From: an uncultured Muribaculaceae bacterium
GTDB taxonomy: Bacteria; Bacteroidota; Bacteroidia; Bacteroidales; Muribaculaceae
Length of the DNA stretch: 64,000 nucleotides
Reading direction: 5' to 3'
Assembly: GCA_944321865.1 (NCBI GenBank)
Contig: CALUMZ010000099.1
Span: forward strand, 1 to 64,000
Part shown: positions 1-64,000 of the stretch, one piece after another
Layout: every line of letters begins with the position of its first letter
Position numbering within the stretch: position 1 is the first letter of the stretch
The notes under the pieces: model-generated
Databases searched by the model: none
What the model was told of the DNA's origin: nothing
What the model saw: only the letters and a program-made list of their open reading frames with translations
Program-made: the position numbers and the translations under genes

Positions 1-117
1 TAGAAGACGGCAAAATAGACCATATTCGTCATGTTTGTCCCTGAAAAACTGTACAACTGTGTTTTCGGACTGACCCGATTTTTGTCAGGTATTATTTTGC
101 CGATGTGAAAAATAGAA
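1..117. other. Intergenic stretch with nested inverted repeats
   Basis: No ORF is evident at this window edge. A perfect 10-base inverted repeat (CGGCAAAATA at 8-17, TATTTTGCCG at 93-102) encloses a second pair (CCTGA 40-44 with TCAGG 85-89, extended by AAAA/TTTT across one bulged base). The ~95 bases could fold into an extended two-helix structure, either an RNA or the tail of a transcript that starts outside the window. No family is recognised. Confidence 0.35.
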
Positions 118-152
118 GCAGACCTGTGAAAAAAAGACTTTCACAGGTCTGC
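118..152 (-). terminator. Intrinsic terminator downstream of tRNA-Met
   Basis: A perfect 12-base inverted repeat (GCAGACCTGTGA 118-129 and TCACAGGTCTGC 141-152) lies just beyond the 3' end of the minus-strand tRNA. On the minus strand it is followed by a T-rich stretch (TTCTATTTTT), as expected for a Rho-independent terminator. Confidence 0.75.
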
Positions 153-161
153 TTTCTGAAG

Positions 162-235
162 TAGCGGGATCGAGAATTGAACTCGAGACCTCCGGGTTAT
201 GAATCCGACGCTCTAACCAACTGAGCTATCCCGCC
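162..235 (-). tRNA. tRNA-Met (anticodon CAU)
   Basis: The minus strand gives a 74-base cloverleaf: acceptor stem GGCGGGA pairing with TCCCGCT, D-arm GCTCAGTTGGTTAGAGC, anticodon loop TTCATAA and T-loop GTTCAATTC. The anticodon is CAU, so this is an elongator methionine tRNA; a lysidine-modified tRNA-Ile(CAU) cannot be excluded by eye. CCA is not encoded. The anticodon stem closes with an A-C mismatch next to the loop. It has its own promoter at 258-289 and a terminator at 118-152. Confidence 0.92.
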
Positions 236-257
236 ATCATTGTTGCTTTTGCGAGTG

Positions 258-289
258 CAAAGATACAATGTTTGTCTCAATTGTGCAAG
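258..289 (-). promoter_or_regulatory. Bacteroidota promoter of the tRNA-Met gene
   Basis: On the minus strand a -7 box TATCTTTG (265-258) has a CTTG -33 element (289-286) 20 bases upstream, close to the Bacteroidota consensus TTTG-N19-21-TAnnTTTG. Initiation would fall about 15 bases before the mature tRNA. Confidence 0.6.
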
Positions 290-383
290 GATTGTCGGGC
301 TTTTTTATTGAAAAAAGAATGCGAATTATTTGGCGCTGTCGGTAATTATATGGTTATCATGATTATATGTGTATAGAAAAGAA

Positions 384-1445
384 TTAATGTGTTTTGATAT
401 ATTTTACAATCCATTCTCCAACTTCGCGTGTGCCGTATGTTGCACCTCCGTTAACTTGTATTTCCGGAGTACGAATGTTGGCGTCAAGAGATGCATTTAC
501 GGCATTCCGGATTATTTCCCCTTCGTCCATTAAGTTGAAATATTCAAATAGCATTGCCACCGATAAGATTTGTGCGATAGGATTGGCTATGTTTTTACCT
601 TTAGCTTGGGGCCATGAGCCATGTATAGGTTCAAATACCGGCGTTCCCGTACCTGTAGATGCCGACGGGAGCAGTCCCATCGAGCCCGAAATGCATGAAC
701 CTTCATCGGTCAGAATGTCGCCAAATGTGTTTTCAGTAACTATTACGTCAAAGAATCGCGGGTCTTGTATCATTTTCATGGCTGCATTGTCGACATACAT
801 GTAGTCGGTGTTTACTTCAGGATACAAAGGGGCCATTTCTTGTGCTATTTTACGCCACAAGCGACTTGATGCAAGAACATTTGCCTTGTCCACGACTGTC
901 AGATGCTTACGTCTTTTCAGGGCATATTCAAATGCCACTTTCAAGATGCGTTCTACTTCGTGGCGAGTGTATAAGTTGGTGTCGAATGCCTTGTTGTCGT
1001 CTTGATACTTCTCGCCGAAATACATCCCTCCGGTCAATTCTCTGATACATATAAAATCGGCTCCGTCAACAATGTCGGATTTTAGCGGAGAATTGTGTAC
1101 AAGGCACTTGAATGTCTGAACCGGACGAATATTGGCAAACAATCCCAGTTTTTTGCGCATTGCAAGCAACCCTTGTTCGGGACGAACTTTTGCAGTAGGG
1201 TCGTTGTCGAATTTTGGATCACCTACAGCCGAAAATAATACTGCGTCGGCCTCGCGGCATATTTCAAAAGTCTCTTGCGGAAACGGGTCTCCGACTTTTT
1301 CAATGGCATCGGCACCGCAAACGGCTTCTTTAAATGTTACCGAGTGGTTGAATTTTTTACATACGGCTTTCATGACTGCCACGCCCTGTACTGATATTTC
1401 GGGGCCTATGCCGTCGCCGGCAAGAACTGCGATATTAAGTTTCAT
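384..1445 (-). CDS. leuB: 3-isopropylmalate dehydrogenase
   Basis: Third step of leucine biosynthesis: NAD-dependent oxidative decarboxylation of 3-isopropylmalate to 2-oxoisocaproate in the cytoplasm. The 353-residue product has the family's normal length. It begins with the nucleotide-fold motif GDGIGPEI (residues 11-18) and carries the isocitrate/isopropylmalate dehydrogenase signature [10 protein letters not shown] in the C-terminal half. It is the last gene of the minus-strand leu operon, 16 bases after the citramalate synthase-like gene. No clear intrinsic terminator follows it. The related citramalate pathway uses the same enzyme, so it may also serve isoleucine synthesis. The call is firm. 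Confidence 0.96.
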
Positions 1446-1461
1446 ATTACCTGTGATATAT

Positions 1462-2979
1462 TTACATGTTTTCTACTATGTTTAACATTTTCAAAGTTGC
1501 TTGTATTGCAGCTTCGATTTGGTCGGCATCAAGTCCACGGGTTTTTATTATGTGCCCATTGTGTTCCCAAGTGATGTTGGTTTGTACGAGCGCATCGGTT
1601 TGCCCTCCGGGAGGAATGCTGACTGTGTAATTTGTCAGGGTGGGGAAACGCCGGTTTAGATTCTTGGCGTATATTTTTTTTACAGCTTTTACGAATGCAT
1701 CATATTGTCCGTCTCCGACTGCGCTTTGTTGAAATTCCACACCATCGACTTCAAGTTTTATTGTTGCAGTAGGGCGCAACCCTTGTGAAAGATTTAATGC
1801 GTAGTTGATTATGCGAACCTTGTTGGCCGGTATGTTGTGTTTTAACACATCGGATACGATATATGGAAGGTCGTCGGGAGTGACGATTTCTTTTTTATCT
1901 CCAAGTTCGATTACGCGCTGAGTAACCTTTTTTATGTCTTCATCGGTTAGTTCTATGCCAAGCGATTCAAGATTTTTGCGAATATTGGCTTTGCCTGACA
2001 TTTTTCCAAGGGCGTATTGGCGTTCCCTGCCGAAGCGTTCGGGTAACAAGTCATTATAGTATAGATTATTTTTGTTGTCACCATCGGCATGAACACCGGC
2101 GCACTGAGTGAAGACAAATTCACCAACTATCGGTTGATTGGGAGGAACTACTATCCCGGAGAATGACTCTACGATGTGGCTGACTTTGTTGATTTTGGTT
2201 TCATTTACATCGGTGCTTTTGTGCAGCATGTCGTGGATGACGGCGACTACACTTGCAAGTGGCGCATTTCCGGCGCGTTCTCCAAGGCCGTTCACGGTGC
2301 AGTGTATGCCTTTTACGCCTACAAGCCCGGCGGCAAAAGAGTTGGCTGTGGCAAGGTCATAATCATTGTGTGCGTGGAAATCGAAATGTGTGCCGGGATA
2401 CCTGTTAACCATGCGTTTGCAATATTCATACACTTCGTTTGGATTCATGATTCCAAGTGTGTCGGGCAGCATGAAACGTTTTATGGGCAATGTTATAAGT
2501 TTGTCCATTAAATCATATACATATTGTGGAGATTTGGTTATTCCGTTGGACCAATCTTCAAGATATATATTTACATCCAAGCCATCGTTTACCGCCTGCA
2601 ATACGTTTGAGCGTATGTCGGTATAATGCTCGTCGATGTTTTTGCCCAATTGTGACACACAATGCTTGAGTGAGCCTTTTGCAAGAAAGTTTATAACTTT
2701 CCCTCCAACGCTTTTTACCCAATTTATTGATAACCCATTGTCGATAAATCCAAGTATTTCAATTTTATTGATATTGCCTGAAGAGCGAGCCCAATTACAT
2801 ACCGAGCGCACCGATTCAAATTCGCCTGAAGAGACTCGTGCCGATGCAATCTCAATGCGAGGTACATTGAGTTCGCATAAGACAAGCCGAGTGATGTTTA
2901 ATTTCTCGGAAGTGGAGAATGACACTCCCGAGGTTTGCTCACCTTCCCGCAAAGTTGTATCTAATAATTCTATTTGCAT
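1462..2979 (-). CDS. cimA: Citramalate synthase-like / second 2-isopropylmalate synthase family enzyme
   Basis: A 505-residue acyl-CoA-condensing enzyme of the LeuA/CimA/homocitrate synthase family. The HMGL-type TIM barrel starts with DTTLREGEQ (residues 7-15), includes the metal-binding HAHND motif, and is followed by a LeuA-type allosteric dimerisation domain from about residue 370. It is clearly diverged from the classical LeuA encoded at 5051-6550 in the same operon, so a different oxo-acid substrate is likely. Pyruvate (citramalate synthase, a threonine-independent route to isoleucine) is the best guess, because LeuC, LeuD and LeuB can process citramalate. The family is seen; the substrate is inferred. 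A second 2-isopropylmalate synthase is the alternative. Confidence 0.7.
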
Positions 2980-2997
2980 AATATGTAACGATATAGA

Positions 2998-3597
2998 TTA
3001 ATATGGCATGCGATTGGTAGTTTCCCACGACTCAATGTCATTGAGGTTGTTGAGAAGAAAATCTATATCGTCAAATCCATTTAGCAGACAATCTTTTTTA
3101 TATGGGCTGATGTCGAAGTGCTCGGTTTCTTTTGTTGCATTGTTGGTGACTGTTTGTTCCACTAAATTCACCGTTACAGTCGTGTTATGGTCATTTTCGA
3201 TAGAAGAAAAGAGGCTCGTGAGAAATTCTTCGGAAACAACAACCGGGAGCAAACAATTATTGAGCGCATTGTTCTTGAATATATCGGCGAAGAAACTCGA
3301 TATTACCACTTTGAATCCATATCCGGCAACAGCCCATGCTGCATGCTCACGGCTTGATCCCGAACCGAAGTTCTTGCCGGCGACGAGTATCTTACCGCTG
3401 TATGTCGGGTCGTTCAATACGAAAGAATCGATTTTATTTCCGTCTTTGTCGAATCGCCAGTCGCGAAATAAATTGTCGCCAAATCCCTTGCGAGATGTGG
3501 CCTTAAGGAATCGAGCCGGAATGATTTGGTCGGTATCGATATTTTCACGAGGAATGGGAATACATGTAGATGTAAGTGTCTGGAATTTATCTTTCAT
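2998..3597 (-). CDS. leuD: 3-isopropylmalate dehydratase small subunit
   Basis: Small subunit of isopropylmalate isomerase, which pairs with LeuC to convert 2-isopropylmalate to 3-isopropylmalate. At 199 residues it matches the usual length of about 200. The aconitase swivel-domain motif is present around residues 75-90 ([13 protein letters not shown]). It lies 33 bases downstream of leuC and 18 bases upstream of the citramalate synthase-like gene in the leu operon. In organisms that make citramalate, the same isomerase acts on that substrate too. Confidence 0.96.
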
Positions 3598-3630
3598 TGT
3601 TGAAATTCTGTTATGATAGTGAGTTATGTG

Positions 3631-5025
3631 TTAGATGAGCGATGCAGGATTGGTTATTTTGCCTGTTACAGCAGCTGCGGCAGCAACGAGTGGACCGGCA
3701 AGTATGGTTCTTGCGCCGGGTCCTTGACGGCCTTCAAAATTCCTGTTTGATGTGGAAACGGCATATTTCCCGGTGGGAATCTTGTCGTCGTTCATGGCAA
3801 GACATGCCGAGCAGCCCGGTTGCCGAATCTCAAATCCGGCTTCTTCGAGAATTTTGTCGATGCCTTCGCTCTTTATCTGATTAACCACTTTCCAAGACCC
3901 CGGAACCAACCATGCGGTGACACCGGGTGATTTCTTTTTCCCTTTGACTAATGATGCAAAGGCGCGGAAATCTTCAATGCGTCCATTGGTGCAACTGCCG
4001 AGGAATACATAATCGATGGGGTGGCCTTCGATTTTTTGCCCCGGAGTAAATCCCATGTATTCGAGAGACTTCATAAAAGAGTTTCTTCCCGACGCATCTA
4101 TTTGTTCCAAGGTGGGTATGACTTCGTCTACTTCAATTCCCATACCGGGATTGGTGCCGTAAGTGATGCGCGGATTAATGTCGGCTGCATCGAATGAAAC
4201 CTCTTTGTCAAAAATGGCATCATCGCCGCTTTTTAATGTCTGCCAATAGGCTACGGCTTCGTCCCATTTGTCACCTTGCGGGGCATATTCGCGGCCTTTG
4301 AGGTAATTGAACGTTACTTCGTCGGGGGCAATCATACCGCCGCGTGCCCCCATTTCGATGCTTAGGTTGCACACAGTCATGCGTTCTTCCATCGACAGAT
4401 TGCGTATGGCTTCGCCGGCATATTCCACAAAGTAGCCGGTTGCACCGCCTGTTGTCATTTTGTTGATAATGTATAGTGCAATATCCTTGGCCGTGACAAA
4501 AGGTTTTAAGGAACCATTAATTGTTATTCGCATGGATTTTGGCTTGGGTTGCAATATACATTGTGATGCAAGAACCATTTCAACTTCACTTGTTCCTATG
4601 CCAAATGCTACAGCTCCAAATGCACCGTGGGTAGATGTGTGGCTATCGCCGCAAACGATGGTGTATCCGGGCAGAGTGAGCCCGTTTTCGGGTCCGATGA
4701 CATGGATAATACCGTTTTTGGGGTCACCAAGGTTGAAAATAGTGAGGTTAAAATCACCTGCATTCTTTGTCAGTGCATCTACTTGGTTTCTTGACACCGG
4801 GTCGGAGATTGGTTTGTCTTGATGCAGGGTGGGAATATTATGATCGGGAGAGCAAAATGTCTTTTCGGGGCGGAAAACCTTTATGCCGCGTTCACGCATG
4901 TCGTTGAAGGCCTGCGGACTTGTAACTTCGTGGCAATAGTGCCTGTCGATGTATAACAAAGATGTTCCGCCGGGTACGGTTTTTACGGTATGTGAATCCC
5001 ATATTTTGTCAAACAATGTGTTCAT
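3631..5025 (-). CDS. leuC: 3-isopropylmalate dehydratase large subunit
   Basis: Large, [4Fe-4S]-containing subunit of isopropylmalate isomerase (aconitase superfamily). The 464-residue length fits the bacterial LeuC family. Cluster ligands are visible as the Cys of GSCTNGR (near residue 345) and the two Cys of GCSACLAM (near 405-410). [12 protein letters not shown] around residue 130 is another family signature. It follows leuA by 25 bases and precedes leuD. Confidence 0.96.
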
Positions 5026-5050
5026 TTTTTAGATGTTTATATTTTATGAA

Positions 5051-6550
5051 TTAGTGTACGAATTTGTTTATTGCATCAATAAAAGCTTCGGCTGATGCGG
5101 CAACTATGTCGGTGTTGGCCGAGAACCCATAATAATGGTTGCCTTCATATTCAACTGTGATGTGAACTTTTCCCACATCGTTGCTTCCTCGCGTTATTGC
5201 TTGGATGAGGAATTCTTCGACGACCATTCGCCGGTGTATGATTTGTTTTATTGCATTTATTGCGGCATCGACAGGCCCGTTACCCGAAGAACATGTTTCA
5301 AATCGCTCGGAGGCAATGTCGAGGCATACACTTGCAACAGATTGCAGGCCTATACCTGACGTTACTTGAAGGAATACGAGCTTGATGCGAGCGTTTTTGT
5401 TAATATGCTTGCCTACAAGCATCATTATATCATCGTCGTTGATGTCTTTTTTGCGGTCGGCTAATTTTAAGAAAGAGTCGTAGGCCTTGTCGAGATCTTC
5501 TTTTGAAAGTTCCACTCCAAGCAGGTGCAGACGGTGCTTCAGTGCGGCGCGGCCACTGCGGGCAGTCAAGACTATGGAATTCTCGTCGATGCCCACATCT
5601 TTTGGGTCGATAATTTCGTAGCTTTCCCTGTTTTTGAGCACTCCGTCTTGATGGATGCCTGATGAGTGGGCAAATGCGTTGCGCCCCACGATTGCCTTGT
5701 TGGGTTGCACGGGCATGTTCATCAGGCTTGAAACCATGCGGCTCGTTTTGTAAATGCGTGAAGTGTTTATGTTAGTGTCGATGCCTATTTCCTTGTGGCT
5801 CTTGAATATCATTGCAATTTCTTCAAGAGAAGTGTTGCCTGCGCGTTCTCCGATGCCGTTGATTGTCACTTCGGCTTGGCGTGCGCCATTTAAAATGCCA
5901 CATACAGTATTTGCCGTTGCCATCCCGAGGTCGTTGTGGCAATGGGTTGCTATTATGGCTTTGTCGATGTTGCTGACGTTGTCGACAAGATACTTGATTT
6001 TTGCCCCGAATTCTTGCGGCAGACAGTAACCTGTGGTGTCGGGAATATTTACTACTGTGGCACCGGCCTTGATTACGGCTTCAATAACGCGGGCAAGGTA
6101 TTCATTGTCGGTACGTCCGGCATCTTCGGCATAGAATTGGACATCCTCGACGAACTTCTTTGCATATTTTACGGCTGCTACTGCGCGTTCGATTATTTCT
6201 TCGCGCGTGGAATTGAATTTGTATTTTATATGGTAGTCAGAAGTTCCGATGCCTGTGTGTATGCGCCCATGTTTGGCATATTTCAGAGCTTCGGCAGCAG
6301 CATCAATATCTTTTTCCACGGCACGTGTCAGTGCGCAGATGGTGGGCCATGTAACTGCTTTGGAAATCTCTACTACAGAATTAAAGTCGCCAGGACTTGA
6401 GACCGGAAATCCGGCTTCGATGACATCAACGCCAAGTGCTTCGAGGGCTTTGGCAACTTCAACCTTTTCTACGGTATTAAGTTGGCAACCCGGGACTTGC
6501 TCCCCATCGCGTAATGTGGTGTCAAAAATGTAAAGTCTGTTGTTTTCCAT
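5051..6550 (-). CDS. leuA: 2-isopropylmalate synthase
   Basis: First committed step of leucine synthesis: condensation of acetyl-CoA with 2-oxoisovalerate. The 499-residue protein has the HMGL barrel with DTTLRDGEQ (residues 10-18), a metal-binding HCHND motif near 203, and the C-terminal LeuA allosteric domain (about 370-499) through which leucine inhibits the family. It is the first structural gene of the operon. The ATG at 6550 lies only about 10 bases after the attenuator T-tract, so its transcription depends on read-through controlled by the leader peptide at 6655-6723. Confidence 0.96.
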
Positions 6551-6560
6551 ATCTTATAAA

Positions 6561-6597
6561 ATAAAAAAGCCTTTCTTTTGTTGGAAGAAAGGTGCTT
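6561..6597 (-). terminator. Attenuator (intrinsic terminator) of the leu operon
   Basis: On the minus strand the arms CCTTTCTT and AAGAAAGG (plus-strand positions 6585-6592 and 6570-6577) form an 8-bp stem with a 7-base loop. It is extended by AGC/GCT across a bulge and followed directly by CTTTTTTATTTT. It sits between the leader peptide and leuA, so it acts inside the operon and not at its end. Part of its 5' arm with the loop edge (TCTTCCA, 6588-6582) can pair instead with TGGAAGA (6654-6648) just after the leader stop codon, giving an antiterminator. Confidence 0.8.
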
Positions 6598-6654
6598 GGG
6601 GTTAAAATGCGAATATTTTCGTGCATCTTATACATGTACACTGATTATCTTCCA

Positions 6655-6723
6655 CTACCGTGAATGCTGATTTAGTAGTAGAATAGATAGTGAAATGTTT
6701 TCAATGCTGAGGCAATTGTTCAT
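6655..6723 (-). CDS. leuL: Leucine-rich leader peptide of the leu operon (attenuation)
   Basis: A 22-codon ORF on the minus strand runs from ATG at 6723 to TAG at 6655 and encodes MNNCLSIENISLSILLLNQHSR. Five of 22 residues are Leu and three are Ile. Leu codons 15-17 are three consecutive CUA codons, preceded by Ile codon 14. It starts about 20 bases downstream of the predicted transcription start and is followed by an intrinsic terminator before leuA. This is the architecture of a ribosome-mediated attenuator: scarce charged tRNA-Leu would stall the ribosome at the CUA run and free the TGGAAGA element for antitermination. The ORF and structures are visible; the regulation is inferred. Confidence 0.8.
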   Translation of the reverse strand: MNNCLSIENISLSILLLNQHSR

Positions 6724-6749
6724 TTTATTGTTTTTTGTTTAATATGGTG

Positions 6750-6780
6750 CAAAGTTAAACTAAAAAAGATATAATACAAA
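6750..6780 (-). promoter_or_regulatory. Promoter of the leu operon leader
   Basis: Perfect match to the Bacteroidota promoter consensus on the minus strand: TTTG (6780-6777), a 19-base spacer and TAACTTTG (6757-6750). Transcription should begin near 6743, about 20 bases before the leader-peptide ATG. Confidence 0.8.
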
Positions 6781-6875
6781 TGAATTGCAATAAAAAGTGG
6801 GGATTATGTGAGTTTTTTATACGTGCGGTGCGGAGTTGTGTACTTTGGGGTGCGCTGTTTTAGTATTGAATTGCC

Positions 6876-7427
6876 CTAAAAATTGATTCCAATTCGCACC
6901 GACATGCCGCTGAAGTTGTTTATGTCGTTGTAGATGCCTCCTGCATAGAAGCTGTCCATGTTCATAAACGTGTATGCCAATATGATGTGGGACTTGAATT
7001 CTTGGGTTGAGTACAGGTTGAAACCTACTCCGACTGCCCCGAAGAAAGAGTCTTGTGTCACATCGTCGGTTAAAGTGTTGAATGCGTAGCCGGCTCTCAG
7101 GTCGAGAAAGCATAGGGAAGGAGTGTTTGAAAAATTTGTGCGCAAGATTGCGTATACGGGTATGCTTGTATAGCTGTTGCCGATTGCGCTTTTTATGCCT
7201 GCACCCAAGCCGACGGTCCGGATAAACTTATTTTTGTAGCCGAAGAAAGCATCAATGTCGATGGTTGACATGTCGTTACCGCTTATGTCGATAGTGCTGC
7301 CAATGTCGGCTCCCCAAGTGAAGTGGTTGATTTTGCTTGAGGCTTGGGCTTCGTCGCTTTTGCCGGCTGCCATTATATGCAGGGACATCAGTAATGTGAT
7401 GGCAATGGTTATTATATAATGTTTCAT
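6876..7427 (-). CDS. Small outer-membrane beta-barrel protein, unknown role
   Basis: A 183-residue product with a typical signal peptide (hydrophobic residues 5-20, cleavage likely after LHIMAA). The mature part is made of alternating polar/hydrophobic strands and ends in GINF, the aromatic C-terminal residue usual for outer-membrane barrels. An 8-stranded barrel would fit the length. No enzymatic motif or named family is recognised. It is transcribed alone on the minus strand between the leu operon and rpoD. It could be a small OmpW/OmpX-like porin or a structural barrel. The localisation is inferred from sequence character only. Confidence 0.7.
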   Translation of the reverse strand: MKHYIITIAITLLMSLHIMAAGKSDEAQASSKINHFTWGADIGSTIDISGNDMSTIDIDAFFGYKNKFIRTVGLGAGIKSAIGNSYTSIPVYAILRTNFSNTPSLCFLDLRAGYAFNTLTDDVTQDSFFGAVGVGFNLYSTQEFKSHIILAYTFMNMDSFYAGGIYNDINNFSGMSVRIGINF

Positions 7428-7442
7428 ATAGTGAATTTTTTG

Positions 7443-7471
7443 CTAAGGTAGTAAAAAATGGCAATAACAAA
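7443..7471 (-). promoter_or_regulatory. Possible promoter of the barrel-protein gene
   Basis: The minus strand shows TACCTTAG (7450-7443), one mismatch from TAnnTTTG, with TTTG (7471-7468) 17 bases upstream. The spacing is shorter than usual, so this is a weak call. Confidence 0.35.
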
Positions 7472-7570
7472 AAAGTCTTTCATTATATATTCCGGCATTT
7501 TGCCTGCGGCTCTTTATTTTAACCACTAAGGATGGTGTCGTAGGAAACATATTCCCTCAATACTTCGGTA

Positions 7571-7604
7571 AAGAAAAAGGCTTCCTGCCGTGTGGCGGGA
7601 AGCC
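7571..7604 (-). terminator. Intrinsic terminator of rpoD
   Basis: GGCTTCCTGCC (7579-7589) and GGCGGGAAGCC (7594-7604) form an 11-bp stem with one wobble pair and a 4-base loop. On the minus strand it is followed by TTTTTC. It ends about 30 bases beyond the rpoD stop codon. Confidence 0.85.
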
Positions 7605-7635
7605 TATGCTGTCGGTTTTGTTCCTTACGTTGGGG

Positions 7636-8496
7636 TTAGTCGCCGAGATATGATTTCAGGAGACGGCTTTTCTGTCCTTTCAGGCGGCGTATTGCCTTCT
7701 CTTTGATTTGGCGCACACGTTCACGTGTAAGGTCGAACTTTGCACCGATTTCTTCCAACGTCATTTCTTGGCAACCTATACCAAAGAACATTTTAAGAAT
7801 ATCGCGTTCTCGTTCATGCAATTGGTTGAGTGCTCTTTCAACCTCCTTAGAGAGCGACTCTTGGTTAAGGGTCGAGTCGGCCATCGGGGAGTCGTCGTTA
7901 GGCAGAACGTCGAGCAGGCTGTTGTCTTCACCTTCAACAAAAGGAGCGTCTACCGAAATGTGCCTGCCTGAAACTTTCAGAGTGTCAGAGATTTTGTCGA
8001 CAGGAATTTCCAGTTTGTTGGCCAATTCTTCGGCTGACGGGCGTCGTTCGTTTTCTTGCTCGAATTTTGAAAGAGCCTTGCTGATCTTGTTGAGCGATCC
8101 AACTTGGTTGAGCGGGAGGCGAACTATCCTCGACTGTTCGGCGAGGGCTTGCAGAATCGACTGTCGAATCCACCACACTGCATAGGAGATGAATTTGAAG
8201 CCACGTGTTTCGTCAAATTTTTGGGCAGCTTTAATCAAGCCGAGATTACCTTCATTGATCAAGTCGGGCAGACTTAATCCTTGGTTCTGATACTGTTTAG
8301 CCACAGAAACGACGAAACGCAGGTTGGCCCGTGTTAACTTTTCCAAAGCGGCATGGTCACCTTTTTTAATGGCTTGAGCAAGTTCTACTTCTTCTTCGAC
8401 GGTAATGAGGTCTTCGCGTCCGATTTCTTGCAGATACTTGTCGAGCGATGCGCTCTCACGGTTGGTAATTGATTTGGTAATCTTTAATTGTCTCAT
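7636..8496 (-). CDS. rpoD: Primary RNA polymerase sigma factor, Bacteroidota type
   Basis: Housekeeping sigma-70 factor of 286 residues, the compact form typical of Bacteroidota, lacking region 1.1. Region 1.2 lies near residues 17-45. Region 2 contains [17 protein letters not shown] and the -10-melting segment [14 protein letters not shown] (around 105-120). Region 3 follows, and the region 4 helix-turn-helix is [19 protein letters not shown] near the C terminus. Members of this group read the TTTG / TAnnTTTG promoters found throughout this window. It is a single-gene unit with a -7 element at 8522-8529 and its own terminator. Confidence 0.96.
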
Positions 8497-8521
8497 TTAT
8501 GCTCAAAATGATTTTAGTGTG

Positions 8522-8529
8522 CAAAGTTA
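8522..8529 (-). promoter_or_regulatory. -7 element upstream of rpoD
   Basis: TAACTTTG on the minus strand, about 26 bases before the rpoD ATG, is identical to the -7 box of the leu operon. No convincing TTTG element is found 18-21 bases upstream, where the sequence is very A/T-rich. Confidence 0.5.
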
Positions 8530-8835
8530 AATATATTTTATGAAAAATATATTTGCGTATATCGTAAAAAAATATAAATCGAGGGGCGTGGTTGAATAAA
8601 TATTCCACTTATTCACGATATATAAGTTATAACAAACGAATTGGAAAAATGTTGTGACGAAATGGCCTGTTTTTATGATATTTTGGTTTTTTAACCCAAA
8701 TCGGTCATTAGATTTTATGCCGATTTTTAGGATTATGCCTTGAAAAGATGCCGGCAGAAACTAAAAAGAGACATAAAAAGCATTTTCAAAACTAATATTT
8801 GCGGTCTAATGACTGTTTTTGGTTTAGTTGTTGCG
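8530..8835. other. Intergenic region between rpoD and degP with dispersed-repeat-like hairpin
   Basis: About 300 bases with no supported gene. It contains AACCCAAATCGG at 8693-8704, folding with CCGATTT at 8720-8726, and a long-range 9-base inverted repeat (GTCATTAGA 8704-8712 with TCTAATGAC 8805-8813). The block AACCCAAATCG recurs at 21310-21320, also as a hairpin start, directly after batE. A 65-codon plus-strand ORF (8740-8937) runs through the degP terminator and into degP antisense, so it is not called. Confidence 0.4.
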
Positions 8836-8870
8836 AAAAAGTGCAGCCGCTTAAAAAAAGGGGCTGCACT
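8836..8870 (-). terminator. Intrinsic terminator of the HtrA protease gene
   Basis: AGTGCAGCC (8840-8848) and GGCTGCACT (8862-8870) form a perfect 9-bp stem. On the minus strand it is followed by TTTTCG. It begins 26 bases after the protease stop codon. Confidence 0.8.
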
Positions 8871-8896
8871 TCATGTAAAGGATATGAATTTATGTC

Positions 8897-10414
8897 TTAT
8901 TCGCTCAAGTCGACGGCATAGTATCTTTTTACCTTAGTCGGGTATACGCCTGTTATAAACATTACTTTGTCGTTGTCGTTGCTGTTTATGATTGAGTTGT
9001 ATATCGCTTCTACGTCGTCTTGCGACTTTATTCTCTGTCCGTTGATGTCAAGAATTATGAAACCGTCTTTGATGCCTGCTTCTTTAAATTTGCCGGACTT
9101 AAGGCCTGATACTTGTACTCCCGAATTTATCCCAAGGCTTTGTTTCAAGCTGTCGGACGGTTTTTTGAATGCACACCCAAGCGAAGTGAAGTCGGTGGCT
9201 TTGGTGACGGTGGTGCCACCTTGATTGTTCTTCATTGTGGCTTTTGTCGTATGTGTTTTGTTGTCACGGACATAAGTAATTTCTACGGTGTCGCCCGGAC
9301 GCAATTTGTTCATTTGCTCCATCATTTGGCCGCTGTTTTTTACCGGATTGCCACCAAGTTTTATGATAACATCGCCTTCTTTGATGCCGGCTTCCATTGC
9401 TGCACTTTGTTCGCTTACTTCGGCAACGTATATGCCTTCCTTGGTTGCTGTGATGTCCTTTTCACGAGCCATGTCGGCATTGAGTTCTATATAGGAGATT
9501 CCAAGAACTGCCCTTTGCACCGTGCCATATTGTTGGATGTCGGTAACTATTTTCTTGACAAGAGCCGAAGGAATAGCAAATGAGCAACCTGCATAATCGC
9601 CGGTTTGTGAATATATGGCAGTGTTTATTCCCACCAATTCGCCGTTTGTGTTGACTAATGCACCACCACTGTTGCCTTTGTTGACGGCTGCGTCGGTTTG
9701 TATGTATGATTCAATACCCATGGGGCGCCCATGTGTGGCCGAACTGATGCTTCGTGCCTTTGCGCTTACTATGCCGGCCGTTACTGTCGACGTGAATCCG
9801 AAAGGATTGCCAACGGCCAATACCCATTCACCGACTTTTAGAGCATCGGAATCTCCGAAAGGTATTGTCGGAAGGTCTTTGCCGTCGATTTTAAGCAATG
9901 CAATGTCGGATGATGCATCAGTGCCAATTATAGTTGCGTTGTAGGTGCTGTTGTCGTTGAGTGTAACTTCGAGTTTTTCGGCTCCTTCAATGACGTGGTT
10001 GTTTGTAACGACATATCCGTTTGACGTTATAATGACCCCCGATCCCAATCCGAGAGGTTGGGGCGTTGCATCTTGTTGTTGCCTTTGGCCTCTGTTGCCA
10101 TATCCGGGACCAAAGAAGAATTCAAACGGGTCGATGAATTGCTGGCGAGAACTGCGAGGGGTTGCATAACTTTTTATGCAAACAACGGCATTCACCGATT
10201 TTTCGGCAGCTGTTGTGAAGTCGGTGTCAAATGCAGCCGAAGCAGAAGTCCTAATGAAGTGCCCTTGTGTGTCTACATTGCTGGTCGAATGTATTTCTTG
10301 AACAAAGTTGTCGTCATTATCATTATTAAAAGCCGAGGTTGCAAGGATGGTTGCTGCCGATCCGAGCACTGATGCTCCTAATAAAAGGAGTGTGATTTTA
10401 GCTGTTTGTTTCAT
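8897..10414 (-). CDS. degP: Periplasmic serine protease of the DegP/HtrA family
   Basis: Envelope quality-control protease (505 residues). An N-terminal signal/anchor segment covers about residues 6-28. The trypsin-like domain carries a visible triad: His140 (NNHVIEG), Asp170 (SSDIALL) and Ser249 (GNSGGAL). Two PDZ domains follow (about 300-395 and 410-500), as in DegP/DegQ. Length and architecture are normal for the family. It is transcribed alone on the minus strand and ends at a strong terminator. The DegP versus DegQ name cannot be settled from sequence. Confidence 0.93.
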   Translation of the reverse strand: MKQTAKITLLLLGASVLGSAATILATSAFNNDNDDNFVQEIHSTSNVDTQGHFIRTSASAAFDTDFTTAAEKSVNAVVCIKSYATPRSSRQQFIDPFEFFFGPGYGNRGQRQQQDATPQPLGLGSGVIITSNGYVVTNNHVIEGAEKLEVTLNDNSTYNATIIGTDASSDIALLKIDGKDLPTIPFGDSDALKVGEWVLAVGNPFGFTSTVTAGIVSAKARSISSATHGRPMGIESYIQTDAAVNKGNSGGALVNTNGELVGINTAIYSQTGDYAGCSFAIPSALVKKIVTDIQQYGTVQRAVLGISYIELNADMAREKDITATKEGIYVAEVSEQSAAMEAGIKEGDVIIKLGGNPVKNSGQMMEQMNKLRPGDTVEITYVRDNKTHTTKATMKNNQGGTTVTKATDFTSLGCAFKKPSDSLKQSLGINSGVQVSGLKSGKFKEAGIKDGFIILDINGQRIKSQDDVEAIYNSIINSNDNDKVMFITGVYPTKVKRYYAVDLSE

Positions 10415-10889
10415 AATACTTATTGTTAAATTATTATGTGTTTTAAAATTTACTAACTTAAAAATTAACTTTTAATTCTGCCGTAAAAGTAGAATAATAT
10501 CTGATACGATGTATACTTAAATGCTTATATTTAAAATAAATTAATATGCACGGAGCATATTTAGAACAAATTAAAATTTCTTTGTCAAAAAACACAAAGT
10601 AGTATATATGACATACGTGCAAATGGTGTGCCAATTACATGTTTTGCCATTGCAAATTTGGCGGTGTTGCATTTGAAACAAAAAAGACGAATGAAAGAAG
10701 TTCGTTGAGATAGAGAGTAATCTGCGATGCGGCAAATTCATGCCCTCATGATTTGCATTTGCGGTAGTCTTACACTATCTTTGTCATAAAATGCACTTTT
10801 ATGCGGTGCCCTTTTTCATGATGCCGGTGTGGATTTCATGATATTGTGCATCAGGATTATGTAGTGTGATGCAAAGTTAGTTTTATGTT
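10415..10889. other. 475-base intergenic region between degP and HU genes
   Basis: A divergent control region with no supported ORF. It holds the HU promoter at 10752-10783 and an inverted repeat TGCATCA (10847-10853) / TGATGCA (10867-10873) placed between that promoter and the HU start codon. It also has two direct copies of TTTCATGAT (near 10815 and 10835). The degP side (10415-10500) is very A/T-rich, with no convincing full promoter match. Confidence 0.5.
10752..10783 (+). promoter_or_regulatory. Promoter of the HU / HU-LysM genes
   Basis: TTTG (10752-10755), a 20-base spacer and TATCTTTG (10776-10783) match the Bacteroidota consensus. Transcription should start near 10790, leaving a leader of about 100 bases that contains the inverted repeat at 10847-10873. 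Confidence 0.7.
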
Positions 10890-11162
10890 ATGGATAATAA
10901 AGCTCTTACAGAAATATTAGCCAAGCGATTAAATAGGAAACCGGAAGATATAGAAAAGTTGCTGGAGGCATTTATTGCTACAGTCAAGAATAGGTGTGGT
11001 GATCTTGATAGCGTGGCAATACCGGGGTTTGGTACGTTTGAAGCAAAAAAACGGTTAGAGCGTGTTTCTATAAACCCGGCTACAGGCAAAAGAATGCTTA
11101 TTCCTCCTAAGGTCACACTTTCGTTTAAGCCAAGCGCATTATTGAAGAACAAACTGCGATGA
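10890..11162 (+). CDS. HU/IHF-family DNA-binding protein
   Basis: A 90-residue histone-like protein of normal HU length. The fold is an N-terminal helical dimerisation region (residues 1-45), then the GFGTF motif (46-50) and the beta-arm region NPATGKRMLIP (about 63-73), whose conserved Pro intercalates into DNA in the family. It should act as a dimer that bends chromosomal DNA. The second gene, 58 bases downstream, also begins with an HU domain, so the pair may form heterodimers. An inverted repeat in the leader could be an autoregulatory site; that is speculative. Confidence 0.93.
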   Translation: MDNKALTEILAKRLNRKPEDIEKLLEAFIATVKNRCGDLDSVAIPGFGTFEAKKRLERVSINPATGKRMLIPPKVTLSFKPSALLKNKLR

Positions 11163-11220
11163 CTTTTCCGTGAGTGGTGTAAACACTGTAAATATGAATT
11201 TTTTGTCCCGATATAAAGTG

Positions 11221-12537
11221 ATGAATAAAAAAATAACATTTCCCGAATTAATCGAAGCTGTGGCTGCAACAACAGAAACATCCAAACGCACAAGTGAAAT
11301 GTTTCTGAAAGAGTTGTTTGCTGTGGTGTCAGAGGCATTGGTGAAAGGGGAAAATGTGAAAATTAAGAATTTCGGGGTCTTTAAGCTGACTGAGGTAGGT
11401 GAGAGGAAAAGTGTAAATGTGAATACCGGCGAGGAGATGAAAATACCGAGTCACACAAAAGTCTCTTTTTCTCCCGATAAATCACTCGCCGATGCCATAA
11501 ATATGCCATTTTCGAGTTTCGAAGCAGTAGAATTGAGCGATAATATCACTGAAGATGATTTAATAAAGATGACTTCGCCTGATTTGCCGGACGAAAACAA
11601 TGCCGATATTTCGCCGATTGAGGAAGATGTGAATGGCATTAATAAGCCAAAGGATACTGAAGTGCATATTCAAACCGGAGTTGCCGATGTTGATAAAAGC
11701 GAAGTGGCGTCAGACAGCAACGAAACTCACGGAACAGAAATAGAAGCTGACACAAGAATGAGCGAAAGCGATGCCGCAGAACACGATAATGTGGGCATGG
11801 TAGCTCCGTGCGGTGTGTCAGAGCCTTTGGAAACCGCAAAAGAAGAAGTGCGACAAAACAATGCCGTAGAACCGAACAAAGAAAATAACGAGGAGAAAAG
11901 TGTGTCGTCACAAGGCAAAAGCGTTCCGGAAGAAGATAGCTTGGATGAAATACGCAGGCAATTAGAAAACAGATATGTTTCGCCCTACAAAAGCGCATTG
12001 TTCTTCAAAGGATATTTTTGGGGTGCAGTAACGATGTTGCTACTGTCGGCAGTTGCTTTCTATTCTTATTATTTGTATAATGAGGAGAACAAGGCTTACG
12101 AAGAGGCGGTAGACTTCGCTTTGAGAAATCAAGCGCCACAGGTTTCGGAAGAAATTGTAAAAGTCGAAGACAATAAAGCGGAAATTATGATGGAGCCGGA
12201 TAGCGCGGCGCATGAAGCAACAAACAATTTGCATGCCGACGACGATGAAGAATCGGAAGTGTCGGTTCGTGATGTTCAAAAGGATGTTGCACGGTATGAT
12301 ACTGTGAGCCGCAGCCGGTATTTAACAACGATGTCGCGCGAATATTACGGTGATTTCCGTTTTTGGGTATATATATATGAAGAAAACAAAAGTAAAATAG
12401 ACAATCCTAATTCGATTGCCCCCGGGACGGTGGTCGAGATTCCTCCTGCCTCCAAATACGGCATAGATAAAAATGACAGGGAAAGTATAGAAAAGGCAAA
12501 AAAAATGGCAGTGTCAATATTAAATGAGCACAAATAA
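11221..12537 (+). CDS. Membrane-anchored HU-domain protein with C-terminal LysM-like domain
   Basis: A three-part protein of 438 residues when started at the ATG at 11221; the longer reading from 11170 adds 17 residues with no similarity to HU. Residues 1-95 form an HU/IHF domain (FGVFKL, then the beta-arm VNVNTGEEMKIP). An acidic low-complexity linker of about 170 residues follows. Next comes one transmembrane helix (GAVTMLLLSAVAFYSYYL, near residue 270), then a charged spacer and a C-terminal LysM-like fold ending in PGTVVEIPP. The HU part should face the cytoplasm and the LysM part the periplasm, so the protein could tether DNA to the envelope or peptidoglycan. The domain order is seen; the tether function is inferred. 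Confidence 0.88.
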   Translation: MNKKITFPELIEAVAATTETSKRTSEMFLKELFAVVSEALVKGENVKIKNFGVFKLTEVGERKSVNVNTGEEMKIPSHTKVSFSPDKSLADAINMPFSSFEAVELSDNITEDDLIKMTSPDLPDENNADISPIEEDVNGINKPKDTEVHIQTGVADVDKSEVASDSNETHGTEIEADTRMSESDAAEHDNVGMVAPCGVSEPLETAKEEVRQNNAVEPNKENNEEKSVSSQGKSVPEEDSLDEIRRQLENRYVSPYKSALFFKGYFWGAVTMLLLSAVAFYSYYLYNEENKAYEEAVDFALRNQAPQVSEEIVKVEDNKAEIMMEPDSAAHEATNNLHADDDEESEVSVRDVQKDVARYDTVSRSRYLTTMSREYYGDFRFWVYIYEENKSKIDNPNSIAPGTVVEIPPASKYGIDKNDRESIEKAKKMAVSILNEHK

Positions 12538-12628
12538 CGGCATAAAAGCCGGGTGCGCAAATGTTTTACTAATAAATAATGGTTTAACATTTCTAACTTA
12601 AAATATTATAAATTAACTCGCTACGCCG

Positions 12629-12658
12629 CTTGTTTTAATGCGTAAAATGATAATTTTG
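12629..12658 (+). promoter_or_regulatory. Promoter of the Bat operon
   Basis: TAATTTTG at 12651-12658 matches the -7 consensus. CTTG at 12629-12632, one mismatch from TTTG, lies 18 bases upstream. Transcription should begin near 12665, giving a leader of about 55 bases before the MoxR start. Confidence 0.6.
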
Positions 12659-12718
12659 CAACAACGAAAAAGGAGACAAACTTAAAGAAAAATAATACAA
12701 TAAAAATATATAATCAGC

Positions 12719-13714
12719 ATGGATGAATCTGTAAATATCCGCGAATTAAATGACTTGATTGCGAGCAAGAGCCAATTTGTAAATATGATTACACAAGGCA
12801 TGGATCAGATGATAGTCGGCCAAAAGCACTTGGTCAACTCTCTGCTTATTTCATTGCTTGCAAACGGACATATTCTGCTGGAAGGTGTTCCCGGATTGGC
12901 AAAGACATTGGCAATAAAGACATTGGCATCGTTGGTTGATGCTAAATATAGCCGAATTCAATTCACACCTGACTTGTTGCCTGCCGATGTTGTAGGTACG
13001 ATGGTGTATAGCGTCAAGCAAGAAAAATTTGAAGTAAAGCAAGGACCGGTCTTTGCTAATTTTGTATTGGCAGATGAAATAAACCGAGCCCCGGCAAAGG
13101 TGCAAAGTGCGTTGCTCGAAGCTATGCAAGAACGCCAAGTTACAATAGGGGAGATGTCGTTTAAACTCGATGATCCGTTTCTTGTGTTGGCCACCCAGAA
13201 CCCGATAGAACAAGAAGGTACGTATCCGTTGCCCGAAGCACAGGTGGACCGTTTTTTGATGAAAGTCGTGATAGGGTATCCCAATAAGGAGGAAGAAAAG
13301 CAGATAATACGTCAAAACATAAAGAGCGAGAAGAAAAAAATAATTCCGGTCGTTACCACAAAAGATATAGTGGAAACTCGCTCGGTAGTCGAGAAAATAT
13401 ATATCGATGAAAAAATAGAAAAATACATTGTGGACATTGTGTTTGCTTCGCGCTATCCAAAGGATTACGGATTGAATGACTTGTCGAGCATAATATCATT
13501 CGGAGCCTCTCCCCGTGCCTCAATAAGCCTTGCAATAGCTTCGCGTGCATACGCTTTCCTCAAAGGACGGGGGTATGTAATTCCTGAAGATGTGCGAGCT
13601 GTATGTCATGATGTAATACGTCACCGCATAGGTCTTTCTTATGAAGCCGAAGCCAATAATATATCGGCCGATGAAGTAGTTAGTGGTATTCTCGACAAAG
13701 TGGCAGTACCATAA
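12719..13714 (+). CDS. MoxR-type AAA+ ATPase of the Bat operon
   Basis: A 331-residue MoxR-family ATPase, normal for the family. It has Walker A GVPGLAKT (residues 56-63), Walker B-type LADEINRAP (around 116-124) and a C-terminal lid domain. MoxR ATPases act as chaperones that remodel protein complexes together with VWA-domain partners, and several VWA proteins are encoded just downstream (15741 and 16764). It is the first gene of an eight-gene plus-strand operon. The Bat (Bacteroides aerotolerance) operon was named for oxygen tolerance in Bacteroides fragilis; the exact substrate is unknown. Confidence 0.94.
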   Translation: MDESVNIRELNDLIASKSQFVNMITQGMDQMIVGQKHLVNSLLISLLANGHILLEGVPGLAKTLAIKTLASLVDAKYSRIQFTPDLLPADVVGTMVYSVKQEKFEVKQGPVFANFVLADEINRAPAKVQSALLEAMQERQVTIGEMSFKLDDPFLVLATQNPIEQEGTYPLPEAQVDRFLMKVVIGYPNKEEEKQIIRQNIKSEKKKIIPVVTTKDIVETRSVVEKIYIDEKIEKYIVDIVFASRYPKDYGLNDLSSIISFGASPRASISLAIASRAYAFLKGRGYVIPEDVRAVCHDVIRHRIGLSYEAEANNISADEVVSGILDKVAVP

Positions 13715-13814
13715 AGTGCAATGGCACGCATGTCTGCGACTGCGTGGCACAAATGCACAATGGGTGGCTTTGGGCTATACTAAACATAATTACGTTCATA
13801 GAGAAAGAAGTTAC

Positions 13815-14690
13815 ATGGATTCATTAGAGTTACTTAAGAAAGTCCGGAAAATAGAAATAAAGACCCGGGGATTATCTCAGAATATATTCGCCGGTGAGTA
13901 TCATACTGCATTTAAAGGACGTGGTATGACTTTTTCGGAAGTTCGAGAGTATCAATATGGCGATGATATACGCGATATCGATTGGAACGTGACGGCAAGG
14001 CAAAACAGGCCATACGTGAAAATATATGAGGAGGAGCGAGAATTGACGCTCATGTTGCTAATCGATGTGTCTGGGAGCCGGAATTTTGGTGCGTTGGGTG
14101 TAGAAAAGAAAGAAATGATAGCGGAAATAGCGGCAACTTTGGCTTTTTCTGCAATTCAAAATAACGACAAAGTAGGGGTGATATTTTTTTCTGATAAAAT
14201 TGAAAAATTCATTCCCCCGAAGAAAGGAAGGAAACACATATTATTAGTTATAAGGGAATTGCTCGACTTTACGCCCGAAAGCAACGGAACGGATATAAAT
14301 AAGGCTCTTGAATATCTTACAAGCGTGATAAAAAAGCATTGTGCGACATTCCTTATATCTGATTTTATCGATTCAATCGATTATTATAAGTCATTGTCAA
14401 TTGCTAACCATAAGCACGATGTCACTTGTGTTCAGGTTTACGACAAGCGAGAGGCCCAGTTGCCTAATGTGGGACTTATGAAAGTTGTGGACTCTGAAAC
14501 AGGTGCAGAACGATGGGTAAACACAAGTTCTTCCAAGGTTAGGCAGGTGTATAATAAATGGTGGTATGAACGTCAATTGCGTATGAACGAAACTGCACAA
14601 CGTTGTGCTGTCGATATTGTATCAATAGCTACCGATGAAGACTATGTTAAAGCCTTGATGGGCTTATTCAGGAAGAGAACTGTAAGATAG
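13815..14690 (+). CDS. DUF58 domain protein of the Bat operon
   Basis: A cytosolic DUF58 protein of 291 residues when started at MDSLELLKK (13815). An in-frame ATG at 13683 would overlap moxR and add 44 residues of unrelated sequence, so the downstream start is preferred. The DUF58 signature GRGMTFSEVREYQYGDDIRDIDW lies near residues 35-57 and is followed by a VWA-like strand with the MIDAS remnant LLIDVSGS. DUF58 proteins commonly follow MoxR ATPases and are thought to be their partners. The gap to moxR is about 100 bases. Confidence 0.92.
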   Translation: MDSLELLKKVRKIEIKTRGLSQNIFAGEYHTAFKGRGMTFSEVREYQYGDDIRDIDWNVTARQNRPYVKIYEEERELTLMLLIDVSGSRNFGALGVEKKEMIAEIAATLAFSAIQNNDKVGVIFFSDKIEKFIPPKKGRKHILLVIRELLDFTPESNGTDINKALEYLTSVIKKHCATFLISDFIDSIDYYKSLSIANHKHDVTCVQVYDKREAQLPNVGLMKVVDSETGAERWVNTSSSKVRQVYNKWWYERQLRMNETAQRCAVDIVSIATDEDYVKALMGLFRKRTVR

Positions 14691-14712
14691 GGTATATAAC
14701 AAAATAGCAAGA

Positions 14713-15744
14713 ATGGGCAATCTATTAAAAACATCGGTTTTATCAGTAGTACTTACATTGATGTCGGTGGCGGCTTATGGTAACGCTGCAGTGGTAAGTG
14801 CCAAACTGGATTCTACCGTTTTGTTAATGGGGAAACAGACTGCATTGCACATTGAGATATTGCAGGCGAAGAATGTCGAAGGTGCGTTCACTAATGAATC
14901 ATCAGATACTATATGCAAATATGTAGAAATCGTCGGTCGCACCGATGCCGATACCGTCGATGTGGGAAATGGCAGGGTGCAAATCAAGCGTGATTTGATT
15001 TTGCAATCATTCGATTCGGGTTTATATGTGTTGCCTCCGATACAGTATGTTGTTGGTAAAGACACGTTCAAGTCTCAGCAATTGACATTAAAAGTCTTGC
15101 CTGTGAATGTAGATACATTGGCAACCATACACGGCTCGGACAAAGAAAGCGTGTTGATGTATGACTGGCAGTGGCTGTTTATCTTTGATTATTTGCCCGA
15201 TTTTATTGTTGATTATTGGTGGGTGTTTTTAATAATCATTGTAATCGCAGCAGGCGGAATATATGTATTTATGTTCCGCAAGAAGAAGGGCGCAGACCCG
15301 ACTGTTGTGGTAAAACTTGTACCTCCCTACGATGAAGCCATGCAGCGACTGGAAGAACTCAAGACACGCAAGTTGTGGCAAAACGGCCAAGAAAAGGAAT
15401 ATTATACTATATTGACCGATATATTGAGAAACTATATAGATCGCCGATTCGGCATAAATGCGATGGAAATGACATCATCGCAAATAATTTCGATATTAAG
15501 AAAAAACAAGGAAACGAAGGCTGTGAACGAACAGCTCAGCCAAATTTTGGAAATGGCCGACTTTGTGAAGTTTGCAAAAGTACGTCCGTTGCCCGATGAC
15601 AATGAGGCTGCCTACGTGAAAGCCGTAAACTTCGTTGCCGAGACCAAACCGCTGCCGCCACAAATAGAAAACGAGACCGAAGGCAAGCCGCAGGAAGGTG
15701 AAAATGCAAAAAACGATACCGGGAAAGGAGGGGATAAGAAATGA
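14713..15744 (+). CDS. DUF4381-type membrane protein of the Bat operon
   Basis: A 343-residue protein with a signal peptide (cleavage near AAYGNA). A periplasmic beta-rich domain of about 130 residues follows, then one transmembrane helix (YWWVFLIIIVIAAGGIYVFMF, around residues 172-192) and a cytoplasmic helical domain resembling the C-terminal part of BatD (YTILTDILRNYIDRRFGI). A charged, proline-rich tail ends the protein. Its stop overlaps the batA start by four bases (ATGA), indicating translational coupling. Biochemical function is unknown; the position between DUF58 and BatA supports a role in the MoxR/Bat complex. Confidence 0.85.
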   Translation: MGNLLKTSVLSVVLTLMSVAAYGNAAVVSAKLDSTVLLMGKQTALHIEILQAKNVEGAFTNESSDTICKYVEIVGRTDADTVDVGNGRVQIKRDLILQSFDSGLYVLPPIQYVVGKDTFKSQQLTLKVLPVNVDTLATIHGSDKESVLMYDWQWLFIFDYLPDFIVDYWWVFLIIIVIAAGGIYVFMFRKKKGADPTVVVKLVPPYDEAMQRLEELKTRKLWQNGQEKEYYTILTDILRNYIDRRFGINAMEMTSSQIISILRKNKETKAVNEQLSQILEMADFVKFAKVRPLPDDNEAAYVKAVNFVAETKPLPPQIENETEGKPQEGENAKNDTGKGGDKK

Positions 15745-16733
15745 TACAATTTGCGCACCCCCAATTTATGTGGCTTTTCTTGTTGTTTATCCCGCTTGTA
15801 GCGTGGTATATAATGCGTCACAAGAATAATAATCCCACATTGCTTGTATCGTCTACCATGCCGTTTGCAAAAATGGGCAATTCGTGGAAGTTGTATTTAA
15901 AGCACTCTATGTTTGCGGTTAAATTGGCTGCATTGGGGTGCTTGATAATAATTTTGTGCAGGCCTCAGACTTATGATAATTGGTCAACAACCGAAACAGA
16001 AGGAACCGATATAGTATTGGCTCTCGACGTTTCGACCAGTATGCTTGCCAAAGATTTTGAGCCAGACCGATTTAACGCGGCTAAAGATGTCGCACTGCAA
16101 TTTGTATCGGGAAGGGAAACCGACAATATAGGAATTGTTATATTTGCCGGTGAAAGTTTTACGCAAGTGCCATTGACTCTTGATAAAACAGTGCTGCTTA
16201 ATTATATCCAAGATATTAAGATAGGTACCCTTATAGACGGAACAGCTATCGGTGATGGCATAGCCACATCAATAAATCGCATAAAAAACGGCAAAGCCAA
16301 ATCCAAGAGTATAATATTATTGACCGATGGCTCAAATAATACAGGGGTAGTTGCCCCATTGACAGCTGCAGAAATTGCAAAAGAATATGGTATAAAGATA
16401 TACACTATCGGAGTTGGTAGTAACGGCTCGGCAAAGTACCCTGTGGGAATCAATTACTACGGTAAGATGGAATATCAAGTATTGCCTGTTGTAATAGATG
16501 AAGTCACATTGAAGAAAATAGCAAATGTGACAGGTGGAAAATATTTCAGGGCAACCAATGAAAATGTCCTAAAAGATGTTTTCAATGAAATCGACCAACT
16601 TGAGAAAACCAAAATGGATATTAGGAACTTCAGTAACGCAGAAGATAATTACATGCCTTGGGCTGTGGCTTTGTTGATTCTTGTATTGATTGATTTGATT
16701 GCAAGATATACGTTACTGCGCAACATTCCTTAA
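15741..16733 (+). CDS. batA: VWA-domain membrane protein BatA
   Basis: A 330-residue VWA protein with two N-terminal transmembrane helices (about residues 8-25 and 55-75). The von Willebrand A domain carries the complete metal-ion MIDAS motif DVSTS (ALDVSTSMLAK, near residue 94) and the later LLTDGSNN. A C-terminal transmembrane helix (about 305-325) ends it. This matches BatA, the first VWA protein of the Bacteroides aerotolerance operon. The start ATGA overlaps the preceding gene's stop, and batB follows after 30 bases. Confidence 0.93.
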   Translation: MIQFAHPQFMWLFLLFIPLVAWYIMRHKNNNPTLLVSSTMPFAKMGNSWKLYLKHSMFAVKLAALGCLIIILCRPQTYDNWSTTETEGTDIVLALDVSTSMLAKDFEPDRFNAAKDVALQFVSGRETDNIGIVIFAGESFTQVPLTLDKTVLLNYIQDIKIGTLIDGTAIGDGIATSINRIKNGKAKSKSIILLTDGSNNTGVVAPLTAAEIAKEYGIKIYTIGVGSNGSAKYPVGINYYGKMEYQVLPVVIDEVTLKKIANVTGGKYFRATNENVLKDVFNEIDQLEKTKMDIRNFSNAEDNYMPWAVALLILVLIDLIARYTLLRNIP

Positions 16734-16763
16734 ATGTAATGTTAAAGTCATAAAAATAAGAAT

Positions 16764-17816
16764 ATGTTAAGTTTTGCATATCCGGAATATCTATATTTAC
16801 TGCTGCTTATACCGGTAATTGTCGCATTATATATATATGCGAGATTTTCAAGGCTGAAAAATCTGAAGCGTTTCGGCCGTACAAATGTATTATCGGCATT
16901 GATGCCCGATGTGTCGAAGTATAAACCCGGTATAAAACTGGTATTGCAGCTCATTGCGCTTGTGATGATAGTAATCATGCTGGCTCGGCCTCGAGCAGGC
17001 GCAGTGGAACAAACCATGAAAGTGCGCGGCATTGAGGTAATGGTTGCCCTTGACGTTTCAAATTCAATGAATGCTTCATCGAATGAAGACCCGAAAAGCG
17101 TGAGCCGCCTGCAGCGGGCCAAGTTGTTGCTGGAGAGGTTGATTGATAATTTCGGCGATGACAAAGTGGGATTGATAGTGTTTGCTGGGAATGCTTATAC
17201 GCAATTACCCATAACTGCCGATTTTACATCGGCAAAGATGTTTATAAATAGTATAAGCACGGATATGGTTTCATCGCAGGGTACAGCAATAGGTTCGGCT
17301 ATAAAACTTGCAATGAACAGTTTTTCGAGTAACGATAAAATTCAAAAGACAATAATTGTCATTACCGATGGAGAAAATTTTGAAGATGATGCGGTAATGG
17401 CCGCTAAAAATGCTGTAGACAAGGGAGTCACGGTTAATGTTATCGGAGTAGGGTCTACCAAGGGTTCTCCCATTCCATTGGGGAACGGTGCTTGGATGAA
17501 AGACGGCCAAGGGAATGTGGTGACAACTTATCTAAACGAGCAAACGGCCCAACAGATAGCAAAAGCCGGCAACGGCGTGTACGTGGCAGGCAGTGCCGGG
17601 GATGCTGCAAGTAGAATGTCGGAAGAACTGAACAAATTGGCAAAATCTGATTTGCAGAAAGTGGTTTATTCGCAAAATAGTGAACAGTTTCCCATATTTG
17701 CTTGGATAGCCTTGGTATTCTTAATAGGCGACATGTTTGTATTGGAACGCAAAAATTCATGGCTTAAGAAAATCAATTTCTTTACAAAAGAAGATAAACA
17801 GCGACATGGCAAATAA
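16764..17816 (+). CDS. batB: VWA-domain membrane protein BatB
   Basis: Second VWA protein of the operon, 350 residues. It shares the plan of BatA: two N-terminal helices, a VWA domain with MIDAS residues in VALDVSNSM (near residue 95) and VITDGENF, and a C-terminal helix (about 315-330). Ten 3' bases overlap the start of batC (ATG at 17806). The paired BatA/BatB layout is characteristic of Bacteroidota. Confidence 0.93.
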   Translation: MLSFAYPEYLYLLLLIPVIVALYIYARFSRLKNLKRFGRTNVLSALMPDVSKYKPGIKLVLQLIALVMIVIMLARPRAGAVEQTMKVRGIEVMVALDVSNSMNASSNEDPKSVSRLQRAKLLLERLIDNFGDDKVGLIVFAGNAYTQLPITADFTSAKMFINSISTDMVSSQGTAIGSAIKLAMNSFSSNDKIQKTIIVITDGENFEDDAVMAAKNAVDKGVTVNVIGVGSTKGSPIPLGNGAWMKDGQGNVVTTYLNEQTAQQIAKAGNGVYVAGSAGDAASRMSEELNKLAKSDLQKVVYSQNSEQFPIFAWIALVFLIGDMFVLERKNSWLKKINFFTKEDKQRHGK

Positions 17817-18612
17817 AACAGGAATTAAAATAAAAGGGTTGTTGGTTTTGTTTATTATGCTGATAACCATATTGACTTCGTTTGATGCTTATGCAGACGG
17901 GGTGGAAAGCAATCGCAAAGAACGAAATTTCATCAGGAAAGGAAACAGCCTGTATGAACAGAAACGATATGCCGAGACCGAAGTAGAGTGTAAGAAAGCG
18001 CTGGAAGCTAATCCGAATTCAGAATTGGCAACATATAATTTGGCTTTATCATTGTTGAACCAATCGAATGCAAGTAATGCCAAAGACGACAATAACCCGA
18101 CTAAGCAGGCATCTCAAATGTTATCGAATCTTGCCGCTACGACTAGCGATCCTATTCTGGCCTCTAAATCATACTATAATCTTGGAAATATACATTTCCA
18201 ACAAGAGCAATATGACCAAAGTATAGAAATGTACAAAAACTGTTTGAGGCGTAATCCAAACGATGACAATGCGCGTGAAAATTTACGCCTTGCACAAAAG
18301 AAGAAACAACAGCAAGAACAACAGCAGAATAATCAACAAGAACAACAAGACAAGCAGGAACAACAGCAAGACAAACAAAATAAAGATCAAGATCAACAGC
18401 AACAGGATAATAAAGAACAGCAAGATAAAGAACAGGAACAACAGCAAAATCAACAAAACACACAGCAAAATAGTCAGCAAGGCATGAGTCAAGAGAATAT
18501 CGAACAGATATTAAAAGCTATGCAGAATGCCGAGCAGAATACACAACAACGTGTGAAAGAAGAAAATGCCAAAGAAGAGAAGGTGAGGGTGCAAACAGAA
18601 AAAAACTGGTGA
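17806..18612 (+). CDS. batC: TPR protein BatC with Gln/Lys/Asn-rich tract
   Basis: A 268-residue protein starting at MANKTG (17806), inside the end of batB; an upstream ATG at 17737 would add 23 residues overlapping batB. Residues 1-28 look like a signal peptide. Tetratricopeptide repeats cover about 35-160 (NSLYEQKRYAETE..., then YYNLGNIHFQQEQYDQSIEMY). From about residue 165 to 226 the sequence is almost only Q, K, E, D and N, and a short charged tail follows. This matches BatC. The low-complexity region is encoded by CAA/CAG/AAC repeats and could vary in length between strains. Confidence 0.9.
   Translation: MANKTGIKIKGLLVLFIMLITILTSFDAYADGVESNRKERNFIRKGNSLYEQKRYAETEVECKKALEANPNSELATYNLALSLLNQSNASNAKDDNNPTKQASQMLSNLAATTSDPILASKSYYNLGNIHFQQEQYDQSIEMYKNCLRRNPNDDNARENLRLAQKKKQQQEQQQNNQQEQQDKQEQQQDKQNKDQDQQQQDNKEQQDKEQEQQQNQQNTQQNSQQGMSQENIEQILKAMQNAEQNTQQRVKEENAKEEKVRVQTEKNW
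18296..18490 (+). repeat. CAA/CAG/AAC-rich low-complexity tract inside batC
   Basis: About 195 bases of imperfect CAACAGCAAGAACAA-like repeats encode the polar Gln-rich segment of BatC. The opposite strand reads as a long Leu/Ile-rich ORF, which is an artefact of this composition. Confidence 0.8.
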
Positions 18613-18671
18613 TGATAAACCCAAGTCCTTTGTAATTGGCGGAATAATCTCTGTTTTTCCTTTATATTAAA

Positions 18672-20501
18672 ATGGCTATGAATGATATATATAGAATATT
18701 TTTAATTGCGTTAATTACACTGGCAAGCGCAATCCCTGCGATAGCGCAAGTGTCGTTTAAAGTCAATGCCCCACGGCAGGTGATAGAGGGAAACAAGTTT
18801 AATATCACCTTTGTGCTGCGCAATGGCGAGGGGGATTCGTTCAAGGAACCAAAGGTGGAAGGTGCAAACAGATTGTATGCTGCCACATCACACAGTTATG
18901 GCTCGCAGTGGGTTAATGGTGTGAGTACAAGCAGTACGTCGGAAGAATATACCATAACTTACAGGGCTGTCAAGGCCGGCAAATACAATGTGGGTGCAGC
19001 AAAAGTATTGGTCGATGGCAAAGAATATTCGACCGACCCGTTTACTCTTGAAATTCTGCCCCCCGACAAGACCGCTTCGGCACAAGGCAGCGGAAGTAGC
19101 GGCGGTGTACAAATAGACAATTACGACAGTCAGTCGGCCGGAAAACAGGTGAGTGCCAATGATTTGTTCATACGGATAAATTTGTCGAAATCGAGCGCGT
19201 ATGAGCAAGAGGCCGTGGTGTGTACTATAAAGTTGTACACAAAATACCAGATTTCGCAATTCATGCCAACGTTGCAACCGTCGTTCAACGGCTTTTTGAT
19301 AGAGGAATTGCCCATATCTCCCTCGCTTAACAATGTGGAGCATGTGAATGGCCAAAACTACATGGTTGCAGAGCTGAAGAAGTGTATATTGTTCCCTCAA
19401 CAGTCGGGAGAGTTGACCATTACTTCGGGTAATTATGATGTTACGGTGGTTCAATTCGAGAATATCAGAACCATGTTTGGCACAATGCGCCAACCGGTGG
19501 AAAAGCAGTTGTCGGTAAAGTCAAATTCACAAAAAATAAGCATCAAGACACTGCCGACCCCCAAGCCTGCTTCATTTAATGGAGCCGTGGGTAAGTACAC
19601 CGTACAAAGCGAAATCAAGCCACAAGTGTTGAAAACGTATGAGGCAGCAACATTGTCGGTTGTTGTAAAGGGGCAAGGCAATATAAAATACATAAAAGCA
19701 CCACAAATACAGTTCCCGGCACAATTTGACGTTTATGATCCTCAAAATACAGCAAATGCCTCCCCATCGGGAAATAACGTAAGCGGTACCATGACATTTG
19801 AGTATACGTTTATACCTCAATATGTGGGGAAATATGAAATACCGGTTACCGATTTTTCATATTTTGACCCCGCCAAAGGCGAGTATGTTACATTGAGCAT
19901 ACCGGAATATAAACTATCGGTGGCAAAAGGTACGGGTACTGCATCACAGGTTCCTGTCTCAAATGGCATAGAGCGAAAAAATACCGATATATTGCATATT
20001 AAGACAGGGAATCTTAATTTGCAAAAAACGCATGAGTCATTTATTTCCGGTTTCGCTTATTGGTTATGGTATTTAGTGCCGGCTGTAATGTTAACGATAA
20101 TATTGGTATATTACAGGAAGTCGTTGAAAGAACATCAAAATATTGCATTGATGCGTACCAAGCATGCCAATAAGTTGGCAAAAAAGCGCTTGAAACTGGC
20201 TAAAGGTTACATGATGACAAATGATTCTAACAAATTCTTTGGAGAATTGTTGAATGCAATATGGGGATACCTTAGCGATAAACTTGGCATACCTGTATCG
20301 GAATTGAACAAAGAGAATATCTCGGCGGTGTTGGCAGCGAGTGAGGTAGAAAGTGAAATAATTGCCGAACTTATGGATTTGCTTGATAAATGCGAATTTG
20401 CCCAATACGCTCCCGAAATAGCAGATGCAAGCATCAAGGATATGTATGACAGGACAGTTTCATTGATGAATAAACTTGAAAACCTTAAGAAAAAAAGATG
20501 A
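18672..20501 (+). CDS. batD: BatD oxygen-tolerance protein
   Basis: A 609-residue membrane protein with a signal peptide (cleavage after SAIPAIA, residue 24 or so). A large periplasmic part consists of beta-sandwich repeats. A transmembrane helix near residues 460-480 (FAYWLWYLVPAVMLTIILVYY) precedes a cytoplasmic helical domain with the LSDKLGIPVSELN motif also found in the DUF4381-type protein. This is the BatD/DUF11 architecture. The stop overlaps the batE start by four bases, giving tight coupling. It lies about 60 bases after batC. Confidence 0.92.
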   Translation: MAMNDIYRIFLIALITLASAIPAIAQVSFKVNAPRQVIEGNKFNITFVLRNGEGDSFKEPKVEGANRLYAATSHSYGSQWVNGVSTSSTSEEYTITYRAVKAGKYNVGAAKVLVDGKEYSTDPFTLEILPPDKTASAQGSGSSGGVQIDNYDSQSAGKQVSANDLFIRINLSKSSAYEQEAVVCTIKLYTKYQISQFMPTLQPSFNGFLIEELPISPSLNNVEHVNGQNYMVAELKKCILFPQQSGELTITSGNYDVTVVQFENIRTMFGTMRQPVEKQLSVKSNSQKISIKTLPTPKPASFNGAVGKYTVQSEIKPQVLKTYEAATLSVVVKGQGNIKYIKAPQIQFPAQFDVYDPQNTANASPSGNNVSGTMTFEYTFIPQYVGKYEIPVTDFSYFDPAKGEYVTLSIPEYKLSVAKGTGTASQVPVSNGIERKNTDILHIKTGNLNLQKTHESFISGFAYWLWYLVPAVMLTIILVYYRKSLKEHQNIALMRTKHANKLAKKRLKLAKGYMMTNDSNKFFGELLNAIWGYLSDKLGIPVSELNKENISAVLAASEVESEIIAELMDLLDKCEFAQYAPEIADASIKDMYDRTVSLMNKLENLKKKR

Positions 20502-21301
20502 TGATTATGGAAGTAAGAAATAAAATTATGATATTATGCTGTACGTTGGCTTGTATGTTTATATCATACTCTGCAAATGCACAGTCTTTGTCCGAGAAGG
20601 CATCGGAAGCGTATAATAAAGACGACTTTGGCACGGCATTAAAATTATACTTGGACGCAGCAAAAGAAGATGGTACGTCGAGTGAATTGTATTACAACAT
20701 AGGTAATTCATATTACAAACTTGACAAGAATGGAATGGCTATATTGTATTATGAACGAGCCTTATTGCTGGATCCAAACAATAAAGATGCACGCAGCAAT
20801 CTTGAATTTGTCAAAAGCAAGGCAAACTTGAATATCGATACAGGTGCTACATATTGGAAAGATTCACTCGAGGCATCGGTAAAAAGCATGTCTTCTTCAT
20901 TATGGGGGGCTATAGCTGTCATATCATTTATTCTGTTTATCATATTATTGGTGATATATATTTTTGTAGATACTATAATATTAAGGAAAATAGGTTTTTT
21001 CGGGGGCGGGTTGATGCTTATATGCTCAATCGTTGCTAATATTTGTGCCTTTTATGTCAAATCGCAAGCCGAAGCACGCAATCAGGCAATAGTGGTGATC
21101 CCTTCTGCTACGTTGAGCACATCTCCACGCCTTCCAAAGGATAAGACCGAAGAAGCCTTTATGCTTAATGAAGGGGTAAAGGTGGAGATTGTCGATTCTG
21201 TCACAAATACGGTATCGGACAAGAAAGAAAAATGGTATGATGTCAAGGCCGATGAAACTCACCGTGCATGGATAAATGCTGATGCCATTGAGATAATATA
21301 G
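20498..21301 (+). CDS. batE: TPR/SH3-type protein BatE
   Basis: Last gene of the Bat operon, 267 residues. It has a signal peptide (cleavage after SYSANA), TPR repeats (about residues 30-110, SSELYYNIGNSYYKL and AILYYERALLLDPNN), and two transmembrane helices (about 138-160 and 165-188). The C-terminal SH3-like domain has the VEIVDSV...WYDVKADETHRAWI pattern. The order moxR, DUF58, DUF4381, batA-B-C-D-E is complete here. A hairpin (21311-21339) and a bidirectional terminator (21361-21400) follow. Confidence 0.92.
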   Translation: MMIMEVRNKIMILCCTLACMFISYSANAQSLSEKASEAYNKDDFGTALKLYLDAAKEDGTSSELYYNIGNSYYKLDKNGMAILYYERALLLDPNNKDARSNLEFVKSKANLNIDTGATYWKDSLEASVKSMSSSLWGAIAVISFILFIILLVIYIFVDTIILRKIGFFGGGLMLICSIVANICAFYVKSQAEARNQAIVVIPSATLSTSPRLPKDKTEEAFMLNEGVKVEIVDSVTNTVSDKKEKWYDVKADETHRAWINADAIEII

Positions 21302-21309
21302 GAAAGTTA

Positions 21310-21339
21310 AACCCAAATCGATCTGATGTCCGTTTGGGT
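21310..21339. repeat. Hairpin with ACCCAAA/TTTGGGT arms after batE
   Basis: ACCCAAA (21311-21317) and TTTGGGT (21333-21339) are inverted around 15 bases. The left part AACCCAAATCG is identical to 8693-8703, where it also begins a hairpin, suggesting a small dispersed intergenic element. No T-tract follows, so it is not called a terminator. Confidence 0.4.
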
Positions 21340-21360
21340 GTTAATGTTACAATGAATAAC

Positions 21361-21400
21361 AAATGCACCTTGGCCGGAAAGCCAAGGTGCATTTGTTATT
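21361..21400. terminator. Bidirectional terminator between batE and amylomaltase
   Basis: AAATGCACCTTGGC (21361-21374) and GCCAAGGTGCATTT (21381-21394) form a perfect 14-bp stem around six bases. The A/T-rich ends fit termination of both the plus-strand Bat operon and the minus-strand GH77 gene. Confidence 0.85.
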
Positions 21401-21417
21401 GGAATAGAGTTTGTGGG

Positions 21418-24093
21418 TTATCGTCCACTATGATATATCATGTTCTTGATTTTAGTGTTGAACTCTTCGCACGATATTAATTCTTCAATGGTGAGATGCA
21501 TGCGGTATCTCCAGTAGTGAGGAGATACTGCCGGGTTGTTTATTTGTTCTTCTTGCGGATTTTTGCGTCTTAATTTTCCATCGATTGAGAGCCAGTCTTG
21601 TAAAGGCAGAATCGTGAGCATTGCAGGGGAGTTAAGGTGCATGGCTACTATGCGTTCGCAAATCCACGGTTCGGCATAATATGGAGCGTTCCCCCATTCA
21701 TGTAACATATTGTTGAAGAAGTGCTGAGTTTTTTCTCGGTCTTCTTCCCACCATGCTCTAATGCCGGGCATGTCGTGTGTAGATGTTGTACACACCGACA
21801 GATAAGGATATGTCATGGGATTGCCAAATTCCATTTGTGGATCTTTGGGCATACGTTGTATTTCCAATGACAGTATCTTCAATCGGTTCATGACGGCAGG
21901 AACGCAATCGGGAATCATGCCAAGGTCTTCACCGCATACGAGCATGTCGGTTGAGTCGAGCAGAGGCGGAAGTTTCCACATCGCTTTCCCATACCAGAAA
22001 TCATTGTGACGGTGATAAAAGAAGTCGTTGTACAGTCGGTTGAAGCACCAACGTTCATAATCGTTTAGCGAACGGTATATGTATGTGTACTGTGCCGAGA
22101 TGCGTGGGTGATATTTTCCCTTCTGCTCAGAATCTTCGATAAAGAGTACATCGTCGATTAATCCAAGCAATGCATTCTTGAACTTTTCATTCTTTTCGTT
22201 TTGTTCAAGGCTGTTGAAATATTCCACAACTTTTGCTTGTGTGTCATATTCTTCTTTCAATCCGTATCGTCCCGGGGACTTGACGTATAGGAATCGGTTT
22301 TTAGCTTCTTCGGTATATTCACCAAAGAAGTCGTTCAAGAAATAATCCATAATGTATGGAGTGGTCTGCAAATCCTTGTCAAGCCAGAAGTCATATTGGT
22401 TGCGCATCTCATCTTCAGAGAATGGCAGGGCGGGGTAGAAAGTTCCCAAAAGCCCGTGTGTGGCTGTCATTGGGATTTGCCAAATGCGGAAGAACCCGAG
22501 GATGTGATCAATGCGGTAAGCATCAAAGTATTCAGCCATTTTGCGGAAACGATTTTTCCACCATTTGAATCCATCTTTGTTCATCTCTTCCCAATTGTAT
22601 GTGGGAAGCCCCCAATTCTGCCCGAGGATTGAGAAGTCATCGGGCGGTGCACCGGCTTGGCAATCAAGGTTGAACAGTCGGGGATTTTCCCACGCATCGA
22701 CACTTTCGCGGTCAATTCCGATAGGTATGTCTCCTTTTAATACAATACCTTTGGAATGTGCATAGTTGCGCACTTCGCTAAGTTGCTTGTCGAGGTGGTA
22801 TTGTATGAAATAGAAAAAGTATATATCGTGTGAATTTTCCGTACACAATTTATCTATAGTTTTTTCGTCATACGAGGAGTAATATCCCCATTGAGAAAAG
22901 TCGGCAGTCCCTTTTGTGTCTCGCAGGAAGCAAAATGCGGCATAAGGTTTAAGCCAATATTCATTTTTTGATTTAAACTCTTTAAATCCATCGGATTCAA
23001 AAGTTTCGGTGCCATATTGTTCATATAGGTCATGAGCATACTTTAGTTTCCATTCGTTGGCTTGTTCGTAGTCAACTTCGGGAAGGCTGTTTAACTCTAT
23101 GGCTTTTTCCTTATACTGTGCAAGGCGTTCTTCATCGCTAAGTTTGCCAATGGCATCGGGGCGCAAAAACATGGGGTGAAGTGCAAATATGGAGTTTGCA
23201 CTGTAGGGGTACGAGTCGACCCAAGTATGCGTCATTGTTGTATCGTTAATAGGCAATATCTGGATAAATTTCTGCCCCGTAAGTTGTGCCCAATCAATGA
23301 TTTTCTTTAAATCATAGAAGTCTCCGACACCGAAGTCTTCATTTGAGCGCAAAGAGAATACCGGAATTGCCGTACCTGCACCTTTCCAATTTGGCAAAGG
23401 ATTGCAGAATTCGTGTAATGTTATAAATGTCAACCCTTTGCCTATGTTATATGCAACGGGGTCGAAATAACGGTTGTTTCGGTTTTCCCAAGCCACAACT
23501 TCGTGTGTGTCTTTCTTAAGAATAAGGAATTTATATTCAAATGGAGCAGTTATGTCGGCGACATTTATGCTGAAGAACCATTGAGGGAAACTATAATCGT
23601 TTAAGATTAAAGCTCTTTGAGGATTCCATTCTCCAAGGATTTCGCAACTGCCCGATACGGCAAGTGTTTCGTCACGTTTTATTACCGGGGCATTAATGCG
23701 AAATAATATTTCGCCACTGTTCCCAATAATAGGGGTTTTGACTTTTTCTCTCGAAAAAATTCCTTGAGTGAATGCCGAGGAATAAAATGACTTGTCGTCG
23801 GGAGCATCTTGCCAGATGTCATGAATTTCGCAGTCTACCTCATTTGACAGCATCAAGCAGTGCGGTTTGCCAAACTCATGCCTTACGTTTGTGTTGAAAT
23901 CAGACTTTACAATGTAACAATAAGTGAATTCTTTCATCGAGTCGGGAAGAGTCAACGTGTAGGACCACGTACTTATCCCGTCGAAATCCATTTTTATCAA
24001 ATGGTTTTCTTCGTCAGCGATGGAATTACAGCTTACCAAATAAACCGATTCTCCCCAATTGGTTCGGTAATCGATATAAAATGTTAGCTTCAT
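21418..24093 (-). CDS. malQ: 4-alpha-glucanotransferase (amylomaltase, GH77) with N-terminal starch-binding domains
   Basis: Transfers alpha-1,4-glucan chains in maltodextrin or glycogen metabolism in the cytoplasm; no signal peptide is present. At 891 residues it is longer than minimal MalQ because two CBM20-like domains precede the catalytic barrel (residues 1-105 and about 125-225). The GH77 barrel shows the nucleophile Asp in YRIDHILGFF (about residue 528), the acid/base Glu in VCGEDLGM (about 719) and the third carboxylate in STHDMPG (about 771). This CBM20-GH77 form is common in Bacteroidota and plants (DPE2-like). It is transcribed alone, convergent with the Bat operon. Confidence 0.93.
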   Translation of the reverse strand: MKLTFYIDYRTNWGESVYLVSCNSIADEENHLIKMDFDGISTWSYTLTLPDSMKEFTYCYIVKSDFNTNVRHEFGKPHCLMLSNEVDCEIHDIWQDAPDDKSFYSSAFTQGIFSREKVKTPIIGNSGEILFRINAPVIKRDETLAVSGSCEILGEWNPQRALILNDYSFPQWFFSINVADITAPFEYKFLILKKDTHEVVAWENRNNRYFDPVAYNIGKGLTFITLHEFCNPLPNWKGAGTAIPVFSLRSNEDFGVGDFYDLKKIIDWAQLTGQKFIQILPINDTTMTHTWVDSYPYSANSIFALHPMFLRPDAIGKLSDEERLAQYKEKAIELNSLPEVDYEQANEWKLKYAHDLYEQYGTETFESDGFKEFKSKNEYWLKPYAAFCFLRDTKGTADFSQWGYYSSYDEKTIDKLCTENSHDIYFFYFIQYHLDKQLSEVRNYAHSKGIVLKGDIPIGIDRESVDAWENPRLFNLDCQAGAPPDDFSILGQNWGLPTYNWEEMNKDGFKWWKNRFRKMAEYFDAYRIDHILGFFRIWQIPMTATHGLLGTFYPALPFSEDEMRNQYDFWLDKDLQTTPYIMDYFLNDFFGEYTEEAKNRFLYVKSPGRYGLKEEYDTQAKVVEYFNSLEQNEKNEKFKNALLGLIDDVLFIEDSEQKGKYHPRISAQYTYIYRSLNDYERWCFNRLYNDFFYHRHNDFWYGKAMWKLPPLLDSTDMLVCGEDLGMIPDCVPAVMNRLKILSLEIQRMPKDPQMEFGNPMTYPYLSVCTTSTHDMPGIRAWWEEDREKTQHFFNNMLHEWGNAPYYAEPWICERIVAMHLNSPAMLTILPLQDWLSIDGKLRRKNPQEEQINNPAVSPHYWRYRMHLTIEELISCEEFNTKIKNMIYHSGR

Positions 24094-24215
24094 AAGTTAT
24101 TTGATATTAGTTGGATTACAGTGTAGTGAAATTTTTTGATAAAAATAAGCATTTTTGTTGGATATATGGTTCCCTGTCTTCAAAAAACTATGCCTGAGTA
24201 ATTATTTTTGTGAAT

Positions 24216-25331
24216 TCAACGGCCGATAGATTTGGCAAAACGTATACAACTTTTTTGTGCAGGGAAGTACAATGATAATAATGTGTAATTTTCAATTGTG
24301 GCGTAAACGTCATTAACGAAAGGTTTCATCATTGCATCATACCAAACGAGACTGAAGTTGTCGATAAATTGGGTGGGCGATATTTGCCCTTTAAGCATTC
24401 CGCAAGACCAGTCATGATTGTTCACTTTGGCTCCGTCGACATATATTATGTCGTATCCATTGCCGTTGTTCACGAGTGCAATTGTGTATCGGCCTCCAAG
24501 TTTCAACCGGTCTTCACTGAGCTCCTTGTCAAAGAAAGTCCAGAAACCTTCGCAAGGGTCTGTTGATTGCTCGAAATGTTTTTTGAGTGACTGTAGAGTC
24601 CAGTCAGTTCTTAATCGATACTTCATGATTGGGCTGTAGCGTAATGCGATTCGTTCCACGGCAACTTTTGCAGCCGGACCGGCAAACAATCCATATTGGG
24701 CGTTGGGCGCATATATGATATCATTATATTGTGCTATATAGCGTAAAGATTTGTTTCCGATGGCAATGGATGTTGTATTTCCGTCGTATTCGACATTGAG
24801 TGTGTTGTACCCGTCATACAGGTTAACGTTATCATTCAGGTCCAGAGTTTTCAGTATTGTCATTGAAGCATTGGATACCTTTACGATATTCACACTCATA
24901 TAACGATTATCGAATAAATCGTCATGAGGATTTGAGTTATGGCAATTCAGTAGCACGGCATAAAAATTTTCCTCGTTGGTATAACCCCATACTATGCCAT
25001 GTGTCGTTTCTGATGTTTTTTTAATTGTGTTGTCATTAAGGTCGGTGTACTCGTAATGTTTGTTTTCTTGGTTGTTTAGGTTTGCAAACCGCACATAAAA
25101 CTTAAATTTATTAATCCCCGTTGATATTGTGTCGGTGATTATAATGTCTTTAGAGAATTTGTTGTCTATGATGAGACGTTTGTCTGAAATATGCACATTG
25201 CAGCTTTCATGCGATTCAGCCTGCTGCATAAATGGACTGAAATCGTTTAGGTAAGTCGAATAGTGGCTCTGTGCAAATGTTAACGAGCATGTTATGAAAA
25301 AAGTAATTATTGTAGATATTAGCCTTGTCAT
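24216..25331 (-). CDS. Secreted protein of unknown function, possible lectin-like fold
   Basis: A 371-residue product from MTRLISTII (ATG at 25331). A longer reading from 25430 would start upstream of the -7 box at 25358-25365, so it is rejected. Residues 1-20 form a signal peptide ending SLTFAQS. The first ~230 residues of the mature part are beta-rich and resemble concanavalin/DUF1080-type jelly rolls (GIVWGYTNEENFYAVLL, later YGLFAGPAAKVAVERI). The C-terminal ~130 residues form a second domain (GRYTIALVNNGNGYDIIYVDGAK). No catalytic motif is recognised. The role is unknown; the periplasm or cell surface is the likely location. Confidence 0.75.
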   Translation of the reverse strand: MTRLISTIITFFITCSLTFAQSHYSTYLNDFSPFMQQAESHESCNVHISDKRLIIDNKFSKDIIITDTISTGINKFKFYVRFANLNNQENKHYEYTDLNDNTIKKTSETTHGIVWGYTNEENFYAVLLNCHNSNPHDDLFDNRYMSVNIVKVSNASMTILKTLDLNDNVNLYDGYNTLNVEYDGNTTSIAIGNKSLRYIAQYNDIIYAPNAQYGLFAGPAAKVAVERIALRYSPIMKYRLRTDWTLQSLKKHFEQSTDPCEGFWTFFDKELSEDRLKLGGRYTIALVNNGNGYDIIYVDGAKVNNHDWSCGMLKGQISPTQFIDNFSLVWYDAMMKPFVNDVYATIENYTLLSLYFPAQKSCIRFAKSIGR

Positions 25332-25357
25332 ATTGGATTTAGATGTGGTATATTGGA

Positions 25358-25365
25358 CAAAGGTA
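25358..25365 (-). promoter_or_regulatory. -7 element of the secreted-protein gene
   Basis: TACCTTTG on the minus strand fits TAnnTTTG and lies 27 bases before the ATG at 25331. A clear -33 box is not seen. Its position decides the start codon of the gene. Confidence 0.5.
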
Positions 25366-25484
25366 ATAAAAAACTGATTTTGTGAAATAACATATAATGG
25401 TTGCATATATGAAATTTTTAGATAGAGCACAGGCTTTCTATTGTATATAATGATATAACGGAAACTCTTTATAAGAAAAAATTG

Positions 25485-25492
25485 TATCTTTG
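25485..25492 (+). promoter_or_regulatory. -7 element of the LysE-type exporter gene
   Basis: TATCTTTG fits the -7 consensus, 26 bases before the ATG at 25518. The -33 region is weak (no TTTG at the expected spacing). Confidence 0.5.
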
Positions 25493-25517
25493 CATAAGAA
25501 CAGAGAAACGTATATAA

Positions 25518-26159
25518 ATGGAGTTATTCCTATACATAATATTGCGAGGTTTTGCAATAGGTGTCTTGATTTCTGCTCCAATGGGGCCGGTGGGCGTGTT
25601 GTGTATACAACGTACATTAAACAAGGGCCGGTGGGCCGGTTTTTATACCGGATTGGGTGCGGCTGCTTCTGATTTGTTGTATTCGCTGTTAGCCGGATTG
25701 GGCCTGTCGATGGTTATCGATTTCATTGAGACGAATCAGAATCCGTTACAAATAGCCGGAAGTATAGTGTTGCTTATATTTGCAATATATTTATTGAGGC
25801 GGAATCCCGTAAGGGAGTTGAAGAAATTGCGAGATAAAAAGAAAAATTATGTACAAGATTTAATCACCGGATTTTTGTTTACTGTTTCCAATCCGTTGAT
25901 TTTGTTTTTGATAATAGGCCTGTTTGCGCGGTTTAACTTTATGTTGCCGGATTATAGCATATATCACTATATGTTAGGCTATCTGTTCATATTTGTCGGA
26001 GCCATATCATGGTGGTTTGTAATTACACTATTTGTAAATGCAGTTAGGGCTCATTTTAATTTGCGCAGTATGTGGCTTGTAAACAGGATTATAGGCGCTA
26101 TAATTTTAATTATGTCGCTTGTCGGATTGGCTATGGGAGTAAATAATTATATATCATAG
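25518..26159 (+). CDS. LysE/RhtB-family amino-acid exporter
   Basis: A 213-residue integral membrane protein with about six hydrophobic helices. It has the LysE-family N-terminal signature GVLISAPMGPVGVLCIQRTLNKGRWAGFYTGLGAA (residues 13-47) and the conserved SNPL segment near residue 125. Members export amino acids such as lysine, threonine or homoserine; the substrate here is not predictable. It is followed after 23 bases by a CBM9-like gene, possibly co-transcribed. Confidence 0.88.
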   Translation: MELFLYIILRGFAIGVLISAPMGPVGVLCIQRTLNKGRWAGFYTGLGAAASDLLYSLLAGLGLSMVIDFIETNQNPLQIAGSIVLLIFAIYLLRRNPVRELKKLRDKKKNYVQDLITGFLFTVSNPLILFLIIGLFARFNFMLPDYSIYHYMLGYLFIFVGAISWWFVITLFVNAVRAHFNLRSMWLVNRIIGAIILIMSLVGLAMGVNNYIS

Positions 26160-26182
26160 GATAACGAAAAAGAAAAAATGTC

Positions 26183-26839
26183 ATGGAAAAAATCAACGAA
26201 ATTAATGTGAAATATTTTCCTCAATTAAATGATATAAGGATTGAAGAAGTTGGCGATTTTTTGGAATTAGAAGCTGAAAAATATTCAATAGCGTGTAGGA
26301 ATTGGGCCGATGAATATCCGTACCACCCTGTTACGATTTTTACCATCGGAAGATCAGACAGTGCAATATTCATAGATTTTTTTGTCAGAGGAAATTATCT
26401 GCGTGCAGTAAATTATAAGAATAATTCACCCGTTGCCGATGACAGTTGTGTGGAATTTTTCATGAAGTTGCCTGATAGCAAAGAATACTGGAATTTTGAA
26501 TTTAATTGTATTGGTACTGTGAATGCTTCTCATCGTGTTGAACGAACTTCCCCCACACGTTTAACCGATGAAGAAATATCAACTATAAGGCGTTATGCCT
26601 CGTGCGGAACACGTCCTTTTGAGGAAATGGAAGGAGTGTTTGCTTGGAATCTCACAGTGGCGATTCCATATTCATTAATAGGAATTGATGCATCTAATCT
26701 GCCTGATTACATACTTGGCAATTTTTATAAATGTGGGGCGAAGATGAGTTTGCCACATTATTTAAGTTGGGCTCCGATAAATACACCCACCCCCGATTTC
26801 CATCGTCCGGAATTCTTCGGTAAAATAAATTTGGTATAA
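26183..26839 (+). CDS. CBM9-like carbohydrate-binding domain protein
   Basis: A 218-residue protein consisting of one family-9-like carbohydrate-binding/DOMON-type beta-sandwich. Recognisable pieces are the strand set DSAIFIDFFVRGNYLRAVN, the DDSCVEFFMKL motif near residue 90 and the C-terminal HYLSWAPINTPTPDFHRPEFFGKI. There is no signal peptide and no catalytic partner domain, so it appears cytoplasmic. Such stand-alone proteins are common in Bacteroidales and their ligand is unknown. It sits 23 bases after the LysE gene on the same strand. Confidence 0.8.
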   Translation: MEKINEINVKYFPQLNDIRIEEVGDFLELEAEKYSIACRNWADEYPYHPVTIFTIGRSDSAIFIDFFVRGNYLRAVNYKNNSPVADDSCVEFFMKLPDSKEYWNFEFNCIGTVNASHRVERTSPTRLTDEEISTIRRYASCGTRPFEEMEGVFAWNLTVAIPYSLIGIDASNLPDYILGNFYKCGAKMSLPHYLSWAPINTPTPDFHRPEFFGKINLV

Positions 26840-26850
26840 GAACGTAAATA

Positions 26851-27210
26851 TTAATATGCGGGAGATTGGGTTGTTGTGGTGTCGATTACCGTCACATTGC
26901 AAGTAGAACTCATGTCTTGACAAAATACGGTAACATCGGCAAGCCCGATGGCTTTTGTTATGATTTTGCCGGAATCGTTTACTTCGACAATGTCGGCATC
27001 GGAAGTTTCCCACCTGACTTGAATCAGGTTCGGATCTTCAAAATCACCACCTTCATATACAATCGAGAATGTGAGTTGTGTTGTGTCGTCGACAGTAGTG
27101 GTTAATTCAGTCGGGCATATTTCCAAATAAGTAACTTTGAATTCTTTGCTGCACGATATGGTGGAAATTGAGATTATGAATGCTGTTATGATGCCAATTA
27201 AAATTTTCAT
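26851..27210 (-). CDS. Small lipoprotein with Ig-like (Big2-type) domain
   Basis: A 119-residue product with a lipoprotein signal: hydrophobic residues 5-17 followed by the lipobox STISC (Cys20). The mature part is one bacterial Ig-like domain, visible as VDDTTQLTFSIVYEGG, WETSDADIVEVNDSGKIITKAIGLADVTVFC and NVTVI. It is likely anchored in the outer membrane or periplasm, probably as an adhesion or structural module. Its 3' end is convergent with the CBM9-like gene, 11 bases apart. A similar small Ig-like lipoprotein occurs at 32682-33101. Confidence 0.78.
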   Translation of the reverse strand: MKILIGIITAFIISISTISCSKEFKVTYLEICPTELTTTVDDTTQLTFSIVYEGGDFEDPNLIQVRWETSDADIVEVNDSGKIITKAIGLADVTVFCQDMSSTCNVTVIDTTTTQSPAY

Positions 27211-27230
27211 AGTCGATAAATTTGCTGATG

Positions 27231-27238
27231 CAAAAATA
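27231..27238 (-). promoter_or_regulatory. -7 element of the Ig-like lipoprotein gene
   Basis: TATTTTTG on the minus strand fits TAnnTTTG, 21 bases before the ATG. The -33 element is not convincing. Confidence 0.4.
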
Positions 27239-27453
27239 AGTAAAATAAATAATACAAGGGTAATGTCGGGTGGATAAAAATATGCTATATAATATTGTTT
27301 TGCGATTATTGTAGATATGGAGTTTTCGTAAAAGTGAAACTATTTCGAGTGGATTAAATTGTAATATATTAATAACCAATGAAATAGATTTTAAAATGGA
27401 AAACTTGTGGAAAAATTAATGAGATAATGTTTATTGTATTGTTGTAATTGTAT

Positions 27454-27461
27454 TATCTTTG
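27454..27461 (+). promoter_or_regulatory. -7 element of the ribonucleotide reductase gene
   Basis: TATCTTTG lies 38 bases before the preferred ATG at 27499. No clear -33 TTTG is present. No cobalamin riboswitch motif was found in the leader, although the enzyme is B12-dependent. Confidence 0.5.
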
Positions 27462-27498
27462 CGAAGTGAAATAATTGTTGCAAATATACAGCATTATC

Positions 27499-30033
27499 AT
27501 GGAAGAAAAAATTTATACTTACGAAGAAGCCTATGCCGCAACTAAGGATTATTTTAAAGGTGATGAACTTGCTGCACGTGTGTGGACAAGCAAATATGCT
27601 TTGAAAGATTCCTTTGGCAATATTTATGAATTGACTCCCGATGACATGCATCATCGATTGGCATCGGAATTGGCTCGAATTGAGCAAAAGTATGCCAATC
27701 CCATGTCGGAAGATGAAATATTTCAGTTGCTGAAAGGATTTAAATACATTGTTCCCCAAGGTAGCCCTATGGCAGGAATTGGGAACCATTATCAATTGGG
27801 GTCTCTTTCTAATTGCTTTGTCATTGGCCTTGATGGGAATCCCGATTCTTACGGAGGGATAATCAAGATAGATGAAGAGCAGGTGCAATTGATGAAACGG
27901 CGCGGAGGAGTCGGGCACGACTTGTCGCATATCCGTCCAAAAGGTTCACCTGTGAAAAACTCGGCATTGACTTCGACCGGATTGGTTCCATTTATGGAAA
28001 GATATTCCAATTCGACTCGCGAAGTGGCGCAGGATGGCCGTCGGGGAGCCTTAATGTTGACGGTCAGCATAAAACATCCCGATTCAGAGGCCTTTATTGA
28101 TGCAAAGATGACAGAAGGCCGTGTGACGGGTGCTAATGTGTCGGTAAGGATTGATGATGAATTTATGAAAGCCGCCATAAATGGTGATAAATATACCCAG
28201 CAATATCCGACGGAATCTAACGACCCAAAGTATAAAAAAGAAATTGAAGCATCGGCCTTATGGCATAAAATTGTCCATAATGCATGGAAAAGTGCGGAGC
28301 CGGGTGTTTTGTTTTGGGATACAATAATACGGGAATCGCTCCCCGATTGTTATGCCGACCTTGGTTTCAAGACCATATCGACCAATCCATGTGGAGAAAT
28401 TCCGTTGTGCCCCTATGACAGTTGTCGGTTGATTGCTATTAATTTGTATTCCTACGTCAATAATCCGTTTACCGACAAAGCTTCATTTGATTACGATCTT
28501 TTCAAGAAACACGTTGCGTATGCACAACGGTTAATGGATGATATTATCGATCTTGAAATGGAAAAAATCGATAAAATCATTAATAAAATAGAGAGCGACC
28601 CCGAAACCATGGAAGTCAAGGAAACAGAACTTCACTTGTGGGAAAAAATTAAGAATAAAACATTGAAAGGCCGCCGAACCGGGGTGGGAACTACGGCCGA
28701 AGGAGATATGCTTGCGGCGATGGGATTCACTTATGGTAGCAACGAAGCCATAGATTTCTCGGAAAGTGTTCATAAGGCACTTGCCATAGCTGCATACGGT
28801 TCTTCGGTGGTGATGGCCAAGGAACGTGGTGCATTTGAAATATATGATGCAGAACGGGAACGTAATAACCCATTCGTGAACAGGTTGAAAGAAGCCGATC
28901 CGGGATTGTATGAAGAAATGGTGAAATATGGGCGTCGCAATATTGCTTGCTTGACCATAGCACCGACAGGAACAACAAGTTTGATGACCCAAACAACATC
29001 GGGGATAGAACCCGTTTTCTTGCCTGTATATAAACGTCGTCGTAAAGTTAATCCTAATGATCCGGATGCAAGAGTGGATTATACAGATGAGACCGGCGAC
29101 AGCTTCGAGGAATACATCGTATACCATCATAAATTCATTACTTGGATGAAATCGGTGGGCATTGAAGCCAAGGATAGCTACAGCCAAGCCGAAATTGACG
29201 ATATAGTTGCGAGGTCGCCATATTACAAAGCTACTTCCAACGACATTGACTGGCTTGCTAAGGTGCGCATGCAGGGACGTATACAGAAGTGGGTAGACCA
29301 TTCAATAAGTGTTACTATAAACTTGCCGAATGATGTTTCAGAAGAGTTGGTTAACGAACTTTATGTAGAAGCATGGAAAGTGGGCTGCAAAGGGTGTACG
29401 GTTTATCGTGACGGTTCTCGTTCAGGTGTATTGTTGTCGACCAAGAAAGAAGAAAAGAAAGGGCACTATATTGCCGACGAGGAACATATATTGAAACGTC
29501 CCATTGAGCTCGAAGCTGATGTTGTCAGATTCCAGAACAACAAGGAAAAATGGATTGCGTTCATAGGGCTTATAAATAATCGTCCATACGAAATCTTTAC
29601 AGGATTGGCCGATGACGATGAAGGTATCTTCTGCCCGAAATCGGTGACAAAAGGTAAAATAATCAAGGCAGTGGATGATCAAGGGAACAAGCGTTATGAC
29701 TTCCAGTTTATCAACAAACGCGGTTATAAGACCACAATTGAAGGATTGTCGGAGAAATTCAATCCCGAATTCTGGAATTATGCAAAGCTTATTTCGGGCG
29801 TGTTGCGTTATGGTATGCCTATCGACCAAGTGCTTAAATTGATCGGAAGCCTCGAACTTGACAACCAGTCGATCAATACATGGAAGATGGGTGTGGAAAG
29901 AGCCTTGAAAAAATATCTGCCAAATGGATATAAGGTAAACGGGCAAAAATGTCCCAAGTGCGGACAAGAAACCTTGATATATCAAGAAGGTTGTTTGATA
30001 TGTACGTCTTGCGGAACATCTAAGTGTGGATAA
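27499..30033 (+). CDS. nrdJ: Adenosylcobalamin-dependent ribonucleoside-diphosphate reductase (class II)
   Basis: Makes deoxyribonucleotides from ribonucleotides using an adenosylcobalamin radical, with or without oxygen. The protein is 844 residues from MEEKIYTYEE (27499); an ATG 24 bases upstream adds unrelated residues. It shows the RNR barrel with NPCGEIPLCPYDSC (active-site Asn/Cys/Glu), the segment APTGTTSLM and GCKGCTVYRDGSR. The C terminus has a zinc-ribbon-like CPKCG...CLICTSCG, the redox-active Cys-rich tail of NrdJ proteins. It is monocistronic with a terminator at 30063-30104. Growth should depend on a corrinoid supply unless another RNR is present. Confidence 0.93.
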   Translation: MEEKIYTYEEAYAATKDYFKGDELAARVWTSKYALKDSFGNIYELTPDDMHHRLASELARIEQKYANPMSEDEIFQLLKGFKYIVPQGSPMAGIGNHYQLGSLSNCFVIGLDGNPDSYGGIIKIDEEQVQLMKRRGGVGHDLSHIRPKGSPVKNSALTSTGLVPFMERYSNSTREVAQDGRRGALMLTVSIKHPDSEAFIDAKMTEGRVTGANVSVRIDDEFMKAAINGDKYTQQYPTESNDPKYKKEIEASALWHKIVHNAWKSAEPGVLFWDTIIRESLPDCYADLGFKTISTNPCGEIPLCPYDSCRLIAINLYSYVNNPFTDKASFDYDLFKKHVAYAQRLMDDIIDLEMEKIDKIINKIESDPETMEVKETELHLWEKIKNKTLKGRRTGVGTTAEGDMLAAMGFTYGSNEAIDFSESVHKALAIAAYGSSVVMAKERGAFEIYDAERERNNPFVNRLKEADPGLYEEMVKYGRRNIACLTIAPTGTTSLMTQTTSGIEPVFLPVYKRRRKVNPNDPDARVDYTDETGDSFEEYIVYHHKFITWMKSVGIEAKDSYSQAEIDDIVARSPYYKATSNDIDWLAKVRMQGRIQKWVDHSISVTINLPNDVSEELVNELYVEAWKVGCKGCTVYRDGSRSGVLLSTKKEEKKGHYIADEEHILKRPIELEADVVRFQNNKEKWIAFIGLINNRPYEIFTGLADDDEGIFCPKSVTKGKIIKAVDDQGNKRYDFQFINKRGYKTTIEGLSEKFNPEFWNYAKLISGVLRYGMPIDQVLKLIGSLELDNQSINTWKMGVERALKKYLPNGYKVNGQKCPKCGQETLIYQEGCLICTSCGTSKCG

Positions 30034-30062
30034 TAAATAGGATTATCTATAGAGTCGAAAAG

Positions 30063-30104
30063 AAGGAATCTGTGCATTTATAAATGCCGGATTCCTTTTT
30101 ATTT
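30063..30104 (+). terminator. Intrinsic terminator of nrdJ
   Basis: AAGGAATC (30063-30070) pairs with GATTCCTT (30090-30097), with an inner GCATTTA/AATGC helix, followed by TTTTTATTTG. It lies 30 bases after the stop codon. Confidence 0.8.
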
Positions 30105-30184
30105 GAATATTGATAAAAATTATAACAAACATAATTTTTAATATAGAAAATTTATTAACTTAGCTATGAAATTCTTGTGAAGCC

Positions 30185-31621
30185 ATGAATATGTCGTTTT
30201 CGGAATGGACTTTTATCGCGATTGCCGTTGTATATACAATAACGGTATTCAGTATTATTGGCGTAGTAATATCCGAAAACCGCAATCCCGTGAAATCGTT
30301 GGCTTGGATAACAGTGCTATTGCTTTTGCCTGTAATCGGGTTGGTGCTTTATGCATTTTTCGGACGAAGTATGAAAAGCAAGCGGCTTATATCCAATAAG
30401 AACAAGAAGAAACTGCAACGTATCGAGCCATTTAAAATAATAGATGAGGAACAGTTGCCGTTGAGTGTGGAATGCAGGCAAGAAATACGGCTGGCCAAAT
30501 CGCTTACCGGCGCAAGGTATTTTCCGGGAAATGAAGTGGAAGTGTTTACCGATTGCAACAAACTATTTTCCCGATTCAAGCAAGACATTGCCGGAGCAAA
30601 GAATTTTATACACATACAATTTTATATTTTTGAAGACGACAAACTCGGGCATGAAATACGCGACCTGCTTGTTGCAAAAGCCAAAGAAGGGGTAAAAGTG
30701 AGGGTTATATATGACCATGTGGGTTCGTTCAAGGCAAAAGACAGTTTTTTTGCCGAGATGCGTGAAAATGGTGTCATGGCTTTGCCTTTCATGAAAGTGA
30801 CATTCCCACAATTAGCGACAAGAATAAATTGGCGCAACCACCGGAAGATTTCGATAATAGACGGCAAACTTGGGTATATCGGCGGCATGAATATTGCCGA
30901 CCGTTATGTCGAAGGACTTAGTTTCGGGCATTGGCGCGACACACATCTGCGCATTACAGGGCCAGCCGTCGCAGGGCTGCAATATAATTTTGCGGTTGAC
31001 TGGAATTTCATGGGGCAACCGTTATTGACAGAAGAGGCTACGACACCTTATGTCAACGTTCCCGATGGGGTAGAGGTGGGTGTGCAATTAGTGTCGAGCG
31101 GTCCTACAAGCCAATGGGGAAACATATTGATGCTTTTCTTGAAAATCATAGGTAACGCCAAGCAACGCATTTATATACAGACTCCATACTTCTTGCCCAC
31201 CGAGAGCCTGTTGAAAGCTTTGCAAGCTGCCGCTCTTTCAAAAGTGGATGTAAGGATAATGATTCCACGCAGGTCTGATTCGGCTATGTTGCGTCTTGCA
31301 TCGTTTTCTTACATATCGGAGTGCATAAAGGCCGGGATAAAAATCTACTTGTATAACAGTGGAATGCTGCATGCAAAAACATTGTTGGTGGATGATGAAT
31401 TTTTCACGACAGGTTCAACGAATTTTGACTTCAGGAGTTTTGAACATAATTTTGAGTGCAATATATTTATATATGACTCAATGGTAAACAAACAAATGGC
31501 TGACGTTTTCTTGTCGGATCAAAGAAATTGTTTGAGAGTATTACCGAGCATTTGGCGCAATCGGCCTGTTTATGAAAAATGTTGTGAATCTCTCGTGAGG
31601 CTTTTAAGTCCGGTACTTTAA
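30185..31621 (+). CDS. cls: Cardiolipin synthase (phospholipase D family)
   Basis: Condenses phosphatidylglycerol to cardiolipin at the inner membrane. The 478-residue protein has two N-terminal transmembrane helices (about 7-28 and 38-58, a PLDc_N segment with NPVKSLAWI). Two phospholipase D catalytic motifs follow: HRKISIIDGK (about residue 219) and HAKTLLVDDE (about 395). Length and layout match bacterial ClsA. A possible -7 box TAACTTAG lies at 30156-30163. The next gene starts only 12 bases after the stop, so the downstream cassette is probably co-transcribed. Confidence 0.93.
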   Translation: MNMSFSEWTFIAIAVVYTITVFSIIGVVISENRNPVKSLAWITVLLLLPVIGLVLYAFFGRSMKSKRLISNKNKKKLQRIEPFKIIDEEQLPLSVECRQEIRLAKSLTGARYFPGNEVEVFTDCNKLFSRFKQDIAGAKNFIHIQFYIFEDDKLGHEIRDLLVAKAKEGVKVRVIYDHVGSFKAKDSFFAEMRENGVMALPFMKVTFPQLATRINWRNHRKISIIDGKLGYIGGMNIADRYVEGLSFGHWRDTHLRITGPAVAGLQYNFAVDWNFMGQPLLTEEATTPYVNVPDGVEVGVQLVSSGPTSQWGNILMLFLKIIGNAKQRIYIQTPYFLPTESLLKALQAAALSKVDVRIMIPRRSDSAMLRLASFSYISECIKAGIKIYLYNSGMLHAKTLLVDDEFFTTGSTNFDFRSFEHNFECNIFIYDSMVNKQMADVFLSDQRNCLRVLPSIWRNRPVYEKCCESLVRLLSPVL

Positions 31622-31632
31622 ACATAATTGCA

Positions 31633-32685
31633 ATGGACAGGAATGTAATACTGAGAATCATAATTGCAGTAATTATAGCAGGTTGGAATTTGAATGTCAA
31701 TGCCGCAATTGACGGATATTATCCAAAGTCATTGAATGGATTGTCGGGAAAAGATTTAATGGTTGGTCTAAGGAACCTTGTCCGTAATCACAATAATGCA
31801 ATGCCTCAATTGGATAATGATGTGTTATGGAATATATTCAAGGAAATAGATGTTCGCGATGACGGTAGTGTGTGGGACATGTTTTCGCCCGAGCATATAA
31901 AATTTAGTGATACCAATAATGTGCCATGTGGAATGGGATTTTGCCGGATTGTGCCGTCGGGGTGGGTTGGCGTTGCAAATGCAGACAATGCCGACATATC
32001 GCTCGATATACATAATTTATATCCCTGTAATTTGGACGTTGCCGAATATATAAAAAACCTATTTGCGTGGAATGTTTATAATGTTGAATATGACAATGGG
32101 GCGTTACGAGTGGGGAAGGCCGATTTAATGGGAACTATATTAGATGCATACGAGCCATGTGATGAGTATAAAGGTGATATAGCCCGAGTATTGATGTATG
32201 TGGCAATTTGCTATGGTGGGGAATTCGATTGGGTTGGCAGTAGATCGTGGAATATATATGGAGCCGATTCATATCCGGTGTTATGCGAATTGTTTATTTC
32301 GGTTGCTCTTGCGTGGCACAATCTTGACCCAGTAGATGAAAAAGAGCGAAATCGCAATGAAGCGATATACAAATTGCAAGGGAACAGAAATCCATTAATT
32401 GATTATCCTGAAATAGTAGAACACTTGTGGGGTAATATGGTAGACACACCTTTTGATATGGATGGTGGGCAAGGTGCCGAAAATGGTTTCTTGCAATCGG
32501 AATATAAAACAGACGATATAATATGGTTGAGATGCCGTTATGTATCGGATGATGCGGTCTGGAGTGTTGATGGCCATACTGTGGAAGGGCAATGTATCGA
32601 AGCTAATAAGCTTGGAGTAGGTCTGCATGAATTGAAATTTGTGTCGTCATCGGAAGAAGGTAAAGTCGTAATAAAAATAGAATGA
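31633..32685 (+). CDS. Secreted endonuclease I (EndA/NucM) family protein, probably catalytically inactive
   Basis: A 350-residue protein with a signal peptide (about residues 1-24, WNLNVNA). The core clearly matches endonuclease I: DIHNLYP (125-131), DAYEPCDEYKGDIARVLMYVAICY (about 172-195) and WHNLDPVDEKERNRNEAIYKLQGNRNPLID (about 229-258). In active Bacteroidota members the catalytic base lies in a REHSxPKSWxG motif shortly before the DLHHLYP motif. Aligned here is CRIVPSGWVG, placing Cys104-Arg105 where Glu-His should be, so the catalytic His appears lost. The metal-binding Asn equivalent (Asn142) remains. A C-terminal beta domain follows. It may be a DNA-binding or structural derivative. 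Confidence 0.78.
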   Translation: MDRNVILRIIIAVIIAGWNLNVNAAIDGYYPKSLNGLSGKDLMVGLRNLVRNHNNAMPQLDNDVLWNIFKEIDVRDDGSVWDMFSPEHIKFSDTNNVPCGMGFCRIVPSGWVGVANADNADISLDIHNLYPCNLDVAEYIKNLFAWNVYNVEYDNGALRVGKADLMGTILDAYEPCDEYKGDIARVLMYVAICYGGEFDWVGSRSWNIYGADSYPVLCELFISVALAWHNLDPVDEKERNRNEAIYKLQGNRNPLIDYPEIVEHLWGNMVDTPFDMDGGQGAENGFLQSEYKTDDIIWLRCRYVSDDAVWSVDGHTVEGQCIEANKLGVGLHELKFVSSSEEGKVVIKIE

Positions 32686-33101
32686 TGAGGGGCTTGTATT
32701 ATAAAATATTATATATGTTGGCCATGATTCTATCTATGTCTGCATGTTCCGACAAGACATGGTTCAGTCAAGATTCAACAATAGAATTCTCATTGTCCAA
32801 CCGTCTTGTTGAGATTGAGCCCGGAGATACAGCTATAATATATGTCTCGGGAGAACTGGAGTTTGCGGTAGAAAGCCAAAATGAGAATGTGGCAGTGGCA
32901 AATAGGGAAGGGCGGAAAGCTGTAATAACTGCAATCGCCGAGGGGGAGACAGATGTAATCTTTTTATCTCAATTCAACGACATCGCTTGTAGAGTAATAG
33001 TTAAGGAAAAGCTGATAGACGATGAACAAAAGTTAAATGATGCAACAGTAAGGGTAAAAGGAAGCGGCATATCTCTTGTATATGGAGAACCGGGAATATG
33101 A
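32682..33101 (+). CDS. Small lipoprotein with Ig-like domain, coupled to the endonuclease-like gene
   Basis: A 139-residue product with a lipobox (LSMSAC, Cys22) after a hydrophobic signal. It carries one Big2-like domain (VEIEPGDTAIIYVSGELEFAVESQNENVAVANREGRKAVITAIAEGETDVIFLS). A short C-terminal extension ends abruptly in GEPGI. Its ATG overlaps the stop of the preceding gene by four bases and its own stop overlaps the next ATG (ATGA), so the three ORFs form a translationally coupled cassette. Function is unknown; the envelope location is inferred from the lipobox. Confidence 0.72.
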   Translation: MMRGLYYKILYMLAMILSMSACSDKTWFSQDSTIEFSLSNRLVEIEPGDTAIIYVSGELEFAVESQNENVAVANREGRKAVITAIAEGETDVIFLSQFNDIACRVIVKEKLIDDEQKLNDATVRVKGSGISLVYGEPGI

Positions 33102-33325
33102 TTATAAAAGGGGGAGGATATATCGAATTTGTCGATATTGACACAGCTCAGAGCGTGAATTTGTTTCACACTTCGGATAAAACTGTCTCGAGAGTAGAAG
33201 TAAATGGCGTTGAATATGATATATTGAGTTGCCGTATCCTAAAAGAAACCGATGACAGATTGTGGTACAAGGTTTTACTTGACAGTGAGAAACTGGAAGG
33301 TTTCTGGGCTGTGATTGAAAAATAA
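33098..33325 (+). CDS. Small hypothetical protein, possibly the detached C-terminal part of the preceding lipoprotein
   Basis: A 75-residue ORF with no signal peptide, starting in an ATGA overlap with the lipoprotein. The sequence is beta-rich (YIEFVDIDTAQSVNLF, VEVNGVEYDILSCRI, WYKVLLDSEKLEGFWAVIEK), like an extracellular module, which is odd for a protein lacking export information. The frame is also open just upstream of its ATG, and a run AAAAGGGGGAGG follows the junction. This ORF and the lipoprotein may therefore be one ancestral gene split by a frameshift. If expressed alone it would remain in the cytoplasm. Confidence 0.55.
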   Translation: MIIKGGGYIEFVDIDTAQSVNLFHTSDKTVSRVEVNGVEYDILSCRILKETDDRLWYKVLLDSEKLEGFWAVIEK

Positions 33326-33362
33326 AATTGAGATTAAGAAACTGTTTTGAATTTATACAGAA

Positions 33363-33391
33363 GATTTTTTTGCATTGAACAAAAAAATCAA
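33363..33391. terminator. Possible bidirectional terminator
   Basis: GATTTTTTT (33363-33371) and AAAAAAATC (33381-33389) are inverted around nine bases. An outer pair AGAAACT (33337-33343) / AGTTTCT (33395-33401) also exists. The stem is A/T-only apart from one pair, so the call is weak, but it lies between two convergent genes. Confidence 0.4.
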
Positions 33392-33399
33392 AGAAGTTT

Positions 33400-34224
33400 C
33401 TAAAAATATCGGTTGTGAAGTGGTTGGAATGCGGCAGATTGCTTTACAGCCTCGATCCAATTGTTTAAACTGTCGCACAATACTGTGTCACATTCTCTTA
33501 AAATAACAGGTTGAAATTGTGTGAAACTTATTTTTGTTTCATAACTTATATCGGGATATTGTTCCGATAACTCTATTGCTATGGCTTCGTTGATTACGGC
33601 ATAGTTTATTTCTCCGGTGGCTACGCGAAGGAATAATTGCTCGGGGCCATAGTTGTTGTCGTCAATAATATATATGGTATCACCAATTTCATGACTTAGA
33701 TTTTCAAGTCTTGAGCGCATAGGTGAGCCTTTTACAATGTATACGGTATCATTAGCTATATCAAGTTGAGATTTTATTGGAACATTGCCTAAGCTGTCTT
33801 TTTGTTGTATCAGTACTTGATTGTCAAGGTACAGTGCGTTGGAAAACAGATATTTATCCCGGTTCTCTTTTGTAATTGGGAATTGAGCAATAACCATGTC
33901 ATATTCATGTTTGTTTAATGCTTTTAATGCATCTTCAAGTTTTACAAAAGGGTGAAAAATAAACTTATATCCTGAGTGTTTTTCAACCATTCTCATAAAG
34001 TCATAACTGAATCCGCCCAAAGTGTCGTTATATGTATATAGAGACAGTGGTGAATATTCAATTGCAACGTTGATGGTGTCGTTAACGCTATTAGTTTGCA
34101 CTTCATGCCGCATATTGCCGGGACACTGTTTTAGTGCGACCATGGAGGCAATTACGATTATAATCAATATAATGTAAATTGCCATATTTCCCTTTTTGGG
34201 TTTTGCGAAATTGCTTGTCGACAT
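33400..34224 (-). CDS. Membrane-anchored periplasmic solute-binding protein (SBP family 3-like)
   Basis: A 274-residue protein with one N-terminal transmembrane segment (AIYIILIIIVIASMVAL, residues 15-31) and a periplasmic bilobal binding domain of the amino-acid-type SBP_bac_3 family. Visible parts are INVAIEYSPLSLYTY, LGGFSYDFMRMVEK and LNKHEYDMVIAQFPITKENRDKYLFS, the last being the family's hinge region. The same fold forms the N-terminal half of the lytic transglycosylase MltF, but no transglycosylase domain is present. No ABC transporter genes adjoin it, so it may act as a sensor or an enzyme regulator. It lies 24 bases after the porin gene on the same strand. Confidence 0.8.
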   Translation of the reverse strand: MSTSNFAKPKKGNMAIYIILIIIVIASMVALKQCPGNMRHEVQTNSVNDTINVAIEYSPLSLYTYNDTLGGFSYDFMRMVEKHSGYKFIFHPFVKLEDALKALNKHEYDMVIAQFPITKENRDKYLFSNALYLDNQVLIQQKDSLGNVPIKSQLDIANDTVYIVKGSPMRSRLENLSHEIGDTIYIIDDNNYGPEQLFLRVATGEINYAVINEAIAIELSEQYPDISYETKISFTQFQPVILRECDTVLCDSLNNWIEAVKQSAAFQPLHNRYF

Positions 34225-34247
34225 ATAGGAGAGGAGATTTATGATAT

Positions 34248-36218
34248 TTAATTTGCGAAATCAACAGATAAACCCATTTGAAATTTCATGCCGTTTAATG
34301 GATAATGAGGGATAGCAAAATATTCTCCCCCCATGAAACTTTCGTTAATATGGCTCATCATTACGAAAAATCGCGTTTTTTTCAGCTTCATGTTGGCATA
34401 AGCATTCATGAAAGCAAAGTTACCGCACATTTTTTCGTGTTGGGTATGGAATGCCATTATGGCCGGGTTGTATGCCGGTGCATAATAGCGTGTGTAATAG
34501 TTACAATCAACGCCAAATTGTACGTGTAGGACGCGGGCGATTGTAAATTGCAGGAACATATTGGAATATACCGAAAGTTTTGGCAGGGGCAGAATGTTCT
34601 CGTCAGAAGACGTTTGGTATGTCACTGAGTTGTTCCAATTGAAAATGCCAAATTTGAAGTTTTGGTCTAACGTTGCGCTGAAAACTTGTATATTCCCGCC
34701 GTTTTGAGCCGGCACTCCTGAATTGTTGAAGTAAATGAAGTTTTGAATGTTCTCGGCTCCCACATTAACTTTTGTCCGTGTGAGAGGAAAGTCGAGTATG
34801 CCACCGAATCGCACACGTCGTTCTTTCCCAAAATCATTTTGCCAGATAAAATGGTTTGAAATATAATTATTTATAAAATATGGTGTTGATTTATTCTTAA
34901 AGTAACCATATCCGGTAATTTTCACACTATCGCTTTTCAATCGGAATTTAGTGGATATGTCACCCGATACGTCAATATCACCGGCTACCGACCCTACCAA
35001 ACCAAATTGTGCAGTTGCATTGTAAGTGATTAAAGAGCCGCGTTGCTTGGTAAGTTGTCCCCCGACCCATATCAAGTTCTCTGAGAATGTATGGGGTATT
35101 GAATACTGTGGCAATGGCGTCAGCAACCCACTTTCGGCAGAAGATGTTTCAATGGCATCGGAATATTGGGTATATTTGCGGAATTCATGTGTCACATAAG
35201 CGGCAAGACCAAATTTTGCATATTTGTTAAATCCCTCAAGCATGGATACGCCTAATGTGTTTGATAGTTTCCAGTAGCTTGTTTCATCGTTGGTCCCTTG
35301 TAATGTGAAATATGTATTGTCGAAATATGTAGTGTCTTCTGCTCCGGTGCTGAGAAACAGATGCCGGTTGCTCTTGTAATTCATGGTCCAGATAAAACTG
35401 GTAACCGGTATATATGTGCGGCTGATAATTGTGTCGGTTATCGAATCCCGGTGGTTTTCATAATAGCCAACTTTGTAACGGTGGTTTAAATATAATTCTG
35501 TACCGTATACCCTTGAATGTGCATTTGAAAGATTGGTGGGTATAGTTTGATTGTTGACAGTAGTCGAACCTCCCTGTACTGCAGCCGGGTCAGTTATGTA
35601 TCTATCGTCAACTATTCCACCGTTTTCCTTGTTTAAGAAGTTATAGCTGTTAAAGAATGCTTGAAGTTCGTATCTGTCGCCTGTGTATGAGCCGAATATT
35701 CGCCATGTGAAATCGGATGTAGATTGCCCGCTATAAGTACCTTTGGAATAGATGTAGTCCATGGCAGCTCCGGCTTCAATGGCCTTGTTGACATTTCCCG
35801 AGAATATGGCCGACAAGCGGTCTTGAGTATTGTCGCTTGTTCCACCCGTATTGTAGGAGAGGATTGTCATGGGAATTCTCGTATTATAATATTTTTGCGT
35901 TTTTATTGAAGGTATCCAAGCATTAAGGGCATCTTCAAAGAAGAAATTTGAAACAGGGGAACGGTCGAAAAAAATCTGGTCCTGCCCTTCGGCACCAAGG
36001 TTCCCGGTGGTGGCATAGGCTTTGCTGACCATTGAAGGAATGGCCTGCTGGTAGTAATTATATTGTAATGTATCGATTGTGGATGTATACCTAAGGCCAA
36101 GGGGCTCGGATATAGTCCATGCGTAAGATGGCTCAATTACCGCATCTTTAGCCCAAATGGGAGACAAACTTAGTGCAGAAATGATAAATGCGAGGAAATA
36201 TATATATTTTTTTTCCAT
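34248..36218 (-). CDS. Putative outer-membrane porin (Porin_10-type)
   Basis: A 656-residue outer-membrane protein starting at MEKKYIYF (ATG at 36218). A reading from 36365 would begin upstream of the promoter at 36262-36294. The signal peptide ends near SLSPIWA. The mature protein shows the Bacteroidota putative-porin pattern: an N-terminal segment with SNFFFEDALNAWIPS and then many amphipathic strands with aromatic girdles (TWRIFGSYTGDRYELQAFFNSYNF, VQFGVDCNYYTRYYAPAYNPAI), ending near SVDFAN. It probably forms a general diffusion or substrate-specific pore. The solute-binding protein gene follows it directly. Confidence 0.85.
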   Translation of the reverse strand: MEKKYIYFLAFIISALSLSPIWAKDAVIEPSYAWTISEPLGLRYTSTIDTLQYNYYQQAIPSMVSKAYATTGNLGAEGQDQIFFDRSPVSNFFFEDALNAWIPSIKTQKYYNTRIPMTILSYNTGGTSDNTQDRLSAIFSGNVNKAIEAGAAMDYIYSKGTYSGQSTSDFTWRIFGSYTGDRYELQAFFNSYNFLNKENGGIVDDRYITDPAAVQGGSTTVNNQTIPTNLSNAHSRVYGTELYLNHRYKVGYYENHRDSITDTIISRTYIPVTSFIWTMNYKSNRHLFLSTGAEDTTYFDNTYFTLQGTNDETSYWKLSNTLGVSMLEGFNKYAKFGLAAYVTHEFRKYTQYSDAIETSSAESGLLTPLPQYSIPHTFSENLIWVGGQLTKQRGSLITYNATAQFGLVGSVAGDIDVSGDISTKFRLKSDSVKITGYGYFKNKSTPYFINNYISNHFIWQNDFGKERRVRFGGILDFPLTRTKVNVGAENIQNFIYFNNSGVPAQNGGNIQVFSATLDQNFKFGIFNWNNSVTYQTSSDENILPLPKLSVYSNMFLQFTIARVLHVQFGVDCNYYTRYYAPAYNPAIMAFHTQHEKMCGNFAFMNAYANMKLKKTRFFVMMSHINESFMGGEYFAIPHYPLNGMKFQMGLSVDFAN

Positions 36219-36261
36219 TAATTGCCGTATTATGTACGTAAAGCAGGTTGCTATTATTTTG

Positions 36262-36294
36262 CAAAAATACAAATAAAAAATAACAACATGCAAA
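36262..36294 (-). promoter_or_regulatory. Promoter of the porin gene
   Basis: The minus strand has TTTG (36294-36291), a 21-base spacer and TATTTTTG (36269-36262), a full consensus match. Transcription would start near 36255, which fixes the porin start at 36218. Confidence 0.7.
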
Positions 36295-36323
36295 GTTGGC
36301 TCGATATTGGGGTGATTCATAAA

Positions 36324-36356
36324 AATAAAAGAGGGGCACAAGGCTCCTCTTTTATT
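36324..36356 (-). terminator. Terminator of the thiamine operon
   Basis: AATAAAAGAGG (36324-36334) and CCTCTTTTATT (36346-36356) form a perfect 11-bp stem around 11 bases. On the minus strand a T-rich tail follows. It lies 40 bases after thiH. Confidence 0.8.
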
Positions 36357-36395
36357 GGCGTTCATGCTTGTGCGGTATGGTGCGCACGCTATTTT

Positions 36396-37505
36396 TTAAT
36401 CAAATATTTTGTCCCAGTCTTTCCATACGACTTCATATCCAAGATGGTGTATATCGTCGCTGACATCTTGAGGCGACCGTTCGTCGCTAACGGCAAATTG
36501 TTCTAATGCTTGGTGTGCTTTTACATATCCGCCGGGTTCGGTGCGACTGCCTGCGCTCATGGAGGTTACCCCGAGTTTCATCATGTTTTCCCTGAAAGCG
36601 GGGCTTTCGCGAGTGGAATAGGATATATCAACATCGTGGTCGAAGATGCGGAATGCGAATGTTATTTGTGCCAGTTCTTTGTCTGTCATAATTACATTTG
36701 GCTGGAAGTGTCCCTCGGCCGGTCGCATTCTGGGGAAATTAACAGAATACCGCGTTTCCCAATAGTTTCTTTGAAGGTAACGCAGGTGATATGCCATCAT
36801 TGTAATATCTGTGCGCCAATCTTCAAGCCCAATTAATACCCCCATTCCTATTTTGTGTAATTTGGCCGCTCCCATCCGGTCGTATCCGTTCAACCTCCAC
36901 TCGAAGTTTGACTTCATGCCGTGTGGGTGATATATGTTATACCTGTCGCGATGATATGTTTCTTGGAAGCATACGCACCCGTTCAACCCTGAATGGGTGA
37001 GCCTTTCATAGTCGCATTGCTTCAAGGGCATCACTTCGATTGTGAGGTTGTTGAAGTAGGGGCGTGCAATCTGTAATGCACGCTCAAGATAGTCAACGCC
37101 TGCAACCGAAGGGAATTCGCCGGTGACAATCAACAGATTTTCAAACGGGCCCAATCGCCGGATAGCTTCGCATTCGGCTTTTATTTGTTCCTCTGTCAGT
37201 GTGGTGCGCTTAAACTTGTTTCCAAACTGGAAGCCGCAGTATACGCAAAAATTGGTGCAGGCATTGCTAAGGTATAGCGGAATGTACATGCTTATTACCT
37301 TGCCAAAACGCTCTTGCGTATAAAATTGCGATAGCCGGGCCATCGGTTCAAGATAAGCAGCAGCAGCCGGGGAGACGAGTGCCATGAAGTCATCGACATT
37401 CAGATTTTCTTTATGCAATGCTTCTTCAACATCGACATGATTTTTGCTTAAAATCTTGTCGGAGGTTTCGTCCCAATCAATTTTGTCTAATATTTCAGAA
37501 AACAT
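36396..37505 (-). CDS. thiH: 2-iminoacetate synthase
   Basis: Radical-SAM enzyme that cleaves tyrosine to dehydroglycine for the thiazole ring of thiamine. The 369-residue protein has the [4Fe-4S]/SAM motif CTNFCVYC (about residues 83-90) and the ThiH C-terminal domain with SAGSRTEPGGY. It is the last gene of the thiamine operon, directly after thiC (2 bases). Using ThiH and not ThiO fits an anaerobic lifestyle. Confidence 0.95.
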   Translation of the reverse strand: MFSEILDKIDWDETSDKILSKNHVDVEEALHKENLNVDDFMALVSPAAAAYLEPMARLSQFYTQERFGKVISMYIPLYLSNACTNFCVYCGFQFGNKFKRTTLTEEQIKAECEAIRRLGPFENLLIVTGEFPSVAGVDYLERALQIARPYFNNLTIEVMPLKQCDYERLTHSGLNGCVCFQETYHRDRYNIYHPHGMKSNFEWRLNGYDRMGAAKLHKIGMGVLIGLEDWRTDITMMAYHLRYLQRNYWETRYSVNFPRMRPAEGHFQPNVIMTDKELAQITFAFRIFDHDVDISYSTRESPAFRENMMKLGVTSMSAGSRTEPGGYVKAHQALEQFAVSDERSPQDVSDDIHHLGYEVVWKDWDKIFD

Positions 37506-37507
37506 TC

Positions 37508-40002
<2,495 letters not shown>

Positions 40003-40021
40003 TTTAATATATTTGATTATG

Positions 40022-40663
40022 TTATTTTTTTAAGCGTTTGTCTATAATGTCTTGTAGCAATTCAATCATTTGTCGAGTCTTGGCACTTGCGTCCGGTGCA
40101 TTTGTAATGGCTCCTGACACGGCAATTCCATTCACGCCGGTATTCATAATATCGGGAATGTCATCATAGTCAATCCCCCCGATGGCAACTGTGGGAATAT
40201 AGATTTTGTTTCTTCGACATTCAGCCATAATTGAAGTATAACCTTCTAACCCAATTATCGGGCTTAGGTTTGCCTTGGTGGTTGTATATCTATACGGCCC
40301 CAATCCTATGTAATCGGTATCTTGTTTGGAAAGGTTGCGAATGTCTTCAAAGGTGTTGGCTGTGCTGCCAATTATTGCTCCCATACCGAGTATTAGGCGG
40401 GCTTGGGCAACCGACATGTCACTCTTCCCCAGATGTACGCCATCAAGTTGCAATTCTTTTGCAATTTCCACATAATCGTCAATTACCAGAATACAGCCAT
40501 ATTGGGCGCAGATCTGTTTTAATTCGCGTGCAGTGGATATAACAATATCGCGCGGAGAATTTTTCATGCGTAACTGTATCCATTTGCAGCCACCCTCCAA
40601 GGCTGATTGCGCTTGGTCGATGACAACCGATGGCAGAGCTGAATTGGTTATAAATTGTAACAT
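40022..40663 (-). CDS. thiE: Thiamine-phosphate synthase
   Basis: Joins HMP-PP and thiazole phosphate to give thiamine phosphate. The 213-residue protein keeps the ThiE active-site motifs WIQLRMK (28-34), [20 protein letters not shown] (about 59-78), [14 protein letters not shown] (about 116-129) and AIGGI (about 164-168). Its start overlaps the upstream TenI/ThiE-like gene by 16 bases, so translation is probably coupled. This copy, with complete motifs, is the likely functional synthase. Confidence 0.92.
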
Positions 40664-41253
40664 TGTATATATGTTTTGATATTCGTTAATTTTTCGTTTA
40701 GCTCATTGAGACTTTTGCTGTTGAACAGGTAACCCAAGAATGCCGCGCCGGCAAATCCCATTGCGGAAATGTCAGACAGATGATCCGGAGTTATCCCGCC
40801 AAGGGCTATTATTTCCCCTTTGACACATGGACTATGGAGAGTCCCGGTCAATGAATCTTGCGTAAACCTGCTTTTATACCCATGTTTTGAAATACTGTCG
40901 AAAATCGGACTGAGAAAGACATATTCATATTCACCCAAGTCGGTCAGCTCGTTTACGTCGTGGCACGATTTGCTTAGTTTTATGGGACGACTTATGCCTG
41001 TCGGAATCAAACTTGCCTGTCGGTTGATGTGCAAACCGGCAATGTCAAACTCAGATATGAGTGAAAAGTGGCTGTGCAGTTTTAACCGGTTGTGGTATTG
41101 TGCCGGAATTGAACTGACATATCTGCGCATTTCCGACATTTTGTAACCGGGCTTACGCACGTGCACATAGTCGAAGCCATGTTCGAGAATCGCGGAAATA
41201 AATGTGCTTTCGTGTTCGACAGACTGTTCCGGGGTTATTGCAATGAGTTTCAT
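40648..41253 (-). CDS. TenI/ThiE-like protein
   Basis: A 201-residue member of the thiamine-phosphate synthase/TenI superfamily. It keeps the barrel outline (DYVHVRKPGY, HSHFSLISEFDIAGLHINR, EYVFLSPIFDSISKHGYKSRF, ALGGITPDHLSDISAMGFAGAAFLGYLF). It lacks the DDY and GxGPYxxTxTK active-site elements seen in the adjacent ThiE. TenI is a thiazole tautomerase in Bacillus, which fits the role of a second family member next to thiS and thiG. A divergent synthase is the alternative. Confidence 0.82.
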   Translation of the reverse strand: MKLIAITPEQSVEHESTFISAILEHGFDYVHVRKPGYKMSEMRRYVSSIPAQYHNRLKLHSHFSLISEFDIAGLHINRQASLIPTGISRPIKLSKSCHDVNELTDLGEYEYVFLSPIFDSISKHGYKSRFTQDSLTGTLHSPCVKGEIIALGGITPDHLSDISAMGFAGAAFLGYLFNSKSLNELNEKLTNIKTYIQCYNL

Positions 41254-41280
41254 TCGTCAGCGGTGCAATAATTAGTTGTT

Positions 41281-41484
41281 TCAGCCTCCGTAAAAGGCTT
41301 TTATGACAGTGAGCTTGTCTCCATCCGCCAATACCTTTTTGCCCCATTCGGTTGCGGGAACTACTTCGTTGTTCAGTGCAATTGCTATCCCTGTGGTGGG
41401 AATATTAGGCACTCGGCTTAAAGCGTCGCTTATGGTGACTGCCTGCTCCAATGCGTACTCTTTATTGTTGATATATATATTCAT
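41281..41484 (-). CDS. thiS: Sulfur carrier protein ThiS
   Basis: A 67-residue beta-grasp sulfur carrier ending in Gly-Gly (KAFYGG), the site of C-terminal thiocarboxylate formation for thiazole synthesis. The motif VPATEWGKKVLADGDKLTVIKAFYGG is typical of ThiS. It follows thiD by 2 bases. The adenylyltransferase ThiF that normally activates ThiS is not encoded in this operon. Confidence 0.94.
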   Translation of the reverse strand: MNIYINNKEYALEQAVTISDALSRVPNIPTTGIAIALNNEVVPATEWGKKVLADGDKLTVIKAFYGG

Positions 41485-41486
41485 AA

Positions 41487-42317
41487 TTATTTGTGGATTT
41501 TTAATGATGAAGGATTGTATAAATGGTTAACCGGCCCGTGGCCTTTGCCTATTGTTATTCCTGCACCTGCGGCAATAGCACCGGTCAGGTATTGCTTGGC
41601 GGCTTTTATGGAATCATACAAATCATAACCGAGAGCAAGGTATGAAGCAATAGCCGACGAATAGGTGCAGCCTGTGCCGTGTGTGTTGGGCGTGTCGATA
41701 AAAAATGATTTAAACCCGATTAAGTTGTCCGGCTCTTGTGCCGTGAGCAAATAGTCGGTCATGCTTTTGTCGTCGAAATGTCCCCCTTTTATCAAAACAG
41801 CTTTGGCTCCCAGTGCAATAATGCTGCGGGCTGCTTGCAGTATGTTTTCGGGTGTGCCTGTTATTTCTTGTCGGGCCATTATTGCGGCTTCATGCCTGTT
41901 GGGGGTGACAAGTGTTGCAATCGGTAGCAACCGTGTAATCATCGAGTTTATTGCATCATCGTTGATGAGCTTGCAGCCTGAGGTTGACACCATCACAGGG
42001 TCGAGTATGATGTTTTGCGGCATATAAAACTCCAATCGCTCGGCGACGACATCAATAATTGAGCTGTTTGCCAGCATACCTATTTTTACGGCATCCGGAC
42101 GGATGTCGGCAAAAACTGCGTCGATTTGTTTCGACACATATTCGGGCGGCACAGGCATTACGCCGGTTACGCATGTGGTGTTTTGGGCTGTTATGGCTGT
42201 TATTGCAGTCATGCCATATATACCTATTGCCGAGCATGTTTTTATGTCGGCTTGAATGCCGGCACCTCCGCTGCTGTCAGAGCCGGCAATTGATAAAACT
42301 TTATAGTAGCTGTCCAT
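41487..42317 (-). CDS. thiD: Hydroxymethylpyrimidine/phosphomethylpyrimidine kinase
   Basis: Phosphorylates HMP and HMP-P to HMP-PP. The 276-residue product (from MDSYYKVLS at 42317; the ATG at 42338 would add seven residues) belongs to the ribokinase-like ThiD family. It shows SIAGSDSSGGAGIQAD (about 9-24), GHFDDKSMTDYL and the anion-hole/active-site motif DTPNTHGTGCTYSSAIASYLA. It is the first gene of the thiamine operon, about 80 bases after the TPP riboswitch. Confidence 0.94.
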   Translation of the reverse strand: MDSYYKVLSIAGSDSSGGAGIQADIKTCSAIGIYGMTAITAITAQNTTCVTGVMPVPPEYVSKQIDAVFADIRPDAVKIGMLANSSIIDVVAERLEFYMPQNIILDPVMVSTSGCKLINDDAINSMITRLLPIATLVTPNRHEAAIMARQEITGTPENILQAARSIIALGAKAVLIKGGHFDDKSMTDYLLTAQEPDNLIGFKSFFIDTPNTHGTGCTYSSAIASYLALGYDLYDSIKAAKQYLTGAIAAGAGITIGKGHGPVNHLYNPSSLKIHK

Positions 42318-42397
42318 TATCAATGAATTTGTTTGCATTGACGGGGACGCAGGGGAGTATAGGTAATGAGGAATATTTGTACGTGTGTTATAAACAA

Positions 42398-42465
42398 TTC
42401 CTACGCCGGCATTATCCGGTTCAGGTTCACAGGGTATAATCTCAGCCTATCCGGCACCCCTTTGT
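42398..42465 (-). ncRNA. TPP riboswitch (THI element)
   Basis: The minus strand carries the conserved THI-box blocks: AAAGGGGTGCCGGATAGG, then CTGAGA, ATACCC, GAACCTGA and CCGGATAATGCCGGCGTAGG in order. These form the pyrimidine-sensing CUGAGA bulge and the pyrophosphate-binding helix of the TPP aptamer. It precedes thiD in the same orientation. No clear Rho-independent terminator lies between aptamer and gene, so control may act on translation initiation. Confidence 0.96.
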
Positions 42466-42472
42466 CTGTTTG

Positions 42473-42503
42473 CAAAAATACAAAAAAATCTGATACCCGC
42501 AAT
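42473..42503 (-). promoter_or_regulatory. Promoter of the thiamine operon
   Basis: TATTTTTG (42480-42473) with ATTG (42503-42500) 19 bases upstream on the minus strand. Transcription would begin at the 5' edge of the TPP aptamer. Confidence 0.6.
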
Positions 42504-42557
42504 TTTTGAAAACTAAAGAGTTGCATCATGTCACCTCGTGTCATGTGAAATGAAAAA

Positions 42558-42588
42558 TTTGATATTACAATTAAAAAAGGTACATTTG
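42558..42588 (+). promoter_or_regulatory. Promoter of the DUF4293-nhaD unit
   Basis: TTTG (42558-42561), a 19-base spacer and TACATTTG (42581-42588), a perfect consensus match 50 bases before the ATG at 42638. Confidence 0.75.
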
Positions 42589-42637
42589 CATACAGGAGAC
42601 AAAAAAGTAAATTTCTAAAACAAATTAAATAATTTTT

Positions 42638-43096
42638 ATGGTCATACAAAGATGGCAGAGCGTGTATTTGCTCATTGCCGCAATATTAATGGCATGTTAT
42701 GCTTTTTTCCCGATTGCCGGGACCGATAGTATTGAATTATCCTTGTCGGGGTGCGAGTATGTAAGTTCAGACGTCAGCAATGCTGTCGATGCAGATGTGT
42801 TGCAAGAGGTGTTAATGTGGCCGTTTCTGTCGTTAACCATCTTGATTTCGGCATTGTCGTTGGTGAGCATATTCAAATTTAAGAATTTGAAGTTGCAAAA
42901 GACGTTGTGTTCGGTTTGCATCGTCTTGACTGTGGTATTGATGGCATCTTTGGTAGTCTTACTTTATGGCCAGACAGACATAAACTTTTATTATTCAAAT
43001 TTGTTGCCCCTCTTGGCAGTAGTGGCATACGTGTTGGCAATAAGAGGAATTTCAAAGGATCAAAAAACGTTAAGCAGCTACGACCGCCTGCGATAA
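42638..43096 (+). CDS. DUF4293 integral membrane protein
   Basis: A 152-residue protein with four hydrophobic helices (about 7-25, 58-80, 88-110, 118-136), beginning MVIQRWQSVYLLIAAI. It matches the DUF4293 family, which is essentially restricted to Bacteroidota and has no known function. It is preceded by a strong promoter and followed 62 bases later by nhaD, so the two are probably co-transcribed. Confidence 0.85.
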   Translation: MVIQRWQSVYLLIAAILMACYAFFPIAGTDSIELSLSGCEYVSSDVSNAVDADVLQEVLMWPFLSLTILISALSLVSIFKFKNLKLQKTLCSVCIVLTVVLMASLVVLLYGQTDINFYYSNLLPLLAVVAYVLAIRGISKDQKTLSSYDRLR

Positions 43097-43158
43097 ATCT
43101 CCTCGACCGTATCGTGAAAATTGAAGATTCATTATTTAAACAATAATAGTATTAAGAT

Positions 43159-44496
43159 ATGATAGAGACGATGATAGTAGTCTTTGTTATTGGCTACTTA
43201 TTGATTGCGACGGAACATCTGTTGGAAATCAACAAGGCGACTTTTGCGTTGTTGATGGGTGGGGTGTTGTGGACGATGTTTGCGTTTACCGGAATGGTAG
43301 ACAACATTGATGCGGTGTTGGTCGAGCATCTTGGTGACACATGTGAAATATTGGTGTTCCTGATAGGTGCGATGATAATCGTAGAATTAATAGACAAGTA
43401 TAAAGGGTTTAACTTTGTGACTCATGTCATTCACTCGCACAATAAGAAAAAGCTGCTGTTCATGATGTCGGTGATTACATTCTTTATGTCGGCGGTGCTT
43501 GACAACATGACTACGACGATAGTAATGATAATGTTAATGCGCCGATTGCTAACAGAAAATGAAGATCGTTGGCTTTTTGCAGGAGTGATAGTTATAGCAG
43601 CCAATAGTGGAGGTGCATGGTCTCCGATTGGAGATGTTACCACGATAATGTTATGGATGAATGATAATGTGACTTCATTGGATTTGATTGTGAATCTGTT
43701 TGTACCCTGTCTGGTGTCGACAATTATTCCTGCATACATGGCATCCTTAATGATAAAAGATAATACCGTGGCGGCTATAACATCCACCGGACAAACCCGG
43801 TCGGAGAGCGAAGAAGTGTCTTCGCAACTAAGTCGGTTGGTCCTTATCGCCGGGGTAGCATCATTAATTTTCGTACCTGTATTCAAGACATTCACGGGTA
43901 TGCCACCATTTATAGGGATGATGATTTCACTAAGTGTAATGTGGCTGATAACCGAAATAATAGTAAAGAAGAATCATTTTGCACCATCGTTTGAAGGGCG
44001 TGTTACACAAGCCGTAAGGAACATAGACATGTCAACGATATTATTCTTCCTCGGGATATTGATGGCGGTGGGCGCATTACAGGCCGCAGGAATACTGAGT
44101 GACATTGCGCATTTCCTCGACAGGACTATTCACGAGCCGTTTATCATAAACACTATAATCGGAGCGTTGTCGTCGGTTATAGACAATGTGCCATTGGTAG
44201 CCGCATGCATGGATATGTATCCGATAACCGATGCTGCACAAGTGGCAATGGCGGCCGACCCGGTATATGCCAATTATTTTATCAGCGACGGGTTGTTCTG
44301 GCACTTGTTGACATTCTGTGCCGGTGTAGGAGGCAGTATGCTTATTATCGGTTCGGCTGCCGGTGTAGTTGCCATGGGGCTCGAAAAAATTTCGTTTTGG
44401 TGGTATTTGAAACGTATCTCTTTATTGGCTCTTGCAGGATATGTGTGCGGTATATTGACAATTTGGGTACAACATACTTTAATAGGAATTGGATAA
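43159..44496 (+). CDS. nhaD: Na+/H+ antiporter, NhaD type
   Basis: A 445-residue antiporter with about 11-12 hydrophobic helices. It has NhaD/ArsB-like ion-transporter features: SAVLDNMTTTIVMIMLMRRL (about 113-132), VIVIAANSGGAWSPIGDVTTIMLWM (about 145-169) and the second inverted repeat SSVIDNVPLVAACMDMYP with VGGSMLIIGSAAG. It exchanges cytoplasmic Na+ for H+ in the inner membrane. A strong terminator follows at 44523-44557. Confidence 0.92.
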   Translation: MIETMIVVFVIGYLLIATEHLLEINKATFALLMGGVLWTMFAFTGMVDNIDAVLVEHLGDTCEILVFLIGAMIIVELIDKYKGFNFVTHVIHSHNKKKLLFMMSVITFFMSAVLDNMTTTIVMIMLMRRLLTENEDRWLFAGVIVIAANSGGAWSPIGDVTTIMLWMNDNVTSLDLIVNLFVPCLVSTIIPAYMASLMIKDNTVAAITSTGQTRSESEEVSSQLSRLVLIAGVASLIFVPVFKTFTGMPPFIGMMISLSVMWLITEIIVKKNHFAPSFEGRVTQAVRNIDMSTILFFLGILMAVGALQAAGILSDIAHFLDRTIHEPFIINTIIGALSSVIDNVPLVAACMDMYPITDAAQVAMAADPVYANYFISDGLFWHLLTFCAGVGGSMLIIGSAAGVVAMGLEKISFWWYLKRISLLALAGYVCGILTIWVQHTLIGIG

Positions 44497-44522
44497 GCTG
44501 CTGTAATTAAAGAATAAAGTGT

Positions 44523-44557
44523 AAAAAGGCAACTCTTGATTTTGAGAGTTGCCTTTT
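44523..44557 (+). terminator. Intrinsic terminator of nhaD
   Basis: AGGCAACTCT (44527-44536) and AGAGTTGCCT (44545-44554) form a perfect 10-bp stem followed by TTTATG on the plus strand and preceded by AAAAA. Confidence 0.85.
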
Positions 44558-44641
44558 ATGCTTTATAATGCACTGATAAAATCAATCCTATGGCATGAAT
44601 GGTTAAAATAGTGTTAAAAGTGTGTGTTTGTGCCGGAAAAG

Positions 44642-44673
44642 TATGTTTTATAACATAAAATATGCTATCTTTG
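44642..44673 (+). promoter_or_regulatory. Promoter of a candidate small RNA
   Basis: TATCTTTG (44666-44673) with TATG (44642-44645) 20 bases upstream. No protein gene of normal size follows, but an intrinsic terminator is found 110-145 bases downstream. Confidence 0.55.
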
Positions 44674-44679
44674 CATCGT

Positions 44680-44817
44680 TTTCATAGTAATAGTTTTTTA
44701 GGTAACTGATTTCAAATGCCGCGAGGCAGGAGTTTCATGTTTTTAGGTTTATGTTAATGGTATTAAAGGTTAATTGGTAAGCGATCCCGGGCAGTGATGC
44801 CGGGGATTAATTTTTTA
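44680..44817 (+). ncRNA. Candidate small RNA (about 138 nt) between nhaD and ligA
   Basis: A promoter-like TATCTTTG at 44666-44673 and a strong intrinsic terminator at 44784-44816 delimit about 138 bases with no normal ORF. The terminator hairpin is 10 bp with one G-G mismatch and a GTGA tetraloop. A 13-codon ORF (44716-44757, MPRGRSFMFLGLC) is present but no similarity is recognised. The segment could be a trans-acting sRNA, a 6S-like RNA or a transcript for a micropeptide. The structure is seen; the function is unknown. Confidence 0.5.
44784..44816 (+). terminator. Terminator of the candidate small RNA
   Basis: ATCCCGGGCA (44784-44793) and TGCCGGGGAT (44798-44807) pair with one mismatch around a GTGA loop, followed by TAATTTTTT. 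No gene of ordinary size lies between this and the nhaD terminator upstream. Confidence 0.75.
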
Positions 44818-44855
44818 TATAAGACTGGTTGGGGATTGGTTGGAAAGTTGGTATA

Positions 44856-44893
44856 AAAATAAAAAATACTTGTCATCACGACAAATATTTTTT
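44856..44893 (-). terminator. Terminator downstream of ligA / of a short minus-strand transcript
   Basis: AAAAAATACTTGTC (44861-44874) and GACAAATATTTTTT (44880-44893) form a 14-bp stem with one mismatch around ATCAC. On the minus strand it is followed by TATTTTTAT. It is about 100 bases beyond the ligA stop, with a promoter-like site in between. Confidence 0.7.
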
Positions 44894-44918
44894 ACCTTAA
44901 ATCTAATACCATGAAAAA
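44856..44918 (-). ncRNA. Candidate very short minus-strand transcript
   Basis: A promoter-like pair (44925-44954) would start transcription near 44918, and the terminator at 44856-44893 would end it after about 60 bases. The transcript contains a 6-codon ORF (ATG at 44912, MVLDLR) whose TAA falls at the edge of the terminator stem. It could be a small RNA, or the site may simply be a decoy within the ligA 3' region. The evidence is promoter and terminator only. Confidence 0.35.
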
Positions 44919-44924
44919 CTTGTG

Positions 44925-44954
44925 CAAAGATACCGATAATGTTCAAACTACAAA
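44925..44954 (-). promoter_or_regulatory. Promoter-like site downstream of ligA
   Basis: The minus strand has TTTG (44954-44951), an 18-base spacer and TATCTTTG (44932-44925). No protein gene of ordinary size lies downstream before the terminator at 44856-44893. Confidence 0.45.
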
Positions 44955-44990
44955 AGATTGATGGGTTAAATATATTTAAATTATGGCAGG

Positions 44991-47027
44991 CTAACTTATT
45001 TGAGGTGCTGTATCAGCAATGCCACTATTTATTATTGACAGGAATTGTTCTTCATTTATTATTTTGATTCCTAATTTGTTGGCTTTATCGAGTTTAGCCG
45101 GACCCATGTTCTCTCCGGCAAGAATGAATGATGTTTTGGATGAAATAGAACCGGAATTTTTGCCACCGTTGGCTTCGATTATTTTTTTGTATTCATCGCG
45201 AGAATGGTGGTTGAATATGCCGCTTATGACAATGGTTTTGCCCGACAGAATGTCGGACATATTGGTTGCATCTTCATTGGTGTGCATTTGTAATCCGGCA
45301 TTGCGCAAGCGTTCAATAATAGAACGATTCTCGGGTATTGCAAAATATTCGACGATGCTTTGCGCTATTTTGTTTCCAATTTCTTCAATGGCCGAGAGTT
45401 GTTCGACATTCATATCCATGAGAGTGTCTATGTCTTTTGTGGCAAAAGCTATTTTCTTTGCCACGGTTTCTCCGACGAACGGTATGGATAGGGCGAATAT
45501 GACTCTTTCGAAAGGGATATTCCGACTTTCTGCGATGCCGTTCATTATGCGTTGCGCCGATTTCAGCCCGAAACGGTCGAGAGATAATAATTTATTAATA
45601 TCAAGGTCGTATATATCTGCGATATTTTTTACAAGCCCCGAAGCAAAAAGCTGTTCTGCAACTTCTTCTCCAATTCCATCAATATTCATGGCGTGCCGCC
45701 CGACAAAATGTTCTATTTTTCCAGTGATTTGTGGCGGACAATTATATTTGTTGGGGCAAACCCATGCGGCTTCGCCGTCAACACGCCGTAATAACGCGCC
45801 ACAAGCCGGACAATGTGAGACAAAGCTAATGGGAGAACTGCCGGGAATGCGTTTTTCGATGTTTACACCTACGATTTTGGGTATTATTTCTCCCCCTTTC
45901 TCGACATATAGCATATCGCCATCATGAATGTCGAGATTGCGAATGATATCCTCGTTGTGTAATGATGCGCGTTTTACTATTGTACCGGAGAGTAATACAG
46001 GTTCTAAATTTGCAACCGGAGTTATAACACCGGTTCGGCCTACTTCAAACGACACAGATTGTAGTTTGGTACATTCTCGTTCTGCTTGGAATTTGTATGC
46101 AATTGCCCAACGGGGATTTTTTGCCGTGTAGCCCAAATTTAATTGTTGGCGTAGAGAATTCACTTTAAACACCAGTCCGTCGGTAGCTACGGGCAGATGT
46201 TTACGTTCTTTATCCCAATATGCAATGAAGTTTTCGACATCATTGATACTATTTAATACTTTAACGGCTTCTGACACTTTGAATCCCCAGTCCTTCATTG
46301 CCATCAAGTTGTCGTAATGGTTGTCGAAAGGGAGGTTGTCGCCAAGTAAATAATAAAGGTACGCATCGAGTTTTCGTCGGGCAACTTCGGTCGAATTCTG
46401 TAGCTTCAGTGTGCCGGCAGCTGCATTTCTTGGATTTGCGAATAGGGGTTCTTCATTGTATTCGCGCTCTTTGTTTAATGAATCAAAGACTTTCCAAGGC
46501 ATTAATATTTCGCCCCTTACTTCAAAATGTTGCGGATAATTGCAATTTTGTCGGAGTTGAAGAGGAATGCTGCGTATGGTTTTTACATTGTCGGTTACAT
46601 CATCGCCTTTTAACCCGTCACCTCGTGTGACGGCTTGTGTCATGCGTCCATTTTCATAAGTAATGGAAATGGAGGTCCCATCGAATTTCATTTCACCAAC
46701 AATCTGGAATGGTTCGTCGCCAAGAGCATTTTTTACACGATTAAAGAATTCCGTGACCTCGGCAACAGAGTATGTGTTGGCCAATGATAACATGGGACGA
46801 TTGTGTGTTACCTGTTTAAAAGACTTGGTAATGTCGCTCCCGACACGCTGTGTCGGAGAATAGGGATCGTAATATTGTGGATTTTCTTTTTCGAGTCGTT
46901 CTAATTGTGCCATTTTGTCGTCAAATTCCTTATCGGATATGGTTGGGGCATTTAGAACGTAATATTTATAATTGTTCTCATTGAGCTCTTGGCGCAATTC
47001 ATCAATTAGCTGTTTTATGTTATCCAT
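44991..47027 (-). CDS. ligA: NAD-dependent DNA ligase
   Basis: Seals nicks in replication and repair using NAD+. The 678-residue protein has the full LigA layout. The Ia domain ([15 protein letters not shown], about 22-36) is followed by the adenylation domain with the active Lys in GEMKFDGTS (about residue 116). Next come the OB fold, a four-Cys zinc finger (CPACGALL...CPNKYNC, about 411-435), helix-hairpin-helix repeats and a C-terminal BRCT domain ([30 protein letters not shown], about 592-621). Length is normal. A promoter lies at 47052-47083. Confidence 0.96.
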
Positions 47028-47051
47028 ACGAAAGGCATTTTTATGATTATG

Positions 47052-47083
47052 CTAAATTAATTAATTCTGCTTAATTCGGCAAA
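47052..47083 (-). promoter_or_regulatory. Promoter of ligA
   Basis: TTTG (47083-47080), a 20-base spacer and TAATTTAG (47059-47052), one mismatch from TAnnTTTG, 25 bases before the ATG. Confidence 0.55.
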
Positions 47084-47138
47084 CCATAAGTGTGAGGTTA
47101 TTCATGAGGAGTATTACATGTAGTAGTTCCCCATGATG

Positions 47139-48056
47139 TTATGTTCTTGCGGTGTTGTGTTTTGTCTTTTTGTAAAGTTGCCAACTATTAATGGCATTTT
47201 GCCATACAATATAGGCTGCCGGGGCAACAGATACTATTGGATTTAAGTATGTCAAAGTCATCCACAGACCCAATATTGTGTTTTTTTGCCCGAGGCCCTG
47301 TGCTCCGGATATTTTGTCTCCATACCGTTTGCCAATTTTCCTCCCGGTATAGAATTGAATGCAGCACACGCATAAAGCTATTATTGATAACCATATCATA
47401 TCGGGAAATTCTTCTAAAGGCTGTTTAATCATGTGGCTTACGGCTTGCCCCATGACAATGAATAAAGATGCGGCCCATATCCAGAAAGAGATGGCTTGAT
47501 GGTTTGCGATAGCCGAGTGTGCCCGTGGCGCAAAATATTTAAGCATAATGGCAACGGCAAGCGGAATCAATAGCAATGGAACGACTTCTGAACAAATAGT
47601 AGTGAACGATGAAATAAAATCTACATTCCCTCCATTGGCAAGCGCTAAAAATGAAGGTGCACTAATGGCAACAACCATATTACAAAGTAGGGAATAAGTT
47701 GCGATTTTTGTTATACTGCCCCCTAACATGCCGGTGATTACAGGTGCCGCCGTTGCAGTCGGCATAAAGAAGCATATAAACGCTCCGGCTGCCATGTTGC
47801 TGTCTATGGGTAATAGAGCTATATATGATGCCGTTCCTCCCAATAATTGAATGCTCAATAGTGCCCATTGAAATGCCGTTACCCGAAATTCCTTTATTTC
47901 TAATCGGGTATATGTTATGGTTAGCATTGTGAAGATTAGATATGGCGTAATTGTCGATAGTTTGTCGATATAATCGTGCAATAATATTCCACCTAACATA
48001 GACATGGGTAGAACCCATGATTTTAAGGATTGGCGAAAATGAAATTCTATATGCAT
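47139..48056 (-). CDS. Bile acid:sodium symporter-like (BASS family) permease
   Basis: A 305-residue inner-membrane protein with nine or ten hydrophobic helices. It resembles the BASS/BART superfamily: the crossover region FICFFMPTATAAPVITGMLGGSITKIATYSLLCNMVVAISAP (about 93-135) and the second repeat GLGQKNTILGLWMTLTYLNPIVSVAPAAYIVWQN near the C terminus. Substrates in this family include bile acids, organic acids and pantoate; none can be assigned here. It is a single-gene unit between hisS and ligA. Confidence 0.8.
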   Translation of the reverse strand: MHIEFHFRQSLKSWVLPMSMLGGILLHDYIDKLSTITPYLIFTMLTITYTRLEIKEFRVTAFQWALLSIQLLGGTASYIALLPIDSNMAAGAFICFFMPTATAAPVITGMLGGSITKIATYSLLCNMVVAISAPSFLALANGGNVDFISSFTTICSEVVPLLLIPLAVAIMLKYFAPRAHSAIANHQAISFWIWAASLFIVMGQAVSHMIKQPLEEFPDMIWLSIIALCVCCIQFYTGRKIGKRYGDKISGAQGLGQKNTILGLWMTLTYLNPIVSVAPAAYIVWQNAINSWQLYKKTKHNTART

Positions 48057-48170
48057 GGATTTATGAAATTAGGTTCATTGAGGGAAATCTCAAATGGAGT
48101 CCCGCAATGAACCGACTATTATTATGATGAAAAGTTTTTTTAGTTGAGGAAACGCAATGCCCCGTGAATG

Positions 48171-49532
48171 CTATCTTAGCATTTCGATTAATTGTCCTAT
48201 TGTCAGGGAGACTTGTTCTCCTGTGGACATGTTTTTAAGCGATATGCAATGATTGGCAATTTCGTTTTCACCCACAAGCGCAACAAATGGAATCTTTAAA
48301 GCATCGGCATAAGCCATTTGCTTTTTCATTTTTACAGGCTCGGGATATATTTCGGCTGCAATTCCTGCATTACGTAGCGTCGTGACTAATTTTAAGCATT
48401 CATTGCATTCTACTGTCCCAAAATTTATAAATATTACCTTTGTTCCCGTTGCAGTATCTGATGGATACAAATTAAGTGCATTTAAGACATCGTATATGCG
48501 GTCTGCTCCAAAGCTGATTCCAACACCAGAAACACCTTGCAGGCCAAACACGCCCGTCAGGTTATCGTATCGTCCGCCTCCGCTAATGCTGCCAATTTCA
48601 ACATCGGCAGCCTTAACTTCGATAATCGTGCCGGTATAATAATTCAGTCCGCGGGCAAGTGATACGTCAACCTCTATATCAGCGTTGATTCCAAGTTTTG
48701 AGAGGTTGTCGATGATGAATGACATTTCCTCAATACCTTTCAATCCAATTTCGGATGTTGCGAGCATGGATTTCAGGGTATCCAGTTTTTCGATATTCGA
48801 GCCTTTGAGTTGCAGCAATGGTTGTAACTTGCCAATGGCATCTTCCGGAATACCTTTGTTAAGTAATTCTTGGTTGACATTATCAATGCCTATTTTGTCA
48901 ATTTTGTCGATAGCTACCGTTATGTCAACGATTTTATCGGAAGCTCCGATAAGTTCTGCGATCCCGCTTAGGATTTTGCGATTATTTACTTTTATAATGA
49001 CTCTTATCCCGAATCGTTTGAATACATAATCGAGTAGTGTCAGCAATTCAATTTCGTTAACCAGTGAATCACTGCCTACGATATCGGCATCGCACTGGTA
49101 AAATTCACGATACCTTCCTTTTTGAGGCCTGTCGGCACGCCAAACCGGTTGTATCTGGTATCGCTTGAAAGGAAATTGTATATCGTTGCGATGTTGAACA
49201 ACGAAACGCGCGAATGGCACAGTCAAGTCATAACGCAACCCTTTCTCGCAAATATGAGGGGTGAGATGTTGGATGTCGTGTTCCGAAAGATTACAGTCGG
49301 GGACATCTTTTAAGTAATCTCCGCTGTTTAATATTTTAAACAATAGTTTGTCACCTTCTTCTCCATATTTGCCCATTAATGTTGACAAATTTTCCATTGC
49401 CGGAGTTTCTATTTGACGAAATCCGTACAATAGAAAAGCCTCTTTTATAGTGTCAAAGATATAGTTGCGTTTCGCCATTTCTTCTGGCGAGAAATCTCTT
49501 GTTCCTTTTGGTATACACGGTTTTTGTGCCAT
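48171..49532 (-). CDS. hisS: Histidyl-tRNA synthetase
   Basis: Charges tRNA-His with histidine in the cytoplasm. The 453-residue class II synthetase has GTRDFSPEE at the N terminus and motif 2 around [12 protein letters not shown] (about 97-108). The histidine-specific motif [15 protein letters not shown] (about 293-307) and a C-terminal anticodon-binding domain (from about 365, VIFINFG) complete the family layout. A -7 element TAATTTTG lies at 49552-49559. Confidence 0.96.
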
Positions 49533-49551
49533 ATTTAATTGTATTTTGGGA

Positions 49552-49559
49552 CAAAATTA
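49552..49559 (-). promoter_or_regulatory. -7 element of hisS
   Basis: TAATTTTG on the minus strand, 20 bases before the hisS ATG; the -33 element is not clear. Confidence 0.4.
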
Positions 49560-49599
49560 CAAAAAGGTTGGTTATTTCTACTTTAAAAGCTACAAATAT

Positions 49600-50289
49600 T
49601 TATTCACGACGGCTTCCAAGGAAAATCATTATGTAGTATACGAGTGTGGCTAATGAACTTAAAGCAGCTACTACATAGGTATAAGCTGCCGAGCGCAAGG
49701 CATCTCCGGCGTGACTATGGTTAATCCCAACTGCTATTTCACTGGAATTCAGCCATGCAAGGGCTCGACGGCTTGCATCTATTTCGACGGGTAAGGTAAT
49801 GAAACTAAATAATGTGGTAATTGCAAACAAGACTATTCCAATTATTAATATTTGCGGCAATGTATTTACGAGGAGAATCCCGGCCAGCAGAATCCATGAC
49901 ATCCATTGAGAAGCAAAATTTACTGCGGGGACCAACTTGGAACGCATTTGAAGGTATTTGTATTGTGTTGCATGTTGCACGGCATGTCCGCACTCGTGTG
50001 CTGCAACGGCAGCTGCAGCTACACTGCAACTGTTGTATACGCCTTCACTCAAATTCACTGTTTTGTCCATCGGGTTATAGTAATCAGTAAGAAATCCATT
50101 TGTGCTGCGGACTTGAACATCATATATTCCATTGTCCCGAAGCATTTTTAATGCGATGTCTCTTCCGCTCATGCCCGAAGGTATGGGTTCGCGCGAATAT
50201 TGTTCAAATTTGTTTTTCAGTGAAGCTTGTACAAGATAGCTCACTAAAGCAATTACAATAAAAATTACAAACGGTATCATAATAATCAA
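49600..50289 (-). CDS. Membrane zinc metallopeptidase (YugP-type)
   Basis: A 229-residue protein with an N-terminal transmembrane helix (1-20), a zinc-protease motif HECGHAVQH (about residues 94-102), and two to three helices after it (about 125-165 and 200-220). It matches the neutral zinc metallopeptidase family PF04298 (YugP-like). The His/Glu/His residues are intact, so activity is likely; the substrate is unknown. The start could be 50289 or the second Met at 50280. It is convergent with nothing nearby and divergent from the nucleotidyltransferase gene. Confidence 0.87.
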   Translation of the reverse strand: MIIMIPFVIFIVIALVSYLVQASLKNKFEQYSREPIPSGMSGRDIALKMLRDNGIYDVQVRSTNGFLTDYYNPMDKTVNLSEGVYNSCSVAAAAVAAHECGHAVQHATQYKYLQMRSKLVPAVNFASQWMSWILLAGILLVNTLPQILIIGIVLFAITTLFSFITLPVEIDASRRALAWLNSSEIAVGINHSHAGDALRSAAYTYVVAALSSLATLVYYIMIFLGSRRE

Positions 50290-50393
50290 AATTAGTACAA
50301 CTTAAGTGCATCAAAAATTATGCCATTAATATAATTCATAAAAGCGCGCATAAAAAACAGCATAAAGCTTTACCCCTTTTCAGGAATTATAGT

Positions 50394-50401
50394 TAACTTT
50401 G
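50394..50401 (+). promoter_or_regulatory. -7 element of the nucleotidyltransferase-galE operon
   Basis: TAACTTTG; the -33 position is occupied by TTTA 21 bases upstream (one mismatch). The leader to the ATG at 50473 is about 65 bases. Confidence 0.5.
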
Positions 50402-50472
50402 CATGAGAAGATGCTTTTTTGTATAAGATGCATTTTATTGATGACAATAATACCTAAATGCTTCATAAATAA

Positions 50473-51387
50473 ATGAAACCTACACTACTTGTCTTGGCTG
50501 CCGGAATGGGTAGCAGATATGGCGGTTTAAAACAATTGGACGGCATCGGTCCAAACGGAGAGACCATAATGGACTATTCTATATATGATGCAATTCGTTC
50601 AGGATTTGGAAAAGTGGTCTTTGTAATCCGGCATGATTTCGAGAAGGATTTCAAAGAAAAGATACTGAGTAAATATGAAAACCACATTGCAGTAGATGTG
50701 GTTTTCCAGTCGATTGACAAATTGCCCGACGGATTTGTTCCAAATCCCGAAAGGACCAAGCCATGGGGGACTAACCACGCCGTGCTTATGGGAAGTGAAA
50801 TCATAAGAGAGCCGTTTGCCGTAATAAACGCCGACGACTTTTATGGACAAGACAGCTTCAGAGTACTCGCAAAGGCTCTAACCGACATGGAGGGCAAAAC
50901 CGGAGAGTACTGCATGGTGGGATTCCGTGTGGGGAATACGCTCAGTGAAAGCGGAGAGGTTTCGAGAGGTGTGTGCCACATATCGGACGATGGTTTCCTG
51001 ACTACCGTAACCGAGCGTCACCATATTATGCGCAGAGATGGCGGTGCCGTTTCTTTTCTTGACGAGAGCGGCAATGCAATCGTGCTTGACGATAACGCAC
51101 TGGTTTCTATGAATATGTGGGGATTTACACCCGATTATTTTGAATATTCAAAGAAAGCATTTGTTGAGTTTCTTTCAGAACATGGCAACGACCTAAAAAC
51201 AGAATTTTATATACCATCGATGGTAAATGAGCTTATTACCCGGGGAGCCGCATCTGTAAAAGTATATGATACCACATCGTCATGGTTTGGTGTAACTTAC
51301 GCAGCCGACAAGCCTTCGGTAATGGCTAATGTGGCCAAATTGGTTGAGGAAGGAGTGTATCCGAATAAATTGTTTGATTTTAAATAA
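50473..51387 (+). CDS. Sugar-nucleotide nucleotidyltransferase
   Basis: A 304-residue Rossmann-like NTP transferase with the pyrophosphorylase signature LAAGMGSRYGGLKQ (residues 7-20) and the metal-binding segment AVINADDFYG (about 115-124). It likely makes an NDP-sugar from a sugar 1-phosphate and NTP. It sits 10 bases before galE, so UDP-hexose metabolism for cell-surface glycans is a plausible context. It differs from classical GalU, and the precise sugar cannot be told from sequence. Confidence 0.85.
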   Translation: MKPTLLVLAAGMGSRYGGLKQLDGIGPNGETIMDYSIYDAIRSGFGKVVFVIRHDFEKDFKEKILSKYENHIAVDVVFQSIDKLPDGFVPNPERTKPWGTNHAVLMGSEIIREPFAVINADDFYGQDSFRVLAKALTDMEGKTGEYCMVGFRVGNTLSESGEVSRGVCHISDDGFLTTVTERHHIMRRDGGAVSFLDESGNAIVLDDNALVSMNMWGFTPDYFEYSKKAFVEFLSEHGNDLKTEFYIPSMVNELITRGAASVKVYDTTSSWFGVTYAADKPSVMANVAKLVEEGVYPNKLFDFK

Positions 51388-51397
51388 CTGAATTATC

Positions 51398-52432
51398 ATG
51401 AAAGGTAAAATTTTAGTAACAGGAGGAACCGGTTATATAGGCTCCCATACTGTTGTTGAACTGCAAAATGCAGGTTATGAGGTTGTTATAATCGACAACT
51501 TGTCAAACAGCAACATCGAGGTGCTTGACGGAATCGAGCGCATCACAGGTGTACGTCCTGTATTTGTAAAAGCCGACTGTACCGATTTGGCTGCATTGAC
51601 AAAGTTGTTTGAAGATAACCCGGGCATAAACGGAATCATTAATTTTGCAGCAAGTAAGGCAGTAGGAGAGTCGGTTCAAAAACCGTTGTTGTATTACTAC
51701 AATAACCTTACTACACTGATTAATCTGCTTAAACTTATGCCGCAATATGGTACGAAAGGCATAGTATTCTCATCTTCTTGTACCGTATATGGCGAGCCCG
51801 ATAAAAACCCTGTTGATGAGACAGCTCCCATAAAGAAGGCAACATCTCCTTACGGAAATACAAAGCAAATTTCCGAGGAAATCATAACCGATTATATTAA
51901 TTCGGGAGCTCCCATAAAAAGTATAATCTTGAGATACTTTAACCCTGTCGGTGCACATCCAAGTGCAGAAATCGGCGAATTGCCCAATGGCGTTCCTCAA
52001 AACTTGATTCCATATTTGACACAAACTGCAATCGGAATCAGAAAAGAATTAAGCGTATTTGGGAATGATTATAATACTCCCGATGGTTCATGTATACGCG
52101 ACTTTATTAACGTCGTAGACCTTGCGAAAGCTCACGTCACGGCTCTTGAAAGAATGCTTGAAGACAAGAGTGACGAGAAGTTGGAAATTTTCAACCTCGG
52201 TACCGGCGTGGGATTGTCGGTTCTTGAACTGATTAATTCATTTGAGCGTGCCACAGGCGTTAAAGTTCCGCACAAGATTGTGGGACGTCGCAGTGGTGAT
52301 ATTGAGAAAGTATGGGCCGATCCAAAGAAGGCTAATGAAGTCCTTGGTTGGAAGGCTACCACATCGATAGATGATACTATGCGCTCGGCATGGAATTGGC
52401 AATTGAAATTGCGCGAAAGAGGAATTATGTAA
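51398..52432 (+). CDS. galE: UDP-glucose 4-epimerase
   Basis: Interconverts UDP-glucose and UDP-galactose. The 344-residue short-chain dehydrogenase/epimerase has the NAD-binding GGTGYIGSH (residues 8-16). Its catalytic Ser/Tyr/Lys set lies in SSSCTVYG (about 125-132) and SPYGNTK (Tyr and Lys around 150-156). Other GalE features are ILRYFNPVGAHPSAEIGE and CIRDFINVVDLAKAHV. Length is typical. It is co-transcribed with the preceding nucleotidyltransferase and ends at the terminator at 52457-52491. Confidence 0.95.
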   Translation: MKGKILVTGGTGYIGSHTVVELQNAGYEVVIIDNLSNSNIEVLDGIERITGVRPVFVKADCTDLAALTKLFEDNPGINGIINFAASKAVGESVQKPLLYYYNNLTTLINLLKLMPQYGTKGIVFSSSCTVYGEPDKNPVDETAPIKKATSPYGNTKQISEEIITDYINSGAPIKSIILRYFNPVGAHPSAEIGELPNGVPQNLIPYLTQTAIGIRKELSVFGNDYNTPDGSCIRDFINVVDLAKAHVTALERMLEDKSDEKLEIFNLGTGVGLSVLELINSFERATGVKVPHKIVGRRSGDIEKVWADPKKANEVLGWKATTSIDDTMRSAWNWQLKLRERGIM

Positions 52433-52456
52433 TTATAGTACATACAGATTAAAAAC

Positions 52457-52491
52457 AATGGCGTACAGTGTTCTTTATTGTACGCCATTTT
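52457..52491 (+). terminator. Intrinsic terminator of galE
   Basis: AATGGCGTACA (52457-52467) and TGTACGCCATT (52479-52489) form a perfect 11-bp stem followed by TTT. Confidence 0.85.
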
Positions 52492-52639
52492 TAGCCTAAA
52501 TGGGGGCTGACAGAACGGGTGAATGATAAAATTTCACAATGTTTTTACATCACTCCTTAATGCAATAGCCTCGGCAAAGTGAGATGGTACCCGCCAAACA
52601 TGAGCGAGCAATCTGCTCGAAGTTTAATAACCGATAATT

Positions 52640-53650
52640 ATGAACAAACTTTTTATATGTCTATGTTGCCTAATTTGTTGCATTCCTATGTATGCTCAAT
52701 CATGGGAGCAAGATGATTTGGGCGATAATTATTTTAATAAAGAAATATGGTTCCCCGATGATTATTCCGGGAAAGTGAAAGCTACCGTTGTAAAACAAAC
52801 ATGTAATTTTCAAACCCGGAAAGCCGTGTTATATGTGCATGGTTATAACGATTATTTTTTCCAAAAAGACCTCGGTGACAAATTTGTAAATAATGGGTAT
52901 AATTTCTATGCCATAGATTTGCGCAAATATGGACGGTCTTTAATGTCAGGGCAAACGCCGTTTGAAGTCAGGGATTTGAAAGAATATTTTGCAGATATAA
53001 ATGCAGCTATTGATATCATATTAGAAGACGGGAACAGTACAATAGTGTTAATGGGGCATTCGACAGGGGGCTTAATAACATCGTATTACTTGGCCGAAAC
53101 GAACTATAAAAGATTTCCTATAAGGGCCTTGATTTTAAATAGCCCGTTCATGGATATGAATCTTGATTGTGTGACCGAAGATTATTTATTACCATTCATA
53201 AAAGTTTGTGCACGTGTCATTCCTGATATTTCCATAAAACAAGGCGGGGGAAACATGTATGCCCGAACGCTCTTGGATTGCTATGAAGGGGAATGGAACT
53301 ATAATTTACAATGGAAGTTTGAATGGCCGCAAGCCGTATCTGCCGGTTGGCTTAATGCTATATCTCAGGCTCAAGACAGATTGCATCGTGGGGCCGATAT
53401 TGACATTCCTATATTGTTGATGCACTCTGACCGTAGTTTTAATGAGCAAGTCGTGACAATCTCTGATGCCATGTGTTCCGACATAGTACTTGATGTTAAA
53501 GAAATTTCCATATATGGGAAAAGGCTTGGGAGTGACATTACAGAATTTATTGTAAAAAATGGAATGCACGACTTGTTTCTATCGAGCATTCCTGTAAGGT
53601 ATTCGTTATATTCGCATGTGTTTGAATGGTTGCGTGCTAAGGATCTATAA
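52640..53650 (+). CDS. Secreted alpha/beta hydrolase (serine lipase/esterase-like)
   Basis: A 336-residue alpha/beta-hydrolase with a signal peptide (residues 1-19, CIPMYAQS). It has the oxyanion region VLYVHGYNDYFFQKD (about 63-77), the nucleophile elbow MGHSTGG (about 138-144) and a late His in NGMHDLFLS (about 309-317), in a serine-aminopeptidase/monoglyceride-lipase type fold. It is probably periplasmic or surface-exposed and acts on ester substrates. Its last six bases overlap the end of the convergent lipoprotein gene. The upstream 150 bases contain only the galE terminator and a short CGAGCAATCTGCTCG hairpin. Confidence 0.88.
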   Translation: MNKLFICLCCLICCIPMYAQSWEQDDLGDNYFNKEIWFPDDYSGKVKATVVKQTCNFQTRKAVLYVHGYNDYFFQKDLGDKFVNNGYNFYAIDLRKYGRSLMSGQTPFEVRDLKEYFADINAAIDIILEDGNSTIVLMGHSTGGLITSYYLAETNYKRFPIRALILNSPFMDMNLDCVTEDYLLPFIKVCARVIPDISIKQGGGNMYARTLLDCYEGEWNYNLQWKFEWPQAVSAGWLNAISQAQDRLHRGADIDIPILLMHSDRSFNEQVVTISDAMCSDIVLDVKEISIYGKRLGSDITEFIVKNGMHDLFLSSIPVRYSLYSHVFEWLRAKDL

Positions 53651-54493
53651 TTTTGTTTGTTCGATTTGCCGCTTTGCAATTTCCATTCGTTTAGTCAAAT
53701 ATAATTTGTCTTTTTCCGCTTTTAGACCGGCTTTAATGGCCGAACTGTACCTAAATGATTGTGCAATTGCTTCTTTTAAATAGGTTGGCGCTGTGATAGA
53801 ATAAGAACTGTTCCCAACGAAATCTATTTTAAGTTTTTTATTGGCATTATCGGCGATAAACCGGCAGAATTCCTCACACTCATCAGCATGAAATGTAACC
53901 ATTTCATTGCTAATGCCATCGTTGTTGAAACGATAATTTTGTGCATTGTCGAAAGGAACTGATGATGTTTCGGCATAGTCCCCATCAGTAGCGGTTACTC
54001 GTAACTTGGTGTGCTTAACAGGTTTGCCATGTAATAATGAAACTAAATAAATACCACCGTTATCGTCAATGCGCGGTTCGATTCCTGTACGGTTTATTAA
54101 TGTGTTATTCTTTAGATTCTTATAGATACGATAATTCTCTACAAGGTCGGGATTTTTTATTACAATAAAGTCTGCCGCTATTTCATTTACAATAATAGCA
54201 TTCTCAGATATGACGCTATCGGCTTGGGCAATTCCTTTTATGCTGATTTGTTCCTGAGCTTTTGCCATTAAATGTATTCCGTCTCTTATAATATCGGTTT
54301 CTGCCGGATATTTTTTGTATAAAGTATCAAGGACAGACAGCACGCTATCATACTGTTCTGTATCGTATAGCTTCATGGCAGAATTATATAATGACGATGC
54401 TTCATCCTTCTGCCGGTTGTCGCAAGAGGCTATTATTAATGGCATTAAAGCCGCACAAAGTATAGAGATCGATTTAATTGCTGCGTTGTACAT
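53645..54493 (-). CDS. Lipoprotein with TPR-like N-terminal region, unknown function
   Basis: A 282-residue product with a lipobox (LIIASC, Cys24). A helical TPR-like segment follows (SLYNSAMKLYDTEQYDSVLSVLDTLYKKYPAETD, about 35-68). The remaining C-terminal region is predicted mixed alpha/beta and matches no family I recognise; it ends in a charged helix (AGLKAEKDKLYLTKRMEIAKRQIEQ). The start overlaps the end of the (p)ppGpp synthetase gene by 20 bases, so the two are co-transcribed and probably coupled. An envelope location is inferred. Confidence 0.72.
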   Translation of the reverse strand: MYNAAIKSISILCAALMPLIIASCDNRQKDEASSLYNSAMKLYDTEQYDSVLSVLDTLYKKYPAETDIIRDGIHLMAKAQEQISIKGIAQADSVISENAIIVNEIAADFIVIKNPDLVENYRIYKNLKNNTLINRTGIEPRIDDNGGIYLVSLLHGKPVKHTKLRVTATDGDYAETSSVPFDNAQNYRFNNDGISNEMVTFHADECEEFCRFIADNANKKLKIDFVGNSSYSITAPTYLKEAIAQSFRYSSAIKAGLKAEKDKLYLTKRMEIAKRQIEQTKL

Positions 54494-56675
54494 CTTTTAC
54501 TCCTTTCACTGTTTTGATTTTCTTAATTAGCTCGTTTAATGATTTTGTATCGTTTACTCCAATAACAAGGTATCCTCGGAAGATACCATCGTTAGAGTCA
54601 ATGGAAATGCTACGTAACGATGTGTCATTTTCCTTGTTTATGAGAGAGGTTATGTTTGTGACTATGCCAATGTCATCGTTGCCGATGATGCGTAGAGTAA
54701 CAGCAAATTGCTGCCCCATTTTCCCCGACCATGCAGCATTGATGCAACGATATGGATAGCGTTGCATTAAATGTTGCATGTTCTTACAGTCGGAACGGTG
54801 TATTTTTATTGCCCCATCGGATGAAGTAAAACCTGTTATCTTATCACCTATAATAGGGTTGCAACATCTTGATAATTTATAATTTATGCCTTTTATATTA
54901 TCTCCTATGATTAATATGTCGCGGGTCTCGGGAATTTCATTTGTGGCGTGTTGCTGAAATGTGAAATTTTCGGCCGACTCGGGAATAAATGACTGATCTG
55001 TTGGCTCAGCAATAGATAAATATGTGTTAACAACATCATTGACATCAAGTTTATCCAAAAGGTCGATATAAAAGTCGGTAGCCGTTTTATATCCAAGTTT
55101 TTTTATAGCTTTGGTGAGGATAGATTCGTCAATATCAATTTTGCGATTTTTGAAACGACGTTGTAGCAATTCTTTTCCCAACCCTACATTTTTTGAGGTC
55201 TGCTCATTGAGGGATTGGCGTATTTTATTACGGGCTTTGTTTGTAATAACGATATTCAGCCAGTTGGGATTTGGTGTTTGTGCCGATGATGTTAATATTT
55301 CTATTGTGTCGCCGCTTTTAATTTTATATGTTATTTTCTTATTCTTACCGTTTACTTTCCCTCCCGTACAAGTGCATCCTACATTTGAATGAATGGCAAA
55401 CGCAAAGTCGAGTAGGGTAGCACCGGCCGGTAATCGAAACAGGTCGCCCTTGGGTGTAAATGCGAATACTTCTTCATTGTAGATATCCATGTTTACATCT
55501 CGCATGAGTTCAGTCGGAGTATTGCCAGATTCAAGAATGTCGCGAATATTGTTCATCCAGTCGTCGATGCTCCCTTCACTCTTGATACCTTTGTATTTCC
55601 AATGAGCCGCCAGTCCACGTTCGGCAACTTCGTCCATTCGTTTGGTGCGAATTTGCACTTCTACCCATTTTGATTGAGGCCCATACACGGTTATGTGCAG
55701 GGATTCATACCCGTTGGATTTCGGGTTTGAAATCCAATCTTTCAATCTTGCAGTATTTGCCGTGTACATATCAGTCACTATGGAATATGCAAGCCAGCAA
55801 TCGGCCTTTTCGGATTTCAAAGGTGTGTCTATTATTATGCGGATCGCAAACAGGTCGAATATATCGTCTACATCGGCGTGCTGCTTTTTCATTTTGTTCC
55901 AAATCGAGTTGATAGACTTTGTTCGACCTTTTATATCGTATTTCAGGTGTGTATTGTCAAGAGCAACTTTTAATGGTTCGATGAAATCGCTGATATACTT
56001 GTCACGTGCAGCCTTGGTCTCATTTAATTTCCGGGCTATTTGCGTATATGTCTCACGTTCGGTATATTTAAGCGACAAGTCTTCAAGCTCTGACTTGATT
56101 TTATACAGGCCTAACCGGTGGGCTAATGGTGCATACAGATATTTGGCTTCAGATGAAATATCATGCACGAATTTCTCGTTGGGGTGGTGGTTAATCATCC
56201 TCATTATGCCTAACCGGTCGACTATCATAATCAAGATAACCCTTATGTCTTGAGCGAAAGTGAGAAGTAGTTTATGGAAATTCTCACTTTCCACAGCAGC
56301 CTGTTTTTTATACAGTGATGAAATTTTTATCAATCCGGAAACGAGTTTAAGAGTGTCGTCTCCGAATTTATTTTGAATTTCTTCGGGTGTAATCGATTCG
56401 TTGTGACATAAAGAATAGATTAGCACGGCAATTATCATATTGCGGTCGGCATGAATGTTTTCGGCAAGCAGAATGGCCGTGTTTAAGGTTCTGATTACGG
56501 GATTAATGCCATATTTATCGCGATGAAGATGTCCGTTCTCTATACCTTGTTTAATGATTTCATATAGCAATCGTATGTCGTCATGAGACATGATGCCTTT
56601 TGACAACATGACGAGCTCTTTGCATTGCTTGAATGCAAGAATCTTTTCTGAATTGTTGAAATAACTATCTGACAT
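54474..56675 (-). CDS. relA: RelA-type (p)ppGpp synthetase with degenerate hydrolase domain
   Basis: A long RSH-family alarmone enzyme of 733 residues from MSDSYFNN (56675; an ATG at 56699 adds eight). The synthetase domain looks intact: GRTKSINSIWNKM, RLKDWISNPKSNGYESLH and VEVQIRT. A TGS domain (EVFAFTPKGDLFRLPAGATLLDFAFAIH), a Cys-rich zinc-finger region and a C-terminal ACT domain follow. The N-terminal HD hydrolase region is recognisable but its metal ligands are gone: the usual H is replaced in INPVIRTLN, and the HD motif reads LIYSLCHNES. The protein should make but not degrade (p)ppGpp, like enterobacterial RelA, and a SpoT-type hydrolase is expected elsewhere. Confidence 0.88.
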   Translation of the reverse strand: MSDSYFNNSEKILAFKQCKELVMLSKGIMSHDDIRLLYEIIKQGIENGHLHRDKYGINPVIRTLNTAILLAENIHADRNMIIAVLIYSLCHNESITPEEIQNKFGDDTLKLVSGLIKISSLYKKQAAVESENFHKLLLTFAQDIRVILIMIVDRLGIMRMINHHPNEKFVHDISSEAKYLYAPLAHRLGLYKIKSELEDLSLKYTERETYTQIARKLNETKAARDKYISDFIEPLKVALDNTHLKYDIKGRTKSINSIWNKMKKQHADVDDIFDLFAIRIIIDTPLKSEKADCWLAYSIVTDMYTANTARLKDWISNPKSNGYESLHITVYGPQSKWVEVQIRTKRMDEVAERGLAAHWKYKGIKSEGSIDDWMNNIRDILESGNTPTELMRDVNMDIYNEEVFAFTPKGDLFRLPAGATLLDFAFAIHSNVGCTCTGGKVNGKNKKITYKIKSGDTIEILTSSAQTPNPNWLNIVITNKARNKIRQSLNEQTSKNVGLGKELLQRRFKNRKIDIDESILTKAIKKLGYKTATDFYIDLLDKLDVNDVVNTYLSIAEPTDQSFIPESAENFTFQQHATNEIPETRDILIIGDNIKGINYKLSRCCNPIIGDKITGFTSSDGAIKIHRSDCKNMQHLMQRYPYRCINAAWSGKMGQQFAVTLRIIGNDDIGIVTNITSLINKENDTSLRSISIDSNDGIFRGYLVIGVNDTKSLNELIKKIKTVKGVKDVQRSN

Positions 56676-56752
56676 GATTCTTGATGAGAAATTTTGCACG
56701 AATATATTAAAAAAAAAGTAACTGCCGTGTAGAAAAAAGATAAAATAATTTG

Positions 56753-56760
56753 TAATTTTG
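56753..56760 (+). promoter_or_regulatory. -7 element of the DUF4301-thioredoxin unit
   Basis: TAATTTTG, 32 bases before the ATG at 56792. The upstream -33 region has no clear TTTG. Confidence 0.45.
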
Positions 56761-56791
56761 GTAAGGAATTAAACCTAAAAATCAAGAAATC

Positions 56792-58315
56792 ATGTTGACT
56801 CAAGAAGACCTAAAACTATTAAAGAAAAAAGGGATAACTCCCGAAACGCTTGAAGTACAAATTAATCGTTTTAAGAGTGGTTTTCCATTCTTAAAAGTAA
56901 AATCAGTTGCAACTGTCGGAAATGGAATAATGCGGCTATCAGACGAAAGTGCAAACCATTATATGGATTTATGGAATGCCCGATTGTCGGAAGGTTGCAA
57001 AGTGGTAAAATTTGTGCCTGCTTCGGGTGCGGCCAGTCGCATGTTTAAAAATTTATTTGAATTTATATCGTCAGGTCGTCAAACGCCGGAAACCGACTTT
57101 GAAAAAAAATTTTTTGAAGGAATAAAGAATTTTGCATTTTATGAATCTCTTGATAAAGCATGTATAAATAAGCATGGACAAGATATAGACGCTCTGATGC
57201 AAGCAGGCAGGCACGTCGATATAGTGAAGTGCTTGATAACGAAAGACGGCCTTGATTATGGAAGTCTTCCAAAGGGTTTATTACTGTTTCATAAGACCGG
57301 CAATGTAGTACATACCCCGGTAGAAGAGCATCTTGAAGAAGGTGCACAATATGCAAAGGACAAGGACGGTGTAGTCAATATACATTTTACGGTATCGCCC
57401 GAGCATCGTGAAAAGTTCAAGGAACTTATAGACGCAAAACTTGCTTCAGTGGAAAAAGAATGGAACGTGCGTTATGATATATCAATGTCGGAACAAAAAG
57501 CATCAACCGATACCGTGGCGGTGACATTAGATAACGTCCCATATAGAGATGAAAATGGGGAACTCGTATTCCGTCCCGCCGGGCATGGTGCATTAATTGA
57601 GAATCTGAATGATATTGATGCCGATGTAGTATTTATTAAAAACATAGATAATGTGGTTCCTCGAACTTTGCGTGACACAACGGTAAAGTATAAGCAAGTA
57701 ATAGGCGGTATATTAATTGAGGTTCAGAAGAAGATTTCGGAATATGTGACGATGCTTGAATCGGGCAATTATACAATGGAGCAAGTGCGAGAAATTATTG
57801 CATTTATGCACAATGTTTTATGCACTCGTTATGATGAGACTAAGCAACTCGAAGATTCTGAGCTTGTTATATATCTCTTGAAGAAACTGCACCGTCCGAT
57901 ACGTGTTTGTGGAGTGGTAAAGAATGACGGAGAACCCGGTGGTGGTCCGTATATAGCTTATAATAGTGACGGGACTTCATCTCCGCAAATTATGGAAAGT
58001 GCCCAATTTGATAAAAATAACCCCGAATCTGTTTCAATGATTAAGAATGGAAGCCATTTTAATCCGGTTGATTTGGTATGCTATATAAAAGATGTAGATG
58101 GGACTCATTTTGACTTAAAGCGATATGTAGACCATAATACAGGCCTTATTTCTGAAAAATCCAAATCAGGGGTTACTATAAAGGCACTTGAATTGCCGGG
58201 ATTATGGAATGGATCGATGAGTGACTGGAATACCGTATTTGTAGAAGTTCCTATCGAAACATTCAATCCGGTAAAGACCGTTAATGATTTATTAAGGCCT
58301 CAACATCAAGGATAG
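56792..58315 (+). CDS. DUF4301 family protein
   Basis: A 507-residue cytosolic protein of the Bacteroidota-typical DUF4301 family. Features are FVPASGAASRMFKNL (about 73-87), a nucleotidyltransferase-like signature, and VVKNDGEPGGGPYIAYNSDGTSSPQIMES (about 376-404). The family is distantly related to sugar-phosphate nucleotidyltransferases, and the SGAASRM motif resembles their N-terminal loop; the reaction is unknown. It precedes a thioredoxin gene by eight bases and is likely co-transcribed with it. Confidence 0.85.
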   Translation: MLTQEDLKLLKKKGITPETLEVQINRFKSGFPFLKVKSVATVGNGIMRLSDESANHYMDLWNARLSEGCKVVKFVPASGAASRMFKNLFEFISSGRQTPETDFEKKFFEGIKNFAFYESLDKACINKHGQDIDALMQAGRHVDIVKCLITKDGLDYGSLPKGLLLFHKTGNVVHTPVEEHLEEGAQYAKDKDGVVNIHFTVSPEHREKFKELIDAKLASVEKEWNVRYDISMSEQKASTDTVAVTLDNVPYRDENGELVFRPAGHGALIENLNDIDADVVFIKNIDNVVPRTLRDTTVKYKQVIGGILIEVQKKISEYVTMLESGNYTMEQVREIIAFMHNVLCTRYDETKQLEDSELVIYLLKKLHRPIRVCGVVKNDGEPGGGPYIAYNSDGTSSPQIMESAQFDKNNPESVSMIKNGSHFNPVDLVCYIKDVDGTHFDLKRYVDHNTGLISEKSKSGVTIKALELPGLWNGSMSDWNTVFVEVPIETFNPVKTVNDLLRPQHQG

Positions 58316-58323
58316 TAGGAGAT

Positions 58324-58761
58324 ATGAATGTAAAATATTTTATTGTTTCTTTTTTGGTGGGTCTTTTTGCCATATTGGCGGAGGCGAAAGTCAACGATGG
58401 TGTGGTAAATAGTATTACGCAGAATGAATATCAGTCTCTCGTTCATGATTACGAGTCGGATGCCAATTCGTGGAAATATAAAGGAGAAAAAAATTCCATT
58501 ATAGAATTTTCTGCGACGTGGTGTGGACCGTGTAAGAGGTTAGCTCCTATACTTGATGAATTGGCAAAAGAGTATTCAGGTAAAATCACTTTTTATAAAG
58601 TAGATATAGATTCATGCCGGGAATTGGCCCAAGTTTATGGGGTTTCGTCTGTGCCGACTATTTTATTTTGCCCTGCCGATGGTAGTCGTCCCACGGTAAT
58701 AACCGGAGCTTATCCCAAAGAGGAAATAATAAAAGTGATAGAGTACGTTTTTAAGCAATGA
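58324..58761 (+). CDS. Exported thioredoxin-like protein
   Basis: A 145-residue thioredoxin with an N-terminal signal peptide (about residues 1-21, ILAEAKV). The redox motif WCGPCK (about 66-71) and the cis-Pro segment VSSVPTILF (about 111-119) are intact. It should act in the periplasm in disulfide reduction or in protection of envelope proteins. A 19-bp hairpin begins within the stop codon region. Confidence 0.9.
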   Translation: MNVKYFIVSFLVGLFAILAEAKVNDGVVNSITQNEYQSLVHDYESDANSWKYKGEKNSIIEFSATWCGPCKRLAPILDELAKEYSGKITFYKVDIDSCRELAQVYGVSSVPTILFCPADGSRPTVITGAYPKEEIIKVIEYVFKQ

Positions 58762-58811
58762 GAAACAAAGAGGGAGGAAATTAAAAATTTCTTCCCTCTT
58801 TGTTTCTCATT
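58757..58811. terminator. Bidirectional terminator between thioredoxin and aldo/keto reductase genes
   Basis: AATGAGAAACAAAGAGGGA (58757-58775) pairs perfectly with TCCCTCTTTGTTTCTCATT (58793-58811). The 19-bp stem starts inside the thioredoxin stop codon and ends two bases before the reductase stop on the other strand, so it serves both convergent genes. Confidence 0.85.
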
Positions 58812-58812
58812 G

Positions 58813-60207
58813 TTATAATGTGTTTTGTTTCAATTGTTCGACGTAGGCATCTATGCGGTGTAATTCCTGTGGAATGTTTATGCCTTGAGGACAATGAGGT
58901 GAGCATTGATTACAACCAATGCAATGGCTCGCTTGACGTAATTTAGGTACACTACGGTCATATCCTATTAAATAAGCCCTTCGTGCTTCTCTATAATGCT
59001 TGTCTTGGGAGCTTGCCGGTATATTATCTTCATTTAAACATTTATTGTAATGTAATAAAATAGCGGGTATGTCTATGCCATAGGGGCACGGCATACAATA
59101 TTTACAGTCATTGCATGGAATGGTGGGGTATTGCATCATAAGGATTGCAGTATCATGCAAGAATTTGTTTTCGTCGTCGGTTAGTGGTTTAAGTGGTGAA
59201 TATGTATGCAAGTTGTCTTCCAAGTGTTCCATACGTGTCATTCCGCTTAGAACGGTAAGAACGTTGGGATAAGAGCCGACGAACCTGAATGCCCAAGATG
59301 CAACGCTCCGTTCGGGTTCTTGCTGCTTTAGCCGAGCCATTATGTTGTCGGGCAGATTTGACAACCGCCCACCAAGTAACGGTTCCATTATGATTGCCTG
59401 AATATTATGTTTTACTAATTCATTATATAGATATTCGGCATCAGTATTCCTCTCATTTATATCTTTGGCATGATTCCAGTCGATATAATTCATTTGAATT
59501 TGTACGAAATCCCAGTGGTATTTGTCATTTTGGGCAAGTAAATTGTCATAAACGTTTATATCGCCATGAAAAGAAAATCCGAGATTGCGTATTCTTCCTG
59601 CTTTACGCTCTTCGATCAAGAAGTCAAGAATACCATTTTTTATATATCGGTTTTCAAATTCTTCCATTCCTCCATTCCCGACGCTATGAAGCAACATATA
59701 GTCGATATAGTCAACTTGTAGTTTTTTTAGGGAATTATGGTACATTTCTATTGATTTTTCTCTTGACCAAGTTGACTTTGCAAAATTCGACAATTTGGTT
59801 GCTATGAAATATTTATCACGTGGATAACGGCTTAAGGCAATCCCTGTGGCAGTTTCCGACATACCTTGGCAGTAAGCCGGGGAAGTGTCGAAATAATTTA
59901 CGCCATGTTTTATTGCGTAATCAACCATTTGATTGACCATCTCTTGGTCAATTTCTCCATTACCGCCTTCTCGGGCACTGCGCCCATCGACAGACGGTAA
60001 TCGCATCATGCCAAAACCAAGCAGTGATACTTGGTCTCCGGTATGAATATTGGTGCGATATGTCATTTCTCCGTCTGTAGGAACGACTTGAGACGTCTGT
60101 GTGTCGTTATTGTTGTTGCAACTTAACAAACTTGTCGTTGCGGTTACTGTTCCGACAGCCCCTAATGTTTTAATAAAACTGCGGCGAGATATGTTATTTT
60201 CTTTCAT
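58813..60207 (-). CDS. Tat-exported aldo/keto reductase with two C-terminal [4Fe-4S] sites
   Basis: A 464-residue protein from MKENNISRR (60207; an ATG at 60300 adds 31 residues overlapping the next gene). It has a twin-arginine signal (SRRSFIKTLG) and a following lipobox-like LLSC. The aldo/keto reductase barrel contains Asp/Tyr in NYFDTSPAY, Lys in IATKLS and His in LLHSV. Two ferredoxin-like cluster motifs end the protein (CNDCKYCMPC and CIGCNQCSPHC). The fold suggests an exported oxidoreductase that receives electrons through its Fe-S sites. It lies 10 bases after the NapH/NapG-type protein gene, which could supply them. Confidence 0.87.
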   Translation of the reverse strand: MKENNISRRSFIKTLGAVGTVTATTSLLSCNNNNDTQTSQVVPTDGEMTYRTNIHTGDQVSLLGFGMMRLPSVDGRSAREGGNGEIDQEMVNQMVDYAIKHGVNYFDTSPAYCQGMSETATGIALSRYPRDKYFIATKLSNFAKSTWSREKSIEMYHNSLKKLQVDYIDYMLLHSVGNGGMEEFENRYIKNGILDFLIEERKAGRIRNLGFSFHGDINVYDNLLAQNDKYHWDFVQIQMNYIDWNHAKDINERNTDAEYLYNELVKHNIQAIIMEPLLGGRLSNLPDNIMARLKQQEPERSVASWAFRFVGSYPNVLTVLSGMTRMEHLEDNLHTYSPLKPLTDDENKFLHDTAILMMQYPTIPCNDCKYCMPCPYGIDIPAILLHYNKCLNEDNIPASSQDKHYREARRAYLIGYDRSVPKLRQASHCIGCNQCSPHCPQGINIPQELHRIDAYVEQLKQNTL

Positions 60208-60217
60208 AGTTCCAGTG

Positions 60218-61717
60218 TTATTGTTCGTGGTGTACTTTGTGACCTTCAACATATATGGCGCTAAACGGACGTGAAGGACATAAATTTTCGCATGCTCCAC
60301 AGCCTATACATCTTTCCTCGTTAATTACCGGAATTTTTACCGATTGGGAATCATTTGAATCCGATGGTACCATTTTGATTGCTCCAACGGGGCAGTGGCG
60401 TGCGCAGTTTCCGCATTCAACACCGTCGGTAAGCGGTATGCAATTTTTTCTTATCCATACGGCATGGCCTATATGAATTGCCGATTTCTCCGCAACTGTA
60501 ATTGGAGTAATTGCTCCGGTTGGGCAAACTTGTGAACATTTATTGCATTCCGGACGGCAATATCCGCGTTCGTATGACATTTCGGGTTGCATGAGTCTTT
60601 CGATATCGCCCGATGGACGTAACACACCATTGGGGCATACCGATACACATAGCTGGCAAGCAGTGCAATGTTGGGCAAAATGTTGCAAACTTAGTGCCCC
60701 GGGAGGTTCGATATGAGTGTTCCGGTTGGGTATCTTTTTATCTTCTATTATGGCAAGTCCGCCATCCACAGTTTTTTCTTGTGCTTTTAATGCTGCAGTT
60801 GTAGCTGTGGCTATGGCCGTTACAATAAAAGAGCGCCGGGTATTATTGGGTTCTTCAACTGTATAATATGGATCGAATTTTTGTTTTTTCTTTTTAGCCG
60901 GGCCAAAACTGATTGCATCAAATTCGCAACTGTCGATGCAGTCCATGCAATCCACACATCGGCTATAATCGATAGCATGGTTTTTATAATCGATGCATGC
61001 CGCTTTACATTGCCGGGAACACAAGCTGCAGTTGTGGCATTTGTCGGGATCTATGCGGACTTTTAGTAAAGAATATTTTGATATAAATCCAAGTACCGTA
61101 CCAACCGGGCATATTGTATTGCAATATGTGCGGCCGTTTTTCCATGCGAGTATGGCAATGATAATAAAGGAACCAACGGTGACAATGAATGTAGACAAGC
61201 TCTTTATCCATACGTCTGTTTGGTAGAATGCGTAACTGTCGGCACGTTCGGCAAAATAGGCTAATATGTTATTCCCACATATATATAACGGAGCAAGCAA
61301 ATTGTTTGCGATGCGACCGTATGAACTATAAGGGGCTAAAAGTGTAACAACAGAACCGATGCCGGCAATCATGGCTGCTATAAATAGGATTAATATAGTG
61401 TATCGCATCCGACTTTTTGCCGACGAATAAGAGAAACGCCGTTGTTGTTTTTTGCCTCTTCGTGAATTAATCCATGAGATTATGTCTTGCATGATGCCTA
61501 ATGGACAGATCACAGAACAGTATACACGTCCTATTATCAATGTAATGATTATCAAAGCTGCGATTATGCCTATGTTCAATGCAAGAACGGCCGGCAGGAA
61601 TTGAATTTTTGCCAACCAACCGAACCACGCATGGATTGTTCCGGTAAAATCAAGGAACAACAATGTAACGGCTGTGAAAAACAGGATGGCAAGAGTTAAT
61701 CTTATTTTTTTTAACAT
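60218..61717 (-). CDS. NapH/NapG-type polyferredoxin fusion protein
   Basis: A 499-residue protein from MLKKIR (61717; an ATG at 61732 adds five). The N-terminal ~225 residues match a NapH-like membrane quinol dehydrogenase: about four helices with the paired motifs CSVICPLG and CNTICPVG. Two ferredoxin sites follow (CHNCSLCSRQC and CVDCMDC). Then an internal twin-arginine sequence RRSFIVTAIATATTAA (about 284-299) introduces a NapG/MauM-like domain with at least four more cluster motifs (CTACQLC, CRPECNKC, CGNCARHC, CIGCGACENLC). It reads as a fusion of two proteins that are separate elsewhere, moving electrons from quinol to the periplasmic side. It is co-transcribed with the Fe-S aldo/keto reductase. 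Confidence 0.85.
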   Translation of the reverse strand: MLKKIRLTLAILFFTAVTLLFLDFTGTIHAWFGWLAKIQFLPAVLALNIGIIAALIIITLIIGRVYCSVICPLGIMQDIISWINSRRGKKQQRRFSYSSAKSRMRYTILILFIAAMIAGIGSVVTLLAPYSSYGRIANNLLAPLYICGNNILAYFAERADSYAFYQTDVWIKSLSTFIVTVGSFIIIAILAWKNGRTYCNTICPVGTVLGFISKYSLLKVRIDPDKCHNCSLCSRQCKAACIDYKNHAIDYSRCVDCMDCIDSCEFDAISFGPAKKKKQKFDPYYTVEEPNNTRRSFIVTAIATATTAALKAQEKTVDGGLAIIEDKKIPNRNTHIEPPGALSLQHFAQHCTACQLCVSVCPNGVLRPSGDIERLMQPEMSYERGYCRPECNKCSQVCPTGAITPITVAEKSAIHIGHAVWIRKNCIPLTDGVECGNCARHCPVGAIKMVPSDSNDSQSVKIPVINEERCIGCGACENLCPSRPFSAIYVEGHKVHHEQ

Positions 61718-61752
61718 AGTAGTTAGTTGCAATTATAATATTTACTACGTTA

Positions 61753-61760
61753 CAAAATTA
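61753..61760 (-). promoter_or_regulatory. -7 element of the Fe-S redox operon
   Basis: TAATTTTG on the minus strand, 36 bases before the ATG at 61717; no clear -33 element. Confidence 0.4.
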
Positions 61761-61840
61761 ATAAAAGTAACAATATTGTTGTTATATATATATTACAGAT
61801 TAAGTTACCATTATTACGGTATTGGGAATTGACGGGGAAT

Positions 61841-62350
61841 TTATTTATACCCTGCCAATATGGATTGAAGGTTTCTTCGGGTTATGTAGATGCGACTTTT
61901 TACGGTACCTATGGGTAATGAAAGTTTTTCGGCGATTTCTTTATAGGAATATCCGGCAAGGAATAATTTAAATGGTTGGCTGTCATTTTGGGAACAACAG
62001 TTTATAGTATTCAGAATTTCTTTTTTTGACAAATTGCTTTCGGGTGATACTTCTGATGCCTTATTACACATGGAATCGGGAATTGCGTTCCACATTTTCT
62101 CTTCTTTTGGAGGTCGTATTTTTGCCAATCGGCGACGATGGTTGATAAAAATGTTTTTCATTATTACACTTGACCAATTTCTGAAATTTGTGCCTTGATT
62201 AAAGCGATTTTTATTGTCAAGGATTTTTAGTATGGTTTCTTGCAGCAAATCTTTGGCATCGTCTAAATTGAGAGTCAATTTATACGCTAATTTGAGAAGC
62301 CAAGGTTGTGACATTAAAATTTGAGAAGTAATGTAATCATTGCCCGCCAT
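61841..62350 (-). CDS. ECF-type RNA polymerase sigma factor
   Basis: A 169-residue extracytoplasmic-function sigma factor starting MAGNDYITS (62350; an ATG six bases upstream is also possible). Region 2 is visible (LKLAYKLTLNLDDAKDLLQETILKIL, about 18-43), and region 4 ends the protein (GYSYKEIAEKLSLPIGTVKSRIYITRRNLQ, about 133-162). No anti-sigma gene is adjacent. It lies upstream of the Fe-S redox operon on the same strand, separated by about 120 bases and that operon's own -7 element; a regulatory link is possible but not shown. Confidence 0.9.
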   Translation of the reverse strand: MAGNDYITSQILMSQPWLLKLAYKLTLNLDDAKDLLQETILKILDNKNRFNQGTNFRNWSSVIMKNIFINHRRRLAKIRPPKEEKMWNAIPDSMCNKASEVSPESNLSKKEILNTINCCSQNDSQPFKLFLAGYSYKEIAEKLSLPIGTVKSRIYITRRNLQSILAGYK

Positions 62351-62356
62351 AAGCAT

Positions 62357-62636
62357 AAGTGAAAAAAGTGATATTCAAATTTATAAATAGTTTTCAATAT
62401 TTCAAAGTTAAAGAGTTTTTATTTCAACTGAATAACAATGGCATTTGTGGGGATAAAATAATTTAATGATTCAGATATACTAATAGCCGTTATTGTTGCC
62501 AGCGATTGTAAAAACATAGTTACGGGGTGTCCTAAAAAAGACTTGCATTTTCTTTATTTTGGTTTTCACACGATTGCGTGCTTGTAGTTGATTAGTGTAA
62601 TCGAAAACAACTATAAGAAGATACATTAACCATTGT
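62357..62636. other. Intergenic region with ECF -7 element, IS-end-like sequence and hairpin
   Basis: No ORF is supported. It contains the sigma-factor -7 box (62403-62410), a GGGGTGTCCTAAAAAAGAC block (62524-62542) resembling insertion-sequence termini but with no partner or transposase nearby, and a hairpin (CTTGTAGTTG 62581-62590 with CAACTATAAG 62608-62617, inner GATT/AATC) just before the next promoter. Confidence 0.4.
62403..62410 (-). promoter_or_regulatory. -7 element of the ECF sigma gene
   Basis: TAACTTTG on the minus strand, 53 bases before the ATG at 62350; no convincing -33 element is visible. Confidence 0.4.
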
Positions 62637-62667
62637 TTTGGTCGGCGTGTGGGAGGATATAATTTTG
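62637..62667 (+). promoter_or_regulatory. Promoter of the small membrane protein / ThrE-type exporter operon
   Basis: TTTG (62637-62640), a 19-base spacer and TAATTTTG (62660-62667), a perfect consensus match. It rules out an upstream start at 62638 and supports the ATG at 62692. Confidence 0.8.
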
Positions 62668-62691
62668 CAGCACGAAAAAATAAGGAAATTT

Positions 62692-62874
62692 ATGACGACT
62701 CATTTAATCATTACATGGTTTGCCATTATAGGCATCTCGATCGTTGGTATTATGCTACGATGTATTGTGAAATTTAATAATTACACCAATCATTACCAGT
62801 TTATTAGTTTCAATACTCCTGAAGATTTCTTTGAAAGTGACGACGATGACAACGATGACGAGACCGAAGAGTAA
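62692..62874 (+). CDS. Small membrane protein with acidic tail
   Basis: A 60-residue protein from MTTHLIITWF. One transmembrane helix (about residues 4-27, LIITWFAIIGISIVGIMLRCIV) is followed by a short polar linker and a very acidic C terminus (SDDDDNDDETEE). No family is recognised. It is the first ORF after a perfect promoter and lies 10 bases before the preferred start of the ThrE-type exporter gene, so it may be a subunit or regulator of that transporter. A gene this short could be spurious, but promoter position and composition support it. Confidence 0.65.
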   Translation: MTTHLIITWFAIIGISIVGIMLRCIVKFNNYTNHYQFISFNTPEDFFESDDDDNDDETEE

Positions 62875-62884
62875 ATATATTGAC

Positions 62885-63667
62885 ATGGACGATGGTGAAA
62901 TACACGATTATTTGAAAAGCACCTGTCTATTCTTGTCGAAATACGCATCTGCATTATTAGGCTGTGGCGCTACGTGTATAAGAATTGAAAAAAATATAGG
63001 TCGTATTGCCGACACGTTTGGTGTACATGTGGATATGACATTGTTGCCGGCTCATGTCATAGTAGTGGTATGGGATTGCGATCATACGCATTCTTATAAT
63101 TGTTCGGCGAAACCGATAGGCGGCATGACAGATTTTTGCCGTAATATAGAATTGAGTAAATTGAGTTGGCGAATAGTTGAGAAAAATTTATCATGTGATG
63201 AAGCGGCAATAGAACTTGATAGAATATTGAGCTTGCCTCAACTTAACAAGTGGATTGTATTGTTATTGACATCGGCTGCCAATGCTTCGTTTTGTCGATT
63301 GTTTGGCGGAGATTTCAAGGCTGTGGGAATAGTGTTTTGTGCGACTTTACTCGGATTCTTCTTAAAGCAGATAATGATTGAAGACAAAATCGATTTGCGC
63401 ATAACTACTATCGCATCGGCCTTTCTTGCGTCTGTGGTTGGAGCTTCGGGATATTTATTCGGGATAAGTAACACACCGGAGCTCGCGCTTGGAACAAGTG
63501 TTTTGTTCCTAATACCGGGAATTCCGTATATAAATGCCGGCAGTGATTTGTTTACCAATCATTATTTGTGTGCAGTGAGCAGGTTTATTCAAGCAGTCAT
63601 TCTTACAATATGTCTTACGCTGGGCTTGTGTGGTGGAATGTTCTTGATGCAAATGAAATTCTTTTAA
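62885..63667 (+). CDS. ThrE-type threonine/serine exporter, N-terminal-type subunit
   Basis: A 260-residue membrane protein of the DUF1212/ThrE family from MDDGEIHDYL (62885; in-frame ATGs at 62831, 62846 and 62855 would overlap the small gene upstream). The soluble N-terminal domain (about 1-120) has YASALLGCGATCIRIEKNIGRIADTFGVHVDM. Five hydrophobic helices follow, including the conserved VLFLIPGIPYINAGSDLF (about 214-231). In many bacteria ThrE is split into two proteins, and the partner follows 12 bases downstream. The exporter's substrate is inferred from family members that export threonine and serine. Confidence 0.88.
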   Translation: MDDGEIHDYLKSTCLFLSKYASALLGCGATCIRIEKNIGRIADTFGVHVDMTLLPAHVIVVVWDCDHTHSYNCSAKPIGGMTDFCRNIELSKLSWRIVEKNLSCDEAAIELDRILSLPQLNKWIVLLLTSAANASFCRLFGGDFKAVGIVFCATLLGFFLKQIMIEDKIDLRITTIASAFLASVVGASGYLFGISNTPELALGTSVLFLIPGIPYINAGSDLFTNHYLCAVSRFIQAVILTICLTLGLCGGMFLMQMKFF

Positions 63668-63679
63668 AAAAGCAAGAAT

Positions 63680-64000
63680 ATGGAACTTTTAATTGAAATA
63701 ATACAAGATATATTTTTCTCGGCCATTGCGGCAATTGGTTTTGCGAGCATAAGCAATACCCCGTTTTCGGCAATGAAATACTGTGCTTTTCTTGCGGCTA
63801 TAGGGCACAGCCTTAGATTTGTCATGATGGAAAGTATGGAGGTTCACATAATAGTGGCAGCTGCCATTGCTGCATTTGTCATAGGTGTCGTGGCTATACC
63901 GTTGGCCCCTAAAGCAAAATGCCCGCCCGAAACATTTTCATATCCGGCTTTATTGCCAATGATACCGGGGATGTATGCCTACCGTGCAGTGCAGGGCCTT
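63680..64000 (+). CDS. ThrE-type exporter, second subunit (partial, cut by window end)
   Basis: The ORF starts at ATG 63680 and is open to the end of the window (107 codons). The translation MELLIEIIQDIFFSAIAAIG... with SYPALLPMIPGMYAYRAV near the edge matches the DUF3815/ThrE_2 family, the small partner of the split threonine/serine exporter. Three hydrophobic helices are visible. It lies 12 bases after the larger subunit; the stop codon is outside the window. Confidence 0.85.
   Translation, partial: MELLIEIIQDIFFSAIAAIGFASISNTPFSAMKYCAFLAAIGHSLRFVMMESMEVHIIVAAAIAAFVIGVVAIPLAPKAKCPPETFSYPALLPMIPGMYAYRAVQGL

Follow-up and report, generated by a model that had tools for sequence, protein, structure and literature searches.

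The leucine operon and its leader ORF

The minus strand of the window (the whole stretch of DNA that was analysed, 64 kb) carries, in this order, a putative promoter, a short leader ORF, a terminator, leuA, leuC, leuD, a gene for a cimA-like synthase and leuB (Table 1). A first-pass annotation had placed a leucine leader peptide of 22 codons with five Leu and three Ile residues and a CUA-CUA-CUA run behind a promoter and upstream of leuA; its coordinates and counts proved exact, and the gene that follows the ORF is leuA. A tRNA gene lies directly 3' of leuB on the same strand (window 161-235, minus strand). We considered whether it might encode a CUA-reading tRNA-Leu and rejected this, as it is a tRNA-Met (CAT). 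Elsewhere in the window, a TPP riboswitch was found at 42381-42471 on the minus strand (72.5 bits).

Table 1. Features of the leu leader and operon, in order of transcription; positions are those of the window.
Feature	Position	Strand	Evidence or remark
Putative Bacteroidota-type promoter	6750..6780	-	Read from sequence: -33 TTTG (6780-6777), 19-nt spacer, -7 TAACTTTG (6757-6750)
Leader ORF MNNCLSIENISLSILLLNQHSR	6655..6723	-	22 codons; relatives hold equivalents
Strand 1, Leu-codon region AUCUAUUCUACUACU	6674..6688	-	Pairs with strand 2 in naked RNA (minimum-energy fold)
Strand 2, GGUAGUGGAAGAU, with the UAG stop inside	6647..6659	-	Alternative partners are strand 1 or strand 3
Strand 3, UCUUCCA, terminator 5' arm and loop portion	6582..6588	-	Can pair with UGGAAGA in strand 2 as antiterminator; simulated-ribosome fold, covariation
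Intrinsic terminator CCUUUCUU-CCAACAA-AAGAAAGG, then CUUUUUU	6563..6592	-	Hairpin 6592-6570; 20 nt 5' of leuA; covaries in relatives
leuA, 2-isopropylmalate synthase, predicted first regulated gene	5051..6550	-	NCBIfam NF002086, 733 bits
leuC, 3-isopropylmalate dehydratase large subunit	3631..5025	-	
leuD, 3-isopropylmalate dehydratase small subunit	2998..3597	-	
cimA-like second isopropylmalate/citramalate synthase (isoleucine precursor route)	1462..2979	-	Best NCBIfam match is the CimA model, 625 bits, under its 950 cut-off
leuB, 3-isopropylmalate dehydrogenase	384..1445	-	TIGR00169, 431 bits

The leader ORF reads ATG AAC AAT TGC CTC AGC ATT GAA AAC ATT TCA CTA TCT ATT CTA CTA CTA AAT CAG CAT TCA CGG TAG, so that its five Leu codons are one CUC and four CUA, and the presumptive control codons CUA-CUA-CUA are codons 15-17 (6681-6673, minus strand). 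As read from the sequence, the promoter that had been noted ahead of the ORF, TTTG-N19-TAACTTTG, fits the Bacteroidota TTTG/TAnnTTTG type, and a T[A/G]nnTTTG box is found 18-50 nt 5' of the ATG of the short ORF in 50 of 57 related leaders. A sigma-70 promoter scan was set aside as the wrong model for Bacteroidota, whose promoter type lies outside its coverage.

On its own, the peptide makes a modest case for an attenuator. At least five Leu residues occur in about 4% of 22-aa stretches taken from the proteins of the window, and LLL as well in 0.6%, while short ORFs with four Leu in six codons are present in four other upstream regions (48 examined). Since ORFs of this kind are common enough, a short Leu-rich ORF by itself proves little. 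The composition of this one is more particular: CUACUACUA occurs a single time in the 64 kb, both strands counted, and CUA, at 6.8%, is used less than any other Leu codon in the window, giving a chance of about 1e-4 for four CUA among five Leu codons (binomial, calculated by hand). What lifts the leader beyond chance is the terminator and antiterminator together with the comparative evidence.

Mutually exclusive pairings in the leader RNA

Folding of the naked leader yields -37 kcal/mol, compared with -22.8 for shuffled sequences (z -4.2). In this fold the Leu-codon region is paired with GGUAGUGGAAGAU and the terminator is formed; by folding, pairing of the Leu codons with strand 2 recurs in 57 of 57 leaders. 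We then placed a simulated ribosome on the RNA, with an assumed footprint of 13 nt counted from the A-site codon's first base. With the A site at Leu15, Leu16 or Leu17, pairing of strand 2 with UCUUCCA is predicted to precede synthesis of the terminator 3' arm (-17.6 kcal/mol), whereas with the A site at the stop codon this pairing is lost and the terminator forms. The window's antiterminator is a short helix (7 bp, -9.7 kcal/mol), and with the ribosome at Leu16 the minimum-energy fold of the complete RNA slightly favours the terminator. The switch would therefore depend on co-transcriptional order. The order of synthesis matters in known attenuators too.

Both helices are backed by covariation in an alignment of relatives that was made with MAFFT without structure information. 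In the terminator, both-sided changes were seen in 11 of 13 pairs, and 89% of cells are paired compared with 34-64% when the strands are slid; in the antiterminator, both-sided changes affect six of nine pairs, and 84% of cells are paired compared with 36-60% when slid by 1-3 columns. Moreover, pairing between strand 2 and strand 3 of the same locus totals -933.5 kcal/mol against -758 +/- 18 kcal/mol for swapped strands, a contrast that was reached in none of 20,000 permutations and that relatedness inflates. When the test was confined to the window's own family, same-locus and swapped strand pairing did not differ significantly (965 of 5,000 permutations), because strand 3 is conserved there.

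The leader thus combines the parts of an attenuator: a short ORF with a codon cluster for the pathway end product, an intrinsic terminator between this ORF and the first structural gene, and an antiterminator that excludes the terminator and that covariation supports order-wide, though not significantly in the window's own family. In the folding model, strand 1, which holds the control codons, sequesters the antiterminator strand, and the latter would be masked by a ribosome that has reached the stop codon. The first-pass annotation had proposed ribosome-mediated attenuation, a reading to which the predicted terminator and antiterminator, simulated folding, covariation and conservation lend support; the decisive parts, terminator and antiterminator, were absent from it. 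We consider it very probable that leuA-leuC-leuD-cimA-like-leuB is controlled by ribosome-mediated transcription attenuation, and we infer that the leader ORF is translated and that read-through responds to leucine. When charged tRNA-Leu is plentiful, the ribosome would reach the UAG and cover strand 2, leaving strand 3 free, so that the terminator would form and transcription would end upstream of leuA. Under scarcity of charged tRNA-Leu, and probably also of tRNA-Ile, the ribosome would stall at the CUA run and cover strand 1; strand 2, now unpaired, would bind nascent strand 3, the terminator would be blocked and the operon transcribed. In the absence of translation, strand 1 would pair with strand 2 and the operon would be off.

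We also weighed whether the peptide might act by translational coupling, by reinitiation or in trans, and not by transcription attenuation. A general role of leader ORFs in reinitiation has been suggested, with a Bacteroidetes peak at 11-14 bp (PMC4833913), but here about 105 nt separate the stop of the ORF from the leuA start, a stretch that contains the terminator hairpin and the U-run, and coupling has no need of conserved terminator and antiterminator pairs. We regard such a role as extremely improbable. Our confidence is equally slight in a ligand- or tRNA-binding leader, that is, a riboswitch or T-box that contains the ORF by accident. The structure of the 5' leader, with its terminator and antiterminator, would suit such an element, but an Rfam scan of the window leader gave zero matches at gathering score (the threshold was not reached for RF01692, Leu_leader or the T-box families) and chance-level ones at a relaxed threshold, and what the alignment shows is control codons and three short pairing strands; an aptamer-like core is not conserved.

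Conservation across Bacteroidales and the amino acid sensed

To the 80 Bacteroidales leuA loci sampled, 30 from the genomes of relatives were added, giving 110. Most of them share the same anatomy 5' of leuA, namely an ATG ORF with runs like IIILL, a GGAAGUGAG-like strand and a terminator starting with CCUUUCUCACUUCC. A Leu/Ile ORF, terminator and antiterminator are present at the window's own locus and in five of the five same-genus leuA loci found, so the ORF and its Leu codons, whose conservation in relatives had been put forward as a check on the attenuation reading, hold up in the genus and in most Bacteroidales leuA loci. A covariance model built from 52 leaders (R1) detects the element on the leuA strand in 67 of the 110 loci, 15 of the 67 lying outside its building set, and does not detect it in 43. 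A second model, R2, was built on 42 leaders, none of them from the window's family; searched against the 64 kb, it returned the window leader as its single match (E 0.002). Named carriers include Bacteroides gallinarum, Phocaeicola plebeius and Dysgonomonas.

These counts bear on the simplest alternative, in which a chance short ORF precedes an ordinary terminator and leuA has its own promoter between terminator and gene. Leu-rich short ORFs are indeed not rare by themselves, and some relatives transcribe leuA from an immediately adjacent promoter, with the leader absent. However, the gap between terminator and leuA is 20 nt only and holds no promoter motif, and ORF, strand 2 and terminator co-occur 5' of leuA in the 67 loci, with covarying pairs. 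Coincidence of this kind is very unlikely.

On the LeuA tree, presence or absence of the element switches at least 11 times if well-supported branches are counted, and parsimony gives 19 switches; the element is therefore often lost or regained. In the window's family, L086 / L116 (G035:C1) lacks the leader peptide and carries a terminator directly 3' of the leuA promoter, and L094 has a similar terminator remnant; these are possible stages of element loss. Two further loci (L061 and L064) have short ORFs rich in Leu and Arg 5' of leuA, without the usual terminator, and possibly represent a different leader type.

The leader peptides contain 19% Leu, 18% Ile and 3.5% Val, compared with 6.6, 8.8 and 8.9% in leuA. 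Richness in Leu, Ile and Val was part of how the 57 leaders were selected, so the composition of the peptides cannot count as independent evidence; more telling is how little Val they hold. CUA makes up 35% of the leader Leu codons and about 2% of those in the same leuA genes. The possibility that this excess is a by-product of pairing with strand 2 was not supported, as the CUA share is 35% among Leu codons paired with strand 2 and 38% among unpaired ones. It is likely that the rare CUA is chosen for sensitivity. We further infer a contribution of Ile: the leader probably senses Ile as well as Leu, which refines the earlier picture of leucine alone, and sensing of Ile fits the operon's cimA-like gene, the product of which, judging by its family match, should feed isoleucine synthesis.

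Known leaders and other amino-acid operons

For leu operons, leader-peptide attenuation is a classic mechanism. The leu attenuator of Enterobacteria (Rfam Leu_leader; E. coli and Salmonella) resembles the window leader in its run of Leu codons in a short ORF, its use of rare Leu codons, its control of leuA and its alternating 1:2, 2:3 and 3:4 helices. The window leader differs in having a putative Bacteroidota promoter, an A-rich start region, Ile beside the Leu codons, an operon that includes a cimA-like gene, and the UAG within strand 2, and in showing no sequence match to any of the Rfam leaders.

Within the phylum, the Bacteroidete tryptophan peptide leader RNA (Bacteroid-trp, RF01692 in Rfam; PMC2864571) shares the principle but has Trp codons and precedes trp genes, and the window leader does not match it; a trp locus that was found with the leu model (L171) is itself a member of RF01692. 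Strong clues for leader-peptide attenuation in amino-acid operons of Flavobacterium psychrophilum have been inferred from transcript maps (PMC9723704); these structured 5' regions belong to a different class of Bacteroidota, and the available part of that paper does not describe the leu element. Short ORFs reminiscent of leader peptides were noted in the Bacteroides thetaiotaomicron map (PMC7366714), and a relevant survey is cited elsewhere (Lopatovskaya 2010, doi 10.1134/S0026893310010164). Outside the phylum, the leader of Corynebacterium ilvBNC (ilvB-II motif, PMC10272879) likewise has an upstream ORF rich in branched-chain amino acids and a terminator/antiterminator, but it is actinobacterial, precedes ilvB and is unrelated in sequence. 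The first-pass remark that such attenuation is much less characterised in Bacteroidota thus made the field more obscure than it is, since RF01692 is known and leader-peptide attenuation has been inferred for F. psychrophilum (PMC9723704). We found no description of the leu element in the open-access literature; it is ordinary in principle and new as a family.

Operons other than leu were inspected individually in the window's own genome. The ilvD leader MNANTSIKGMLSASFHVVISISVVVAITIA is followed by a GGAGGA/UCCUCC pairing and a terminator, and the hisG leader MKLYSLHTHLRHRHCCELRAAVIMSYMANGRPG by a terminator. The former region (L111, ~1128-1350, 5' of ilvD) makes up a second predicted attenuator, with the Val/Ile-rich peptide VVISISVVVAITIA and the GGAGGA/UCCUCC antiterminator; the latter (L112, reverse strand, upstream of hisG) holds the His-rich HTHLRHRH and then a strong terminator. 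As a contrast case, thrA of the same genome has a short 5' region in which no attenuator was found, and trpE gave no match in this genome.

We also ran R1 over 395 Bacteroidota genomes, naming downstream genes from our own reading of protein starts. Matches include leaders 5' of ilvD (MNRNTSINLSLLDIISVVVVPSRA, Val/Ile), thrA (MTINNTIITTIITTGIKDGGR, Thr/Ile), trpE (MKHFTESYRYYFNSPIINWWWWNSV, Trp), ilvE (MKTNSNIIIISIIIRSFE, Ile) and others. By construction, R1 is biased to Ile-type sequence, and not to Trp or Val codons. Its weak matches include plain terminators (for example L131, L132 and L134), and phylum-wide totals of R1 matches are therefore not counts of attenuators. On balance, we lean towards the view that Bacteroidota amino-acid operons (leu, ilv, his, thr, trp, ilvE and others) generally use leader-peptide attenuation with one shared architecture and control codons fitted to the pathway, in leu with the rarest synonymous codon for sensitivity. 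If true, transcription and translation in Bacteroidota would be coupled tightly enough for the position of the ribosome to steer RNA polymerase. Bacteroidales are prominent gut bacteria, and their amino-acid regulation has been mapped poorly; the leu leader offers a concrete predicted control element for their leucine synthesis, and its recurrence in named species makes both the switch and the tightness of coupling directly testable.

Attenuators of the Ile type also occur in tandem. One such pair is known from model matches alone (G197:C23:497065-497316). A second (L149, G394:C3:21389-21634, plus strand) is made up of two complete attenuators whose peptides differ, with a gene resembling an ACT-domain small subunit downstream. 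The third (L172, G429:C29:22087-22319, minus strand) likewise consists of two complete Ile-type attenuators, 5' of an ilvE-like gene, with the nearly identical peptides MKTNSNIIIISIIIRSFE and MKTNMNIIIISIIIRSFE.
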